Assembly: GCA_907163225.1 (NCBI GenBank)
Contig: OU015322.1
Span: 372,001-436,000 of the forward strand
Direction: 5' to 3'
DNA length: 64,000 bases
Source: an uncultured Rhodocyclaceae bacterium
GTDB taxonomy: Bacteria; Pseudomonadota; Gammaproteobacteria; Burkholderiales; Rhodocyclaceae
Shown here: positions 1-64,000 of the stretch, in pieces
Layout: each line of letters starts with the position of its first letter
Numbering within the stretch: position 1 is the stretch's first letter
Program-made: the position numbers and the translations under genes
The notes under the pieces: generated by a model
The model's database searches: none
What the model saw: the letters and a program-made list of their open reading frames with translations, nothing else
Told to the model about the DNA's origin: nothing

Positions 1-1348
1 ACCGGCGGATGTTGCGCAGAACTTGCAGGATATGCTGGTCGACCGTGTAAACGTGGAAAAGGTCGTGCTGCATCTGGCCGACGATGCGCCCAAAATTGGG
101 CAGGTAGGCGCCGAGAATGTCGAGCTGGTTCATGCGCCGGAATTCGTGAATGATGCCGCGTTCGCTCTGCAGCAGTTGCAGGAAGAGGGCGCGGTTGGCC
201 GGGTCGGAGCGGAATTCGGGCGTTATCCGCTCGCGGGCACGCCACAGGGCGCGCAGCGTGCGGGCCGTCATGCCGGACAATTCGTGAGCTTCCTGCATGG
301 CGAGGAAACTCTTGAAGATGGCTGAAGGCTGATTCTCAAACAGTGCTTCGTCGCGGATGTCGAGCAGATTGCCGACCGTTTGGAAGTTGTCGTCGAACGG
401 CTGTGGCGTTTGCTCGCTTTCCGGCGTCAGCGCCGCTGCCATGTTTTGCAGCAGGATGGTGTTGAGCAGGCAGACCGCCTTGGCGTTGCGGTAGTACAGC
501 TGCATCAGCTGCTCTGAGGCGCGTTTCGTCTCGTTCGAGACAAAACCGTACTTGGCGGCGAGGTTGCCCTGGTAGTCGAACAGCAGCCGATCTTCGCGCC
601 GCCCGACCATGAAATGAAGGCGAACCCGCAGTTGCCTGATGAATTCATGGCACTCGATGGCCTGGTTCATCCCTTCCTGGGTGATGATCCCGTTCTGATG
701 CAGCTCTTCCCAGGACGAGCCAAAGCCAGCGGCTTTTGCTATCCAGGAAATGACCTGAAAATCGCGCAGGCCACCGGGCGACTCCTTGCAATTGGGTTCC
801 AGGCTATAGGGTGTTTCGTTGTAGCGCAGGTAACGTTCCTGCTGCTCGATCTGTTTCGCTTCGCAAAAGACCAGTGGATCCAGGTGACCGAGCAGGCGCT
901 TATGGAAGGTTGAAAAAAGTTTGGCGTTGCCCGTTATCAACCGTGCCTCGAACAGCGCCGTCTGGACGGTGATGTCGTTCTCGGCTGCCTCCAGGCACTC
1001 TTGAATGGTGCGAACGCTATGGCCGATTTCCAGTCCGATGTCCCAGAAAGAACTGACCAACTGCTCAAGCTTCTCCTGGAGGGCGCTGTTTACTTCCTGT
1101 GGCAGCAGGATCAGCAGGTCGATGTCCGAGGCCGGGTAGAGTTTGCCTCGGCCATAGCCGCCAACGGCTGCCAAAGCCAGCGTGTCGGGAAAATCGAAGG
1201 ACTGCCAGAGCTTGTTGAGTACAACATCGACGTTCAGGCTACGCTCAACGAGCAGGGCCTCGGCGTCGCCGGTTCGTTCATAATTTTCCTGCAGCCGCAC
1301 CTGGGCTGCCTTGACTTCAGACCGCAGGGCGGCAACGTCGCAGACCAT
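1..1348 (-). CDS. glnD: Bifunctional PII uridylyltransferase / uridylyl-removing enzyme, 5' part only
   Basis: GlnD uridylylates and deuridylylates the nitrogen signal protein PII in response to glutamine. About 449 N-terminal codons are present; the gene runs off the left edge, so the rest of the HD domain and the ACT domains are outside. Near residue 60 is the nucleotidyltransferase signature [17 protein letters not shown] with its Gly and Asp residues. At the window edge is the start of the HD region ([15 protein letters not shown]). The ATG at 1348 shares one base with the map stop codon (TAATG), so translation is probably coupled to map. map-glnD adjacency is common in Beta- and Gammaproteobacteria. 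Identity is secure; the C-terminal half cannot be judged. Confidence 0.95.
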
Positions 1349-2148
1349 TAATTGATCCAGTCGGGCTTGGCGCGACCACCGGCGGATAGCGTCATGATTT
1401 CATATCCGGTTTCGGTCACGAGCACCGTGTGCTCCCACTGCGCCGAGAGGCTGCGATCCTTGGTGACAATCGTCCAGCCATCCGCCATTTCACGAATGGC
1501 GGCCTTGCCGGCGTTGATCATCGGCTCAATGGTGAAGATCATGCCCGTCTCCAGCTTTGGCCCGGTGCCACTCTTGCCGTAGTGCAAGACCTGCGGGTCT
1601 TCGTGAAATTTGGCGCCGATACCGTGACCGCAAAACTCGCGAACGACCGAGCAACCGTTCTTTTCGGCGTATTTCTGGATGATCGCACCGATGTCACCAA
1701 GGTGGGCGCCGGGCTTGACTACCGAAATACCCAGCCACATGCACTCGAAGGTGATTTCGCACAGGCGCTTGGCCTGGATCGAGCCTTCACCGACGATGAA
1801 CATTCGGCTGGTATCGCCGTGGTAGCCATCCTTGATCGTCGTGATGTCGAGGTTGATGATGTCGCCGGTCTTCAGGATGCGCTCGCCGGGAACGCCGTGG
1901 CAGACCTGCTGATTGACCGAGGTGCAGATCGATTTCGGGTAAGGGTTGTAACCAGAGGGCGCGTAATTGAGCGGCGCCGGAATGCAATTTTGAACATTGA
2001 CCATGTAGTCGTGGCAGAGTTTGTCCAGCTCATCGGTGGTGATACCGGCCTTGACGAAGGGTTCAATGTAGTCGAGGACTTCACCGGCCAGGCGCCCGGC
2101 GATTCTCATTTTCTCGATTTCTTCGGGGGTCTTGATACTGATGCTCAT
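1348..2148 (-). CDS. map: Methionine aminopeptidase, type I
   Basis: Removes the initiator methionine from nascent cytosolic proteins. The 266-residue product starts [14 protein letters not shown], closely matching E. coli MAP; an in-frame ATG 24 bases upstream would add eight residues foreign to the family, so the internal ATG is preferred. The metal ligands are visible: Asp in [10 protein letters not shown], Asp in GDTS, His in [12 protein letters not shown], Glu in FTIEPM and Glu in QWEHT. It is the first gene of a two-gene unit with glnD, with one-base overlap, and is divergent from rfbD across about 110 bp. Confidence 0.96.
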
Positions 2149-2260
2149 GGCTGTTCTACGGTGCGTTGGCAAAGGGGAAGGATAATTGATGGGGCGGGTT
2201 TCGCAAAGCTGAGCACGCGCAAAGTGGCATACTTACGCTCTTTGGATTGACAGGTTTTCT

Positions 2261-3178
2261 ATGACGATTCTCCTGCTCGGCAAGGATGGCCAGGTTGGCT
2301 GGCAGTTACAACGTTCGCTGGCGCCACATGGACCGGTCGTGGCCTGCGGTCGGGCTGAATGCGATTTGTCCGATCCGGAACGGATTCGTTCCGTTGTGCG
2401 GGAGCTTCGACCCTCGGTTATCGTCAATGCGACAGCCTATACGGCCGTGGACAAGGCGGAGTCCGAGCCAGATCTGGCGCATCGCATCAACGCGGAAGCT
2501 CCTGGCATTCTTGCCGAAGAGGCTGTGCTACTCGGCGCGCTGCTTGTTCATTACTCGACCGACTATGTTTACGACGGCTGTAAGACATCGCCCTACCTGG
2601 AAACTGATGCCACTGGGCCACAGAGCGTTTATGGGAAAACCAAGCTGGCCGGCGAAGAAGCAATTCGCGCCGCGGGCGGGCAATCGCTGATCTTTCGCAC
2701 CAGTTGGGTCTTCGGTGCGCGCGGTGGAAATTTCGTCAAAACCATCCTGCGCCTGGCTCGGGATAAAGAAACTCTGAACGTCGTCGATGATCAAATCGGC
2801 GCACCGACACCGGCTGCCTTGATCGCTACGGTGACCGGGGTTGCGCTGGCCATGCTGCGCTGCGGTCAACCGGAAAAAGCAGACAAAAACCAAAGCCGCT
2901 TGTACCACCTGGCGGCGGCCAGGCCGGTCAGCTGGTGCGAATTTGCCCGAACCATCGTTCAGCTCGCAGAGCAGACCCCGGGTTTCGATTTGCGCCTGAA
3001 ACCGGCGGCCATTCGTGCAATTTCCACGGCGGAATATCCAACTCCGGCGCGACGTCCGGCCAACTCTCGCCTCGATTGCACGCGCCTGGAACGCGATTTT
3101 GGTTTGCAGATGCCCGATTGGGAGCCCTATCTTGCTCGGATGCTGCAATTGCTGGCCCTAAAACAGAACGGCTATTGA
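2261..3178 (+). CDS. rfbD: dTDP-4-dehydrorhamnose reductase
   Basis: Last step of dTDP-L-rhamnose synthesis: NADPH-dependent reduction of dTDP-4-keto-rhamnose for O-antigen or exopolysaccharide. The 305-residue protein begins with a Rossmann GKDGQVG loop at residues 7-13, has the STDYVYDG segment and the catalytic YGKTK (Tyr-x3-Lys), as in RmlD-family short-chain reductases. No rfbA, rfbB or rfbC is nearby, so the partner genes must lie elsewhere. Around residues 203-214 the reading frame passes through a copy of the dispersed repeat (2861-2896), giving the residues CGQPEKADKNQSR between otherwise conserved blocks; this looks like a tolerated in-frame acquisition. Confidence 0.93.
   Translation: MTILLLGKDGQVGWQLQRSLAPHGPVVACGRAECDLSDPERIRSVVRELRPSVIVNATAYTAVDKAESEPDLAHRINAEAPGILAEEAVLLGALLVHYSTDYVYDGCKTSPYLETDATGPQSVYGKTKLAGEEAIRAAGGQSLIFRTSWVFGARGGNFVKTILRLARDKETLNVVDDQIGAPTPAALIATVTGVALAMLRCGQPEKADKNQSRLYHLAAARPVSWCEFARTIVQLAEQTPGFDLRLKPAAIRAISTAEYPTPARRPANSRLDCTRLERDFGLQMPDWEPYLARMLQLLALKQNGY
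2861..2896 (+). repeat. Dispersed 35-bp repeat, copy A
   Basis: Has the head CGGTCAACCGGAAAAA followed by an A-rich tail (GACAAAAACC). It lies in frame inside rfbD, where it encodes GQPEKADKN. See the finding on the repeat family. Confidence 0.75.
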
Positions 3179-3200
3179 TCTTCCGGAATGCCTGTAGTGC

Positions 3201-3209
3201 TGCTATAAT
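3201..3209 (+). promoter_or_regulatory. Extended -10 promoter of the rpsB superoperon
   Basis: TGCTATAAT is a perfect extended -10 element (TG-N-TATAAT). No good -35 hexamer stands 17 bp upstream, which is typical of extended -10 promoters. The predicted start near 3216 gives a leader of about 150 nt before the rpsB ATG. Confidence 0.7.
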
Positions 3210-3215
3210 CCGCAG

Positions 3216-3366
3216 GTTTTTCTCAGCCGTTATGGCTGAAAAAACGGTGGCCTGCACAGTGCAGGTGACCAAAATCCACACATCCGCCGATTAAGGGTGT
3301 CTGCCAGAATTCAACAATGGCGGGCGTTTCAGGCGGGTGGAGGTTCAACCCTTAAGGAGTTTTACT
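3216..3366 (+). promoter_or_regulatory. Structured rpsB leader RNA
   Basis: The leader holds two hairpins: CAGCC-GTTAT-GGCTG (3224-3238), extended by U runs before and A runs after it, and CCTGCA-CAG-TGCAGG (3251-3265). A conventional Shine-Dalgarno AAGGAG stands before the ATG at 3367. Leaders that bind ribosomal protein S2 to repress rpsB-tsf are known in other bacteria; whether this one does so is inference. The first hairpin lacks a 3' U tract on either strand, so it is not a normal terminator. Confidence 0.5.
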
Positions 3367-4113
3367 ATGTCCGTTACTATGCGCGAAATGCTGGAGGCTG
3401 GTGTTCACTTTGGTCACCAGACCCGTTTCTGGTCCCCCAAGATGGCCCCGTACATCTTCGGTGCCCGCAACAAAATTCACATCGTCAACCTCGAAAAGAC
3501 CCTGGCCAAGTACAACGAAGCCATGGCGTTCGTCAAAAAGCTGTCGGCCAATCGCGGTTCAGTCCTGTTCGTTGGTACCAAGCGCCAGGCTCGCGAAATC
3601 ATTGGTGAAGAGGCGCTGCGCGCCAATTCGCCGTTTGTCGACCAGCGCTGGCTGGGTGGCATGCTGACCAACTTCAAGACCGTCAAGACCTCAATCAAGC
3701 GTCTGAAAGACATGGAAGTTTCTGTCGAGGCCGGGGAACTCGAAAAGATGCCGAAGAAGGAAGCGCTGACCTTCCGTCGCGAAATGGAAAAGCTGCAGAA
3801 ATCCATCGGCGGCATCAAGGAAATGGCTGGCTTGCCGGATGCCATCTTTGTTGTCGACGTCGGTTACCACAAGATCGCCATCACCGAAGCTGAAAAGCTC
3901 GGCATCCCGGTCATCGGCGTGGTCGATACCAACCACTCTCCGGACGGCGTTGCATACATCATCCCGGGTAACGACGACTCTTCCCGCGCCATTCAGCTCT
4001 ACGCCCGTGGCGTGGCCGATGCCATTCTCGAAGGTCGCAATCAGGTCATGCAGGAAATCGTTAGCGCCGGTGGCGATGACGAGTTCGTCGAAGTGGTCGA
4101 CGCTGCTGAATAA
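3367..4113 (+). CDS. rpsB: 30S ribosomal protein S2
   Basis: Small-subunit protein S2, needed for recruiting S1 to the 30S particle. The 248-residue product begins [22 protein letters not shown], the standard S2 N-terminus. The ATG at 3367 is chosen because of the AAGGAG 7 bases upstream; a more upstream in-frame start would add ten unrelated residues. Internal signatures include the [10 protein letters not shown] and [19 protein letters not shown] segments. It opens the superoperon and is followed by an attenuator-like hairpin and tsf, the usual arrangement that lets S2 exceed EF-Ts or be co-regulated with it. Confidence 0.98.
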
Positions 4114-4122
4114 AGTTGTAAC

Positions 4123-4150
4123 GGCGGAGCATTAAGCTCCGCCTGTTTTA
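4123..4150 (+). terminator. Attenuator-like hairpin between rpsB and tsf
   Basis: GGCGGAGC (4123-4130), loop ATTAA, GCTCCGCC (4136-4143), then TGTTTTA. Eight perfect GC-rich pairs followed by a short U run make this a partial intrinsic terminator. Since tsf and the rest of the operon lie downstream, it probably reduces rather than stops transcription. Confidence 0.7.
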
Positions 4151-4170
4151 AAAAGCTCTGGAGAAAAAAT

Positions 4171-5070
4171 ATGGCGGCAATTACCGCAGGCATGGTCGCA
4201 GAACTGCGTGGCAAGACCGACGCACCCATGATGGAATGCAAGAAGGCGCTGACAGAAGCCGATGGCGATATGGCCAAGGCTGAGGAAATCCTTCGTGTCA
4301 AGCTGGGTAACAAAGCTAGCAAGGCTTCTGCCCGTATCGCAGCCGAGGGCATCGTTGCCGTCAGCATCTCTGCTGATGGCAAGCAGGGCGCCATAATTGA
4401 AGTTAACAGCGAAACCGATTTCGTCGCCAAGAACGATGAATTTATCGCGTTGACCAATGGCAGTGCCGAACTGGTTGCTACCAAGAACCCGGCTGACGTC
4501 GCTGCGCTGTCCGCACTGCCGATGGGCGAAGGTACCGTCGAGTCGACCCGTTCTGCACTGGTTGGCAAGATCGGCGAGAACATGACCATCCGCCGCTTCG
4601 TTCGTTGCGAAGCCAAAGGCAAGCTGGTTTCCTACATCCACGGCGGCGCCAAGGTTGGCGTGCTGCTTGATCTGGTGGGCGGCGATGAGCAACTTGGCAA
4701 AGATTTGGCGATGCACATCGCTGCTTCCAAGCCGAAGTCCCTTGACTCCTCAGGCGTTTCCGCAGAACTTCTCGATACTGAGCGTCGCGTCGCTATCGAA
4801 AAGGCACGCGAAGCCGGCAAGCCGGAAGCAATGCTGGAAAAAATTGCCGAAGGTACCGTTCAGAAATATCTGAAAGACGTTACCCTGCTCGGTCAGGTTT
4901 TCGTCAAGGCTGCCGACGGCAAGCAAACCATCGAACAGTTGCTTAAGGAAAAGGGCGCTTCTGTCGCCGGCTTCACGCTGTACATGGTTGGTGAAGGCAT
5001 TGAAAAGAAGGTTGATGACTTCGCTGCTGAAGTTGCCGCTCAGGCTGCCGCTGCTGCTGCCAAGAAGTAA
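4171..5070 (+). CDS. tsf: Translation elongation factor Ts
   Basis: EF-Ts is the guanine nucleotide exchange factor of EF-Tu. The 299-residue protein begins [20 protein letters not shown], with the conserved N-terminal helix motif ([15 protein letters not shown]) and the [14 protein letters not shown] signature near residue 80. A GGAG lies before the ATG. The C-terminus is an alanine-rich tail. It sits 57 bp after rpsB, separated by a hairpin, and directly before pyrH. Confidence 0.98.
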
Positions 5071-5085
5071 TTGAAAGGAACGCCG

Positions 5086-5802
5086 ATGACTGCCCCCAAG
5101 TACAAACGCATTCTCCTGAAACTCTCTGGCGAAGCCCTGATGGGCAACGATGCCTATGGCATCAACCCGCAGACTATCGCGGGTATTTGCGGAGAGATCA
5201 AGGCGGTTGCCGACATGGGTGTGGAAATCGGCGTCGTGATCGGTGGTGGCAATATCTTCCGTGGCATGGCCGGTACAGCTACCGGGATGGATAGGGCTAC
5301 TGCGGATTACATGGGTATGCTGGCTACGGTGATGAACGCCATGGCCTTGTCTGACGCGATGCGTCAGGTTGGACTGAATGCCCGCGTACAGTCTGCCTTG
5401 AATATCGAGCAGGTCATTGAACCGTACATCCGCGGCAAAGCCATACGCTATCTTGAAGAAGGCAAGATCGTGATCTTCGGTGCAGGTACCGGTAATCCCT
5501 TCTTTACCACCGATACTGCTGCAGCATTGCGCGGATCGGAAATTGCTGCAGAAATTGTGCTCAAGGCGACCAAAGTAGACGGGATTTACTCTGCAGATCC
5601 CAAAAAAGATCCCTTGGCGACCCGTTATGACCAGATCAGCTTCAATGAAGCGATCTCCAAAAACCTGGCGGTCATGGATGCGACCGCCTTCGCGCTGTGT
5701 CGCGATCAAAAATTGCCGATCAACGTATTTTCGATTTTCAAGGCTGGTGCGCTGAAGCGCGTGGTCTGTGGTGAAAACGAAGGTACGCTGGTGTATTGCT
5801 GA
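5086..5802 (+). CDS. pyrH: UMP kinase
   Basis: Phosphorylates UMP to UDP in pyrimidine nucleotide synthesis; it belongs to the amino acid kinase family. The start [20 protein letters not shown] is preceded by GAAAGGA; an in-frame TTG at 5071 would add five residues and is rejected. Visible motifs are [18 protein letters not shown] and [15 protein letters not shown]. The length, 238 residues, is normal. It is 15 bp from tsf and 13 bp from frr. Confidence 0.97.
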
Positions 5803-5815
5803 GGGAGAAGAACAG

Positions 5816-6373
5816 ATGATTCCTGAACTCAAGAAAATCGCCGAAAGCAAAATGCAAAAGTCGCTGGAGGCGCTCAGACTCGATCTCCAGAAAGTGCGTA
5901 CCGGCCGTGCTCACATTGGCTTGCTGGATCACGTCCAGGTCGATTATTACGGTTCCATGGTGCCAGTGAATCAGGTCGCCAACATTACCCTCGTTGATGC
6001 TCGTACCATTGGCGTGCAGCCGTGGGAAAAGCCTATGCTGCAAAAGGTCGAAAAAGCCATCCGTGATTGCGACCTGGGGCTGAATCCAGCTTCGCAGGGC
6101 GATCTCATCCGTGTACCGATGCCGGCGCTGACCGAAGAGCGTCGCAAGGAAATGATCAAGATCGTCAAGACGGAAGGCGAGGGCGTCAAGGTGGCCATTC
6201 GCAATCTGCGTCGTGATGCCAATACCCACTTGAAGGATGCGCTGAAGAAGGGCGAAATTCCGGAAGATGACGAGCGTAAGGCTCAGGACGATGTCCAGAA
6301 GCTGACAGATCGTTATATCGTCGAAGTGGACAAAATGCTCGCTGCCAAAGAGGCCGAGCTGATGCAGGTTTAA
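5816..6373 (+). CDS. frr: Ribosome recycling factor
   Basis: RRF splits post-termination ribosomes together with EF-G. The 185-residue product starts [20 protein letters not shown], with GAGGGAGAAG as the ribosome binding site. The segment [21 protein letters not shown] and the C-terminal helices ([15 protein letters not shown]) are characteristic. The order pyrH-frr-uppS is strongly conserved. Confidence 0.98.
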
Positions 6374-6400
6374 GCCGGTTCCGGTAGGACATCCGGCAGC

Positions 6401-7162
6401 ATGGCATTCTTTTCCAGTTCGACACGACAGCTTCCGCTGACCGCGGTGGTGCCTCAGCACGTAGCCGTCATCATGGACGGCAATGGTCGCTGGGCAAAAA
6501 AACGTTTTCTCCCGCGAGTCGCCGGTCACGTCAAAGGCGTAGAGTTGGTGCGAGAAATGGTGCGCGCCTGCCTTGAACGCGGGATTCAATACCTGACCCT
6601 CTTTGCGTTTTCTTCCGAAAATTGGCGTCGACCGCAGGAGGAGGTTTCCCTGCTGATGCAACTTTTCGTCAAGGCACTGGAGCAAGAGGTTGAGAAACTT
6701 GATCGCAACGGTGTCCGTCTGCGTGTCATCGGTGATCTTTCCCGCTTCGAGCCGCGTCTTCAGGCACTTATCCGTCAGGCAGAGGCAAATACAGCCGGAA
6801 ATACTCGCCTTGATTTGAGCATTGCCGCCAACTATGGCGGTCGCTGGGACATCATGCAGGCAACGAATCGCATGCTCGCGGCGCAGCCGGAAAAGCGAGA
6901 TGGCTGGGAGGAGTGCGATCTCGAGCCGCATCTGTCGATGAGCTACGCTCCTGAGCCGGATCTGTTTATACGTACCGGAGGAGAGGAGCGAATCAGCAAC
7001 TTTCTGCTTTGGCAGTTGGCCTACACCGAACTCTATTTCACGCCGACGCTGTGGCCGGATTTTGATACGGCCGAGTTTGACAAGGCGATTACCTCATTTC
7101 AGCAACGCGAGCGCCGCTTTGGTCGTACCAGTGAGCAACTGACAGACAAGCCGAATGCTTAA
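6401..7162 (+). CDS. uppS: Undecaprenyl diphosphate synthase (cis-prenyltransferase)
   Basis: Condenses isopentenyl diphosphate with farnesyl diphosphate to make the C55 carrier for peptidoglycan and O-antigen. The 253-residue protein has the catalytic [13 protein letters not shown] block near residue 22, the [12 protein letters not shown] segment and the C-terminal [20 protein letters not shown] signature. It overlaps cdsA by 8 bases, so the two are translationally coupled. Cytosolic or membrane-associated. Confidence 0.96.
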
Positions 7163-7985
7163 AACGCGCGTCATCACAGCACTGGCCCTGATGGCGCTCC
7201 TGTTGCCCAGCCTTTTTTACTTGTCGCAAGCTGCGTGGGCATTTGTGGTTGCCTGTTTCATCGGTATCGCAGCCTGGGAGTGGGGTGCGCTGCTCGGCAA
7301 GTCAAGTCTCGGGCGAGTCATGCTTGGCGTAGTGACCGCGCTGATTTGTGCTGCTATTTCGCAAATCGATCCGAATGCGATCGGAGCTGGTGACACAAAT
7401 ATGCCATATCGTCCCTGGGTATTCTGGGCATATGGCATTTCAGCGATATTTTGGTGTCTCGTCATGCCACTCTGGCTCAAGTACAAGTGGTCGCTCAGCG
7501 GCGTTGGCGGCATTTTGGTTGGTGCTGTCGTTCTGCTACCCACCTGGCTCGCAATGGTTCAATTGCGAGCGCTTGGCCCCGGCGTCCTGCTTGGCATTTT
7601 TGCCGTCGTCTGGGTTGCCGATATTGCTGCATATTTTTCTGGAAAAGCTTTCGGCAAGCATAAATTGGCTCCCTCAATCAGCCCAGGGAAGACCTGGGAG
7701 GGCGCGATTGGTGCCGCGATTGGTGTGGTTGTTTATGGTGTTGTGATGCGCCAATTTTTTGCACTGGAGTTGATGTCTTTGCCCGTATGGGTCGCGGCAC
7801 TTCTTGCTATCACCGTTGTAAGCATCATTGGCGATCTCTACGAGTCGCTACTCAAGCGCAAGGCAGGGATCAAGGACAGTAGCAATATCCTGCCAGGCCA
7901 TGGTGGCGTACTTGATCGCGTCGACAGCCTTACCTCGACCCTGCCGGTTGTTGCCTTGGCGTGGCTGGTCTTTTCGATCCGGTGA
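7155..7985 (+). CDS. cdsA: Phosphatidate cytidylyltransferase (CDP-diglyceride synthase)
   Basis: Integral membrane enzyme that makes CDP-diacylglycerol from phosphatidate and CTP, the branch point of phospholipid synthesis. The 276-residue product is hydrophobic with about eight membrane segments. The C-terminal family signature is intact ([20 protein letters not shown] then VLDRVDS), as is SPGKTWEG near residue 176. Its stop overlaps the GTG start of dxr (GTGA). Confidence 0.96.
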
Positions 7986-9178
7986 GCATCAAGGTGCAAA
8001 GTATTACGGTGTTGGGTTCGACTGGCTCGATTGGGCTCAGCACGCTGGACGTTATCCGTCGCCATCCTGATCGATACCGAGCCTTTGCGCTTTGCGCTCA
8101 CAGTCAGGTCGACAAGCTATACGAGCAATGTCTTGAGTTTCAGCCGAGTTTTGCCGTCTTGCGTGACGCAAAACTTGCGGCTCAGCTTGCCGAGCGTTTC
8201 GTCGCCGTCGGTCTGAAAACCGAGGTTCGCCACGGCATTGAAGCGCTGGTTGAGTTGTCATCCCTGTCTGAGGTCGATGCAGTGATGGCAGCCATTGTTG
8301 GTGCGGCAGGTCTGGAGCCGACGCTGGCTGCGGCAAAAGCGGGCAAGAAGATCATGTTGGCCAACAAGGAAGTACTGGTTATGGCCGGAGAACTGTTCAT
8401 GCGTGCGGTACGTGAGCATGGTGCGACACTTCTTCCGGTCGACAGCGAACACAATGCCATTTTCCAATCCTTGCCCGGTGATTTTTCCCGAGGCTTGAAT
8501 CAATGCGGTGTGCAGAAGATTCTTCTTACCGCCTCTGGCGGTCCGTTTCGGAATACCCCGCTGGTCGATCTTGCTGGCGTGACACCTGAACAGGCTTGTG
8601 CTCACCCTAACTGGGTGATGGGGCGCAAGATTTCAGTCGATTCCGCCACCATGATGAACAAGGGGCTGGAGGTCATTGAGGCACACTGGCTATTTAATGC
8701 GCCGCCAGAGATGATTCAGGTTGTTGTTCACCCGCAAAGCGTGATTCATTCGGCAGTTCAGTACGTGGATGGTTCTGTTCTCGCCCAGATGGGCAATCCC
8801 GATATGAGGACACCGATTGCGTTCTCGATGGCTTGGCCTGAGCGCATCGCTTCTGGCGTCGAGCCGCTTGATCTTTTCAAGATAGCCCATCTCGATTTCG
8901 TTGCGCCTGATTTCGAGCGTTTCCGCTGCCTTCAATTGGCCTACGATGTTTTGCGCGAAGGGGGAACGGCTCCGGCAATTCTTAACGCTGCCAATGAAGT
9001 TGCTGTTGCGGCATTCCTGGATGGGCATCTGCCTTTTCTTGGTATTGCAAAACTTGACGAGGCCGTCCTCCAAGCGCTGCCTGCCGGTCCGGAAGGTAGT
9101 CTTGCCGATGTTCTTGCTGCCGATTCCGAGGCGCGACGAATCGCCGGGAAAATGGTACAGGAACGCTGTTTCGCGTGA
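7982..9178 (+). CDS. dxr: 1-deoxy-D-xylulose 5-phosphate reductoisomerase
   Basis: Second step of the MEP isoprenoid pathway, making MEP from DXP with NADPH. Motifs: GSTGSIG (NADPH loop), [22 protein letters not shown] (metal and substrate site), LTASGGPF and [21 protein letters not shown]. The start is taken as GTG at 7982, which overlaps the cdsA TGA; GTG at 7994 is an alternative. An ATG at 7961 would run through the cdsA end and is less likely. Length is 398 residues, normal for the family. It feeds the isoprenoid pathway that UppS uses. Confidence 0.95.
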
Positions 9179-10542
9179 ATAATTTTGTCTTCTATTCAGG
9201 AGCATTCGTCGTTGTTCTCGGCGTCCTGATTGTTGTCCATGAGTTGGGGCACTACGTGGCGGCGAGGCTATGTGGTGTCAAGGTGCTGCGTTTTTCGGTC
9301 GGGTTCGGACGCATGCTGTGGAAAAGACGCCTTGGGCAGGATCAGACGGAGTGGGCCATCAGCATTTTCCCCCTTGGCGGCTACGTCAAAATGCTTGATG
9401 AGCGCGAGGGTGAAGTGGCAGCCAATGAAACTCATCGCGCCTTCAATCGGCAAGGCGTTGGAAAACGAAGCGTGATCGTTGCGGCTGGGCCGCTAGCCAA
9501 TTTTGCATTGGCAATTCTGATTTACTGGGCGATCTTCATGCACGGTACTGACGAATTGCTGCCAGTGCTCGGAACTCCGCCGGCCGGTACTCCTGCAGCG
9601 ATGGCTTCGGTCACGAACGGGGAGCAAGTTACCTCAATTGATGACCAGCAGGTTGCGACCTGGAACGATTTGCGTTGGGTGCTCCTGAAAAAGTCAGTTG
9701 GGAACGAAAGTGTTGCGCTTGAAGTCGTTAACGGGCGAGGTGACGTTACTGTCCGCAAACTCTACTTGTCCGCGGCCGGTGAAAATGGCTGGGAAGGTGA
9801 TGCGCTTGAACGTCTAGGCATCCGTCTCTTTCGACCTGATTTGCCGCCTGTTATTGGCAAAATAGTTGCCAACGGCCCTGCCGGACGGGCTGGGTTACAG
9901 GTTGGTGACAAGGTGATGGCAATCTCTGGCAAGGAAATTTCGTCATGGTTTGAGTTCGTTACAACTATTCGGAATTCGTCGGGGCAATCGGTTCATCTGG
10001 AACTGCAACGTCAAGGCAGTATTGTCGGAATCGACTTAGTGCCAGAAATCGTCTCCGAACGTGGAAAAACTGTTGGGAAAATTGGTGTGGCTGTTGCGGA
10101 GCCGTCAGCCCCTCAGAGAGAGTTGAAAACGTTTGTGCATTACGGAGCTTTTGCGGCGGCTACCAAGGCGCTTCAGGAAACATGGGATCAGTCTGTATTC
10201 AGCCTAGTGATGATGGGCAAGATGCTGACCGGGGAGGTCTCTTGGAAAAATCTGTCAGGGCCTGTCACCATCGCTGACTACGCAGGGCAATCTGCGCGCC
10301 TTGGGTTTGATTACTACTTCAAGTTCATGGCATTGCTCAGCATTAGTTTGGGTGTTCTGAATCTGCTGCCTATCCCGGTGCTGGACGGTGGGCATTTGTT
10401 GTATCATGTAATTGAAGTCGTCAGGCGCCGGCCGCTTTCCGAGCGAGCTATGGAGATTGGGCAGCAAGTTGGCATGTCCATTCTATTTGCCTTGATGGCT
10501 TTCGCTTTTTTTAATGACTTGACCCGCCTGTTTAACGGCTAA
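9175..10542 (+). CDS. rseP: Site-2 zinc protease RseP
   Basis: Inner-membrane S2P protease that cleaves anti-sigma-E factor and remnant signal peptides. The 455-residue protein has HELGH in the first membrane helix (residues 21-25), two periplasmic PDZ-like regions (about 120-300), and the distal [15 protein letters not shown] catalytic motif. It begins at a GTG overlapping the dxr stop. Its place before bamA links it to envelope stress control of outer membrane assembly. Confidence 0.95.
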
Positions 10543-10545
10543 ACA

Positions 10546-12843
10546 ATGAAAAAATCCCTGCTGCCCGTCCTGATTGCCAGCCTGTTTTCATCGCCTGTCT
10601 TGGCTTTTGAACCGTTTTCGGTCAAGGATATTCGGGTTGAAGGTATTCAGCGGACCGAAGCCGGTACTGTCTTTGGTTATCTACCCGTCAAGGTCGGTGA
10701 AACAATGACCGATGAAAAAGCTGCCCAATCTATCAAGGCGCTTTTCGCTACCGGATTCTTCAAGGATGTTCGCATCGAGATCGAGAAGGATGTCTTGGTC
10801 GTTGTGGTTCAGGAGCGGCCAGCAATCGCCACACTGAATTTTGTTGGCCTGAAGGAATTCGAGAAGGATGTCATCCTCAAGGCACTTAAGGAAACCGGGA
10901 TTGCCGAAGGTCGAATTTTTGATCGTGCTTTGCTTGAAAAAGCCGAACAGGAACTGAAGCGTCAGTACCTTACGCGTGGCAAGTACGCCGCCAACATCAC
11001 GACTACGATCACTCCACTGGAGCGAAATCGAGTCGGGATCAATTTCAACATTGAAGAAGGCGCCGCTGCCAGAATCAAGCAGATTAACCTTGTCGGGGCA
11101 AAATCATTTTCCGAAAAGGAATTGCTGAGCCTGTTCGAACTATCTACACCGGGACTATTTACCTGGTACAACAAAAACGATCAGTATTCCCGCCAAAAGC
11201 TGTCTGCTGACCAGGAAAAGCTCAAGTCCTTCTACATGAACCAGGGCTATCTGGAGTTTTCTGTCGAGTCTACGCAGGTTTCAATTTCTCCGGACAAGCA
11301 GGACGTTTTCATCACGGCCAATGTTAATGAGGGCGAGCGCTATCAAGTCTCTTCCGTTAAATTGGCAGGGGATTTTGCTGTTGCCGAGGATGAGCTGAAA
11401 AAAATGGTCGTTGTCAAAGCGGGGGATGTTTTCTCGCGGGAAAAGTTGAATGAAACGACCAAGGCTATCAGCGAACGTCTTGGCAAGGAGGGTTACGCGT
11501 TTGCCAATGTGAATGCCGCACCGGAAATCGATAAAGATAAACGCAAGGTTGCCTTCACTATTTTTGTTGACCCAGGCAAGCGCGTTTATGTGCGTCGCGT
11601 TAACGTTGCCGGGAACACCAAGACACGCGATGAAGTTATCCGCCGGGAAATGCGCCAGATGGAAGGTGGTTGGTATGATGCTGACAAGGTGACCGCTTCG
11701 AAGCAGCGAATAGACCGTTTGGGCTATTTCAGCGACATTTCGATAGAAACCCCGGCTGTTTCAGGAACGTCTGACCAATTGGATGTCAATGTCAATGTTA
11801 CGGAGAAGCCGACGGGCAACCTGATGTTGGGTGTTGGCACATCCAGCACTGACAAGATCATTCTTTCCGGCTCGATCGCTCAAAATAACTTTATGGGTAG
11901 CGGCAACAACGTCGCAATCCAGGTGAATTCTGCAAAGTCCTATCGGACATATGTCTTTTCCTACACCAATCCTTACTTTACGGAAGACGGTGTTAGTCAG
12001 GGTTTTGATATTTATCACCGGACCGTCAATACCAGTTCCACTGCACTGGCTACCTACAGTTCTGCATCGACTGGGGCGGGACTTCGATTTGGTTTTCCGA
12101 TTGGTGAAAAAGAGGCGCTTGGATTCGGGTTGGGGATTGATTCGACCAAGGTTTCGGCATATGACAACAGCCCTCAGTACTACAAAGATTATGTAGGTTT
12201 CAAGTCGGGTGATGTTAGTGCTTCTACTACCAAACTTTCCATTCCAGTTACACTTAATTGGACTAGTGATGGTAAAGACAGCTTCTTTTTCCCGACAAAA
12301 GGGACGTTTCAGAAGGCTGGCATTGAAGTGGCCATACCGGGCGGCGATCTGACCTATTACCGTGCCACATATCAACTCCAGCATTTTATCCCGCTGAATT
12401 CGAAATTTACCCTGATGCTCAATGGCGAAATTGGTTACGCCAGTGGGTATGGAGGTGAAGCTTTGCCGTTTTTCAAGAATTTCTATGCGGGCGGTATTGG
12501 TTCGGTGCGCGGCTATAAGGCATCCAGCCTTGGTCCAATTACGAATTCAGCTGGTACCGAGTACCGTCTTGGCGGAGATCGACGGGTGATTGGTAATGCC
12601 GAAGTGCTGTGGAGCATTCCGGGAATGGAAAAGAGTTTCAGAATGGGATGGTTTGTTGATGCCGGCCAGGTTTATGGTGACAATGGCGATAAAAGCAGCG
12701 GAGGCATTCGCTACTCTACCGGCCTGTCTGCAGCCTGGATTTCACCTATCGGTCCGTTAAAATTTAGTTTTGGTCGTCCGCTTAACAAGCAATCAGATGA
12801 TAAGTCGGAGTTGTTCCAGTTCCAGTTGGGCACGGCGTTTTAA
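10546..12843 (+). CDS. bamA: Outer membrane protein assembly factor BamA
   Basis: Central component of the BAM complex that inserts beta-barrel proteins. The 765-residue precursor has a signal peptide (MKKSLLPVLIASLFSSPVLA), five POTRA domains (about 22-421) and a C-terminal 16-strand barrel. The Omp85 signature VRGY occurs near residue 654 (GSVRGYKASS) and the last residue is Phe, as required for outer membrane targeting. It starts 3 bp after rseP. The coding sequence looks more AT-rich than the later part of the window, by eye only. Confidence 0.97.
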   Translation: MKKSLLPVLIASLFSSPVLAFEPFSVKDIRVEGIQRTEAGTVFGYLPVKVGETMTDEKAAQSIKALFATGFFKDVRIEIEKDVLVVVVQERPAIATLNFVGLKEFEKDVILKALKETGIAEGRIFDRALLEKAEQELKRQYLTRGKYAANITTTITPLERNRVGINFNIEEGAAARIKQINLVGAKSFSEKELLSLFELSTPGLFTWYNKNDQYSRQKLSADQEKLKSFYMNQGYLEFSVESTQVSISPDKQDVFITANVNEGERYQVSSVKLAGDFAVAEDELKKMVVVKAGDVFSREKLNETTKAISERLGKEGYAFANVNAAPEIDKDKRKVAFTIFVDPGKRVYVRRVNVAGNTKTRDEVIRREMRQMEGGWYDADKVTASKQRIDRLGYFSDISIETPAVSGTSDQLDVNVNVTEKPTGNLMLGVGTSSTDKIILSGSIAQNNFMGSGNNVAIQVNSAKSYRTYVFSYTNPYFTEDGVSQGFDIYHRTVNTSSTALATYSSASTGAGLRFGFPIGEKEALGFGLGIDSTKVSAYDNSPQYYKDYVGFKSGDVSASTTKLSIPVTLNWTSDGKDSFFFPTKGTFQKAGIEVAIPGGDLTYYRATYQLQHFIPLNSKFTLMLNGEIGYASGYGGEALPFFKNFYAGGIGSVRGYKASSLGPITNSAGTEYRLGGDRRVIGNAEVLWSIPGMEKSFRMGWFVDAGQVYGDNGDKSSGGIRYSTGLSAAWISPIGPLKFSFGRPLNKQSDDKSELFQFQLGTAF

Positions 12844-12858
12844 TTCAGGAGTGTCAAG

Positions 12859-13362
12859 TTGAAAATCAAGTCTATTGTTCTCGCATCCTTGCTGTCCGCA
12901 TTGTTTGTAACCAGTGCGGTTGCATCCGAATTGAAGGTTGGCTACGTCAATACCCAGCGAATTTTCCGTGATGCGCCAGCGGCTCAGAAAGCTGCCAAAA
13001 AACTCGAGGGAGAGTTTGCCAAGCGCGATCAGGATCTCCAGCGTATGGCCAAGCAAATGCAAGGGCTGCAGGAGAATCTGGAAAAAAATTCTGTGACCAT
13101 GGCAGAAAGTGAACGTCGCACCAAGGAAAAGGAATTCGGAGAGGTTTCCCGCGAATTCCAGCGGCGTCAACGTGAGTTCCGCGAGGATCTAAACTTGCGC
13201 CAGAACGAGGAAAATGCAGCAGTTATCGAAAAAGCTAACAAGGCAATCAAGCAGATCGCGGAAGCCGAGAAATACGACCTGATTCTCCAGGATGTCGTTT
13301 GGGTTAGTCCTCGCCTGGATATTACTGAGCGTGTGATCAAGGCCCTGTCGGAAAGCAAGTAA
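12859..13362 (+). CDS. skp: Periplasmic chaperone Skp/OmpH
   Basis: Trimeric chaperone that holds unfolded outer membrane proteins for BamA. The 167-residue precursor has a signal peptide ending VASEL, then KVGYVNTQRIF, followed by a long charged coiled coil (about 40-125). The start codon is TTG at 12859 with CAGGAG upstream; the other start in the region is closed by a stop. Its stop overlaps the lpxD ATG (TAATG). Confidence 0.93.
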   Translation: MKIKSIVLASLLSALFVTSAVASELKVGYVNTQRIFRDAPAAQKAAKKLEGEFAKRDQDLQRMAKQMQGLQENLEKNSVTMAESERRTKEKEFGEVSREFQRRQREFREDLNLRQNEENAAVIEKANKAIKQIAEAEKYDLILQDVVWVSPRLDITERVIKALSESK

Positions 13363-14408
13363 TGATTGGCCAAGGCGAGAATTCCCGTTCTCTTGCCGAC
13401 ATCGCCGCCCAATTGGGCGGCGATGTGCTTGGGGATGGGCAAACGTTAATTACTCAAGTTGCCACCTTGGTTTCGGCCGGAAAAAGCGATATCGCATTTC
13501 TCGCGAATCGCAAATACCGTAGTCAATTGCAGGCGACCAGGGCGGCCGCGGTTATATTGGCTCCTGATGCTGCCGATGGGTTTTCGGGGCCGCGTATTGT
13601 TACGGAGAATCCGTATGCATACTATGCCCGGGTGGCTGCTTTACTGAATCCCGCATCGGCCACGTTTGGCGGCTTCCATGCTTCAGCGACGACAGAGTCT
13701 GAGTTGCCAAAATCCGTTTCAGTTGGATCACACGTCTGCATTGGCAAGAATGTGATCATTGGCGAAGGCGTCAGTATTCATTCTGGCTGTGTAATTGGCG
13801 ATGGCGTTACGATAGGCGAAGGTACTGTCCTCTATCCAAACGTTACGATCTATCATGGCTGCCGGATTGGAGTACGTGGGATCATACATTCCGGTGCGGT
13901 GATCGGTGCTGATGGTTTTGGTTTTGCACCTGATGGCAGGGAATGGGTCAAAATTCCGCAGATCGGGGTGGTGGAGATTGGCAACGATGTAGAAATCGGT
14001 GCCAATACCACGATTGATCGTGGTGCGCTGGATGACACGATAGTCGGTGATGGATGCAAAATCGATAATCTGGTCATGATCGGGCATAACTGCAACATTG
14101 GTCCGTATTCGGTAATTGCTGGCTGCACCGGCATGGCGGGGAGTACCACGTTGGGGGAGCATTGTATTCTGGGTGGTGCCTCCATGATCAGTGGCCATCT
14201 GACTCTGGCGCCAAATACGACCATATCCGGTGCTTCGACGGTGATGCGTAGTATCGTCGAGCCTGGTGGGGTATATGCGAGTGTTTTCCCGCTGGATAGC
14301 TATGAGCACTGGATGCGCAATGCCTCTCATATTCGGCGCCTGTCCAAGCTGGCGGAGCGAGTTTCCGATCTTGAGAAACAACTTAAAGAAAAACATACAG
14401 AGGGTTGA
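13362..14408 (+). CDS. lpxD: UDP-3-O-acylglucosamine N-acyltransferase
   Basis: Third step of lipid A synthesis: transfers a hydroxyacyl chain from acyl carrier protein to UDP-3-O-acylglucosamine. The 348-residue protein has an N-terminal uridine-binding domain (about 1-100), then a left-handed beta helix of hexapeptide repeats (about 105-300) containing the catalytic His in MIGHNCNIGP, and a C-terminal helix (LAERVSDLEKQLKEK). It is followed 4 bp later by fabZ. Confidence 0.96.
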   Translation: MIGQGENSRSLADIAAQLGGDVLGDGQTLITQVATLVSAGKSDIAFLANRKYRSQLQATRAAAVILAPDAADGFSGPRIVTENPYAYYARVAALLNPASATFGGFHASATTESELPKSVSVGSHVCIGKNVIIGEGVSIHSGCVIGDGVTIGEGTVLYPNVTIYHGCRIGVRGIIHSGAVIGADGFGFAPDGREWVKIPQIGVVEIGNDVEIGANTTIDRGALDDTIVGDGCKIDNLVMIGHNCNIGPYSVIAGCTGMAGSTTLGEHCILGGASMISGHLTLAPNTTISGASTVMRSIVEPGGVYASVFPLDSYEHWMRNASHIRRLSKLAERVSDLEKQLKEKHTEG

Positions 14409-14412
14409 TTAA

Positions 14413-14847
14413 ATGGATATTCAAGCAATAATGGAGCATCTGCCGCACCGCTACCCGTTTCTGCTGGTCGACCGTGTGGTAGAAATTGAATTGGGCAAAT
14501 CCATCCATGCCTACAAAAATGTGACGATAAATGAACCGTTTTTTGTAGGCCATTTTCCGCATCATCCGGTGATGCCGGGCGTGCTGATCATGGAGGCGCT
14601 GGCGCAGGCGGCGGGCATACTGTCATTCAAGTCGATGTCCGAGAAACCTTCGGCAGATACCGTTTTTTACTTTGCGGGCATTGATGATGCGCGTTTCAAG
14701 AAACCGGTGTTGCCGGGTGACCAACTGCATTTGCATGCCGAGATTGAGCGTCAAATGCGCGGCGTCTGGAAATTCAAGGCTGAGGCACGCGTTGATGGCC
14801 AGTTGGTTGCTGAAGCTCGTTTGATGTGCGCCCAGCGGAATCTCTAA
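14413..14847 (+). CDS. fabZ: 3-hydroxyacyl-ACP dehydratase FabZ
   Basis: Dehydrates 3-hydroxyacyl-ACP in fatty acid synthesis, competing with LpxA and LpxD for hydroxyacyl-ACP. The 144-residue hot-dog-fold protein carries [13 protein letters not shown] and the active site segment [20 protein letters not shown] with the catalytic His and Glu. Its position between lpxD and lpxA is the normal arrangement. Confidence 0.97.
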
Positions 14848-14848
14848 G

Positions 14849-15619
14849 ATGATCCATTCGACTGCCATTGTCGATTCAGGTGCCAAAATCGGCTCCAATG
14901 TCGAAATCGGCCCCTATTCCATCATCGGCCCCCATGTCGAGATTGGCGACAACACTGTCGTCGGCCCGCACACCGTGATTCGCGGCCATACCCGTATCGG
15001 GCGAGACAATCGTATTTTCCAGTTTTGTTCGCTCGGCGAGGTGCCACAGGACAAGAAATATGCCGGTGAGCCGACGCGCCTTGAAATTGGTGATCGCAAC
15101 GTCATTCGCGAGTTCTGCACCTTCAATCTTGGCACCGTTCAGGATGTTGGCGTAACCAGGATCGGTGACGACAACTGGATCATGGCTTACGTGCACATCG
15201 CGCACGATTGCCAGGTGGGCAACAAGACTACCTTTGCCAACAATTCGCAATTGGCAGGCCACGTGGTTGTTGAAGACTGGGCGATCCTCGGCGGTTTTAC
15301 CGGGGTGCACCAGTTCTGCCGCATTGGCGCGCATGTAATGACAGCTGTCAGCACGGTCATTTTGCAGGATGTTCCACCCTACCTTATGGCGGCTGGCAAC
15401 ACGGCGACGCCGTATGGCATCAACGTCGAAGGTTTGAAGCGCCGCGGGTTCACTGCCGACTCGATTACTTCGCTCAAGCGTGCATACCGCACACTTTACA
15501 AGTCCGGTTTATTGCTCGAAGAAGCCAAGAGCAAGTTGGCTGAGGACGCAAAGACCCAGCCGGATGTTCAGCGCCTTGTCGATTTTCTTGAGGTTTCCAA
15601 GCGAGGCATTATTCGCTGA
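14849..15619 (+). CDS. lpxA: UDP-N-acetylglucosamine acyltransferase
   Basis: First step of lipid A synthesis. The 256-residue protein is a hexapeptide-repeat beta helix (about 1-185) followed by helices. The catalytic His lies in [10 protein letters not shown], and the block [14 protein letters not shown] is typical of LpxA. The start is one base after the fabZ stop, so translation is coupled. Confidence 0.97.
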
Positions 15620-15620
15620 T

Positions 15621-16769
15621 ATGGGCCGCGCTGTACGTATTGCCATGGTGGCAGGAGAACCCTCTGGGGATCTCTTGGCAAGCCACCTGATTGCCGCTCT
15701 CAAGGAGCGTTTGCCGGATGCCGTCTTCTTCGGGATTGGTGGGCCTAAGATGCAGGGGCACGGTTTCGATAGCTGGTGGCCGATGGAAAAGCTCTCGGTC
15801 ATGGGGTATTGGGACGCACTGAAGCACTACCGGGAAATTGCCGGTATTCGCCGACAGCTGAAAAAGCGCTTGCTCGACCTGAAACCGGATATTTTTATCG
15901 GTGTCGATGCACCTGATTTCAATCTTGGGCTGGAAGGCAATTTGAAAGCTGCCGGCTTGCGCACCATCCACTATGTCAGTCCATCCATTTGGGCCTGGCG
16001 TGGCGGGCGCATCAAGAAAATTGGTCGTGCGGTCAACCGTGTTTTGGCGCTATTTCCGATGGAGCCGCCACTCTACGAAAAAGAGCGCATTCCGGTCACC
16101 TATGTCGGTCATCCGCTGGCGGACATCATTCCGATGCAAACCAGCAAGAAGGCTGTTCGCGAGAAACTGGCTCTGCCGCGTGACTATCCAATTTTCGCCA
16201 TGTTGCCGGGCAGCCGCCATGGCGAACTGGAAATGATGGCGGATACCTTCGTGCAGACGGCGAAGATTATTTTTGAACGCTTCCTGCCCAACGCGATATT
16301 CGTCGTGCCGCTGGCCACCCGCGCCACGCGGCTTCAGTTTGAAGCGGCGATTTACCGCCAGCAGGCAACCGACGTGCCATTCCGGCTGCTTTTTGGCCAC
16401 GCTCAGGATGCGCTTGGTGCTGCCGATGTGTCGCTGGTCGCCAGTGGTACGGCCACGCTTGAGGCGGCATTGATCAAACGGCCGATGGTCATTACCTACA
16501 AGATTGCCAAGTTGTCCTATTGGCTGATGAAACGGATGGCTTATCAACCCTACGTTGGCTTGCCCAATGTGCTGGCCGGCCGCTATGTCGTGCCGGAAAT
16601 CCTGCAGGATGAGGCAACCCCGGAAAATCTGGCTGAGGCCTTGATCAAGTTGTATGAGGACAAGGAAAACGCCGAGGCTGTGGAAGAGGCGTTTACCGAC
16701 ATGCATTGGCAACTGCGGCAAAACACGGCTGAGAAGGCTGCCAACGCGGTCATCGAATGCCTGAACTGA
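15621..16769 (+). CDS. lpxB: Lipid A disaccharide synthase
   Basis: Glycosyltransferase of family GT19 joining UDP-diacylglucosamine to lipid X. The start at 15621 gives [20 protein letters not shown], the standard N-terminus, and lies one base after lpxA; longer in-frame extensions overlap lpxA and are rejected. Visible blocks are [35 protein letters not shown] and [11 protein letters not shown]. Length is 382 residues. It overlaps rnhB by 13 bases. Confidence 0.96.
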
Positions 16770-17347
16770 TCGTTCCGCCCGGCCTCGTCTGCGGCATTGA
16801 CGAAGCGGGGCGTGGGCCCCTGGCGGGCACCGTGGTTGCTGCAGCGGTCATACTTGATCCACTGCGGCCGATTCCCGGCCTTAATGACTCCAAGAAACTG
16901 AGCGAAAAGAAGCGCGATGCCCTCGCGATACTGATACGCGAGCGAGCCGTGGCCTGGGCCGTAGCATCGGCTTCGGTCGAAGAAATCGACCGGCTGAACA
17001 TCCTGCACGCCACCATGCTTGCCATGCAGCGCGCGGTAGCTGGTCTGGCTGTGCGGCCGAGCGCCGCGATGGTTGATGGCAATCGCTGTCCGAAGCTGGA
17101 CATTCCCTGCGAAGCGGTGGTCAAGGGTGATGGCAAAATCGCCTCGATCGCCGCAGCGTCGATTCTGGCCAAGACGGTACGCGATGCCGACATGCTGGAT
17201 TTGCACGCGCAATACCCGATGTACGGCTTCGACCGCCATATGGGCTATCCGACAGCGGCACATTTTCAGGCGCTGGAGGCGTACGGCGCCTCGCCAGTGC
17301 ATCGCCGTAGTTTTGGACCGGTGGCAAAGCAACTCTCGCTGCTATGA
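16757..17347 (+). CDS. rnhB: Ribonuclease HII
   Basis: Cleaves RNA of RNA-DNA hybrids and excises misincorporated ribonucleotides. The 196-residue product has [12 protein letters not shown] (catalytic Asp-Glu) near residue 12, the catalytic Asp in AAMVDGN and the SILAKTVRD block. lpxB-rnhB order is conserved; the dnaE gene that often follows in Gammaproteobacteria is absent here. Confidence 0.95.
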
Positions 17348-18111
17348 AACTGATTCAGTCGCGCGACAACGTCTTTTTCAAGTCGCTGAAACGCTTGGTG
17401 GAATCCGGTCGTGAGCGCCGGAAAACGGGGCAGACATTGCTCGACGGCGTGCATCTGGTCGAAGCCTACGAGGCTGCACTTGGCCCGGTTGACACTCTGA
17501 TTGTCGCTGAGTCTGCGCTCGCTGCCGGCGAGGTTGCCGCCTTTGTTGCAGGCCGGGAAACCGTGGTTCTGAGCGATGGCCTGATGCGCGATTTGGGCCT
17601 GGTTGATACACCGAGTGGTTTGCTGGCGGTGGCCAGGATGCCAACGGCGGTTACTGCGGTCAACCGGAAAAAAGAGGCAATTTTGCTCGATGGTGTTCAG
17701 GATCCCGGTAACGTCGGTACTTTGTTGCGTACGGCCGCTGCGGCCGGCGTCCAGCAAGCCTTGTTGTCGCCTGGCTGTGCTTCTGCCTGGTCGCCAAAGG
17801 TGCTGCGGGCCGGGCAGGGCGCTCACTTCGCCCTGAACATTTATGAAGATGCTGACTTGGCTGGCTTCATGGCCGACTATCAAGGCACGACGGCGGTGAC
17901 TACGCTGGAGCTGGCAAGCTCGCTTTATGAAGCGCGCTGGGATGGCCCACTGGCCTGGATTTTCGGGGCTGAGGGGCAGGGCGTCAGCCCTGAATTGCAG
18001 TCAGCTGCCCAACTCAGAATTCGCATTCCGATGCCGGGCGCGGTGGAGTCGCTCAATGTGGCGGCCGCCGCGGCGATTTGCCTTTTTGAGGCCTTGCGCC
18101 GCAAGCTTTAG
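17344..18111 (+). CDS. TrmH/SpoU-family RNA 2'-O-methyltransferase
   Basis: SPOUT-class methyltransferase that uses S-adenosylmethionine to methylate a ribose of rRNA or tRNA. The 255-residue protein has an N-terminal substrate-binding domain (to about 95) and a C-terminal knotted domain with all three motifs: [28 protein letters not shown] and [18 protein letters not shown]. Whether it is the RlmB, TrmH or another orthologue cannot be decided by eye. A copy of the dispersed repeat falls in the linker (17655-17685), coding for AVNRKKEAI. It overlaps rnhB by four bases and ends the superoperon, convergent with ppsR. Confidence 0.9.
17655..17685 (+). repeat. Dispersed 35-bp repeat, copy B
   Basis: TGCGGTCAACCGGAAAAAAG followed by GGCAATTTTGC. 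In frame within the interdomain linker of the TrmH-family gene. Confidence 0.7.
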
Positions 18112-18132
18112 TAGCCACCAACACGCCGAAAA

Positions 18133-18963
<831 letters not shown>

Positions 18964-21726
18964 TTAACCGCTGTTACGCAGACCGGAAGCCACACCGTTG
19001 ATCGAGAGGTGGATGCCGCGCGCCACGCGCTCGTCGGTTTCGCCGGCGCGGTGGCGCTTGAGCAATTCGACTTGCAGGTGATTGAGCGGGTCCATGTAGG
19101 GCGAGCGCAGTTGGAGCGAGCGCTTGAGCATGGGGTTGTCGGCGAGGAAATTGTCCTGTTCGAGAATGGCCAGCAGGTGCTTTCTGGTCAGTGCCCATTC
19201 GGCCTTGATCTGGCTGAAGATGCGGTCGCGCAATTCGACATCGGCGACCAGCTCGGCATAGCGCGAGGCGATGGCGAGATCGGTCTTGGCCAGCACCATG
19301 TCCATGTTCGAGAGCAGGCTCTGGAAGAAGGGCCAGGATTTGACCATGCGGCGCAGCGTCGTCATGCCGTCAGGGTTGGCCGCCAGATAGCCGTCGACCG
19401 CTGCACCGAAGCCGTACCAGCCCGGCAGCATCAGGCGGCATTGTGCCCAGCTGAAAACCCAGGGAATGGCGCGCAGGTCTTCAATTGCCTCTGAAGCCTT
19501 GCGTGAAGCCGGGCGGCTGCCGATATTGAGCAGGGCGATTTCGGAAACCACTGTCGATTGGCGGAAATAGGTAGTGAACCCCGGCGTTTCATAGACCAGG
19601 CCGCGATAGGCGTTGAAGGCGCGTAGCGACAGTTCGTCCATCACGGTGTGGAACTGCTCGGCAGGCTCGACCTTGTTTTCGTGGTCGGTCAGGCTGGCTT
19701 CCAGCGTCGCGGCGAGCAGCACTTCGAGGTTGCGGCGGCCGGTGTCGGCGTTGCCGTACTTGGTCGAAATGACTTCGCCTTGCTCGGTCAGGCGGATCTG
19801 GCCGGAAACGGCACCCGCCGGCTGGGCAAGGATGGCGTGGTAGGTCGGGCCACCGCCGCGACCAACCGAGCCGCCGCGGCCGTGGAACAGGCGCAGGCGA
19901 ACGCCGTGCTGCTTGAAGACCTGGGCCAATTCGATTTCGGCCTTGTAGAGTTCCCAGCCCGAGGTCAGGAAGCCGCCGTCCTTGTTGGAATCGGAGTAGC
20001 CGAGCATGACTTCGTGCTCGTTGCCGCGGCCGGCGATCAGTTCGCGGTAGGTCGGGATGGAGAAGACGCCAGCCATCGTCGCCGCGCTCTTCTGCAAGTC
20101 TTCGATGGTTTCGAAGAGCGGGATGATATTGACGTCGAGCTGCGGCTTGGTGCCGGGCAGCAAGAGGCCGGATTCCTTGAGCAGCAGGGCGAGTTCGAGC
20201 AGGTCGGAGACGCCGTCGGTCTTCGAGATGATGCAGTTGGGCAGGGCAGCGGCGCCGTATTTGGCGCGCAGTTCGCGGGCGGCGAAGAAAATTGCCAGCT
20301 CGCCTTGCGTTTCTTCCGAATAGCTAAGGTACGGCGAGTAAAGCGGGCGTGGGGTGGCGATTTCTGCGGTCAACAGAGAAATTCGCTCAATTTCGGAAAG
20401 TGCTTCGTAATCCGGGCAGCGGCCTGCGCCAGCGAGCAGTTCGGCGACGCTGCGGGCATGGACTTCGGAGTTCTGGCGAAGGTCGATCGGGGCGAGATGG
20501 AAGCCGAAAATCTGCACGCCGCGCATTAGCCGGCGCAGACGGCCGCCGGCCAGATTGCGGCTACCGTTCAATTTCAGCGAATTGGCCAGCACCTTGAGGT
20601 CGGCGCGCAGGGCCTCCGGCGTTGCATAGGGCTCGGCGCTGCCGATTTCATGGCGGACGGGTTCGACCTGATCCAGCACGCGGGCCGTGGCGGCGAGGCG
20701 GGCATAAATGCCGGACAGGGCGCGGCGGTATGGCTCGTCGGCGCGTTGTGGCGAGTGGTCGGTCGAGTGCTCGGCGAGCGCCAGCAGTTCCGGCGTGACC
20801 TTGACCAGCAGGTCGGAGAGCGGCAGTTCGCCGCCCAGTTCGTGGATTTCTTCGAGGTAATGATTCAGCGCAGCAGCCGATTGCAGGCGCAGGGCTTCGC
20901 GCAGGATTTCAGCCGTCACGAAAGGGTTCCCGTCGCGGTCGCCGCCGATCCAGCTACCGACACGGAAGAAGGGCGGCAGCGCCCATTGGGTATCCGGGTA
21001 GCGCTTCTGCAATTGCTGCGTCGCCTGGATGTAAAGGCGCGGCAGTTCGGTGAAGAAGGTTTCCTTGAAGTAGGTGATGCCGTTCTTGACCTCGTCGAGC
21101 ACCTTCAGGCGCACTGGACGGAGCATGCGCGACTGCCACAGGGTGAGGATGGAATTGGCCAGAGCGAGATCGTTCTCGGCCGCCTCTTCCGGCGTCATCT
21201 GCAGGCGTTCGCGCTGGTCGAGCAGGCGGGCAAGATCGCGATGATTGCGGATCAGGCTTTGGCGCTGGACTTCGGTCGGATGAGCGGTGAGCACCGGGGC
21301 AACGACGGCGTGCGCGAAGAAGTCGGCGATGGCTTCCGGCGACACTGCTGCGGTCGACAGGGAATCCAGGGCAAAAATCAGACTGCCTTCGCGCGGCGGC
21401 GAGCCGGCCAGGTCGTGGGCGCGACGCCGGCGGATGTGGTGCTCGTCCTCGGCGATGTTGGCCAGTTGCAGGAAGTAGCTGAAGGCGCGGACGACGGCCT
21501 GCGTCGTGTCGCGCGGCAGCGGGTCGAGCAGGGCGGCGAGTTCGTTGCGGGCGGCCGGGTCGCCGTCGCGGGCGAAACGCACGGCGGTCTGGCGGACGCG
21601 CTCGACAATGTCGTAAACCGATTCGCCCTCTTGCTCTCGCACGGTGTCGCCGAGAATGCGGCCGAGGAGACGGATGTCGTCGCGGAGGGGTTCGTCTTTA
21701 TTGTTGTCGAGCGCGGGTTGCTGCAT
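18964..21726 (-). CDS. ppc: Phosphoenolpyruvate carboxylase
   Basis: Carboxylates PEP to oxaloacetate to refill the TCA cycle. The 920-residue protein has normal family length. Catalytic signatures are VLTAHPTEVQRQS (essential His near residue 150), GYSDSNKDGGFLTSGW, FHGRGGSVGRGGGPTY and the terminal Ser-Gly. It directly abuts uspA upstream and is 9 bp from ppsR downstream. A degenerate copy of the dispersed repeat underlies the SLIFALDSLSTAA region at 21348-21383, a variable stretch of the family. Long frames on the opposite strand are codon-bias shadows. Confidence 0.97.
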   Translation of the reverse strand: MQQPALDNNKDEPLRDDIRLLGRILGDTVREQEGESVYDIVERVRQTAVRFARDGDPAARNELAALLDPLPRDTTQAVVRAFSYFLQLANIAEDEHHIRRRRAHDLAGSPPREGSLIFALDSLSTAAVSPEAIADFFAHAVVAPVLTAHPTEVQRQSLIRNHRDLARLLDQRERLQMTPEEAAENDLALANSILTLWQSRMLRPVRLKVLDEVKNGITYFKETFFTELPRLYIQATQQLQKRYPDTQWALPPFFRVGSWIGGDRDGNPFVTAEILREALRLQSAAALNHYLEEIHELGGELPLSDLLVKVTPELLALAEHSTDHSPQRADEPYRRALSGIYARLAATARVLDQVEPVRHEIGSAEPYATPEALRADLKVLANSLKLNGSRNLAGGRLRRLMRGVQIFGFHLAPIDLRQNSEVHARSVAELLAGAGRCPDYEALSEIERISLLTAEIATPRPLYSPYLSYSEETQGELAIFFAARELRAKYGAAALPNCIISKTDGVSDLLELALLLKESGLLLPGTKPQLDVNIIPLFETIEDLQKSAATMAGVFSIPTYRELIAGRGNEHEVMLGYSDSNKDGGFLTSGWELYKAEIELAQVFKQHGVRLRLFHGRGGSVGRGGGPTYHAILAQPAGAVSGQIRLTEQGEVISTKYGNADTGRRNLEVLLAATLEASLTDHENKVEPAEQFHTVMDELSLRAFNAYRGLVYETPGFTTYFRQSTVVSEIALLNIGSRPASRKASEAIEDLRAIPWVFSWAQCRLMLPGWYGFGAAVDGYLAANPDGMTTLRRMVKSWPFFQSLLSNMDMVLAKTDLAIASRYAELVADVELRDRIFSQIKAEWALTRKHLLAILEQDNFLADNPMLKRSLQLRSPYMDPLNHLQVELLKRHRAGETDERVARGIHLSINGVASGLRNSG
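21348..21383 (+). repeat. Degenerate dispersed repeat in ppc
   Basis: CTGCGGTCGACAGGGAATCC then AGGGCAAAAATCAGA: same order of landmarks as the consensus, with CA replaced by CG in the head. Confidence 0.45.
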
Positions 21727-22173
21727 TTAGTGTTTCCTGACGAGGAGTACGGAGGCTTCGGAAAGCCTGGCAAGTTGTTCGGCGACCGAGCCGAGAAGGA
21801 TTGTAGCCAAACCGCGCTGGCCATGGCGGCCGATGACGATCAGATCGACATGGAGTTCCCTGGCTTTTTCGGCAATCGTTTCAGACACGCGGCGCTTGAG
21901 CGCTTCGAGCAGGATTGTATCGGTGTCGATATCGGCGGCATCCTTCAACGCGTTGTCGAGTAGTTGTTGGCCGGCTTGACGAAGATTACTGACAGCCGTA
22001 TTGGCGCTACCCATGTCGAGCATTGCATGGCCATGCATGTTGAGCAGAATTTCATCGACGACATGGACGATGTGGAGCTTCGCCTGACTGGTTCTGGCAA
22101 TGTGGACAGCTTCTGTCAGCGCGCTGCGTGAGGTTTCGCTATCGTCGATGGCGACAAGGATATTTTTGTACAT
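21727..22173 (-). CDS. Universal stress protein, UspA family
   Basis: Cytosolic alpha/beta protein of the Usp fold, 148 residues. The start at 22173 gives MYKNILVAIDDSETSRSALTEA and is preceded by GGAG; upstream in-frame starts would add unrelated residues. The ATP-binding signature is visible near the C-terminus (VIGRHGQRG with LLGSVAEQLAR). It lies between lldP and ppc on the same strand and abuts ppc. Its ligand and role are unknown; the position suggests a stress or energy-state link to lactate/PEP metabolism. Confidence 0.88.
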   Translation of the reverse strand: MYKNILVAIDDSETSRSALTEAVHIARTSQAKLHIVHVVDEILLNMHGHAMLDMGSANTAVSNLRQAGQQLLDNALKDAADIDTDTILLEALKRRVSETIAEKARELHVDLIVIGRHGQRGLATILLGSVAEQLARLSEASVLLVRKH

Positions 22174-22268
22174 GGCAGATCTCCAGGCGGTTGAGTGAAA
22201 TGGACTACCCCAAAACATAGCGTAACGAAATATTTTCTCGATGCCATGTGGGGAGTTCCCGAAGTCTG

Positions 22269-22298
22269 CAGGGCGTTCGGCATGCGCCAAACGCCCTG
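22269..22298. other. Hairpin between lldP and uspA
   Basis: CAGGGCGTT and AACGCCCTG form a nine-pair stem with a 12-nt loop just after the lldP stop. There is no U tract on the minus strand, so it more likely protects an mRNA end or marks processing than terminates transcription. Confidence 0.4.
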
Positions 22299-22306
22299 TG
22301 GAGACA

Positions 22307-24127
22307 TTAGTGGAAATGCACCTCGTCACGACCTTCGACCGGCGCAGCCAGATTGGCGCCAAGAACGCGCGACATCAAGGTTACCAGCGCCACGATGCCA
22401 ACGAAGGTTCCGAGCCACATCAGGCCATCCGGATTGATCACAATCGGACCCGCGGCGGTCTTCAAGGCCGCAGCTGCAGCGACCGCAGGCTTGACGTAGG
22501 CCGGAACGATGCCGGGGAACACGTAAGTCCACAGCATGTGCAGGATGCCGACGATGATCGCAAGGAAGATCGAGTGCTTGAAGGTGAAGCGGAAAATCTC
22601 CGATTCACGACCGACCAGGCCGGTAGCGCCGGTTGCCACGGCAATAGACTGCGGCGAAATCATCTTGCCGCAAACGCCGCCGCAGGTATTGGCCGACATC
22701 GTGATGACCGGATCGATCGCGAGCTTTTCGGCGGTGACCGCCTGAAGCTTGCCGAACAAGGCGTTCGTCGAGGTGTCGGAACCCGTCATGAACACCCCCA
22801 GCCAGCCAAGCAGCGCGGCAAAGAAGGGGAAGGCAACGCCGGTTTCGGCAAAGGCGTAGCCCAGCGTAATCGCCATGCCGGAGAAGTTCATGATGTAGGC
22901 AAAACCGAGAATGGTCGCAATCGTCACGATTGGCCATTTCAGGGTCTTCAGCGTATCGCCGGCGACACCGATGGCGGTTTTGAGCGAGGCGCCCATGACC
23001 ATGATGGAGAAGAACCAGGCGAACAGGATGGCCGTACCGGCAGCACTCAGGAAGTTGAAGTTATAGACGGCCGCTTTCGGCTTGCCAATCTGGTCGATCA
23101 CCATCTTGTCCAGACCGGAAATCGGCATGGCATAGTCAAAAACCAGCTTGGTCATCTGATTCAAAGCCTGATTGACCGGCTTGATACCCCAGGCGCAGAC
23201 GAACAGCGACAGGATGATGAACGGAGCCCAGGCGCGGAAAATCTGACCGCCAGTGAATTTGAGTTCCTGCTTGCCAAGGCTCTTCGGTTCATCCGGAAAA
23301 TGCCAGGATTCCTTCGGATGCCAGAACTTGAGGAAGATCACCGTGCAGATGATGGAAGCCAGCGAAGCGACGATGTCCGGAAGCAGCGGGGCGGTAATCG
23401 GCGAATTGGCAGAAATGAATTGGGCAATGGCAAACGAACCGCCACTGACGAAACAGGCCGGCCAAACTTCCCAACCCTTTTTCCAGCCAGCCATGACGAC
23501 GACCAGATAGAGCGGGATGAAGACGCTGATCAAGGGCAGGGTGCGGCCGACCATCTGGCTCAGTGCAAAGTCGGGAATGCCCGCGACCTGACCACCGACG
23601 ACGATAGGAATGCCGATGGCACCCCAGGCGACGGGCGCCGTATTGGCCAGCAGGCAGATACACGCTGCGTAGAGCGGATTGAAGCCCAGACCGGCCAGCA
23701 TAGCAGCGGTAATCGCCACCGGCGTGCCGAAGCCAGCCGCGCCTTCGATGAAGGCGCCGAAGGAGAAGGCAATCAGCAGCGCCTGCAGGCGACGGTCATC
23801 CGAAATGGAAGCCAGCGAGTTCTTGATCACCTCAAACTGTCCGGTTTTCACCGACATGTTGTAGATGAAGAGCGCGGTGATAACGATCCAGCATACCGGG
23901 AAGAGGCCGAACGCACCGCCGTACAACGTGGATAGTGCAGCCAGATCAACCGGCATCTTGTAAACCAGCACGGCGATGAGAATCGCCAAGCCGGTACCGC
24001 CCATGGCCGCAAACTGGCCTTTCATGCGCTTGATTGCGAGCGCCCAGAACAGGAAAAAGATCGGTATGGCCGCGACAAGCGCGGACAACGCGATATTTCC
24101 CAATGGATCAACGTTCATTTGCCACAT
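22307..24127 (-). CDS. lldP: L-lactate/glycolate permease, LctP family
   Basis: Inner-membrane lactate:H+ symporter with about 12-14 hydrophobic helices over 606 residues. Family features are visible, such as GAFIEGAAGFGTPVAITAAML, the GSDTSTNALFGKLQ segment and MSANTCGGVCGKMISPQSIA. The start at 24127 is supported by GGAGGT nine bases upstream; Met4 is a possible alternative. It follows dld in the same direction after about 220 bp and precedes uspA. The substrate is inferred from the family and from the flanking lactate oxidation genes. Confidence 0.94.
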   Translation of the reverse strand: MWQMNVDPLGNIALSALVAAIPIFFLFWALAIKRMKGQFAAMGGTGLAILIAVLVYKMPVDLAALSTLYGGAFGLFPVCWIVITALFIYNMSVKTGQFEVIKNSLASISDDRRLQALLIAFSFGAFIEGAAGFGTPVAITAAMLAGLGFNPLYAACICLLANTAPVAWGAIGIPIVVGGQVAGIPDFALSQMVGRTLPLISVFIPLYLVVVMAGWKKGWEVWPACFVSGGSFAIAQFISANSPITAPLLPDIVASLASIICTVIFLKFWHPKESWHFPDEPKSLGKQELKFTGGQIFRAWAPFIILSLFVCAWGIKPVNQALNQMTKLVFDYAMPISGLDKMVIDQIGKPKAAVYNFNFLSAAGTAILFAWFFSIMVMGASLKTAIGVAGDTLKTLKWPIVTIATILGFAYIMNFSGMAITLGYAFAETGVAFPFFAALLGWLGVFMTGSDTSTNALFGKLQAVTAEKLAIDPVITMSANTCGGVCGKMISPQSIAVATGATGLVGRESEIFRFTFKHSIFLAIIVGILHMLWTYVFPGIVPAYVKPAVAAAAALKTAAGPIVINPDGLMWLGTFVGIVALVTLMSRVLGANLAAPVEGRDEVHFH

Positions 24128-24347
24128 GAATAGATTACCTCCAGAATACTGGATGACGATGCTGCTCGCAGCTGTCGGGGCTGCGAGGGCATATCATCGA
24201 AAAATCGGCGACTAAAAGTCGGGAATCGACGTCAGGTCAGTCAGGTGCTAGGCGAGTTTATTAACTCGAATGCCCTGCTGATTTCATAGGGTTAGCGCTC
24301 TATTTCGGCCCAGTGCAAGTCCCCCTTGCGATTGGGCTTTCTTTTGT
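24128..24347. promoter_or_regulatory. dld-lldP intergenic region with three hairpins
   Basis: On the lldP transcript this contains CTCGCAGC-N7-GCTGCGAG (24165-24187, eight perfect pairs, about 38 nt before the ATG), CGAGTT-TATT-AACTCG (24253-24268) and, just after the dld stop, a stem of GCCCA/TGGGC plus GCAAG/CTTGC (24308-24337). The last is followed by TTTCTTTTG only on the plus strand, so as a terminator it faces plus, where no gene lies upstream. No TGGT-N3-ACCA operator is seen here. Confidence 0.45.
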
Positions 24348-27131
24348 CTAGCACGTCACGGCGTTCTCCTTTCGACTGCACTCCTCAAGGAGGTATGCGA
24401 CGGACCGATAGGTGCGCCCGGTTTCCGCAGTCAGGCCGATTTCGCAGGTGCGGTTGGTTGAGACGCCGCAGGCGCAACTGGCCGGCGATTTGCCAAACGA
24501 CTCGTCGTGAATTTTGCGCAAGGCGTGCTGATTGAGTTCCGGTACAACAAAGCCGCGATCGCCGCCAAAGCCGCAGCAGGTGACACCGGCGGATTCGATG
24601 ATTTCCTCGACGCAGGCAGCGACGACCGTTTTCAGCTTGGCGTCGGAACCGGTGCGGCGAACGCTGCAATTGACGTGCAAGGCAACCGGCCCGGCTTGTT
24701 TGGTCAGATACAGACGGGGCAGCAAGGCGTCATGGGCGAACTCATGAAAATCGTAAAGTTTGAGTCGGCCAGCCAGGCGCTCGATCATGCGGGTCGAGCA
24801 GGCGCTGGCATCCATGATCACCGGGTAGCGACCATTTTCGCTGGCTTTCATCAGCGCCGCTTCCAGTGTGTTCGACATTGCGTCGGCTTCTTCCGCCATG
24901 CCTTTGCTGGCCAGCGTCTGGCCGCAGCACAGCTTGTCGAAACCTTCGGGCAGGCGCGGGGCGTAGCCGGCGCGGGTCAGCAACTCGATGATGACATCGC
25001 CGAGCTGGGCTTCGCCGGGGGTCGAGGGGCCAAAAATTCGGCCACCGCAGGTCGGAAAATAGACGACCGGATCGCCTTGCGTGGTGCGCGTGACAGGTGA
25101 TTTGCCAGCGTACGGCATGTTTTTCTTCCAGGCGCCGCCGGAGACTCGGCCGAGGAATTTGTCGCCGAGGACGCCGGATACGGCGTGGCCGACCGTCAGG
25201 CCAAGGCGCGAGGCGTTAACCAGTGTGCCGAAATTGTTGCCCGTCCAGGCGTTGACCGCACGTGCCGTGTCACCAAGCTGGCGACCACGCAGGCGGCGGG
25301 TCAGGTCAGCTACGTTGATGCCCACTGGGCAGGCGGTTGAGCACAGGCCACAGGCGGCGCAGGTGTCGAGTCCCATGTAGGCGTAGTCGGCACCGATGCT
25401 GCCGGCCGGCTCGCCAACGGCGGCGCGGCGCGATAGCTCACGGACGCTGACGATGCGCTGCCGAGGCGACAGGGTCAGGCGGTGCGACGGACAGAGCGGT
25501 TCGCAGAAACCACACTCGATGCAGCGGTCGACGATGTCTTCGGCGGCCGGCATCGGCTTGAGGTTTTCAAGGTGCGCGGCCGGATTGTCGTTGAGGATGA
25601 CGCCTGGATTGAGGCGGTTTTCAGGATCGAACAAAGCCTTGATGCGACGCATCAGCTCAGCCGCGTCCTTGCCCCACTCCATTTCGACAAAGGGCGCCAT
25701 GTTGCGGCCGGTGCCGTGCTCTGCCTTCAGGGAGCCGTCGTATTTGGTCACGACGAGATCGACAATGTCGTCCATGAAGCGGGCGTAGCGGTCGATCTCG
25801 GCCTGGTCGCCAAAATCCTGCGTGAAAACGAAGTGCAGGTTACCCTCCAGCGCATGGCCGAAAATGATGGCTTCGTGGTAGCCGTGGTGGCGGAGCAGGG
25901 TTTGCAGATCGAGTGTCGCATCGGCCAGCGACGCAATCGGGAAGGCGACGTCCTCGATGATGACGGTGGTGCCTGTCTTGCGCATCGCGCCGACCGAGGG
26001 AAAGGTGCCCTTGCGGACTTTCCAGTACATCTCGCAGGTGGCTGGATCGGTTGAGAAAACCATCGGTTCGACGGTGGCGACGCCGTGCATCGCGGCATGA
26101 ACCTTTGAAATTCGCTCATTTATCCCGTCGACCGTAGCAGACCGCACTTCAATCAACAGCGCTGCGGCGTCGTCGCCCAATTGGCGCATGATGGCCGGCA
26201 GGCCCGGCTTGTTCTCGACTGAGCGCAGCGCCGGTCGGTCGAGCAACTCGACGGCGGAAACCGGTTGCGGTTTGAGGCGGATGACCGCTTCGCAAGCGCT
26301 GCGAATGTCCGGGAAAAAAACCAGCGCGCTGGCCTTGAAGGGGTCTTCGGGCACCGTGTTGTAGGTGATCCGCGAAATAAACCCGAGCGTGCCTTCCGAG
26401 CCAATCATCAGGTGCAGCAGGATGTCGATCGGGTCTTCGTAATCAACCAGCGCATTGAGGCTGTAGCCGGTGGTGTTCTTGATCTTGAACTTGTGGCGAA
26501 TGCGGTCGGCGAGCGTGGCGTTGTCGCGGGTGTCGCGTCCCATGCGCTCCAGTTCGCCGAGGAGGACGGCGTGGGATTTTGAAAAAGCATCCTTGCTCAG
26601 TGCGTTTTCGGTGTCGAGCACGCTGCCATCTGCAAACATGACACGCATGCCGGCCACTGTCCGGTAGCTGTTCTGGGCTGTGCCGCAGCACATGCCGGAG
26701 GCGTTGTTGGCGGCGATGCCGCCGATTTTGCAGGCGTTGATCGACGCCGGATCGGGGCCGATTTTTTTGCCGAATGGCGCCAGGCGGCGATTGACTTCAC
26801 CACCGATGATGCCGGGGCCAACCTTGACCTGACTGGCGTCGGCGTTGATCTCGCAGGTGGCGAAACCTTCGCCGATGAGGGCGAGGATGCCGTCGGTGAT
26901 GGCTTGGCCGGAGAGGCTTGTTCCAGCTGCCCGGAAGGTGACCGGGGTGCTGGTTTGCTGGGCTGTCTCCAGAACTGCCTGAAGTTCGCTTTCTGATTCG
27001 ATGACGGCAATGACCTGCGGGGTCAGGCGGTAGAAACTGGCGTCTGTTCCGTATGCAAGCAGTCTCAGCTCATCGGTGATGACCTGGGTTTCCGGGAGGT
27101 GCTGGCGGAGTTGCTGGATGAGCTGGCTCAT
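24348..27131 (-). CDS. dld: FAD-linked D-lactate dehydrogenase with Fe-S domains (Dld-II type)
   Basis: Quinone-linked oxidation of D-lactate to pyruvate. The 927-residue protein has an N-terminal FAD-binding PCMH domain (about 30-260, with RAAGTSLSGQA and GIAANNASGMCCGT), a FAD-oxidase C domain (about 260-530), two 4Fe-4S motifs (CIECGFCEPLCP and CAACGLCSTACP, about 540-640) and C-terminal CCG-type motifs (CCGQTLASKG and CCGFGGDRG). This architecture and the neighbours match Shewanella Dld-II, though other FAD/Fe-S 2-hydroxyacid oxidases share it. A degenerate dispersed repeat (26106-26139) encodes SATVDGINERISK. It lies between the lutACB operon and lldP. Confidence 0.85.
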   Translation of the reverse strand: MSQLIQQLRQHLPETQVITDELRLLAYGTDASFYRLTPQVIAVIESESELQAVLETAQQTSTPVTFRAAGTSLSGQAITDGILALIGEGFATCEINADASQVKVGPGIIGGEVNRRLAPFGKKIGPDPASINACKIGGIAANNASGMCCGTAQNSYRTVAGMRVMFADGSVLDTENALSKDAFSKSHAVLLGELERMGRDTRDNATLADRIRHKFKIKNTTGYSLNALVDYEDPIDILLHLMIGSEGTLGFISRITYNTVPEDPFKASALVFFPDIRSACEAVIRLKPQPVSAVELLDRPALRSVENKPGLPAIMRQLGDDAAALLIEVRSATVDGINERISKVHAAMHGVATVEPMVFSTDPATCEMYWKVRKGTFPSVGAMRKTGTTVIIEDVAFPIASLADATLDLQTLLRHHGYHEAIIFGHALEGNLHFVFTQDFGDQAEIDRYARFMDDIVDLVVTKYDGSLKAEHGTGRNMAPFVEMEWGKDAAELMRRIKALFDPENRLNPGVILNDNPAAHLENLKPMPAAEDIVDRCIECGFCEPLCPSHRLTLSPRQRIVSVRELSRRAAVGEPAGSIGADYAYMGLDTCAACGLCSTACPVGINVADLTRRLRGRQLGDTARAVNAWTGNNFGTLVNASRLGLTVGHAVSGVLGDKFLGRVSGGAWKKNMPYAGKSPVTRTTQGDPVVYFPTCGGRIFGPSTPGEAQLGDVIIELLTRAGYAPRLPEGFDKLCCGQTLASKGMAEEADAMSNTLEAALMKASENGRYPVIMDASACSTRMIERLAGRLKLYDFHEFAHDALLPRLYLTKQAGPVALHVNCSVRRTGSDAKLKTVVAACVEEIIESAGVTCCGFGGDRGFVVPELNQHALRKIHDESFGKSPASCACGVSTNRTCEIGLTAETGRTYRSVAYLLEECSRKENAVTC
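26106..26139 (-). repeat. Degenerate dispersed repeat in dld
   Basis: Minus strand GCTACGGTCGACGGGATAAA then TGAGCGAATTTCAA. Confidence 0.45.
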
Positions 27132-27231
27132 GGGATTGTCTCGGGTTTGTTATTTGGTTTTGCTTGCTTTTGCTTCGCCTAAGCAGATCAAAGGCGACTC
27201 TGGGTTGATGCTCGACGCTTGTGGCTTCGAT

Positions 27232-27456
27232 GAGCTTGGAGTTCCGCCCTGCTGGCGGGCGTACTTTCTTTTGTGTGGCCAAAAGAAAGTAGCCAAAGAA
27301 AAGGCCACCCCTCGGTCGGTGCCGGCTGCGCCGGTTCCCTGCGCTACTCGAAACGCCGGGCGGCTGCGGAACTCGGGGCTTTGCCCCTCAAACAGTCCTC
27401 GCCGACCGCTCCCGGCGTTCCTGCGTTGCTCGGCACCTCCCAAGGGGCCCGGTATG
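27232..27456 (+). repeat. Left arm of the 27-kb inverted repeat
   Basis: Runs from GAGCTTGGAGTTCCGCC through GCGGGCGTACTTTCTTTTG, CTGCGCTACTCG and CCTGCGTTGCTCGG to CAAGGGGCCCG. The same landmarks occur in order, reverse complemented, in the right arm. Confidence 0.75.
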
Positions 27457-27476
27457 GCGTCCATGGTTAGGCAGGG

Positions 27477-27512
27477 AATTTCGTTTTTTGGCTTTTTTCC
27501 CGGTTGACCGTG
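27477..27512 (-). repeat. Dispersed 35-bp repeat, copy C
   Basis: On the minus strand: CACGGTCAACCGGGAAAAAA, then GCCAAAAAACGAAATT. It sits at the centre of the large inverted repeat. Confidence 0.75.
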
Positions 27513-27552
27513 ACAGTCAAATTCTTTGCTGCCGGTTCGTCGCGAGACGCTT

Positions 27553-27775
27553 TTCGGGCCCCTTGAGAGGCACTGAGCAACGCAGGCTGGCCGGGGGGTT
27601 TCGGCTTGCCATGTCTGAGCCGAAGGCGAGTTCCGGCAAGCCGCCCGGCCTGCCGAGTAGCGCAAGGTACCCCGAAGGGGCGCCGACCCAGGGGTCGCCT
27701 TTTCTTTGGCTACTTTCTTTTGGCGAAGCAAAAGAAAGTACGCCCGCCAGCAAGGCGGAGCCCCAAGCTTGTTCC
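27553..27775 (-). repeat. Right arm of the 27-kb inverted repeat
   Basis: Reverse complement of the left arm: CGGGCCCCTTGAG, GAGCAACGCAGG, CGAGTAGCGCAAGG, CCTTTTCTTTGGCTAC and CAAAAGAAAGTACGCCCG in the mirrored order. Ends about 12 bp before the lutB stop codon. Confidence 0.75.
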
Positions 27776-27787
27776 AGTGAACAAACA

Positions 27788-29218
27788 TCAGCCTCGTTCC
27801 CGCAACATGTCCCGCAACCGTTTGGGTGCCGGCTTCAACGGCACGCGCACCGATGTCCACCCGCCTTGCTTTGCCGGCATCAGCCACCTGAATCGACTTC
27901 CCAACCAGGTCACTGCGCCGTACAACGCAGGCGAGCGATAGACCGCCGCCCATCCCCGCCAGATCGAAGTCACCAAGCGGCTATAACCCGCCCCCTGTCC
28001 GCGCATCGCCGGGTTGGCGTGCGGCGCGCTGTAAGACTCTTCGCGCAAACGCATCAGCAATTCTGGGATAGGTATCTTCACCGGGCAAACCTCACCGCAG
28101 GCCCCGCACATCGATGAGGCCGAGGCCATGTTCGCCGTGGCTTCCAGGCCCAGTAAATGCGGCGAGATGATCTTGCCGATCGGGCCGGGATAGGTCGTGC
28201 CGTAGGCATGGCCACCGATGCGGGTATAGACCGGGCAGTGGTTCATGCAGGCGCCGCAGCGGATGCATTGCAGGGTCTTGCGCAGTTGCTCGTCGGCGTA
28301 GGCTTGCGTTCGGCCATTGTCGAGCAGCACCAGATGAACTTCGGTCGGGCCGTCCTTCTCACCCGGCTTGCGCGGCCCGGAGATCATGTTGAAGTAGGTC
28401 GAGATGTTCTGGCCGGTTGCCGAGCGCGTGAGCAAAGACAGCAGCGGCGGAACGTGTGCCAGTTTCTCGACAACCTTTTCGATGCCGGTGATGGCAATAT
28501 GGACCGGCGGTGCGGTTGTGCTCAGGCGACCGTTTCCTTCATTTTCAACCAGGCACAGCGTGCCGGTTTCGGCCACGGCCATGTTGACGCCGGACAAGCC
28601 GATATCGGCCACCAGAAATTTCTCGCGCAGGACGCGGCGGCCGATCTGGATCAGTTCATCGACGTTGTCGGTGTAATCGACGCCCGGCACCTTCTCGTTG
28701 AACAGGCGGGCGATTTCTTCCTTGGTCTTGTGGATCGCCGGCATGATGATGTGCGATGGCTTTTCGCCGGCCAACTGGACGATGTATTCGCCCATGTCCG
28801 ACTCCATCGCGTCAATGCCAGCGGCTTCGCAGGCGTGGTTCAGCTCGATTTCCTCGCTGACCATCGACTTGCCCTTGACCATCAGCTTCGCCGAATGCGC
28901 TTTGCAGATGCCGAGGATGATGGCATTGGCTTCGTCCGGCGTTTCCGCCCAATGCACCTGGATACCGTTGCGCGTCAGGTTTTCCTCCAGCTGCAGCAAC
29001 AGGGCAGGCAGTTTGCCGAGGTTGTACTGGCGAATCTGCTCGCCTAGCGTGCGCAGGGTTTCCAGCTCTTCCGGGCTGGGGAACTGGGCGGCTCGCTTGG
29101 TGATCAGAAAATCCATCGCGCCACGGAAACTCTGGCGCAGGAAGGGGTTTTCGACGACATCCTTTGCCCGTGCCCGGAAGCCCTCGGTGGGCATGAAGTT
29201 CAAGTTATGCTCGCTCAT
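27788..29218 (-). CDS. lutB: L-lactate oxidation iron-sulfur protein LutB/LldF
   Basis: Subunit of the LutABC (LldEFG) complex that oxidises L-lactate to pyruvate without a flavin LldD enzyme. The 476-residue protein has the LUD domain (about 70-290) and two 4Fe-4S motifs near 300-370 (CIRCGACMNHCPVY and CGACGEVCPVKIP). It is the last gene of lutA-lutC-lutB and overlaps lutC by four bases. Confidence 0.92.
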   Translation of the reverse strand: MSEHNLNFMPTEGFRARAKDVVENPFLRQSFRGAMDFLITKRAAQFPSPEELETLRTLGEQIRQYNLGKLPALLLQLEENLTRNGIQVHWAETPDEANAIILGICKAHSAKLMVKGKSMVSEEIELNHACEAAGIDAMESDMGEYIVQLAGEKPSHIIMPAIHKTKEEIARLFNEKVPGVDYTDNVDELIQIGRRVLREKFLVADIGLSGVNMAVAETGTLCLVENEGNGRLSTTAPPVHIAITGIEKVVEKLAHVPPLLSLLTRSATGQNISTYFNMISGPRKPGEKDGPTEVHLVLLDNGRTQAYADEQLRKTLQCIRCGACMNHCPVYTRIGGHAYGTTYPGPIGKIISPHLLGLEATANMASASSMCGACGEVCPVKIPIPELLMRLREESYSAPHANPAMRGQGAGYSRLVTSIWRGWAAVYRSPALYGAVTWLGSRFRWLMPAKQGGWTSVRVPLKPAPKRLRDMLRERG

Positions 29219-29880
29219 GCTTCGTCTCCGATCAGCAGGACCACCAGTTCTTTCGGGCCATGTGCGCCATAGGCCAGCGTCACCTGAATGTCGGCCGTTT
29301 TCGACGGGCCGGAGATGAGCAGGGCGTTGGTTGGCAGACCATTGGCCCAGCCTTCGCGCTGCATCACCTCATAAAAGGTGTTGTGGATCGTTGCGGCATC
29401 AAGCAGCACGATGTGTACCGGTGGCACCAGCGACATCAGGCGCGGTTCGTCGGCGTCGGGCCAGAGCACCAGGGTGCCGGTTTCAGCAATTGCACAACGG
29501 GCTGAAGTCAGGCTGGCCGGGATGTCGCGGAACATTTCGGTCTTCCAGTCTTCGATAGGCACGTCGTAGGCCCGACACTCGACGTCACTTGGCGAAAGTT
29601 CGTTGATGGCCCGTTGACCGTGGGCAGTGCCCGGCGCCACGAGTAGTTTGGCGATCTGTTTGGCAGTGAGTACCTCCCAAAGCTTTTGTAACCAGCTTGC
29701 CTGGGTTACGGCATAAACCTCGGCGTGGGCCAGTTCGATGCAACTGCGAAACCGGCTCGCCTTGTCGGCCGTACTTTCCTGGTTGCGATGGGTTTCATAC
29801 CAACTGGCCACGTCGGGGTCAGCCTTGGGCAGAACCGGGGCGGCGTTCAGCTTGGCAAGGATGCGATCACGGGCGTTCAT
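29215..29880 (-). CDS. lutC: L-lactate oxidation protein LutC/LldG (LUD domain)
   Basis: Small LUD-domain subunit of the LutABC lactate oxidase, 221 residues. The C-terminal part AIAETGTLVLWPDADEPRLMSLVPPVHIV and SGPSKTADIQ are characteristic of the family (the long run is cited only as its two ends: AIAETGTLVL and LVPPVHIV). It overlaps lutA and lutB by four bases each, so the three are translationally coupled. Confidence 0.9.
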   Translation of the reverse strand: MNARDRILAKLNAAPVLPKADPDVASWYETHRNQESTADKASRFRSCIELAHAEVYAVTQASWLQKLWEVLTAKQIAKLLVAPGTAHGQRAINELSPSDVECRAYDVPIEDWKTEMFRDIPASLTSARCAIAETGTLVLWPDADEPRLMSLVPPVHIVLLDAATIHNTFYEVMQREGWANGLPTNALLISGPSKTADIQVTLAYGAHGPKELVVLLIGDEA

Positions 29881-30659
29881 TTGGCGGTCCTCCGCAACAA
29901 GAAGCTGGCAATGTGCTCACCTGGCAGGCTGGGTGTCTTGCGGCCATCCTGCTCATCCTTCCACGCTGCGTGGCCAAGTATATTCATCAGGCAACCACAG
30001 TCGGCGCTGACGACGCGCTCGGCGCCGGTGGCCTTGAGCGACTTGAGCTTGTCTTCAACCATTGCTCCGGAAATTTCCGGTTGTTTTACCGAGAAAATGC
30101 CGCCAAAACCGCAGCATTCCGACTCATGATCCTGTTGCGCAACGGTCACGCCATTGAGGCTGCCCAGCAGCGTCCGTCCGGTCAGATGAACGCCCATTTC
30201 GCGGCGGGCCGAGCATGAGGTGTGCAGCACGACGGTACAGTCGGCGCCCTTGTCTTCAGGCTGGTAGCCCAGCACGTGGACCAGGAATTCAGTGAATTCA
30301 AAGATGCGCGCCGACAGCGCTACGGCCTGTGCCGAGCGAACCGGGTCAGCCTCGAACAGGGTGGGGTAGTGGTGTTTCATCATCCCGGCACAGGAGCCGG
30401 AGGGCACCACGACTGGCCAGTTGTTCGGGAACAGGCTCAATTGCAGCGCAGCAACCTTGCGCGCCTCGTCCCGAAAACCACTGGTAAATGCCGGTTGACC
30501 GCAGCAAGTCTGTTCGTCAGGAAAGTGAACCCGGATGCCCTCGCGCTCAAGCAGGGTGATGGCATCCATCCCGGCGCCGGGAAAGAACTGGTCGACCACG
30601 CAGGTTGCAAAAAAGTAAACGTCGGTTGGCCGTGGTGCTGCGGATTCCGCTAAGTTCAT
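29877..30659 (-). CDS. lutA: L-lactate oxidation protein LutA/LldE (CCG domains)
   Basis: Cysteine-rich CCG-domain subunit of LutABC, resembling the heterodisulfide reductase subunit that binds an unusual Fe-S cluster. Two CCG motifs are present (TCCGQPAFTSG and CCGFGGIFS). The start is taken at 30659 (MNLAESAAPRP), preceded by CTGGAGACAAA; a longer frame to 30704 would cover the operator and is rejected. The product is 260 residues. It heads lutA-lutC-lutB. Confidence 0.92.
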   Translation of the reverse strand: MNLAESAAPRPTDVYFFATCVVDQFFPGAGMDAITLLEREGIRVHFPDEQTCCGQPAFTSGFRDEARKVAALQLSLFPNNWPVVVPSGSCAGMMKHHYPTLFEADPVRSAQAVALSARIFEFTEFLVHVLGYQPEDKGADCTVVLHTSCSARREMGVHLTGRTLLGSLNGVTVAQQDHESECCGFGGIFSVKQPEISGAMVEDKLKSLKATGAERVVSADCGCLMNILGHAAWKDEQDGRKTPSLPGEHIASFLLRRTAK

Positions 30660-30690
30660 TTTGTCTCCAGTGTGAATTATTTTACGGTTA

Positions 30691-30705
30691 AATGGTAAGA
30701 CCAAT
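30691..30705. promoter_or_regulatory. FadR/LldR-type operator O1 in the lutA leader
   Basis: AATGGTAAGACCAAT contains TGGT-AAG-ACCA, the dyad recognised by FadR, PdhR and LldR-like GntR regulators. It lies just downstream of the predicted lutA start site, a position suited to repression. Confidence 0.7.
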
Positions 30706-30720
30706 GCTTCAACTATCGAA

Positions 30721-30749
30721 AATTTACGTTAATACCGTTACTTAGTCAA
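30721..30749 (-). promoter_or_regulatory. Sigma-70 promoter of lutACB
   Basis: On the minus strand TTGACT (30749-30744), 17-bp spacer, TAAATT (30726-30721). Predicted start near 30714, just upstream of operator O1. Confidence 0.65.
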
Positions 30750-30767
30750 TAAAGTAAGGGAATATCC

Positions 30768-30773
30768 TATACT
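30768..30773 (+). promoter_or_regulatory. Probable -10 element of the regulator-ppsA transcript
   Basis: TATACT with no convincing -35 hexamer. Predicted start near 30780, upstream of operator O2. Confidence 0.4.
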
Positions 30774-30803
30774 TGCACTTTGCCGATTCGGTGATTAAAA
30801 TGC

Positions 30804-30818
30804 AGTGGTCTTACCAAT
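30804..30818. promoter_or_regulatory. FadR/LldR-type operator O2 before the regulator gene
   Basis: AGTGGTCTTACCAAT contains TGGT-CTT-ACCA, the exact reverse complement of the 11-bp core of O1. Centres are 113 bp apart. It suggests autoregulation and possibly looping with O1. Confidence 0.7.
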
Positions 30819-30831
30819 CATGCTGAGCGCC

Positions 30832-31608
30832 ATGCCCCTCAATAAAGTTCAGGTTCCGCGTATTTCTGATGCCGTCGCTTCGTCGCTGGAGCGCCGCATT
30901 CTTGAAGGCTCCTTGAAGCCGGGCGACCGCCTGCCTCCGGAGCGCGAACTGGCGACCGAATTCGGTGTTTCACGACCATCGCTGCGCGAGGCGATTCAGA
31001 AGCTGGCTTCCAAGGGGATGGTGCAGAGTCGTCAGGGTGGTGGTACGTACATCACCAATGCGCTCGAATCGACGTTCTTCGACCCTTGGCAGGACATGAT
31101 GGGCAGCCATCCCAATTTGCGCGAGGACATGCTCGAGTTTCGTCGCATGATCGAAGGCCAGGCTGCCGAATGGGCTGCCGAGCGTGCCACCGAGGCAGAC
31201 CTGACGCGCCTCGATCAATGTTTCTCAACCTTGACGGCTACCTATGCGCACGAAAACATGGATCAGCGTTCAGACGCCGACATTGCATTTCACCAGGCTG
31301 TCGGCGAGGCCAGCCACAATGCCTTGCTCGGGCACTTATCGTCCGCATTGCTCCGTCTGATGCACGACAATATCCGGCTGAATCTCGGTGAACTGAAGAC
31401 ACTGCCCGCTGCGGATGTACTGCTCAAGAACCAGCATGCGGCCATTTTCGACGCGATCATCGCCCGCAAGCCGCAGGCCGCTCGCGCCGCTGCCGAAACA
31501 CACATAGATTTTGTCCGTGAAACCCTGGCGCAAACCCTGCGTAGCGTTGCACGCCGCGAAACGGCTGCCCGTCGCCTCAGCCCCGATTTTTCCGAATCCA
31601 CTTTCTGA
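30832..31608 (+). CDS. GntR-family lactate regulator, FadR subfamily (LldR-like)
   Basis: Transcription factor with an N-terminal winged helix (about 8-75, with RLPPERELATEFGVSRPSLREA) and a C-terminal FCD all-helical ligand domain (about 95-235) containing the His/Asp positions that bind a metal or organic acid. It is divergent from lutACB with matching operators in the intergenic region, so control of lactate oxidation is likely. The GTG at 30805 overlaps operator O2; ATG 30820 and ATG 30832 both fit the family and 30832 gives the usual short lead (MPLNKVQVPRISD). ppsA follows after 32 bp. Confidence 0.85.
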   Translation: MPLNKVQVPRISDAVASSLERRILEGSLKPGDRLPPERELATEFGVSRPSLREAIQKLASKGMVQSRQGGGTYITNALESTFFDPWQDMMGSHPNLREDMLEFRRMIEGQAAEWAAERATEADLTRLDQCFSTLTATYAHENMDQRSDADIAFHQAVGEASHNALLGHLSSALLRLMHDNIRLNLGELKTLPAADVLLKNQHAAIFDAIIARKPQAARAAAETHIDFVRETLAQTLRSVARRETAARRLSPDFSESTF

Positions 31609-31640
31609 TTTTCAATTTGACCCCTTAGTAAGGAAGCCCC

Positions 31641-34016
<2,376 letters not shown>

Positions 34017-34037
34017 TTCTGTTTTGACCGTACTTGC

Positions 34038-34072
34038 TGCGGTCAACTGGAAAAAACAGCCAAAATTGAAAA
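34038..34072 (+). repeat. Dispersed 35-bp repeat, copy D
   Basis: TGCGGTCAACTGGAAAAAAC then AGCCAAAATTGAAAAG; one of the best copies, between ppsA and its terminator. Confidence 0.75.
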
Positions 34073-34095
34073 GCCGGGGAAGCCCGGCTTTTTTT
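34069..34095 (+). terminator. Rho-independent terminator of ppsA
   Basis: AAGCCGGG, loop GAA, then CCCGGCTT and a run of seven T. Stem of about eight pairs; a strong terminator. Confidence 0.92.
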
Positions 34096-34111
34096 CGTCC
34101 ACAAAATACCC

Positions 34112-34145
34112 GTAAGGTCAACCGAAAAAAGCAGCGAAAAAAGAA
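34112..34145 (+). repeat. Dispersed 35-bp repeat, copy E
   Basis: TAAGGTCAACCGAAAAAAGC then AGCGAAAAAAG. Shorter match; 40 bp after copy D in the same orientation. Confidence 0.6.
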
Positions 34146-34255
34146 TAGGCCCAGTTTTCCTTGTCTTCTCATTTTTCGCTTTCGTATCGTCAAATGCTTC
34201 CGTGCCCGGAGAGCCAGAAATTTTGGCTAAATCTTTACGTTTTTGCGCTTAGCCC

Positions 34256-34282
34256 TAAAGTTTTGCGGCCAAATGTCGGTAA
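34256..34282 (+). promoter_or_regulatory. Sigma-28 (FliA)-type promoter
   Basis: TAAAGTTT, exactly 11 bp, GTCGGTAA. The flagellar sigma consensus is TAAAGTTT-N11-GCCGATAA, so the -35 matches 8 of 8 and the -10 matches 6 of 8 at the right spacing. It precedes the GGDEF/EAL gene by 75 bp. Confidence 0.65.
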
Positions 34283-34356
34283 TAAGTTGATAGGCCGTAA
34301 TCACAACAATTTCAGCGCTTTCGACGACGTAACCCGGGCGCTTCAAGGGGATTTTT

Positions 34357-37296
34357 TTGGGGCAACAAACCCGTTCCGATAGCGAGTCAATTCTGCGGGT
34401 ATTGCTGCTGGAGGCGGTCGACCGTGATGGTCAGCGTTTGCTGGATGCGCTTCGCGGTGGTGGGCATAACCTTTATTCCCGTCGCTTGGCGCTGCGCAGC
34501 GAACTTGAAGAGGCATTGCGCTGCGAGACGTGGGATGTCGTTTTGCTCAGTTGCTCGCTGCCTGGTTTTCCACCGGAGTCAGCCGTTGAATTGCTCCTGG
34601 AATTCGCTCCTGGCATCCCGGTCATCCTGACCGTAGACCGTGGCTCGCTGGAATTTCCTTTTGCGCTGCTTGAAAACGGGGCTTGTGATTTTGTTTTCAA
34701 GAGCAACCCGACACGCCTCCTTGCTGTCATCGAACGTGAGTGCACCAAGGTTCAGCTTTCGTACGAACAGCATCAGGCATTGGTCAGCGCGGACAATATT
34801 GATGGCATCGACGAGGGTGTGGCGCGCTTTTTCCAGTTGGCCAGCAATATTCCCGAGTGCTACTGGCTGCTGGATGCGGAAACTTGGAACGTAACCTACG
34901 TCAGCAAAGGCTATGAGCAGATTTGGGGACGCTACGTTGAAGCGCTTTACGCGGATCGCAAGGATTGGCTGAACTATGTGCTCGAAGATGACCGGGCCAG
35001 GGTCGTCGCCCAAATGCACGAAAACCGGATGGGCGGACTGGACATCAAATTCCGCGTCCAGCGCCCGGGTGAAGGTCTGCGCTGGCTGCATGCGAGGAAT
35101 TTCCCGGTGCGAAACGAGGAGGGTGCGATTGTCAGCGTCGGTGGTGTGGCCAGCGACATCACCAGCCTGCTTGCCGACAAGTGGAAAGCACCTTATTTTG
35201 CTCATTTTGACGCGTTGACCGCGTTACCCAACCAGTTGATGTTCTACGATCAGGTGCACCGCCTGATTTCCTTGTCGAAGCGAAATGATCTGCCCTTGAG
35301 CTTGATGGTGGTCAACATTGATCGCTTTCGCGAGTTGAATCAGACGCTAGGACATACCTCTGGAGACGAACTGCTGCGCCAGGTTGCCGGGCGCCTTTCC
35401 GGCTCATTGCGCGAGTCGGACGTGCTTGGCCGCCTCGGCGGCGATCTCTTCGGCGTGCTGCTGCCGGACGTCGCCGACAACCAGCAGGCAAGCATCGTGG
35501 CTCGTCGCATCATCGACACGCTGATCATGCCGGTGCGGGTTGATGGTCAGGATGTCTTCGCTACGGCCAGCCTCGGCATTGTCTTTTTTCCGCAGGACGG
35601 CGGCGATGTTCACGATCTGGTCTCCAATGCGGAGATTGCAGTACGTCATGCCAAAGAACAGGGACGGAACAGCTACCAGTTCTATTCAGCCGGAATGCAC
35701 GACGAAATTCGCAGCCGCCTGCTGCTCGAAACCGAGTTGCGCAACGCCACGCTGCGCGAAGAGTTCGTGCTCCACTACCAGCCGAAGGCCAGTTGCGCCA
35801 ATGGTCGGATTACCGGCACCGAGGCACTGATCCGCTGGCAGCATCCACGGCGGGGCATCGTGCCGCCCGACCAGTTTATTCCGATGCTTGAAGAAACCGG
35901 GTTGATTGTTCAGGTTGGTCGCTGGGTGATGGAAGAGGCCTGCCGTCAAGCTGTCGAATGGCAAGCTGCCGGGCTTGATATTCCCAGTGTTTCGGTCAAC
36001 CTGTCGGCGCGCCAGTTGCAGTCCGACACTCTGGTCTCGGATGTCGCAGCTACCCTGCAAAACTCTGGACTGCCGCCTGCCTGCCTCGATCTTGAAATCA
36101 CCGAGAGCATGCTGATGCACAACGCCGATGCGGCGATTCGCACCTTGACCGCTCTCAAGCAGATGGGCGTCACCATTTCGCTCGATGACTTCGGCACTGG
36201 TTATTCCAGCTTGGCCTACCTGAAACGCTTCCCGCTGGATGCCGTCAAGGTTGATCGCTCTTTTGTTCAGGATATCGCCGCCGATTCTGATGATGCCTCG
36301 ATTACCCGCGCCGTGATTACCATGGCACATCATCTCAAACTTAAAGTGGTGGCTGAAGGGGTCGAGACACCGGAGCAGCTTGCTTTACTTATTTCCCACC
36401 AATGCGATGTGATCCAGGGGTATTTTTTCTCCCGCCCGCTTGCGGCTACGGGAATGACCGATTTGCTGAATATCGACAAGCGCCTGCCGACGGCCTTGCT
36501 GCGAACGGGGACCCGCAAACCGATGGCGCTTTTTGTCGCGGTCGAGGGGTTTGAAAACGTCATCACAATGCTCGTTCGCGACGGGTATCGCGTGTGCTCG
36601 GCGCCTGACCTTCATTCGGCCATGCAGTGGTTTTCCGGAAACCTTGTCGATGTCCTGATTTGCGGAGCGCCGAAAAAGGGGTTTGACGCTGTCACGCTCA
36701 TTCGGCAGGCGGCAGAAACACAGCCGCAATGTGAACGCATCCTGCTTGCGGACAAGAAGCAATGGAGTCGCAAACCGGTTGCCGAATTAACCAGTACCGG
36801 CGCAGTACATCGCGTCATTCATCTGCCCATCGAAGTGGCGTCACTGAAGTTGATCGTCGAGGAAACGCTGGGTCGGCGACATATTTCCGATGAATACAGC
36901 CGTCTGTCTCACGAAGTCGAGATTGCCGAGCGGGAGCTGGTTCGCATTGAAGAGGATCGCATTCGCCTGGCAGAAGAGAACAAGGCGCTGCAGGCTCAGG
37001 AGCGGCAGGGCTACCTGATTTTGCAGGAAGTATTGACCGAAGTCCCTTGGCCGGTATTCGGCATTGACGACTGTGGGCTGATCGCCCTCGCCAACGACGC
37101 GGCATTCCAGCGCTTCGCCCTGCGTGGCGCCATTCCGGGGGCCTCGCTGGAGGCCGTTTTGCCGGAGGCGGCGGGGCTAGGCAACCGGGCCTCGGTTATT
37201 CTTGATGGCACGACATACGTTTGTCGCTGGCGGCATATCGCCCTGGACGGCTCGACGAATGGCCGCCTGCTATTGCTGGAGGAGCTCGCGAAATGA
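34357..37296 (+). CDS. REC-PAS-GGDEF(degenerate)-EAL-REC-PAS signalling protein
   Basis: Cytosolic 979-residue c-di-GMP protein. In order: receiver-like domain (about 12-130), PAS (about 150-270), GGDEF-fold domain (about 285-450) whose signature is GGDLF near residue 361, EAL domain (about 465-710) with [24 protein letters not shown] and VVAEGVET, a second receiver-like domain (about 720-835), a coiled coil (about 846-884) and a C-terminal PAS-like domain. The cyclase site is probably inactive (Glu replaced by Leu), while the EAL residues for phosphodiesterase activity look intact. The start is TTG 34357, with AAGGGG seven bases upstream. A sigma-28-type promoter suggests coexpression with motility genes. 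It overlaps the next gene by ATGA. Confidence 0.88.
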   Translation: MGQQTRSDSESILRVLLLEAVDRDGQRLLDALRGGGHNLYSRRLALRSELEEALRCETWDVVLLSCSLPGFPPESAVELLLEFAPGIPVILTVDRGSLEFPFALLENGACDFVFKSNPTRLLAVIERECTKVQLSYEQHQALVSADNIDGIDEGVARFFQLASNIPECYWLLDAETWNVTYVSKGYEQIWGRYVEALYADRKDWLNYVLEDDRARVVAQMHENRMGGLDIKFRVQRPGEGLRWLHARNFPVRNEEGAIVSVGGVASDITSLLADKWKAPYFAHFDALTALPNQLMFYDQVHRLISLSKRNDLPLSLMVVNIDRFRELNQTLGHTSGDELLRQVAGRLSGSLRESDVLGRLGGDLFGVLLPDVADNQQASIVARRIIDTLIMPVRVDGQDVFATASLGIVFFPQDGGDVHDLVSNAEIAVRHAKEQGRNSYQFYSAGMHDEIRSRLLLETELRNATLREEFVLHYQPKASCANGRITGTEALIRWQHPRRGIVPPDQFIPMLEETGLIVQVGRWVMEEACRQAVEWQAAGLDIPSVSVNLSARQLQSDTLVSDVAATLQNSGLPPACLDLEITESMLMHNADAAIRTLTALKQMGVTISLDDFGTGYSSLAYLKRFPLDAVKVDRSFVQDIAADSDDASITRAVITMAHHLKLKVVAEGVETPEQLALLISHQCDVIQGYFFSRPLAATGMTDLLNIDKRLPTALLRTGTRKPMALFVAVEGFENVITMLVRDGYRVCSAPDLHSAMQWFSGNLVDVLICGAPKKGFDAVTLIRQAAETQPQCERILLADKKQWSRKPVAELTSTGAVHRVIHLPIEVASLKLIVEETLGRRHISDEYSRLSHEVEIAERELVRIEEDRIRLAEENKALQAQERQGYLILQEVLTEVPWPVFGIDDCGLIALANDAAFQRFALRGAIPGASLEAVLPEAAGLGNRASVILDGTTYVCRWRHIALDGSTNGRLLLLEELAK

Positions 37297-37613
37297 TCGT
37301 TACGAAGACCGTGGCCATCGCTGATGTTGAACCGGGAATGCGTCTCGCAGTGGCCGTTTTGGACGATGGCGGACACGTGCTTTTGCCCGCCGCTGCGGCG
37401 TTGACCGACGGCATACTGCAAAGCCTGGAACGCCGGGGTGTGAGCCAGTTGCAAATCGAAAGCCAGGAAACGCTTGATCCGGCAGTTCTGGCGGCGCGCC
37501 GGGAAGCGATCGAGCAGCAGCTTGCCCGGCTTTTCCGCAAGGCCGGCGAGGGCGCGGAAACGATGGCGCTCCATCAGGCTGTTCTCGCATTTCGTCTGGA
37601 TCATTGCGCATGA
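37293..37613 (+). CDS. Small protein resembling the N-terminal domain of HD-GYP/HDOD proteins
   Basis: A 106-residue cytosolic protein. The stretch IADVEPGMRLAVAVLDDGGHVLLPAAAALTD is like the beta-rich domain found at the N-terminus of many HD-GYP and HDOD proteins (quoted part trimmed: VEPGMRLAVAV and GHVLLPAA). A helical C-terminal half follows. The ATG overlaps the EAL gene stop, and its stop overlaps the HDOD gene start, so it is translated as part of a three-gene set. Its function is not known; it may be a split-off accessory domain of the HDOD protein. Confidence 0.75.
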   Translation: MIVTKTVAIADVEPGMRLAVAVLDDGGHVLLPAAAALTDGILQSLERRGVSQLQIESQETLDPAVLAARREAIEQQLARLFRKAGEGAETMALHQAVLAFRLDHCA

Positions 37614-38452
37614 CATTGCTGACGCAAGAACAAATTGTCGCTCGTCTGAAAGTGCTGCCAGCGCTGCCATCCGTCGTTTGCGAGCTACTCGCTTCATTTG
37701 GCAACGAGGATATGGATGTCGGCCAGCTTGCCCGGCAAATATCCCGGGATCAGGCGCTGACTGCGCGCTTGCTGCGCGTGGCAAATTCATCTTTCTACGG
37801 CTTGCAAAGCCGGGTGGCGACCATCAACGACGCCATCGTCCTGCTCGGCTTTCGGGCGGTGCGCGGTATGGTGCTGGTGGTCAGCGTGAATAGTCTCTTT
37901 CGGGCCGATCAATGTCCCGGTTTTGATCCGCAGGCCTATAGCCGCCACAGCATTGGCAGTGGTCTGGCTGCCCGTGCACTGGCGCTACTTACTGGCCGCA
38001 ATCCGGAGCTCGCCTTTACTGCCGGTATTCTGCACGATATCGGGGAACTGGCGCTGGCCAGTTGTTTTGCCGAGCAGTATGCCGAGGTGCTGGCCTATCG
38101 CCAGCAGCATGATTGCTCGCTGGTCGTCGCCGAGCGCGATATTCTGGGTGTCGACCATGCGACTGTGGGCGGCTTGCTCTGCGATATCTGGCGCTTTCCG
38201 CCATCCTTGCACTCGGCGGTTGCCGAGCATCACGCGCCCTCCGGCGCGATGGCAGACTCACTCGCTGATATCACGCACGTTGCCGACGCCGTTGCACACA
38301 GCCTTGGTTTGTCACACACGGCGGATGAAATGGTCATGGCAGTCGATCAGACGGCTTGGCGGCGTCTGGGGCTGGACGGCGAGAAAATTGCCCGTGTTCT
38401 TCAGCCGGTCGTCGACGGCATGGACGAAGCCTGCGTCGCGTTCAGCGGCTGA
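37610..38452 (+). CDS. HDOD-domain signalling protein
   Basis: A 280-residue protein with an HDOD fold over most of its length: LPALPSVVCELLASF, ARQISRDQALTARLLRVANSSFYG (quoted only by its ends ARQISRDQAL and LRVANSSFYG), and ITDAI-type INDAIVLLGFRAVRGMV. An HD-like pair remains in AGILHDIGELAL, but the full catalytic set of HD hydrolases is not evident. HDOD proteins usually act in c-di-GMP, chemotaxis or stress signalling as scaffolds. It is coupled to the two preceding genes by ATGA overlaps and overlaps envZ convergently by 11 bases. Confidence 0.88.
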   Translation: MTLLTQEQIVARLKVLPALPSVVCELLASFGNEDMDVGQLARQISRDQALTARLLRVANSSFYGLQSRVATINDAIVLLGFRAVRGMVLVVSVNSLFRADQCPGFDPQAYSRHSIGSGLAARALALLTGRNPELAFTAGILHDIGELALASCFAEQYAEVLAYRQQHDCSLVVAERDILGVDHATVGGLLCDIWRFPPSLHSAVAEHHAPSGAMADSLADITHVADAVAHSLGLSHTADEMVMAVDQTAWRRLGLDGEKIARVLQPVVDGMDEACVAFSG

Positions 38453-39746
38453 TCGGCAGGGTGATGCGGGCGATCAGCCCACCGCCTGGATTGGGCAAAA
38501 GATCGAGTTGACCGTGGTGCAGTCGGGCAATGCGCTCGACGATGGCCAGCCCGAGTCCGGTTCCTGTCGCGTTGGTTCGCGCCGACTCCAGTCGGGTGAA
38601 TGGTCGCTTCAGCCGTTCAATATCTGCCACTGGCACGCCCGGCCCGCGATCCTTTATTTCCAGGCATATTTTCCCGTCGACCGTGGAAGCGGCCAGCGTG
38701 ATTTCGCCGCCGCCATATTTCACGGCGTTGTCGATCAGATTGGTTACGGCGCGGGTGATCGCCTTTGGCCTGAGCATCATTTCCGGTAGCGGCTCGATCG
38801 CAGTCACCAGTGTTTGGCCGATGCAGGCCTGGCGCTCTGCAACGCTGGCGAGCAGATGGGCGAGATCCGTCTGCGCGGGTGTCTCGCCGGATTCGGTTCG
38901 GGCGTAGTCCATGAATTGGGAAATCACGGCTTCCATTTGCTCGATGTCGGCAACCACCGCCTGCCGGGCGCCATCATCGGCAACGCTCATTTCGGCTTCC
39001 AGACGCAGACGGGTCAGTGGGGTGCGCAAATCGTGCGAAATGCCGGCCAGTACCTCGGAACGATCCTTTTCATGGCGCTGCAGATCGGCCGCCATGGTAT
39101 TGAACGCGACAGCGAGGCGGCTTAGTTCTTCGGCGCCATCTTCCGGCAAGGGGGCCGGAATCTGACCCCGGCCAACGGTCTCTGCTGATTTCGCCAACGC
39201 CTTGAGCGGCCGGCTGATACGCGAGGCAATCAGCCAGGCAGCAGCCAGGGCCAGCGCGACGGCCAGCGCCCCCCAGAGTAGCCAGTGGCGGGCAAAGCTG
39301 CGTGTGGCACGGTCGCGCGGCAGGACCAGCCAGTATTCCTCTTCGTCCGCATCGTCGAGGCGAAAGCTGACCCAGAAGCCGGGAACATCATCAACGCCGG
39401 CGGCAATCCGCGTGTGATCGCCCAGACGCGCAGTCAAATCGCGCTGCAGGAGTCGGAAAAAACGCGAGTCAGGCATGGCCTCGATTTTGTCTTCCGGCTC
39501 CGCGGGGAGCAGACGAATGCCTTCACGGGTTGAAAATTCGTTGAACAGACCCAGACGTTTTTCCGGCGCTGCCGCGAACAGCGAGGCGCGAATCAGGTTG
39601 ACCGCAGACGCTGCCAATTGGGCCGTTTCGCGCGCACGCGGCTCGGCATCGATGTAACGAAACAGGCTGAGCCAGGCTGCGGTGGTCAGCAGCACCAGCA
39701 GGGCGAGCAGCAGAAAAGTGCGCGCCAGCAGCGTGCGCGGCATCAT
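38442..39746 (-). CDS. envZ: EnvZ-type sensor histidine kinase
   Basis: Inner-membrane osmosensor-type kinase, 434 residues. Membrane helices lie at about 8-28 and 155-175 with a periplasmic domain between; a HAMP domain follows (about 175-228), then the H-box AGISHDLRTPLTRL with the phosphorylated His at 238, and an HATPase domain with NLIDNAVKYGGG (N box), DRGPGVP and ATGTGLGLAIV. It overlaps the ompR stop by four bases. A degenerate dispersed repeat falls at 38656-38688. Confidence 0.92.
   Translation of the reverse strand: MMPRTLLARTFLLLALLVLLTTAAWLSLFRYIDAEPRARETAQLAASAVNLIRASLFAAAPEKRLGLFNEFSTREGIRLLPAEPEDKIEAMPDSRFFRLLQRDLTARLGDHTRIAAGVDDVPGFWVSFRLDDADEEEYWLVLPRDRATRSFARHWLLWGALAVALALAAAWLIASRISRPLKALAKSAETVGRGQIPAPLPEDGAEELSRLAVAFNTMAADLQRHEKDRSEVLAGISHDLRTPLTRLRLEAEMSVADDGARQAVVADIEQMEAVISQFMDYARTESGETPAQTDLAHLLASVAERQACIGQTLVTAIEPLPEMMLRPKAITRAVTNLIDNAVKYGGGEITLAASTVDGKICLEIKDRGPGVPVADIERLKRPFTRLESARTNATGTGLGLAIVERIARLHHGQLDLLPNPGGGLIARITLPISR
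38656..38688 (-). repeat. Degenerate dispersed repeat in envZ
   Basis: Minus strand TCCACGGTCGACGGGAAAAT then ATGCCTGGAAAT. In the coding strand of envZ, at the TVDGKICLE segment. Confidence 0.45.
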
Positions 39747-40468
39747 TCTTTCGCGGCGCCGTCCGGAACGAAGACGTAGCCGAAGCCCCAGACGGTCTGC
39801 AGGTAGCGCGGCTGCGCCGGGTCAGCCTCGATCAGCTTGCGAAGTCGGGAAACCTGAACGTCGATGGCGCGGTCGAACGGGCCTTGCTCGCGACCTCGGG
39901 CCAAGGTCATCAGCTTGTCGCGGGAGAGCGGCTGACGCGGGTGCTGGAGCATGACTTTCAAGACAGCAAACTCGCCGGTGGTCAGCGATTGCAGTTCGGT
40001 GCCGCGCGTCAGGGTGCGGGCGGCGAGATCAACTTCAATGTTGCCGAAACGAATCAATTCCTGATCGTCTTCCGGCGCGCCGGGCGGCTTGCTGCTCTGG
40101 CGGCGCAGCACGGCGTGGATGCGGGCGAGCAGTTCGCGCGGGTTGAAGGGTTTCGGCAGGTAATCGTCGGCACCCATTTCGAGGCCGACGATACGGTCGA
40201 TTTCGTCGCCCTTGGCAGTCAGCATGATGATCGGCGTCCGGTCACCCTGTCCACGCAGGCGGCGGCAGATGGACAGGCCGTCCTCACCGGGCATCATCAG
40301 GTCGAGCACGATCAGGTGATAATGTTCGCGGGCGCGCAGCTTGTCCATTTGCTGGCCATCGGCAGCCGCCTTGACCTCAAAGCCTTGCTCGCCCAGGTAG
40401 CGGGTCAGCAGGTCGCGCAGACGGGCGTCGTCATCGACGACCAGGATGTGTGAGTGTTGTTCGTTCAT
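39743..40468 (-). CDS. ompR: OmpR-type response regulator
   Basis: Partner of the adjacent EnvZ. The 241-residue protein has a receiver domain with acidic DDD at 12-14, phosphoacceptor Asp56 in IVLDLMMPGEDG, and a C-terminal winged helix (about 140-235) with SRDKLMTLARGREQGPFDRAID (quoted in part: MTLARGREQG and DRAIDVQVSRLRK), matching OmpR. The ATG at 40468 gives the standard N-terminus MNEQHSHILVVDDD; a longer frame is rejected. It probably controls porin genes and perhaps the divergent exported protein gene. Confidence 0.93.
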   Translation of the reverse strand: MNEQHSHILVVDDDARLRDLLTRYLGEQGFEVKAAADGQQMDKLRAREHYHLIVLDLMMPGEDGLSICRRLRGQGDRTPIIMLTAKGDEIDRIVGLEMGADDYLPKPFNPRELLARIHAVLRRQSSKPPGAPEDDQELIRFGNIEVDLAARTLTRGTELQSLTTGEFAVLKVMLQHPRQPLSRDKLMTLARGREQGPFDRAIDVQVSRLRKLIEADPAQPRYLQTVWGFGYVFVPDGAAKE

Positions 40469-40625
40469 GCTGGCAAGGATATAGGCGGGCTGTGAATGCG
40501 TCGTCGTAAATGGTAACAAGGATTGTCGGCAGGCAGCCGGGAAACATATTCTTACATTTTGTGATGCTTGTCCGCGCCCGGTGGGTGGACAATGGTGACA
40601 TCTTTAATTGCTCATCGTCTCCACC

Positions 40626-40922
40626 ATGAAACCTCGCCTGGCCCTTACCGTATTGCTGTTGAGCCTGCTCGGCCCGACCGGCGGTGCGTGGGCGCAGCAA
40701 GGCTACTGGCGCGACCTGCCGCCGGAGGAGCGCCGTCAGATGCGCCAGCAGATGCGCGAACACTGGCAGCAGGAACGTGAAATTCGCCGCGACGAAGGCG
40801 CACCGCGCTGGCGCGATGTGCCGCCGGAAGACCGCCGCCAGTTGCGCAACGAATTGCGCGAGCAACGGGGCTGGCCGGATCAGCGCGAAGGGCGTGGCGG
40901 ACGGGGCTGGCGCCGAGATTGA
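40626..40922 (+). CDS. Small exported Arg/Glu-rich protein with two tandem repeats
   Basis: A 98-residue precursor with a clear signal peptide (MKPRLALTVLLLSL to GGAWA). The mature part has two copies of a roughly 22-residue unit: WRDLPPEERRQMRQQMRE and WRDVPPEDRRQLRNELRE, then a Gly/Arg-rich tail. It resembles small periplasmic helical proteins of the DUF3106 or Spy/CpxP sort, but I cannot assign a family with confidence. It is divergent from ompR across about 155 bp. The ATG at 40626 is chosen because the signal peptide starts there. Confidence 0.75.
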   Translation: MKPRLALTVLLLSLLGPTGGAWAQQGYWRDLPPEERRQMRQQMREHWQQEREIRRDEGAPRWRDVPPEDRRQLRNELREQRGWPDQREGRGGRGWRRD

Positions 40923-40960
40923 ACCCCGGCCGGGGAGCGCCTCCGGTAAAATGTCGGCCC

Positions 40961-41650
40961 ATGCAGATACTTGCCCTCGAAACATCCACCGAACTCGGCA
41001 CCTGTGCGCTTTGGCGTGATGGCGCGCTGTTTGAGCGCACTTGTCCGGCCGGACGCTCGCACTCCGAAACGCTTTTGCCGCTGGTGCGAGAACTGCTGGC
41101 CGAAGCCGGATTGAAGGTTGGCCAGCTGGACGCTATCGCCTTTGGCGTCGGCCCCGGTGCCTTTACCGGCTTGCGCGTCGCCTGTGGCGCGGCGCAGGGA
41201 CTGGCGGTCACCGCCAATCTGCCGCTGATTCCGGTCACCAGTCTCGAAACGATAGCTGCGCTGGCCGGGGCCGAGCGCGTGCTGGCTCTGCTGGATGCGC
41301 GCATGGGCGAGGTTTATGCTGGCCACTATCAACTGGCCGATGGCGGCTATGTGTTGCAAGGTGAAATTCGCGTGGCAGCGCCGGATATCGTCGCGCTGCC
41401 CGACGAGCCGGGCTGGCTGGCCTGCGGCAATGCGATGACGGCTTATCCCGCCCTCGCAGCTCGCTTGAGTGCCGCCGGCGTAGCTGCGCAGTCGGGCGTG
41501 TTGCCGACTGCTGCAGCCGTGGCGCGGCTGGCGGCGCCGCGCGCCATGCGAGGCGAGGGTATCGATGCTGCACTGGCCGCCCCCCTTTACATCCGCGACA
41601 AGGTGGCCAAGACGGTAGCCGAACGACTCAGCGAGGGCGGTCGGGCGTGA
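40961..41650 (+). CDS. tsaB: tRNA threonylcarbamoyladenosine biosynthesis protein TsaB
   Basis: Partner of TsaD in making the universal t6A37 modification of ANN-decoding tRNAs. The 229-residue protein begins MQILALETSTELGTCALW, with RSHSETLLPLVRELL and AFGVGPGAFTGLRVACGAAQG (the ASKHA-like fold). It starts 38 bp after the small exported protein gene and overlaps rimI by four bases. Confidence 0.94.
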   Translation: MQILALETSTELGTCALWRDGALFERTCPAGRSHSETLLPLVRELLAEAGLKVGQLDAIAFGVGPGAFTGLRVACGAAQGLAVTANLPLIPVTSLETIAALAGAERVLALLDARMGEVYAGHYQLADGGYVLQGEIRVAAPDIVALPDEPGWLACGNAMTAYPALAARLSAAGVAAQSGVLPTAAAVARLAAPRAMRGEGIDAALAAPLYIRDKVAKTVAERLSEGGRA

Positions 41651-42108
41651 ATGATTTGAAGATCGCCGCCGAGTTTTTCCCCATGAACGAACGCGATCTC
41701 GACGCGGTTGCGGCGCTTGAGGCCTCGTTACAGGCCTTTCCCTGGATGCGGGTCAATTTCGAGGATTCGCTCAACGCCGGCTATAGCCTCTGGGTGCTGC
41801 GACTGGGCGGAGACCTGATCGGTTTTTCGGTGCTCATGTCGGTGATCGACGAGGCTCATCTGCTGACCATCGGTATCTGCAGGCGCTATCAGGGGCGGGG
41901 CTATGGCGCGCGGATGCTGCGTCACGCGATGGAATGTGCCCGCCTGAGTGGCGCGACTAAATTGTTTCTTGAAGTACGGCCATCAAACGAACGGGCAGTC
42001 GAGCTTTACCGCCACTTCGGATTCAAGCAGGTCGGCCTGCGCAAAGGCTATTATCCGGCCGTGATCGGGCGCGAGGATGCGCTGATTTTTGACAAGGAAC
42101 TGGCATGA
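41647..42108 (+). CDS. rimI: Ribosomal protein alanine N-acetyltransferase RimI
   Basis: GNAT acetyltransferase of 153 residues that acetylates the N-terminus of S18. Acetyl-CoA binding motif A is visible as RRYQGRGYGARMLRHAME, with LEVRPSNERAVELYRHFGF typical of RimI. It is coupled to tsaB before it and to the uracil-DNA glycosylase gene after it by four-base overlaps. tsaB-rimI adjacency is common. Confidence 0.93.
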   Translation: MNDLKIAAEFFPMNERDLDAVAALEASLQAFPWMRVNFEDSLNAGYSLWVLRLGGDLIGFSVLMSVIDEAHLLTIGICRRYQGRGYGARMLRHAMECARLSGATKLFLEVRPSNERAVELYRHFGFKQVGLRKGYYPAVIGREDALIFDKELA

Positions 42109-42896
42109 GCCTGAGCCGCGAACAAATGCTGGTCGAAATGGGGATAACGCCAATCTGGGTGTTGCGCGACACGGCGTCCGAGGCCTCGCCTGTTGTGCCA
42201 GAAATGGCGATCAGCGAGCCGGTAGCAACTGCCAGCAGCACTGTGGAAAAGCCGATTCCGGTTGCTACGAAGCCAATGGCTGCTACTCCGCAAGCCTCGG
42301 CCTCACACGCCCTGATCAATGCCATGGATTGGCCGGCCTTGACCAAGCAGGTTGCCGAATGCCGTGCCTGCCCGCTCTGCCAGCAGCGCAAGCAGGCGGT
42401 TTTTGGGGTCGGTGACGAGAACCCCGATTGGCTTTTCATCGGCGAAGGGCCGGGTGCCGATGAGGATGCTCAGGGCGAGCCTTTTGTCGGTCAGGCCGGC
42501 AAGCTGCTCGACAGCATGCTGGCTTCGCTCGACATCGCCCGCGGCGACCGGGTTTACATTGCCAACGCGGTGAAATGCCGACCGCCGGGCAATCGGACGC
42601 CAGAATCGGCCGAAATGGCGGCCTGTTGGCCCTACCTCGAACGACAGATCGCGCTCCTCAAGCCCAAAATCATCGTGCTACTGGGCAAGGCGGCTGTTCA
42701 TGCCGTGCTGCATGACGACAAGTCGCTGGCTTCGTTGCGAGGTCAGCGCTTTGAACACGCCGGGATTCCCGTGGTGGTGACCTATCACCCGGCCTATCTG
42801 CTGCGTAACCTGCCGGACAAGGCGAAGGCCTGGGAAGATTTGCTGTTTGCCCGCCGTACATTGCGCGAGCAGGCGACGCCCGAGTTGCCGTTCTAA
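42105..42896 (+). CDS. Family 4 uracil-DNA glycosylase with a psi-like N-terminal peptide
   Basis: Fe-S uracil-DNA glycosylase, 263 residues, excising uracil from DNA. The catalytic domain spans about 78-255: Cys86, Cys89 and further Cys near 160 and 176 for the 4Fe-4S cluster, GEGPGADEDAQGEPFVGQAG, NAVKCRPPGNRTP and TYHPAYLLRN. Before it is an unusual N-terminus: residues 6-21 (EQMLVEMGITPIWVLR) resemble the start of DNA polymerase III psi (HolD; QLGITQWSLR in E. coli), joined by a 50-residue Pro/Ala/Val-rich linker. In E. coli holD adjoins rimI, as this gene does. The glycosylase call is firm; the psi link is inference. Confidence 0.9.
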   Translation: MSLSREQMLVEMGITPIWVLRDTASEASPVVPEMAISEPVATASSTVEKPIPVATKPMAATPQASASHALINAMDWPALTKQVAECRACPLCQQRKQAVFGVGDENPDWLFIGEGPGADEDAQGEPFVGQAGKLLDSMLASLDIARGDRVYIANAVKCRPPGNRTPESAEMAACWPYLERQIALLKPKIIVLLGKAAVHAVLHDDKSLASLRGQRFEHAGIPVVVTYHPAYLLRNLPDKAKAWEDLLFARRTLREQATPELPF

Positions 42897-42900
42897 CCGA

Positions 42901-42916
42901 CCGGGCTATTGCCCGG
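42901..42916 (+). other. Hairpin after the uracil-DNA glycosylase gene
   Basis: CCGGGC-TATT-GCCCGG, six GC pairs, five bases after the stop codon. The T-rich sequence begins only 15 bases later, so termination is doubtful. Confidence 0.45.
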
Positions 42917-42929
42917 CATCGGTGTCAAC

Positions 42930-42967
42930 AATTTCGTTTTTGGCTGATTTTTTCTGTTGACCGTAGC
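42930..42967 (-). repeat. Dispersed 35-bp repeat, copy F
   Basis: Minus strand: CTACGGTCAACAGAAAAAAT then CAGCCAAAAACGAAATT. Intergenic, between two convergent genes. Confidence 0.75.
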
Positions 42968-42985
42968 ACTCTGACCGGCGCGCGC

Positions 42986-44251
42986 TCAATGGTGCGCCGA
43001 GTCGTCCAGATGCTGGACGTCGTCCTGTGATTTCTGGTTTTCGATGTGACGCAGGCGGATGACGTACATCAGGCCGCTGACGAACAGGCCGAACAGGGTA
43101 ACGACCCAGTAGATCGACATATCCATCTTGATCATCAGGTAGTACAGCCCGGTCATGATCAGGATGGAAATGTTTTCATTGAAATTCTGTACGGCAATAG
43201 AATGCCCGGCCCCCATCAGGATGTGGCCACGATGCTGGAGCAGGGCGTTCATAGGCACGACGAAGAAGCCCGACAATCCGCCGATCAGGATGAGCAGCGG
43301 CACGGCCAGCCAAAGGTCGCTCACAAAATTCATGACCAGAACGATCAGCCCCATGGCGATGCCGAGTGGGATGACCAGAACCGATTTGCGCAGTGTGATG
43401 AACTTGGCCGCAGCGATAGCACCGACGGCGACGCCGACAGCCACCACACCCTGCAGCATCGACGCCTTGGAGAGGCCAAGACCGAGCGCAGTTTCCGACC
43501 ATTTGATGACAATGAATTGCAGCGTCGCGCCAGCCCCCCAGAACAGCGTGGTGACGGCCAGCGAGATCTGTCCAAGCCGGTCGCGCCAGAGCAGCATCAG
43601 ACAGTGGTTGAATTCGTGAATAAGGTAAATCGGGTTCTTTTTCAGCGCCTTGTGATCAACGCCGGTATCCGGAATGTAGAGATTGAACGCGGCAGCCAGA
43701 AGATAGAGCACCGCAACGACGGAAAGCGCCATTTCACCGATCGTGTCCACACCGGTATCAATCAACGGAAAATCGAAAGCAAGCAGGCTCTGCGCAACCT
43801 CCGGGCGTATCAGCGTACCGCCGATGACGACGCCAAGAATGATGGCACCAACCGTCAGGCCTTCGATCCAGCCATTGGCTACCACGAGCAGGCGGTGCGG
43901 CAGGTATTCAGTCAGGATGCCGTATTTGGCGGGCGAATAGGCCGCAGCACCCAGGCCAACGACGGCATAGGCAACCAGCGGATGGGCACCGAAGAACATC
44001 ATGCTGCAGCCGACGATCTTGATGGTGTTGCTGATCAACATGACCCGGCCCTTGGGCATCGAGTCGGCAAAAGCCCCAACGAACGCGGCCAGCAGCACGT
44101 AGGAAACGGTAAAAAATGTTTTGAGCAGCGGTTCGTATTCCGACGGTGCCTGCATCTCGCGCAGGGCGGCGATGGCGGCAATCAGCAGGGCATTGTCGGC
44201 CAGCGCTGAGAAAAACTGCGCAGCCATGATGATGTAGAAGCCGAACGGCAC
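42986..44251 (-). CDS. lplT: Lysophospholipid transporter LplT-like, major facilitator superfamily
   Basis: Inner-membrane flippase for lysophospholipids in the family's known members. The product has about 12 hydrophobic segments over 421 residues; GFYIIMAAQFFSALADNALL is the family's N-terminal helix. GTG 44251 is chosen because LplT proteins start just before this helix and AAGAGA lies upstream; a frame extending to 44353 would add 34 charged residues not typical of the family. No aas acyltransferase is adjacent. The substrate is inferred. Confidence 0.8.
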   Translation of the reverse strand: MPFGFYIIMAAQFFSALADNALLIAAIAALREMQAPSEYEPLLKTFFTVSYVLLAAFVGAFADSMPKGRVMLISNTIKIVGCSMMFFGAHPLVAYAVVGLGAAAYSPAKYGILTEYLPHRLLVVANGWIEGLTVGAIILGVVIGGTLIRPEVAQSLLAFDFPLIDTGVDTIGEMALSVVAVLYLLAAAFNLYIPDTGVDHKALKKNPIYLIHEFNHCLMLLWRDRLGQISLAVTTLFWGAGATLQFIVIKWSETALGLGLSKASMLQGVVAVGVAVGAIAAAKFITLRKSVLVIPLGIAMGLIVLVMNFVSDLWLAVPLLILIGGLSGFFVVPMNALLQHRGHILMGAGHSIAVQNFNENISILIMTGLYYLMIKMDMSIYWVVTLFGLFVSGLMYVIRLRHIENQKSQDDVQHLDDSAHH

Positions 44252-44652
44252 GGAATAGTTGTCTCTTATATATGACTTTGGGCGAGGTTTATACCACGCT
44301 GAGAATTCGGCGCAAGGCTTGCGCGATCGTCGTTGTTGTGCATCGTTGCGCAATTCCCGCTTGAAAGAATTGAGCCTAGGTAGCGCCAGTTAAGGCTTGA
44401 TGACAGCCAGTGGCAAAGACTGCCAACAATGTGAGGCAACATGCTGCAACAATAAGCTAAAAAGGCTGACCGAAATTCCCCGAGGGTGCTGAGTGGCTCC
44501 TGGACACAAGACAGCCTGCAACGCTGGCGCTTCGCTTTGGATGCCCGCACTGCCACGGTCAACCGGAAATTTTGCCCAATTTTGTAGTTCCCCGCCGGAA
44601 GAACGGCGGAATGTGATTGAATATTGGCCGCACACACCCAGGAGAAAAAATC
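44252..44652. other. 401-bp intergenic region between lplT and the LysR gene
   Basis: Divergent promoter region. It contains a TATATA-type -10 close to the lplT start on the minus strand, an odd palindrome GCGCAAG-G-CTTGCGC (44310-44324), dispersed repeat copy G (44553-44584) and a hairpin CCGCC/GGCGG (about 44591-44611). No gene or RNA gene recognised. Confidence 0.6.
44553..44584 (+). repeat. Dispersed 35-bp repeat, copy G
   Basis: CCACGGTCAACCGGAAATTT then TGCCCAATTTT. Intergenic, upstream of the LysR gene. Confidence 0.7.
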
Positions 44653-45555
44653 ATGGCTGACCGGCGTTTGCAGGTCTTTCATGCCGTCGCCAAACATTTG
44701 AGCTTTACGCGGGCCGCTGATGCCTTGTTCATGACGCAGCCTGCCGTGACGTTCCAGATCAAACAACTGGAAGAGCAGTTCAGCACGCGCCTGTTCGAGC
44801 GGCGGCATGGCAGCATTGCGCTGACGCCGGCGGGCGAACTGGTGCGCTCATATGCCGAAAAAATCCTCGCGCTGTCCGATGAAATGGAAACGCGGCTTTC
44901 CGAAATGACCGGCGAAATGCGCGGCCCGCTCCTTGTCGGCGCCAGTACGACTATCGCCGAATTCATGTTGCCGCGCGTACTGGGTGAGTTCAACGCGCTT
45001 TACCCGCAGGTTCGGGCGCGGCTGATCGTCGCCAACTCCGAGAGCATTGAAGGGCGAGTCGCTGAACACACGCTGGATGTCGGGCTGATCGAGGCGCCGG
45101 CGAAGCTGGGCGGGCTGGCCAGCCAGGTTTGCTGTGAAGATGAGCTGCGGGCGATCTGCGCGCCGGACTATCCGCTGGCGGGCATGAAATCCGTGTCGCC
45201 CAAGGCGCTGGCGGACTATGAATTCATTTCGCGCGAGCCGGGTTCCGGGACGCGCGAAATCACCGACTTTTATTTCCGCAGCCACGATATCGCGCCAGAG
45301 ACGCTGAAAACGCAGATGGAACTGGGCAGCCCGGAAGCCCTGAAGGGCGTGGTGGCGACCGGCCTGGGTTTTGCCATCGTGTCGCGTGCGGTCGCCGAGA
45401 AGGAAGTACAGCTCGGCGAACTGATCGCCATTCCGCTGAAACCCGCCTTGAAGCGCAGTCTGTATCTGATTTTTCCGCAGGATCGTTTCCAGTCCCGACT
45501 GGCCGCAACCTTCATCGAATTCGCCAAGAAGAAATTGAAAGAAATCGCTTTATGA
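44653..45555 (+). CDS. LysR-family transcriptional regulator
   Basis: A 300-residue regulator. N-terminal winged helix (about 1-65: MADRRLQVFHAVAKHLSFTR, AADALFMTQPAVTFQIKQLE) and a periplasmic-binding-like effector domain (about 88-295). AGGAGAAAAAATC precedes the ATG. The effector part (GASTTIAEFMLPRVLGEF, EPGSGTREITDFYF) resembles CysL/YeiE-type regulators, suggesting a sulfur or anion-related effector, but this is weak. It overlaps alr by four bases in the same direction, so alr is not a typical divergent target. Confidence 0.88.
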   Translation: MADRRLQVFHAVAKHLSFTRAADALFMTQPAVTFQIKQLEEQFSTRLFERRHGSIALTPAGELVRSYAEKILALSDEMETRLSEMTGEMRGPLLVGASTTIAEFMLPRVLGEFNALYPQVRARLIVANSESIEGRVAEHTLDVGLIEAPAKLGGLASQVCCEDELRAICAPDYPLAGMKSVSPKALADYEFISREPGSGTREITDFYFRSHDIAPETLKTQMELGSPEALKGVVATGLGFAIVSRAVAEKEVQLGELIAIPLKPALKRSLYLIFPQDRFQSRLAATFIEFAKKKLKEIAL

Positions 45556-46664
45556 AAACATCGCGTCCCATTCGTGCGCGCATCGCGCCGACCGCGATTC
45601 TCCAGAACTACCGGCTGGCCAAGCGGCACGCGTCAAACTCGAAAGCGTGGGCGGTCGTCAAGGCCAATGCCTACGGCCACGGACAGTGGCGGGCGGTCGA
45701 TGCGTTGCGCGCCGAGGCCGATGGTTTTGCCTTGCTCGAATGCGAAAACGCCCTTGCCCTGCGCGAAGCTGGCGTTACCCAGCCCATCCTGCTGCTCGAA
45801 GGCATCTTCAGCGCGCGCGATGTGCGGGCGATGGTCGAGCATCGCCTGACCAGCGTGGTTCATTGCCTGGAGCAGCTTGAGCTGCTGCTCGGCAATACGC
45901 CGGCCGGGGCGCCGATTTCGCTGTACCTCAAGCTCAATACCGGCATGAACCGACTGGGCTTCACCGCCGCCAGTCTGACCAAGGCGAGGCAGATGCTGGA
46001 GAAACTCCCGCAAGCCGAGGTCACGATGATGACCCATTTTGCCGAAGCCGATGGTGAGCGCGGTGTTGCCTGGCAAGTCGAGCGCTTCCAACAGATGACC
46101 GGCGACTGGCGCGGCCCGGTCAGCCTGGCCAATTCGGCCGCCATCCTCCGCCATCCGCAAACCCAGGGCAACTGGGTTCGACCGGGCATCATGATTTATG
46201 GCGCCAGCCCCTTTGCCGAACAGAGCGCCACCGAGCTGGGTTTGCAGCCGGCGATGACGCTGGAGAGCGCCATCATCGGCGTCCAGGAACTGGCGGTCGG
46301 CGACCGCGTCGGTTATGGCGGCGGTTTTACAGCCGACAAGCCGATGCGTATCGGCGTTGTTGCCTGCGGCTATGCTGACGGTTACCCGCGCCATGCGCCG
46401 AGCGGCACGCCGATTGCCGTCCTTGGTCTGCGGACGAAAACGGTGGGTCGGGTGTCGATGGACATGCTGGCCTGTGATTTGACCGACATTCCCGAAGCCG
46501 GCATCGGCGCCCCGGTGACGCTGTGGGGCGAGGGCATTGCCGGCAGCGTGCCGGCGGATGAAGTGGCCACGGCGGCTGGCACCATCGCCTACGAACTGTT
46601 CTGCGCCCTGGCGCCCCGCGTCCCGGTCAGCCTGGACGAGACTTCCACGGTCAACCGGAAATAA
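45552..46664 (+). CDS. alr: Alanine racemase
   Basis: PLP enzyme supplying D-alanine for peptidoglycan. The 370-residue protein has the PLP lysine in VVKANAYGHGQW near residue 34, the LKLNTGMNRLGF block, the catalytic Tyr region near YGGGFTADKPMRIGVVACGY (cited by ends YGGGFTA and VVACGYADGYPR) and RVSMDMLACDL. It overlaps the LysR gene by four bases and radA by one. Its last residues STVNRK and stop codon come from dispersed repeat copy H. Confidence 0.95.
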   Translation: MKTSRPIRARIAPTAILQNYRLAKRHASNSKAWAVVKANAYGHGQWRAVDALRAEADGFALLECENALALREAGVTQPILLLEGIFSARDVRAMVEHRLTSVVHCLEQLELLLGNTPAGAPISLYLKLNTGMNRLGFTAASLTKARQMLEKLPQAEVTMMTHFAEADGERGVAWQVERFQQMTGDWRGPVSLANSAAILRHPQTQGNWVRPGIMIYGASPFAEQSATELGLQPAMTLESAIIGVQELAVGDRVGYGGGFTADKPMRIGVVACGYADGYPRHAPSGTPIAVLGLRTKTVGRVSMDMLACDLTDIPEAGIGAPVTLWGEGIAGSVPADEVATAAGTIAYELFCALAPRVPVSLDETSTVNRK

Positions 46665-46680
46665 TGGCCAAAATCAAAAC
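46645..46680 (+). repeat. Dispersed 35-bp repeat, copy H, across the alr/radA junction
   Basis: CCACGGTCAACCGGAAATAA followed by TGGCCAAAATCAAAAC. It provides the alr C-terminus and stop, and the radA start codon with the codons for MAKIKT. Confidence 0.8.
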
Positions 46681-48025
46681 AATTTATAGCTGCACCGAGT
46701 GCGGCGCGACCAGCCCGAAGTGGCAGGGCCAGTGCCCCGGCTGCAACGATTGGAACACACTGGTCGAAACCGTCGCCGAAAAGGCCCCGACCAACAGCCG
46801 CTTCGAATCGCTGGCGCCAACGGCCAAATTGCAGAATCTGTCGGAGATCGAGGCGCGCGAAGTCGAACGCATCGCTACCGGCATCGGCGAATTCGACCGG
46901 GCGCTCGGTGGCGGGCTGGTCAATGGCGCCGTCGTACTGATCGGCGGCGATCCCGGTATCGGCAAGAGCACGCTATTGCTGCAGGCGTTGGCCCATCTGT
47001 CGGTGGACAACAAGGTGCTCTACGTCAGCGGCGAAGAATCGGGTGAGCAGGTCGCCCTGCGTGCCCGCCGCCTTGGTCTGGACACCCGTCGCCTGCAATT
47101 GATGGCCGAAATCAACCTGGAACGCATCCTCGCCACGCTGCAGGCAGAAAAGCCGGCGGTCGCCGTCATCGACTCGATCCAGACGCTATGGTCCGACCAG
47201 CTTTCCAGCGCACCCGGCTCGGTGGCGCAGGTACGCGAATGCGCGGCACAGCTGACCCGGCTGGCCAAGCAGGCCGGCATCACGGTGATTCTCGTCGGCC
47301 ACGTGACGAAGGAGGGCGCCCTGGCCGGGCCGCGCGTGCTTGAACACATCGTCGATACGGTGCTCTATTTTGAAGGCGATACCCATTCCAGTTTCCGCCT
47401 CGTCCGGGCGGTCAAGAACCGCTTTGGCGCAGTCAATGAACTTGGCGTTTTCGCCATGACCGACAAGGGGCTGAAGGGCGTTAACAACCCGTCAGCGCTA
47501 TTCCTCTCCCATCACGGGCAAGACGTTGCCGGTTCCTGCGTGATGGTCACGCAGGAGGGAACGCGGCCGTTGCTGGTCGAAATCCAGGCGCTGGTTGATA
47601 CCTCGCATGGCAATCCGCGACGGTTGACCGTCGGCCTCGATCCACAACGGCTGGCGATGCTGCTGGCCGTTTTGCATCGCCATGCTGGCATCGTGTGCTT
47701 CGATCAGGATGTTTTTGTCAATGCGGTCGGTGGCGTCAAGATCACCGAGCCAGCAGCCGATTTGGCGGTATTGCTATCGATAACATCTTCATTAAAAAAC
47801 AAACCGTTGCCATCGAAACTTATTGTTTTTGGTGAAGTTGGTTTGGCGGGTGAAATCCGCCCCGCACCGCGCGGCCAGGAGCGCTTGAAGGAATCTGCCA
47901 AACTCGGTTTTACCCGCGCCCTGATACCCGAGGCAAATCGGCCCAAACAGGCCATCGCCGGCATGGAGGTTATTGCCGTCAAACGCGTCGAAGAGGCGGT
48001 GGCGCGGATTCGCGAGATGGAATAA
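46664..48025 (+). CDS. radA: DNA repair protein RadA
   Basis: RecA-related branch migration helicase, 453 residues. Zinc finger CTECGATSPKWQGQCPGC at 10-27, Walker A GGDPGIGKSTLLLQ near 99, the RadA-specific KNRFGAVNELGVF motif near 252, and a C-terminal Lon-like domain (VFGEVGLAGEIRPAPRGQ). The ATG overlaps the alr stop (TAATG). No ribosome binding site of its own is evident, so coupling to alr is likely. Confidence 0.96.
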   Translation: MAKIKTIYSCTECGATSPKWQGQCPGCNDWNTLVETVAEKAPTNSRFESLAPTAKLQNLSEIEAREVERIATGIGEFDRALGGGLVNGAVVLIGGDPGIGKSTLLLQALAHLSVDNKVLYVSGEESGEQVALRARRLGLDTRRLQLMAEINLERILATLQAEKPAVAVIDSIQTLWSDQLSSAPGSVAQVRECAAQLTRLAKQAGITVILVGHVTKEGALAGPRVLEHIVDTVLYFEGDTHSSFRLVRAVKNRFGAVNELGVFAMTDKGLKGVNNPSALFLSHHGQDVAGSCVMVTQEGTRPLLVEIQALVDTSHGNPRRLTVGLDPQRLAMLLAVLHRHAGIVCFDQDVFVNAVGGVKITEPAADLAVLLSITSSLKNKPLPSKLIVFGEVGLAGEIRPAPRGQERLKESAKLGFTRALIPEANRPKQAIAGMEVIAVKRVEEAVARIREME

Positions 48026-48052
48026 GCTCGCGGGATACTCCTTTCGGCCTAT

Positions 48053-50143
48053 ATGTTTAATCTTTCGCGCTATTTCTCGACCGTCAGTTTCATCCTGATC
48101 GTACTGGCGGCTGGGGTACTCGGCCCGCTTTACCAGAAACTGTCGCTGCAGCAGATGCAGGATCTGGCCGAAGGCCGCAATGTCGCGATGGCGCAGGTTT
48201 TTCAAAACTCCCTGCATCGCTCACTGGCTTCGCTGATGAGCAACTCGATGGGGCAGGACATCAATTTTCTCAAGCAGTCGACCGAGGCAAGTCAGTTGCG
48301 CGCCAGCGTGCTCGACTTGATGCGTGATACGGCGATCACCAAAGTCAAAATCTACAACCGTCTGGGCAACACGGTTTTTTCGACCGATAGCGCGCAAATT
48401 GGCGAGAGTCGGCTGGGCAACCCGGGCTTTGGTTCGGCGATGAGCGGACAGGTGTTCAGTAATCTGACTCACCGAAACAATATTGACAGCTTCGAAGGCG
48501 CCCTGGTTGATGTCGACGTGCTGTCCAGCTACGTCCCCATTCGCGGCAAGGACAGTGCTGTCGAAGGCGTTCTGGAGCTCTATCAAAACGTGACGCCCTT
48601 CGTCACTCAGCTGAACCGCAGCCTGTGGCTGGTTACAGCCGGTGTCGTGGTGGTGTTTGCGCTGCTTTATTTGATGCAGTTTCTGGTGGTCCGGCGCGCT
48701 CAAGGGATTCTGGAGGATCAGGAGGGTCGCATCACGGCCGCCCGCGATACCCTTGAGATTCAGGTAGCGGCGCGTACCGATGAGCTGAAGCGGACCAATA
48801 ACCAGCTCGAAGGCGAAATTTCAGAACGCCGGCAGGCGCAAAGCAAACTCAATTATCTGGCCTATCACGATCCACTGACCGGGCTGGCCAACCGCCGCTG
48901 TTTTATCGAGCGGCTTGAAGAGAGCCTGCGTGAAACGGCACGCCGCAAGGAGCGCCTGGCCGTGCTCTTCATCGATCTCGACCAGTTCAAGCAGGTCAAT
49001 GATTCGCTTGGCCACGGCGTTGGTGATGAATTGCTGGTCTCCGTGGCGTCCCGCCTGTCCGAGCATGTGCGCCTGATCGACATGCTGGCCCGACTCGGGG
49101 GAGACGAGTTTATCTGTCTGATGGAAGGTGTGCGCAGCGAAGACGAGGTTAAATTGCTCGCCCGCGAAATTCTTGCTGCCTTCGAATTCCCCTTCAAGCT
49201 CGGTGATCACGAGCTGTTTTTGAGCGCCTCAGTCGGCATCAGCCAGTCACCGGGCGATGGCGACAGCGTGCTGGCGCTGATGCGCAATGCCGATACGGCG
49301 ATGTATCGCGCCAAGGCGTCGGGGCGTGGCAATTACCATTTCTACACACCGGAGATGACGCGCAACGCGCAGGAACGCATCCAGATGGAAAACCTGCTGC
49401 GCCGTGCGCTGGAGAATGGCGAGCTATCGGTGCACCTGCAACCGCAGGTTGAAGCCGGCAGCGGCCGTCTGGTCGGCGCCGAGGCGCTGGTGCGCTGGAA
49501 CAGCCCGGAACTTGGCCTCGTCATGCCGATGCGTTTCATCCCGCTGGCTGAGGATTCGGGCCTGATCGTCGGGCTTGGCAACTGGGTCCTGCGCGAAACC
49601 TGCCGTCAGGTGATGCTTTGGCGCGCCAGCGGCTTCGATCTACCGCAGGTCGCCGTCAATCTGTCGGCCAAACAACTGGAACGTCCGGAATTTATCGATG
49701 TACTGAGCCAGATTCTTGCAGAAACCGGCATGGAGCCATTCCGCCTCAAGCTTGAACTGACTGAGTCCGTGGTGATGGCGGTAAGCGGCGATGCTTTCGC
49801 CTTGCTTGAACGCTTGCGCGATCTCGGCATTGGTCTGTCGCTCGATGATTTCGGTACCGGCTATTCATCATTGAGTTACCTGAAAATGCTGCCGGTTCAG
49901 CAGTTGAAAATTGACCGCTCCTTTGTCGAGGGAATTGGCAAAAACCCGGGCGACGAGGCGATCATCAAGACCGTGATGGAACTCGCCCGCAGCCTGGATT
50001 TCGAGGTCATTGCCGAAGGTGTCGAAACGGCCGAGCAGGCCGATTTTCTGAGGACGCTCGGTTGCCACCAATTGCAGGGCCATCTGCACGGTCGCGCCGT
50101 CGCGCCCGCCGAGTTTCGCGCCCGCTGGTCGGTTCGTTTGTGA
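48053..50143 (+). CDS. Membrane-anchored GGDEF-EAL protein
   Basis: Bifunctional-type c-di-GMP protein of 696 residues. Two membrane helices (about 8-28 and 190-212) enclose a periplasmic sensor domain of about 160 residues; a coiled coil follows (about 220-265), then GGDEF (about 265-430, intact RLGGDEFICLME near 347-358) and EAL (about 445-690) with [25 protein letters not shown] and VIAEGVETAEQ. Both active sites look complete. It starts 27 bp after radA and its stop shares a base with the start of the permease gene (TGATG). Confidence 0.92.
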   Translation: MFNLSRYFSTVSFILIVLAAGVLGPLYQKLSLQQMQDLAEGRNVAMAQVFQNSLHRSLASLMSNSMGQDINFLKQSTEASQLRASVLDLMRDTAITKVKIYNRLGNTVFSTDSAQIGESRLGNPGFGSAMSGQVFSNLTHRNNIDSFEGALVDVDVLSSYVPIRGKDSAVEGVLELYQNVTPFVTQLNRSLWLVTAGVVVVFALLYLMQFLVVRRAQGILEDQEGRITAARDTLEIQVAARTDELKRTNNQLEGEISERRQAQSKLNYLAYHDPLTGLANRRCFIERLEESLRETARRKERLAVLFIDLDQFKQVNDSLGHGVGDELLVSVASRLSEHVRLIDMLARLGGDEFICLMEGVRSEDEVKLLAREILAAFEFPFKLGDHELFLSASVGISQSPGDGDSVLALMRNADTAMYRAKASGRGNYHFYTPEMTRNAQERIQMENLLRRALENGELSVHLQPQVEAGSGRLVGAEALVRWNSPELGLVMPMRFIPLAEDSGLIVGLGNWVLRETCRQVMLWRASGFDLPQVAVNLSAKQLERPEFIDVLSQILAETGMEPFRLKLELTESVVMAVSGDAFALLERLRDLGIGLSLDDFGTGYSSLSYLKMLPVQQLKIDRSFVEGIGKNPGDEAIIKTVMELARSLDFEVIAEGVETAEQADFLRTLGCHQLQGHLHGRAVAPAEFRARWSVRL

Positions 50144-52629
50144 TGATCGGACAGGCCTGGCGTGTCTTGGGCCGCGAGTTGCGCTCCGGCGAACTCCGCT
50201 TGCTGTTTGCGGCGTTGGCGATAGCGGTTGCTGCGGTCACTGCCGTCGGCTTTTTCGCCGATCGCGTGCACTTGGCGTTGGAGCGCGAGGCCCGGCAAAT
50301 GATGGGCGGCGACCTTATCCTTGTTTCCGATCATGCCTTGCCAGACAGTTACGTTTCCGAGGTGAACCGTCGTGGCTTGCTCTCGGCACAGACGATGATT
50401 TTTCCGAGCATGGTGATCGGCCCCGAGCAAGCGCAACTGGCCGATATAAAGGCAGTCAGCCGCAACTACCCGCTGCGTGGGCGGGTTGAAATCACCGTGA
50501 AAGCCGGTGCGAGCGGCGCACCCACCGAAGGTGGCCCGATGCCGGGCACCGTCTGGCTGGACGAACGCTTGTCGGCCGCCTTGCAGGTCGCGCCGGGTGG
50601 CTCGGTAACCGTTGGCGCGAAAGTCTTGACGGTTGCCGCCATCCTGACCCGGGAGCCGGATCGCGGTGTCAATTTTTTCAGCCTGGCGCCGCGCCTGATG
50701 ATGAACCTCGACGACATCGCGGCGACCGGACTGGTCCTTCCCGGTGCGCGCATTCGATACAGCCTGCTGGTGGCTGGCGGAACGAAGGCCGTGGCTGATT
50801 TTCAATCCTGGCTGGCCGGCCGGCTGGAGCGTGGTGAGCGACTGGAAGATACCCGCAACGCCCGTCCGGAGATTCGCGGGGCACTCGACCGGGCTGAGCG
50901 CTTTTTGGGCCTTTCCTCGGTGCTCACTGTCGTGCTTTCGGCGGTAGCGGCGGCGATGGCTGCCCGCCGCTACATGCAGCGCCATCTCGATGCCTGCGCC
51001 ATCATGCGCTGCCTGGGAATGACGCACGGCGGGCTATTGCGTCTCCATGCCTGGCTCTTCTTGTGGCTGGCTTTGCTGGCTGCGTTGCTCGGCTGCGCCG
51101 TCGGCTACGCCGCGCACTTTGCCTTGATCCACTGGCTTTCGGCCTTGCTCGTGCTCGAATTGCCGGCGCCGGGCTGGCTGCCGCTGGTCAGCGGATTCGG
51201 CGTGGCTGGCGTCCTGCTTTTTGGCTTTGCCTTTCCACCGCTGATGCAACTGGCCAGTGTGCCGACCCTGCGCGTGCTGCGCCGCGAACTCGGGCCGCCG
51301 CGGCCCTTGTTGCTCGGCGGCTATGCCCTCGGCCTGGTCTTGTTGGCCGGACTGATCATGGCGATGGCCGGGAACGTTCAACTCGGTGCCTGGGCGGCCG
51401 GTGGATTTGTCGTCGCGCTCGGCGGTTTCTGGGTGGTCGCTCGCCTCGTGATTGCCGCCATCGCACGCCTGCGCGGCGGGGTCGGGTTTGGCTGGCGGCA
51501 AGGCTTGGCCAGCTTGACGCGCCACGCATCGACGAGCGCCGTCCAAATCGTCGCGCTGGCGATTGGCCTGATGGCGATGCTGCTGCTGACGGTGATTCGT
51601 GCCGAGTTGCTCGATGCCTGGCAAAAATCGGTGCCGGCCGATGCACCCAACCGTTTCGTCGTCAATATCCAGCCCGAGCAGCGCGAGCCGGTGGTGGCGC
51701 AGCTTAGGGCCAGCGGTATCGAGGCGGAACTGCTGCCCATGGTTCGAGCCCGGCTGATCAAAATTGCCGGCAAGGAGGTCAGCCCGGCCAGTTTTCCGGA
51801 GGACGAACGCGCCCAGCGTCTGATCGAACGCGAATTCAACCTGTCGTGGCGTAGCAGTTTGCCAGCGGGCAACCAGGTCAGTGCCGGTCGCTGGTTCGCG
51901 CCGGAAGAAGCGGGGCAGGGCCTGGCTTCCGTCGAAGATGGCTTGGCTAAGACACTGGGCATCCAGCTTGGTGACGAGTTGGTGTTTATGGTGGCCGGTG
52001 TCGAAAAACGGGTGCGAACCACGAATCTGCGCAAGCTGTCGTGGGATTCGATGCGTGTCAATTTCTTTGTGCTGACGCCGCCCGGCGTCATCGAGGACGC
52101 GCCGGCCAGCTACATCACCAGTTTCCATCTGCCGGCGGCGCAGGCCGAGGTGGGTTCCGAGCTGGTCAGGCGTTTCCCCGGCTTGACCCTGATCGATGTC
52201 GGGGCGGTGCTGCAGCAACTGCAGGCGGTGGTCGGGCAGGTGGCCGGGGCGGTGCAGTTTGTTTTCCTGTTCGCGCTGCTGGCCGGCGGAATCGTTTTGT
52301 ACTCGGCGCTGCTGACGGGCTTCGACGAGCGGCGCTACGAATTGGCCGTGATGCGGGCATTGGGGGCTCACCGAGCACAGTTGCGGCAGGCCATGCTGGT
52401 TGAACTGGCGGTGATCGGCAGTGTGGCCGGGTTGATGGCGGCGATTGGCGCCACACTGCTCGGGCGCATAGTCGGGCAACAGGTCTTTCAGCTGGATCTC
52501 GCCTTCGGGTTCTGGCTGCCAGCCCTGGCAACCGCCGGCGGTGGGCTGCTGGCGGTGCTTATCGGTTGGCTGGCCGTGCGCCAGTTGATCGCCACGCCAC
52601 CGTTGCTCGCTTTGCGGAACGGCGCCTAA
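50143..52629 (+). CDS. FtsX-type ABC transporter permease (YbbP-like)
   Basis: Inner-membrane protein of 828 residues with two FtsX permease regions; hydrophobic helices near 20-40, 260-440 and 700-820, with large periplasmic parts between. It resembles E. coli YbbP, whose ATPase partner YbbA and a TesA-type esterase are usually adjacent; neither is present here, so the partner must be elsewhere. ATG 50143 overlaps the GGDEF/EAL stop; earlier in-frame starts overlap that gene deeply and are rejected. It overlaps the RsbW-type gene convergently by four bases. Confidence 0.87.
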   Translation: MIGQAWRVLGRELRSGELRLLFAALAIAVAAVTAVGFFADRVHLALEREARQMMGGDLILVSDHALPDSYVSEVNRRGLLSAQTMIFPSMVIGPEQAQLADIKAVSRNYPLRGRVEITVKAGASGAPTEGGPMPGTVWLDERLSAALQVAPGGSVTVGAKVLTVAAILTREPDRGVNFFSLAPRLMMNLDDIAATGLVLPGARIRYSLLVAGGTKAVADFQSWLAGRLERGERLEDTRNARPEIRGALDRAERFLGLSSVLTVVLSAVAAAMAARRYMQRHLDACAIMRCLGMTHGGLLRLHAWLFLWLALLAALLGCAVGYAAHFALIHWLSALLVLELPAPGWLPLVSGFGVAGVLLFGFAFPPLMQLASVPTLRVLRRELGPPRPLLLGGYALGLVLLAGLIMAMAGNVQLGAWAAGGFVVALGGFWVVARLVIAAIARLRGGVGFGWRQGLASLTRHASTSAVQIVALAIGLMAMLLLTVIRAELLDAWQKSVPADAPNRFVVNIQPEQREPVVAQLRASGIEAELLPMVRARLIKIAGKEVSPASFPEDERAQRLIEREFNLSWRSSLPAGNQVSAGRWFAPEEAGQGLASVEDGLAKTLGIQLGDELVFMVAGVEKRVRTTNLRKLSWDSMRVNFFVLTPPGVIEDAPASYITSFHLPAAQAEVGSELVRRFPGLTLIDVGAVLQQLQAVVGQVAGAVQFVFLFALLAGGIVLYSALLTGFDERRYELAVMRALGAHRAQLRQAMLVELAVIGSVAGLMAAIGATLLGRIVGQQVFQLDLAFGFWLPALATAGGGLLAVLIGWLAVRQLIATPPLLALRNGA

Positions 52630-53024
52630 AGATCAATTTCGGTGACGTTGCTCTCGCCCTGTCTTTTATGGCGAAGGGCCTTGCTCATGCCTCGAATCAG
52701 GCTGATGCCCAAACCGCCAATTTCTACGGTCGACGCGATTTTTGGGCCAATTTTCGACAGATCGAAAGGCGCTGCGTCGTCTTCGTAACGCAATGTCGAT
52801 ACCTTGTTTTCATGGCTCAGGGATACCTTGACAGCATGGTCGCTGTCGCCACGATGACCATGGACGATGGTGTTGGCAAATAGCTCTTCGGCAATCAGTT
52901 GCAGCCGCACGGCGTCGTCGGGCGCAATGCCGAGTTCAAGCGCAAGGGCTGCGATAGCATCAAGCAGGCCCGGCAGTTCAGCACTGCGCGCGCGGACGGA
53001 AATATCCGTAAAATGAGCAGACAT
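52626..53024 (-). CDS. RsbW-type anti-sigma factor / serine kinase
   Basis: A 132-residue GHKL ATPase of the HATPase_c_2 type. The N box AEELFANTIVHG (Glu47, Asn51), an Asp-containing EDDAAPFD (82-88) and GGLGISLI (103-110) are all present, so kinase activity is plausible. In partner-switching systems this protein binds a sigma factor or other target and phosphorylates the STAS antagonist. A STAS gene (57157) and a SpoIIE phosphatase gene (54072) are close by. Its ATG is only 22 bp from the divergent fecR-like ATG. A degenerate dispersed repeat overlaps it at 52724-52757. Confidence 0.85.
   Translation of the reverse strand: MSAHFTDISVRARSAELPGLLDAIAALALELGIAPDDAVRLQLIAEELFANTIVHGHRGDSDHAVKVSLSHENKVSTLRYEDDAAPFDLSKIGPKIASTVEIGGLGISLIRGMSKALRHKRQGESNVTEIDL
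52724..52757 (+). repeat. Degenerate dispersed repeat in the RsbW-type gene
   Basis: CTACGGTCGACGCGATTTTT then GGGCCAATTTTCGA. Antisense to the gene. Confidence 0.45.
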
Positions 53025-53046
53025 TGATTCAGTTAAGGTTTTTGCG

Positions 53047-53505
53047 ATGATTAAAACACATTGGGCGGCAGTTTGTGCGCTGCTGCTCTCTTTCTTCTGT
53101 AGTTCGGCCTATGCCGGCGATTCGGCCGGGATGATCAAAGTCACCAAAGGGCAGGTCAGCATTGAGCGCAACGGGAAAAAAATGCCAGCCGAGGTTGGCA
53201 GCCCGATTGAGGTTGCCGATCGCGTTCGCACAGGTGCCGATGGCTCGGTAGGGGTGACGCTAAGGGACAATACCTTGCTCTCGGCCGGCCCGAATTCGCT
53301 GATCGTCATCGAGAAATTTGCTTTCGACAACACGACGCAAGACGGCAACATGTCGATCCGCATACGCAAGGGAACCTTGTCAGTCGCGTCCGGCAAGATT
53401 GCCAAACGAACGCCGGAATCCGTCGATTTCCATACGCCGACGTCGGTGCTCGGTGTGCGCGGTACGGAGTTTGTCATTGAAGTGGCAGGTGGTAACGATG
53501 AGTAA
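53047..53505 (+). CDS. Secreted FecR-domain protein
   Basis: A 152-residue precursor with a signal peptide (MIKTHWAAVCALLL to SSAYA) followed by a FecR domain: VTKGQVSIERNGKKM, VGVTLRDNTLLSAGP and TPTSVLGVRGTEFVI. Periplasmic FecR domains of this kind are often encoded beside CHASE2 sensors, as here. It has no anti-sigma N-terminal region and so differs from true FecR. Its end overlaps the start of the OmpA-like gene by eight bases. Confidence 0.88.
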   Translation: MIKTHWAAVCALLLSFFCSSAYAGDSAGMIKVTKGQVSIERNGKKMPAEVGSPIEVADRVRTGADGSVGVTLRDNTLLSAGPNSLIVIEKFAFDNTTQDGNMSIRIRKGTLSVASGKIAKRTPESVDFHTPTSVLGVRGTEFVIEVAGGNDE

Positions 53506-54085
53506 GCCAGGTATTTCCTTCGCTCTGGCGGCCATGCTGATACTCGGCGGTTGCGCCAGCGAACGGATTGTCTTGTTGCCTTCAGTCGACGGCCAGAAGA
53601 GCGCGGTCGTCGTCCGCGACGCGGCCGGGGAAGTCTTGCTGGATCAGCCATACGCCGCCATCAAGCGCAGCATGGATGCAAACAAGACCTATCAGTCATC
53701 AGCGCAAGAGGTGAAGGAGCGTTTTGCCCAGGCGCTGAGTGCGCAGCCGGGACGTCCGCTGAGTTACGTGTTGTATTTCGAAGCTGGCGGCAATGTTCTG
53801 ACGGCAGAATCCCAAGCTGCGCTCGCCAATATTCGCAAGGAAATTGCCGAACGGCCAGCTTCCGAGGTCATGGTCATCGGGCATACCGACCGTGTTGGTA
53901 GCGTTGATGGCAATGACAAACTGTCCAAAAAACGGGCGGAAGGACTGCTTGATTTGTTGATTGAGTCCGGTGTCCCTGCGGCCAAACTCGAAGCCGTTGG
54001 TCGCGGCGAACGCGATCCACTGGTGCCGACGGATGACGAGGTCGACGAGCCAAAAAATCGGCGCGTGGAGATCAGCGTTCGTTAA
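53498..54085 (+). CDS. OmpA-family outer membrane lipoprotein
   Basis: A 195-residue lipoprotein precursor: lipobox LILGGC near residue 18, then a C-terminal OmpA/MotB peptidoglycan-binding domain (about 90-195) with VIGHTDRVGSVDGND and AVGRGERDPLVP...NRRVEI. It probably anchors to the outer membrane and the cell wall. Coupled to the FecR-domain gene by overlap, it overlaps the phosphatase gene convergently by 14 bases. Confidence 0.88.
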   Translation: MSKPGISFALAAMLILGGCASERIVLLPSVDGQKSAVVVRDAAGEVLLDQPYAAIKRSMDANKTYQSSAQEVKERFAQALSAQPGRPLSYVLYFEAGGNVLTAESQAALANIRKEIAERPASEVMVIGHTDRVGSVDGNDKLSKKRAEGLLDLLIESGVPAAKLEAVGRGERDPLVPTDDEVDEPKNRRVEISVR

Positions 54086-56201
54086 GTGAGTTACCGTTCC
54101 ACTGTACCAACATCAAGGTCAGGTCATCCGCAGGCGGTTGGCCAGCCTCGAAATGCCGAACGGCATCGCGCAGCGCGTTGGTAGCAGCTTGAATCCTGAT
54201 GTTGCCGCTGGACTGGAATGCCGCCTGCAGGCCTTCCAGTCCAAACATTTTGGCACCGTTGTGGGCTTCAGTAACGCCATCTGTGAAAAGGCATAGCCGG
54301 TCACCAGGTTGCAATTGCACCCGATCTGCCACGTAAGGATAGTGGTCTGCGGCGCATAGCGGCGGGCCCGACGTCGGGCTGGTGTCGATGCGCGATAGCT
54401 CGCCATTTCGCAGCACGATGGGGGCGTCATGACCTGCGCAGACATAGTCCATGCTGCCCGAGTTCACATCTAGGATGGCGATGAACGTGGTAACGAAGAG
54501 ATATTCGGTATTTTCCCGGTTCAGCTCTCTTTCAAGCTCCCGCACCGCGTTGCCCAGGTTGGCCTGCCGGCGCGTCAGCGTTCCCGTCAACGTCTTTGAA
54601 ATGGCCATGAACAGACTGGCCGGCAGGCCTTTGCCGGAAACATCACCAACCGCCAGGCAGAGACGATCCTCGCTGAGCATGAAACAGTCGTAATAGTCAC
54701 CACCGACGGCGCGTGCCGGTTCGAGCAGCGCGGCAATGGCAAAACGTGTTTCGTTGGCAAAAATAATCGCCGGGTTCGGCAGCAGACCCATCTGGATGCG
54801 CCGGGCAGCATCCAGCTCGCCGGCAACTCGGGCGGCATCCTCGCGGCTGTTCTGCAGCTGCAATTCTGCTTCGCGGCGCCGGGTATCAGCGGCAACCAGG
54901 GTATTGCCCAGCAGCAAAATAAACACCGGGCTGAGCAATAGCACCTGCGTACTGCCATCGAACAGCCATCGGCCAGCAAAAAAAGCGGCATAGCCACCAG
55001 CAACGATCAGCAAGGCCAGGCCGGCAAAACTGAGTACGGCATAACGTGGCCTGAGCACGGGAATAGCCATAATCAGCAGCAGGCCAACGAATAGCAGCGT
55101 TGCAAGCTCTGCGTATGGCATCCACCAGGGGCGCTGCAAGGCTTGTCCACTGAGCAAGCTTTCAATCACCTGGGTGTGAATGTCGATGCCGGGCAGGCTT
55201 TCCCCCAGTGGCGTTACGATCCTGTCCTGCAGGCCGGTACTGTTGAAGCCGATGATGACGAAGCGGGATGCAAAGAGTTCGGGGGGATGCACACCAGATA
55301 GCACATCCGCGGCCGACAAATAGTAATTTGACGAGGCGCGGCCAAAATGAAGCAAGAGCTCGCCGTTGGCTTGTGTCGGCAGTCGATAGTCGCCAATGCG
55401 GATGGCTGTCATGCCGCGAAACCCGCTTTCCGGTATGACCTGGCCGCCTTCACCCAGGGCGAGCCGAACCATTTCTAGCGGCAGGGAGAGGAACGGCAAC
55501 TGGTTGATGAAAGCCAGCGTCGGAACTCGCCGCAATATGCCGTGTTCGCTGTTTGACTGAAGCGCGCTCGGACTGGCGTTGATTAGCCCTTCGCCAGCTG
55601 CGGCCTTTTCAAGGATCGGGCGGCTGGCCAAGGCGCCGACATATTGCGGAATGCTTTGGTCTATCGGGGTCTCGTGGCTGAACTCGGGAAGAGGGCGGGC
55701 TGGTTGCGTCGATCCGGGTAGTGCCTTGCTCAGTCCAACCACGGCCAGGGCGGTGTTGGGGCCGATGAGTGCTTTCGCCAACAACCTGTCGGGATCCGGC
55801 AATCCGGCGCGAACATCGGCAGGCAGGCCGGGAATGCGCGCGTTGAGCAACTCCGGGCTATACCGATCACGCTCAGCAAAAACGATATCAATGCCAAGCG
55901 CCAGCGGCTTGCCCGCATGGATTTTGTGGACAAGTTGGGCGACAAGGTCGCGGGACCAGGGCCACTGGCCATGTTTGACCAGACTTTGACTATCAATCCC
56001 GACCACGATCACCGGCTCGCTGTCGCGGACACGGGGCATCAAGCGCTGGTATTGGTCAAACTGGGCTTCGCGAACACGGAGCAAGGGGGTTTGCTCGATG
56101 GCGCCCAATATCGCCAAGCCGGCGAGCAGCAACAGAAATGGGAGTGCCCGGCCGCGTCCGGCCCGGATCAGGGCGAGGGGCAGGCCGGTCAGTCTTTTCA
56201 C
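54072..56201 (-). CDS. CHASE2 sensor with SpoIIE/PP2C phosphatase domain
   Basis: A 709-residue inner-membrane protein. One helix (about 18-36), a periplasmic CHASE2 domain (about 40-330), three helices (about 340-425), a linker coiled coil (about 430-475) and a C-terminal SpoIIE-type phosphatase (about 480-705). Metal-binding Asp residues are in VGGDYYD, VGDVSGKGLPASLFMA, LFTDGVTEAHN and ADDLTLML, so the enzyme looks active. The likely substrate is the phosphorylated STAS protein encoded two genes upstream. Its ATG overlaps the MBL-fold gene stop. Confidence 0.9.
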   Translation of the reverse strand: MKRLTGLPLALIRAGRGRALPFLLLLAGLAILGAIEQTPLLRVREAQFDQYQRLMPRVRDSEPVIVVGIDSQSLVKHGQWPWSRDLVAQLVHKIHAGKPLALGIDIVFAERDRYSPELLNARIPGLPADVRAGLPDPDRLLAKALIGPNTALAVVGLSKALPGSTQPARPLPEFSHETPIDQSIPQYVGALASRPILEKAAAGEGLINASPSALQSNSEHGILRRVPTLAFINQLPFLSLPLEMVRLALGEGGQVIPESGFRGMTAIRIGDYRLPTQANGELLLHFGRASSNYYLSAADVLSGVHPPELFASRFVIIGFNSTGLQDRIVTPLGESLPGIDIHTQVIESLLSGQALQRPWWMPYAELATLLFVGLLLIMAIPVLRPRYAVLSFAGLALLIVAGGYAAFFAGRWLFDGSTQVLLLSPVFILLLGNTLVAADTRRREAELQLQNSREDAARVAGELDAARRIQMGLLPNPAIIFANETRFAIAALLEPARAVGGDYYDCFMLSEDRLCLAVGDVSGKGLPASLFMAISKTLTGTLTRRQANLGNAVRELERELNRENTEYLFVTTFIAILDVNSGSMDYVCAGHDAPIVLRNGELSRIDTSPTSGPPLCAADHYPYVADRVQLQPGDRLCLFTDGVTEAHNGAKMFGLEGLQAAFQSSGNIRIQAATNALRDAVRHFEAGQPPADDLTLMLVQWNGNSLNER

Positions 56202-57160
56202 AGGTCGATGGTCAGCCCGTCGTAGGCGGAAATGATTTCAAGCGGGTCATGGCTACCCCGGGTGATCTGCTCTAGCCGCCGGGTTTCGACGACCAGGCGG
56301 GCGAGCTGCTTGTCGTCATGCACTGGTTCGTGGTGAAACAGCGCGAGCCGCTTGGCCGAAGCCGCCTGGCAAATTTCTACCCCGACGATGTTGCTGGAAT
56401 GCCCCCAGTCCGCCTTGACGGATACCGCTTCAGCCAGCGAGTACATGGCATCGAAAACGACCAGATCAGCCTTGTAAAAAAAGCGGGTGAAGGCGTCATG
56501 TTCAGCGGAATTTTCAAGGGTGTGCTCGGAGTCGGTTGAATAGACAACCGTGCGGTCGATGCTCTCAAAGCGGTAGCCGTATGAGTCGCCAGCGTGCATT
56601 TGCAGCTTGGGCGTCACGTTGATGCCCGCGATGTAGCGTGGTTCGTCCGGTGTCATGATATCGAATTCGATAAGGGCACCGGCTTGTGAGTAATCAACCG
56701 GGAAGTTGGGGGCCTGCATCTGTAGCCGGATAGCTTGCTCCAGCTGCGCGTGGCAGCCATGCACAACGATGCGGTTTCCCGGAATGTACATGGGCGCGAA
56801 ATAGGGAAAACCCATCAGGTGATCCCAATGCAGGTGCGAAATAAAGATGTGGTAGGTCTGCGCATTGGGCACGCCGTAGCGGGCGATTTTTGCCTGCCCT
56901 AGCGGGCGTGCGCCGCTGCCCATGTCGCAGATGAAGTGCTCCGGGCCATCGCCAACTATCTCGACGCACGAAGAGTTACCACCAAAGGTTCCGGCAACCG
57001 AGAAGGGCAGTTTGTCCACGAACTCGTCGAGTGCTTCCCTTGTTTTGAACGTTTTGCCATTGGCTGCGGTCAAAGCCGCAATGATTTTTTCGCGAACGTC
57101 ACGGTGGGACAGGGAAACCGGCAGCGAACCGCGGGTTCCCCAAAATACAACTTGTTTCAT
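56198..57160 (-). CDS. MBL-fold metallohydrolase
   Basis: A 320-residue cytosolic hydrolase of the metallo-beta-lactamase fold. It begins VVFWGTRGSLPVS and carries the metal motif SHLHWDH (His109, His111, Asp113, His114) and FHHEPVHDD near the C-terminus. The WGTRGS N-terminus is seen in the PhnP/cyclic-phosphodiesterase-like branch, but the substrate cannot be named. It is sandwiched with ATGA overlaps between the STAS gene and the phosphatase gene, so it very likely takes part in the same pathway. Confidence 0.85.
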   Translation of the reverse strand: MKQVVFWGTRGSLPVSLSHRDVREKIIAALTAANGKTFKTREALDEFVDKLPFSVAGTFGGNSSCVEIVGDGPEHFICDMGSGARPLGQAKIARYGVPNAQTYHIFISHLHWDHLMGFPYFAPMYIPGNRIVVHGCHAQLEQAIRLQMQAPNFPVDYSQAGALIEFDIMTPDEPRYIAGINVTPKLQMHAGDSYGYRFESIDRTVVYSTDSEHTLENSAEHDAFTRFFYKADLVVFDAMYSLAEAVSVKADWGHSSNIVGVEICQAASAKRLALFHHEPVHDDKQLARLVVETRRLEQITRGSHDPLEIISAYDGLTIDL

Positions 57161-57507
57161 GATCCGATGACTTTGCTTGCGGATTCGACGCTGGCGTAGC
57201 AGGGCACAATCAGGTTGAAGCGACTGATCGCAAAGACTTCCTGAACCATGGGTTGCAATGCTGCGATGGCAAAGCTGCCGTTTTGGGCTTTGGAACGGCG
57301 GGAGGCCATCATCAGAACGCGCAGGCCGGCACTGCTGATGTAATCAACAGCGGAAAAATCTAGCAGAATGGGCGGGTGGCCCTGGGTGCAGCGATCAAGC
57401 AATGGATCAAGCGCTTTGGCGAACGCTTCGCTCGTGGTGTGGTCAATTCGACCGCTGACCGAAACAATAAGTACACCGGCCTGTTCGCGGGTGGGAAGAT
57501 TCATCAT
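57157..57507 (-). CDS. STAS-domain anti-sigma factor antagonist
   Basis: A 116-residue SpoIIAA/RsbV-type protein. The phosphorylation-site region is conserved: [20 protein letters not shown], with Ser58 aligned to Ser58 of SpoIIAA. Two adjacent ATG codons (57507 and 57504) are possible; a longer frame would add an unrelated lead. It is first in the STAS-MBL-phosphatase operon, divergent from the ygiQ-like gene by 74 bp. Unphosphorylated STAS would sequester the RsbW-type kinase. Confidence 0.9.
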
Positions 57508-57581
57508 CGCGCAAGGGGTTTGGGCTTTTGGGTAAGAACCAAGTATGCCATGCCCCCCGGCGCACTCGGGTAAAATATTGC

Positions 57582-59840
57582 ATGGATTCAAATCAGAAAA
57601 TCACCCAGCCGCTCTTCAGTTATCGCAAATTCTGGGCGCACCGTTTCGGTCCTGCGCCATTCCTGCCCATGTCTCGCGCCGATATGGATGCGCTGGGCTG
57701 GGATTCGTGCGACATCATTCTGGTGACCGGCGACGCCTACATCGACCACCCCAGCTTCGGCATGGCCTTGATAGGGCGTTTGCTTGAAGCTCAGGGCTTT
57801 CGTGTAGGCATTTTGTGTCAGCCTGACTGGAATTCTGCGGTCGACTTCAAAAAGCTGGGAAAACCGAATCTGTTCTTCGGCGTCACCGCCGGCAACATGG
57901 ATTCGATGGTCAATCGCTATACGGCTGACCGCAAGATCCGCTCTGATGATGCCTATACGGCGAATGGCGAGCCAAACAAACGGCCGGATCGGGCGGTGAC
58001 CGTCTATGCCCAGCGTTGCCGTGAGGCGTATCCGGGCAGCATCGTGATTGTCGGTTCGATCGAAGCCAGCCTGCGCCGCATTGCGCATTTTGACTATTGG
58101 TCGGACAAGGTTCGGCGCTCGGTACTGCCTGACTCGAAGGCTGACATGCTGTTTTTTGGCAACGCCGAGCGCGCCATTGTCGAGTTTGCCCATCGGATTG
58201 CCAAAGGCGAGAAGGTATCCGAGATTCGCGATTTGCGCGGCACTGCCTTCATGGTGCCGACCGGCTGGCTACCTTCTGATGACTGGGATGCCATGGATTC
58301 AACCTCGGTCGACACACCGGGGCCGCTGGTCAAACATGCCGATCCGTATGCCATGGAAAGTGGCTCAAATTCGCGGTCGACCGCAGCACCGCCGGGTGAA
58401 CACAGCGTCCGCATCGTGTCTCGCGAGGAGCGGCTGGCGGGGCGTCGCGAACGCCGGGCGCACACGGTTATCCGCCTGCCGTCCTACGAACAGGTCAAGG
58501 ATGACCCGGTGCTCTACGCGCACGCCTCGCGCACTTTTCACCTCGAATCCAACCCTGGCAACGCCCGGGCGCTGGTTCAGGCGCACGGCGAGCGAGATGT
58601 GTGGCTGAATCCGCCACCGACGCCGCTTACGACGGAAGAACTAGATGCGGTGTATGAGCTGCCATACGCCCGTCGTCCGCATCCAGCCTACGGTGATGCC
58701 AAGATTCCGGCCTGGGAGATGATTCGCTTCTCGGTCAATATCATGCGTGGCTGCTTCGGCGGCTGTACCTTCTGCTCGATCACCGAGCACGAAGGCCGCA
58801 TCATCCAGAGCCGCTCCGAAGAATCAGTGATCCGCGAGATCGAAGAAATGCGCGACAAGACGCCCGGCTTTACTGGCGTCGTCTCCGACCTCGGCGGGCC
58901 GACCGCCAACATGTTCCACCTAACCTGCAAAGACGAAAAAATAGAGTCTGCCTGTCGCCGGCTATCCTGTGTGTATCCGGACATCTGCGAGAACATGAAT
59001 ACCGATCACAGCAAGTTGATCTCGCTGTACCGCAAGGCGCGCTCGCTCAAAGGCGTGAAGAAAGTGCTGATTGGCTCCGGCCTGCGGTACGACTTGGCCG
59101 TGCGTTCGCCGGAATACATCAAGGAACTGGTCACGCACCACGTCGGCGGCTACCTGAAGATCGCCCCCGAACACACTGAAGAGCGGCCGCTGTCCAAGAT
59201 GATGAAGCCAGGCATCGGTTCCTACGATCGCTTCAAGCAGCTTTTCGACCGATTCTCACGCGAAGCTGGCAAGGAACAGTACCTGATTCCGTACTTCATC
59301 GCCGCCCACCCCGGCACTGAAGACGAAGACATGCTGAATCTGGCGCTCTGGCTGAAGAAAAACAACTTCCGCCTCGATCAGGTGCAGACCTTCATCCCGA
59401 CGCCGATGGCGATGGCGACGACCATGTACCACAGCGAGCGCAACCCGCTACGCAAAGTCACGCGTAGCAGCGAGCAGGTCGGTACCGTCCGCAACGGCCG
59501 CCAACGCAAGTTGCACAAGGCTTTCCTGCGCTACCACGACCCGGTCAACTGGCCGTTGCTGCGCGAGGCACTCAAGGAAATGGGGCGTTCCGACCTGATC
59601 GGCAATGGCAAGAAACAACTGATTCCCGCCTGGCAACCGGCCGGCGTGCCCGGCAAATCTCTCGACCATGGAAGCAAAGGTGGATCCCACGGTCAACCGG
59701 AAAAATCGGCCAAATTTCAAAAGCCCGATGTGGCTCAGCGCGTCGGACAGCGCCCCGCGCGCCAGCCTGGTCAGCCGGTCGCTCGGCCGGGCCGTCCAGC
59801 AACGCCACAACGAGCTCGCCCATCGGGACGCAAGCCTTAA
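57582..59840 (+). CDS. YgiQ-family radical SAM protein
   Basis: A 752-residue radical SAM enzyme of unknown reaction. A cobalamin-binding-like N-terminal region (about 25-200) precedes the radical SAM domain (about 370-640) with the cluster motif [18 protein letters not shown] (Cys-x3-Cys-x2-Cys). The start [17 protein letters not shown] matches the family N-terminus. The C-terminus after about residue 690 is a low-complexity Pro/Arg/Gln-rich tail, into which dispersed repeat copy I (59687-59722) is built in frame ([11 protein letters not shown]). The tail is probably dispensable. Confidence 0.9.
59687..59722 (+). repeat. Dispersed 35-bp repeat, copy I
   Basis: CCACGGTCAACCGGAAAAAT then CGGCCAAATTTCAAAA. 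In frame in the tail of the ygiQ-like gene; close to the consensus over its whole length. Confidence 0.8.
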
Positions 59841-59860
59841 TCACAGTCTCGGAAACACTC

Positions 59861-60250
59861 ATGGAAAACACCACTACCACCTACGAAAAAATCGGCGGCG
59901 AAGCCGTCGTCGGCAAGCTCTGCGACCGCTTTTACGAGTTGATGGACACTGTTCCCCAGTTTCAGGGCATTCGCGCCATGCACCCTGCCAGCCTGGTCGG
60001 CTCCCGCGACAAGCTCTACATGTTCCTGTCCGGCTGGATGGGCGGGCCGGATTTGTTTGTCGAGAAGTTTGGTCATCCCCGTCTGCGCGGCCGCCATATG
60101 CCCTTTGAAATCGGCGTCGCCGAGCGCGACCAATGGGTCGCCTGCATGGTGCTGGCCATGGATGATGTCGGGATAGAAAAAACCTTGAGCAAAAAATTGC
60201 TGGAAAATTTTTTCCACACCGCTGACTTCATGCGCAACAAAGAGGGCTGA
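59861..60250 (+). CDS. Group II truncated haemoglobin
   Basis: A 129-residue 2-on-2 globin. Tyr25 at position B10, the proximal His79 in RHMPFEIGVAERDQW and Trp92 at G8 are the marks of group II. Such globins bind O2 or NO and are linked to oxygen delivery or NO detoxification. It starts 20 bp after the ygiQ-like gene and is followed by a terminator. Confidence 0.92.
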   Translation: MENTTTTYEKIGGEAVVGKLCDRFYELMDTVPQFQGIRAMHPASLVGSRDKLYMFLSGWMGGPDLFVEKFGHPRLRGRHMPFEIGVAERDQWVACMVLAMDDVGIEKTLSKKLLENFFHTADFMRNKEG

Positions 60251-60343
60251 GTGGGCAGGGCAGCTTTACTGCTCAAGCTATTCGCAGCCTCTTCAAAATG
60301 TGGAAATTTGCTTAAGGCTTGGATGGGCAAGCAGAAATTGGTC

Positions 60344-60377
60344 AAAAAAATAGCGTCAATCTGACGCTATTTTTTAT
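60344..60377. terminator. Bidirectional terminator between the globin and PEP-CTERM genes
   Basis: AAAAAAATAGCGTCA, ATC, TGACGCTATTTTTTATT. The A run before and the T run after make it work in both directions for the two convergent genes. Confidence 0.92.
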
Positions 60378-60423
60378 TACCTTTGCTCTTACCAGGCAAA
60401 AGGAATTTGGGGCTGATGCAGTC

Positions 60424-61383
60424 TCAATTACGTTTGCGGCGACGGGTGATCGCGCCAAGGAAGCCGAGACCAGCCAGCATCATTGCATAGCTTTCAGGTT
60501 CCGGAACCGGAGCGCCAATGTAGCTGTAGCCATTGGCCGAGCTCAATGTGCCTTCCAGCGCTGTTACGCCAAGATGAAACGAATGCGACCCGTCAAACAA
60601 GATGCTGCACTGGCCCATGACCGAACACAGTGCACTCATTTCAACCGAGTAATTCAGTGAGATATCTGTATTGGTTGGTACGTCAAGAATGGTGGAGATC
60701 GTCAAACTGCTGAGTTGTCCATTCGGCGCCGAATATGAACGTGAGTAAACGCCATCGTTCCAGATTTCCGAAATTGTGCTGGAGGGATGATTCAGTTCCA
60801 CATAGGGGCCAGCATTTGAATCCAGGGAAAGCCCCTTGTTGAAACTGAATGTTCCAAACGGCATTTCATAGTTATCTGACGGCATGTTGATATCCATGCC
60901 GTAGAGACTGAAGTTAGCATTGACTCGGCCGACCCCGGCGGTGTCGTAGGTAGTTTTCGCCAGTTCTGAATTCCGGATGGCGTCGGATGCAGAATAGCTA
61001 TAGGTGGCGGTGCTAAGAAAATTGAAAGACAAGCTAACTGCTAGCTTCGCGTAAGGGTCGCTATGCGCAACGTAGATGGTGTCATTGATCGATGCATTTG
61101 CCCAGGCGCCGGTCCATACCGTATTGTTGCCGGTCACTGCTTGCGTGCTAAGTTTGATCGTGCCAGTCGACGCGTCAACCAAGCCCATGGCTGAAGAAAG
61201 ACCACTGCTGGCGCTGAGCGTAGTGGCTCCGACCGGATCTTGAATTTGAAAATTTTGGTTTGCGTTGGATTTATCTGCCAGCAGGTCTGAGGTGCTGACG
61301 CTCAGCGAACTGGATGCGTGGGCGCTCCCCATTGAAATGATGGCTAGCGCGAGAACTCTTTTGATCACGGATGAGGATTCCAT
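60424..61383 (-). CDS. PEP-CTERM sorting domain protein
   Basis: A 319-residue secreted protein with a signal peptide (VLALAIISMGSAHA) and the C-terminal exosortase signal: VPEPESYAMMLAGLG, a hydrophobic helix and the basic end RRRKRN. The Ser/Thr/Asn-rich middle has no recognisable enzyme domain. It should be processed by an exosortase encoded elsewhere. ATG 61383 lacks a clear ribosome binding site; GTG 61368 is an alternative that shortens only the signal peptide. Confidence 0.88.
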   Translation of the reverse strand: MESSSVIKRVLALAIISMGSAHASSSLSVSTSDLLADKSNANQNFQIQDPVGATTLSASSGLSSAMGLVDASTGTIKLSTQAVTGNNTVWTGAWANASINDTIYVAHSDPYAKLAVSLSFNFLSTATYSYSASDAIRNSELAKTTYDTAGVGRVNANFSLYGMDINMPSDNYEMPFGTFSFNKGLSLDSNAGPYVELNHPSSTISEIWNDGVYSRSYSAPNGQLSSLTISTILDVPTNTDISLNYSVEMSALCSVMGQCSILFDGSHSFHLGVTALEGTLSSANGYSYIGAPVPEPESYAMMLAGLGFLGAITRRRKRN

Positions 61384-61428
61384 AAATAATTGAATGCAAA
61401 TTGTATATAAAGTTAAGCGTTTGGGCTA

Positions 61429-61446
61429 TTGCATTCGGATATCCAA
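61429..61446 (-). promoter_or_regulatory. Possible sigma-54 promoter of the PEP-CTERM gene
   Basis: Minus strand TTGGATATCCGAATGCAA has GG and GC separated by exactly 10 bp, as in the -24/-12 promoter TGGCACG-N4-TTGCA. It is 46 bp upstream of the ATG. PEP-CTERM genes in related bacteria are known to use sigma-54 with PrsR. Match is partial. Confidence 0.4.
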
Positions 61447-61546
61447 GTCATTCTATTACTCTTGTGCTGCAAGCGAACTGAACCTGCTGGAACAGCTAAA
61501 TCGAAATTTGTGGAAAGATCGAGAAAATAGGTGCCCTCGTACAAAT

Positions 61547-61579
61547 TTTATCGATTTTCGTTAGGAGGGAATCGATAAA
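61547..61579. repeat. Perfect 10-bp inverted repeat upstream of typA
   Basis: TTTATCGATT, 13-bp spacer, AATCGATAAA. It lies just upstream of the typA promoter and looks like an operator or a cruciform-prone site. Confidence 0.6.
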
Positions 61580-61601
61580 GGATGTTGCGGCGCAGCATCA
61601 G

Positions 61602-61610
61602 TGGTAGAAT
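61602..61610 (+). promoter_or_regulatory. Extended -10 promoter of typA
   Basis: TGGTAGAAT fits TG-N-TAGAAT. The -35 region is weak. Predicted leader of about 20 nt. Confidence 0.5.
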
Positions 61611-61637
61611 CTTGCCTTTGATTTTTCAGGCCTTCCC

Positions 61638-63479
61638 ATGTCCGCTCGTCCGATCCGCAACATCGCCATCATCGCGCACGTTGACCACGGTAAAACCACC
61701 CTGGTCGACCAGCTGCTCCGCCAGTCCGGCACCTTCGCCGCTCACCAGCAACTGGTCGAGTGCGTCATGGACTCCAACGACCTGGAAAAAGAACGTGGCA
61801 TCACGATTCTGTCCAAGAACACTGCAGTCGAATACCAGGGCGTGCACATCAACATCGTCGATACGCCGGGACACGCGGACTTCGGTGGTGAAGTCGAGCG
61901 CGTGCTGGGCATGGTCGATGGCGTGGTCCTGCTGGTCGATGCTGCTGAAGGCCCGATGCCGCAGACCCGTTTCGTCACTAAGAAGGCACTGGCCCTTGGC
62001 CTGCGCCCGATTGTTCTGGTTAACAAGGTTGACCGCGACGGTGCCGATCCTGATCAGGCAGTCAATCTGACCTTCGACCTGTTCGACAAGCTCGGCGCGA
62101 CCGACGAACAACTGGATTTCCCGATTGTTTACGCGTCCGGCCTCAACGGCTGGGCGGCCATGGAACTCGATCAGCCGCGCGAAAACATGATTCCGCTGTT
62201 CGATACGATTCTGCGCCACGTGCCAGCGCCGGATACCGATATCGAAGCGCCGCTGCAACTGCAGATCACCGCCCTCGATTATTCCTCCTACGTCGGTCGT
62301 ATCGGCGTCGGCAAGATCAATCGTGGCAAGGTCAAGACCGGTCAGAACGTGCTGGTCATGTTCGGTACCGAAGAAGAAGCGGCCGAACACGAGCGCACCC
62401 CGATCAAGGCCAAGATTGGCCAGGTGTTTGGCTATAAGGGCTTGAATAAGATCGAACTGGAAGAAGGCCACGCTGGCGACATCGTCCAGATTACCGGTAT
62501 CGAAGACCTGGTTCTTGGCTGTACCGTGACCGATCCGGAACAGCCGGAATCCCTGCCGCTGCTCAAGATCGACGAGCCGACCCTGTCCATGCAGTTCATG
62601 GTCAACACCAGCCCGCTGGCCGGCACCGAAGGCAAGTTCGTCACCAGCCGCCAGATCCGTGACCGCCTGCACAAAGAACTGCTGACTAACATGGCGCTGC
62701 GCGTGCATGACACCGGTAATGGCGACGTGTTCGACGTGGCTGGCCGTGGCGAACTGCACCTCGGCATCCTGCTCGAAAACATGCGTCGCGAAGGCTATGA
62801 ACTGGCCGTCGGTCGTCCGCGCGTCGTCAAGAAGACGATCAACGGCGTTGAGTGCGAGCCGTATGAGCTGCTGACGGTTGACGTCGAAGAAGACACCCAG
62901 GGTGGCGTCATGGAAAGCCTCGGTATGCGCCGTGGCGACCTGCAGGACATGGTGCCGGACGGTCGCGGTCGCGTCCGTATCGAATACCGTATCCCGGCCC
63001 GCGGCCTGATTGGTTTCCAGGGCGAATTCATGAACCTGACCCGCGGCAACGGCCTGATGAGCCACGTCTTCGACGAATACGCTCCGGTCAAGGACGGTAC
63101 GGTTGCCGAACGTCGCAACGGCGTGCTGATCTCCCAGGACAACGGCGAAGCCGTCGCCTACGCGCTTTGGAAGCTGCAGGATCGCGGCCGCATGTTCGTG
63201 GTGCCGGGCGACAAGCTGTACGAAGGCATGATCATCGGTATCCACAGCCGTGAAAACGACCTCGTGGTCAATCCGATCAAGGGCAAGCAGCTGACCAACG
63301 TCCGTGCCTCCGGTACCGATGAAGCCGTCCGCCTGGTGCCGGCCGTTCAGCTCAGTCTGGAAGCCGCCGTCGAGTTCATCGAAGAAGACGAACTGGTCGA
63401 ACTGACGCCAAAGTCAATTCGTCTGCGCAAGCGTTACCTGACCGAAATTGAGCGCAAGCGCTCGGTGCGTGGTCTGTAA
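61638..63479 (+). CDS. typA: Ribosome-binding GTPase TypA/BipA
   Basis: EF-G-like GTPase that helps 50S assembly and stress or cold adaptation. The 613-residue protein has the G1 loop [10 protein letters not shown] near residue 15, G2 ERGIT, G3 [12 protein letters not shown]4 NKVDRDGA, then EF-G-like domains and the BipA-specific C-terminus ([20 protein letters not shown]). It follows its own promoter and has a terminator after it. Codon bias is strong. Confidence 0.96.
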
Positions 63480-63530
63480 AAAGACAAAATTGATTTTCAG
63501 CCAGCTCTGACGGGCTGGTTTGGGAAAACA

Positions 63531-63562
63531 AAAAAGGCGGCCCATTGGGTCGCCTTTTTCTT
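63531..63562 (+). terminator. Terminator after typA
   Basis: AAAAAGGCG, GCCCATTGGGT, CGCCTTTTTC; stem with flanking A and T runs, probably bidirectional between typA and the convergent EAL gene. A second hairpin (CCAGC/GCTGG) lies at 63500-63518. Confidence 0.88.
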
Positions 63563-63606
63563 GTCATGCCAGTATACCGATTAATGCAGGTGGATCTCTG
63601 AACGTT

Positions 63607-64000
63607 TTATCCTCGATTGCTACAGTCAACAAGAAATTTATCGGCAAATTCGACAGCTGGCAATGCCTTGCTGATCAGGTAGCCCTGAATGACATCGCAG
63701 CCCAGTTTTTCCAATAGCTGGCGCTGCGTAATGGTTTCAACACCTTCGGCAACGACCAGTAGCGAGAGGCTTTTGGCCATTGCGATGATGGCTCTGACCA
63801 TCGGTTCGCTACCAACGGCGCCGTCGTCAAGGATCAGGTTGTTGACAAATGATTTATCGATTTTCAATGTGCTGATCGGTAAGCGTTGCAGATAGGACAA
63901 AGACGAATAACCTGTGCCGAAATCATCAAGAGATATTGCTATCCCGGAATCACGCAAATGAAGTAATTGATCGACGCTGCTTTTGTCTGCTTCAAGTAGA
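63607..64000 (-). CDS. EAL-domain protein, C-terminal part
   Basis: About 131 codons of the C-terminus of an EAL phosphodiesterase; the gene continues beyond the right edge. [19 protein letters not shown] and [19 protein letters not shown] are typical, with LKIDKSFV. The upstream part, and whether a GGDEF domain is present, cannot be seen. The last codons (FLVDCSNRG) run over a degenerate dispersed repeat (63619-63652). Confidence 0.88.
63619..63652 (+). repeat. Degenerate dispersed repeat at the end of the EAL gene
   Basis: GCTACAGTCAACAAGAAATT then TATCGGCAAATTCG. Antisense to the last codons of the EAL gene. Confidence 0.4.

Follow-up and report, generated by a model that had tools for sequence, protein, structure and literature searches.

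In proteobacteria, described partner switches act on RpoS, on FlgM or on unknown partners, according to two reports (PMC6482189, PMC8256260). The BiofilmReg operon of Burkholderia combines a response regulator and a LysM-FecR protein with a CHASE2 histidine kinase (PMC5192318). Among openly licensed PubMed Central papers, we found no description of the six-gene combination reported here, none of CHASE2 together with SpoIIE and partner-switching, and none of partner-switching together with a metallo-beta-lactamase (MBL), SpoIIE and STAS. The combination lies in a 64,000-nucleotide stretch of Rhodocyclaceae DNA (hereafter, the window) that spans positions 372001-436000 of a single-contig genome of 3.46 Mb.

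An earlier note on this DNA had proposed that six genes at 52626-57507 form an envelope-linked partner-switching module, and all six predicted open reading frames were confirmed there, each above its Pfam cut-off. On the minus strand, a STAS antagonist of 116 aa (57157..57507; Pfam STAS 1.8e-20, with TIGR00377 also above cut-off) is followed by an MBL-fold hydrolase of 320 aa (56198..57160; Lactamase_B_2 7e-15) and a CHASE2-SpoIIE/PP2C phosphatase of 709 aa (54072..56201; CHASE2 4.1e-49, SpoIIE 5.2e-42), with successive genes sharing four bases. The ATGA overlap read in the earlier note holds for STAS-MBL, whereas the MBL and phosphatase genes overlap by GTGA, the phosphatase having a GTG start. 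The RsbW/SpoIIAB-type serine kinase (HATPase_c_2, 132 aa; 52626..53024, minus strand; Pfam 1e-15) is indeed divergent from fecR-ompA, with 22 bases (53025..53046) separating the kinase and fecR start codons. On the plus strand, the FecR-domain protein of 152 aa carries an apparent signal peptide, as judged by eye (53047..53505; FecR 1.4e-11), and the OmpA-domain lipoprotein of 195 aa has a hydrophobic segment at residues 8-28 (53498..54085; OmpA 3.8e-19). The two genes overlap by 8 bases, given an ompA start at the ATG at 53498, and the convergent 3′ ends of the phosphatase gene and ompA overlap by 14 bases. Profile searches identified both flanking genes, ybbP (a YbbP-type permease) and ygiQ (a radical-SAM protein); as the earlier note had stated, neither neighbor is a sigma factor gene.

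To follow the unit across genomes, we searched with the MBL protein. Thirteen of 150 genomes of the family carried a full-length orthologue (at least 56% identity, own genome included), alongside a second, more distant group at 30-38% identity. The best 80 of 193 relatives in a genome-collection scan were taken as loci; a class-level search (11 of 369 genomes above threshold, including our own and eight distant ones) added G240 and G396, and a phylum-level search (3 of 398, own included) added G758 and G846. Dropped were L058, L072, L073 and L074, which share contigs with L032-L035, as well as L078 (44.2% identity) and L080-L083 (below 39%). Removal of duplicate contigs and of relatives below 45% left 48 loci, 39 with flanking room and nine without. 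The complete unit, in identical order and orientation, was present at 30 of the 39 loci with room (own included). Near the MBL gene, STAS was found at 37 of these loci, CHASE2 and SpoIIE at 36 each, OmpA and FecR at 33 each (one FecR truncated, in L035) and the kinase at 32, counts that overstate independence because most loci come from closely related genomes. All six genes also occurred without ygiQ or ybbP in the available stretch at L034, L038, L039, L077, L157 and L197; among these, L077 lies outside the 39-locus count, having too little flanking room, L157 comes from a different family within the class, and the genome of L197 is related at phylum level only. Recurrence of further genes around the unit was inspected by eye at 14 loci. 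Collectively, these findings confirm that the six genes form a real, conserved unit and, since the set is kept together in relatives, support the dedicated partner-switching unit that the earlier note had put forward.

The catalytic Glu47 and Asn51 previously assigned to the kinase were invariant in 30 of 30 aligned kinases, and its predicted structure is nearest to SpoIIAB/RsbW. Structural matches comprised SpoIIAB, UsfX and RsbW and also SiaB; because SiaB matches alongside the others, the fold is silent on a sigma target, and we did not accept it as decisive for one. Of 12 matches to PF13581 in the window's own genome, near-full model coverage within a small protein was seen only for the kinase of the unit. 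In the STAS protein, Ser58 and Ser59 are both invariant (42 of 42 aligned rows). The earlier note had named Ser58 as the residue to be phosphorylated; that serine is present as claimed, but in an ungapped alignment it falls on the Asp that precedes the SpoIIAA acceptor, and the acceptor serine itself (Ala in 1tid) falls on Ser59. The putative phospho-acceptor thus aligns with Ser59 rather than Ser58. As read from sequence and models, the unit combines the three hallmarks of partner switching, namely a GHKL-type serine kinase, a STAS protein with an acceptor serine and a phosphatase with the PP2C Asp residues. PF01740 has five matches in the same genome, one of the others being a small stand-alone STAS protein whose gene sits in an apparent chemotaxis gene cluster. 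A response-regulator-PAS-SpoIIE protein is likewise encoded elsewhere in this genome, and cross-talk with the unit is therefore possible.

The Asp motifs claimed for the phosphatase were borne out: D502 and D520 are invariant in 39 of 39 rows, and D641, D692 and D693 in all 38 rows with a residue at the site. The protein has hydrophobic segments at 17-41 and 359-440 and is the single match to PF05226 (CHASE2) in its own genome. We take the lipobox-like ILGGC of the OmpA protein and its GHTD / LSxxR motif, both read by eye, to mark a lipoprotein that binds peptidoglycan. Outside the module, proteins at 14 loci of the same family matched the phosphatase query over its CHASE2 half only, and all 14 carried a Guanylate_cyc domain. 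FecR and OmpA genes adjoin the CHASE2-cyclase gene at 11 of the 14 loci, ten of these being arranged convergently as in the unit and the other head to head, which agrees with the earlier proposal that these two proteins are CHASE2 companions. Within stretches of 9-14 kb around the 14 loci, no STAS gene was matched, and the only MBL match was a distant MBL-GAF-HD gene 1.2 kb off at L159. One such cyclase locus (L165) belongs to a genome of the same genus as the window that lacks the module. Phosphatase and cyclase versions were separated by one branch in the CHASE2 tree (89/81) and in the OmpA tree (100/100), and in the FecR tree the label takes two changes, via one very long row, L171. As the trio recurs with a cyclase, and there without STAS or MBL, CHASE2, FecR and OmpA look like a sensor cassette with interchangeable outputs, that is, a three-protein envelope-sensing device deployed with differing cytoplasmic partners.

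Turning to the MBL enzyme, H109, D113, H114, H189 and D210 were invariant in 45 of 45 rows, H111 was kept in 43 of 45, and H254 and H276 in 44 of 44; presumably, these residues constitute an HxHxDH-type metal site, as is typical of the fold class. The predicted structure (pLDDT 91.2, with helices at 19-56) belongs to the RNase Z/PhnP/YhfI fold class: the best solved matches were YhfI, RNase Z and PhnP, and the match list also includes Apyc1 and yeast PDE1, with 12-23% identity to the solved phosphodiesterases in structural alignments. The protein scored below every NCBIfam cut-off, and we rejected its assignment both to RNase Z (tRNase Z; TIGR02651, 52.3 bits versus a cut-off of 292.95) and to a known cyclic-nucleotide phosphodiesterase (NF041851, 40.6 bits versus 400). 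Because the modeled fold resembles RNase Z, YhfI and PhnP, it points to a substrate of phosphodiester type, RNA or nucleotide. Median identity to the window across 23 chosen loci was 81% for MBL, 77% for STAS, 73% for FecR, 71% for OmpA, 66% for the phosphatase and 50% for the kinase; across 22 loci, the flanking genes gave 85% (ygiQ) and 68% (ybbP), and with ygiQ above MBL (85% versus 81%), the conservation of the latter is nothing special.

Several loci carry the unit in split or partial form. In G846 and G024, it is broken at the identical point into STAS-MBL-phosphatase and kinase-FecR-OmpA halves, which share a contig in each genome and are about 386 kb apart in G846 and about 31 kb apart in G024; the halves in G024 bracket a contractile-injection-system cluster. 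L158 (genome G396) retains only a bare STAS-MBL pair, and a different part of its genome holds another kinase-SpoIIE, STAS and CHASE2 locus. The phosphatase has been lost from L035, apart from an apparent short 3′ remnant seen by eye; this locus keeps STAS, MBL, OmpA and the kinase with a fecR shortened to 66 residues; a search of its genome for a phosphatase of the unit's kind returned none past 1e-40, and as this is a single MAG, an assembly fault is possible. L036 has the MBL gene without the other five and a STAS-kinase pair elsewhere in the genome, L040 and L078 have MBL without an adjoining STAS, and L067, L068 and L076 lack some parts of the unit in the locus surroundings. Five full-length MBL relatives at 34-44% identity (L078 and L080-L083), of which some come from short contigs, showed switch genes in L082 only, and neither STAS nor SpoIIE was matched at 40 MBL loci of still greater distance (L084-L123). 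Farther away, a Desulfobacteraceae contig encodes MBL-STAS-kinase-HAMP-SpoIIE in a row.

The short divergent gap and the overlapping convergent ends had raised the idea of a non-contiguous operon, in which transcription starting at the STAS promoter would run through ompA-fecR in antisense to reach the kinase gene. Among same-family loci with both starts placed, the kinase-fecR gap measured 18-31 bases, apart from three loci with negative values caused by a wrong start choice. At L206, where the kinase-FecR-OmpA half sits far from the STAS operon, the gap is still 29 bases; we rejected the non-contiguous operon on this ground, and a local promoter is likely. The first 30 codons showed no excess of synonymous constraint at the 5′ end (fecR, p 0.83; kinase, p 0.52), and a consensus scan returned 0 promoter-like sites versus 1.6 expected and 14 terminator-like sites versus 6.1 expected (sd 2.4).

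We propose that the inner-membrane CHASE2 domain would sense the state of the envelope, assisted by two accessory sensor parts, FecR in the periplasm and the OmpA lipoprotein that binds peptidoglycan, a reading that draws on the recurrence of the cassette. The kinase would phosphorylate STAS at Ser59, as the conserved catalytic and acceptor residues suggest, and its role would mainly be to set the state of STAS; SpoIIE, activated by the signal, would strip the phosphate, and unphosphorylated STAS would then switch partner. For this route from envelope signal to partner change, with MBL as the most likely local output, we consider the chances evenly balanced. In the specific form of the model, STAS would gate the MBL phosphodiesterase-type enzyme directly and thereby decide whether its phosphodiester substrate, either a nucleotide or RNA, is cleaved. 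That the output of a partner switch is here a second-messenger or RNA turnover enzyme is a tentative suggestion, which we would not call probable. MBL is favored as output because, of 39 loci, 37 have STAS next to it and 36 have the phosphatase there, because its gene is translationally coupled to STAS and its product is the slowest-diverging of the six, and because it is paired with a different switch in the Desulfobacteraceae contig. The earlier note had left the output open, which stands, and the frequency of the STAS-MBL pairing makes MBL a better candidate than it allowed; its interpretation as a whole is partly supported. Side observations on MBL as output fall both ways. In its favor are the lone STAS-MBL pair of L158 and the non-sigma flanks of the unit; against it are the solitary MBL of L036, the missing STAS neighbor in L040 and L078, the distant relatives (L082 alone of five, and L084-L123) and the separate kinase-SpoIIE/STAS/CHASE2 locus of G396.

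A serious rival, since known proteobacterial switches have RpoS, FlgM or unknown partners as targets, is the classical arrangement in which the kinase would be an anti-sigma factor for a sigma encoded elsewhere, with RpoS as first guess, and dephosphorylated STAS would free that sigma by capturing the kinase. MBL would then be an accessory that might, for instance, adjust a nucleotide or RNA. We regard this arrangement as rather doubtful. Dephosphorylated STAS might instead have some other protein as its target in trans, for example a FlgM-like protein, a diguanylate cyclase or secretion machinery, which in one genus would be a contractile injection system of the extracellular type. For SypA and BtrV (PMC8256260) and for HsbA (PMC6482189), STAS targets that are not sigma factors, or are unknown, have been described, and the halves in G024 enclose an injection-system cluster; however, the injection-system marker Pvc16_N occurs in 6 of the 13 genomes that have the MBL orthologue and in 29 of the 137 that lack it (Fisher p 0.078). 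With bracketing confined to G024 and this association across 150 genomes, we rejected the injection system as a general output. Action of STAS in trans seems unlikely. The many close relatives sharing the outer flanks ygiQ and ybbP might raise the suspicion that two or three unrelated sets of genes have merely stayed adjacent, whether accidentally or through a recent shared ancestry. This is very improbable, being contradicted by the same order under other flanks at L034, L038, L039, L077, L157 and L197 and by the co-occurrence of the halves where they are split.

If STAS does gate MBL, the CHASE2/FecR/OmpA sensor would exist in two mirror forms, one that makes a cyclic nucleotide and one that, by way of STAS dephosphorylation, governs the breakdown of RNA or a nucleotide. 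The unit is in any case a conserved partner switch with a nuclease-like enzyme of its own. Because the candidate effector lies in the operon, the output of this orphan proteobacterial partner switch is directly testable.

Compared with RsbU/RsbV/RsbW and SpoIIE/SpoIIAA/SpoIIAB, which include its nearest solved relatives, the unit shares the kinase, the acceptor-serine STAS protein and the PP2C phosphatase, but differs in its CHASE2 sensor with FecR and OmpA, in the MBL gene between those for STAS and the phosphatase, and in having no adjoining sigma gene. SiaABCD of Pseudomonas aeruginosa, which we take as a further comparison system, differs in that the unit has MBL and no diguanylate cyclase gene; identification of the phosphatase as SiaA was rejected (NF038263, 35.2 bits versus a cut-off of 700). 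The enzyme shares with YhfI, RNase Z, PhnP, yeast PDE1 and Apyc1 the MBL fold and what we take to be HxHxDH-type metal-site residues, and is set apart from them by its low identity and the helices at 19-56. The proteobacterial switches HsbR-HsbA, SypE-SypA and BtrU-BtrV-BtrW likewise use STAS as the hinge (PMC6482189, PMC8256260), whereas HsbR and SypE are response regulators, the phosphatase of the unit is a membrane CHASE2 protein, and the unit has a separate kinase and an MBL gene. The same-family CHASE2-cyclase/FecR/OmpA loci and BiofilmReg also join CHASE2 to a FecR-domain partner, with a cyclase or histidine kinase rather than SpoIIE as output and without STAS, switch kinase or MBL (PMC5192318). 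We regard the unit as a variant form of partner switching and not as a system of a new kind.

Among the relatives of the kinase-fecR-ompA-phosphatase-MBL-STAS unit, one contig (L033/L072) carried two tandem STAS genes upstream of the gene for the MBL hydrolase. Another contig (L035/L074) was without the phosphatase gene, of which a short 3′ remnant appeared to persist, and its fecR was cut to 66 residues, with the remaining parts kept. At L040:4485-5783 (genome G126), an MBL locus without an adjacent STAS gene, a methyltransferase-like gene begins directly past the kinase stop.

MBL genes were also observed in other signaling surroundings. On a Desulfobacteraceae contig (L082:994-5881), genes for a distant MBL relative, a STAS protein, a HATPase_c_2 protein and a HAMP-SpoIIE protein were found together with a second, convergent MBL gene. 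At L159:4077-9292, a gene for a CHASE2-Guanylate_cyc protein lay 1.2 kb away from an MBL-GAF-HD fusion gene, and at L108:7916-10834 another was divergent from an MBL gene.

Within the window, a gene for a GGDEF-EAL protein (48053-50143) is located immediately upstream of the flanking ybbP and showed no sign of membership in the six-gene unit. Elsewhere in the source genome, a response-regulator-PAS-SpoIIE protein (L200:2764-4311) and a chemotaxis-linked STAS protein (L203:2637-2942) possibly constitute a second switch.

In genome G024, within approximately 7-43 kb of contig 55 (L204, L205 and L041), an extracellular contractile injection system cluster comprising Pvc16, sheath and tube genes is located between the two halves of a split unit, with kinase-fecR-ompA on one side and STAS-MBL-phosphatase on the other. 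In G085, which belongs to the same genus, the phosphatase gene and a Pvc16 gene each lie at a contig end. The source genome of the window likewise harbors a contractile injection system cluster at approximately 2.66 Mb (L221), which is related to that of G024.
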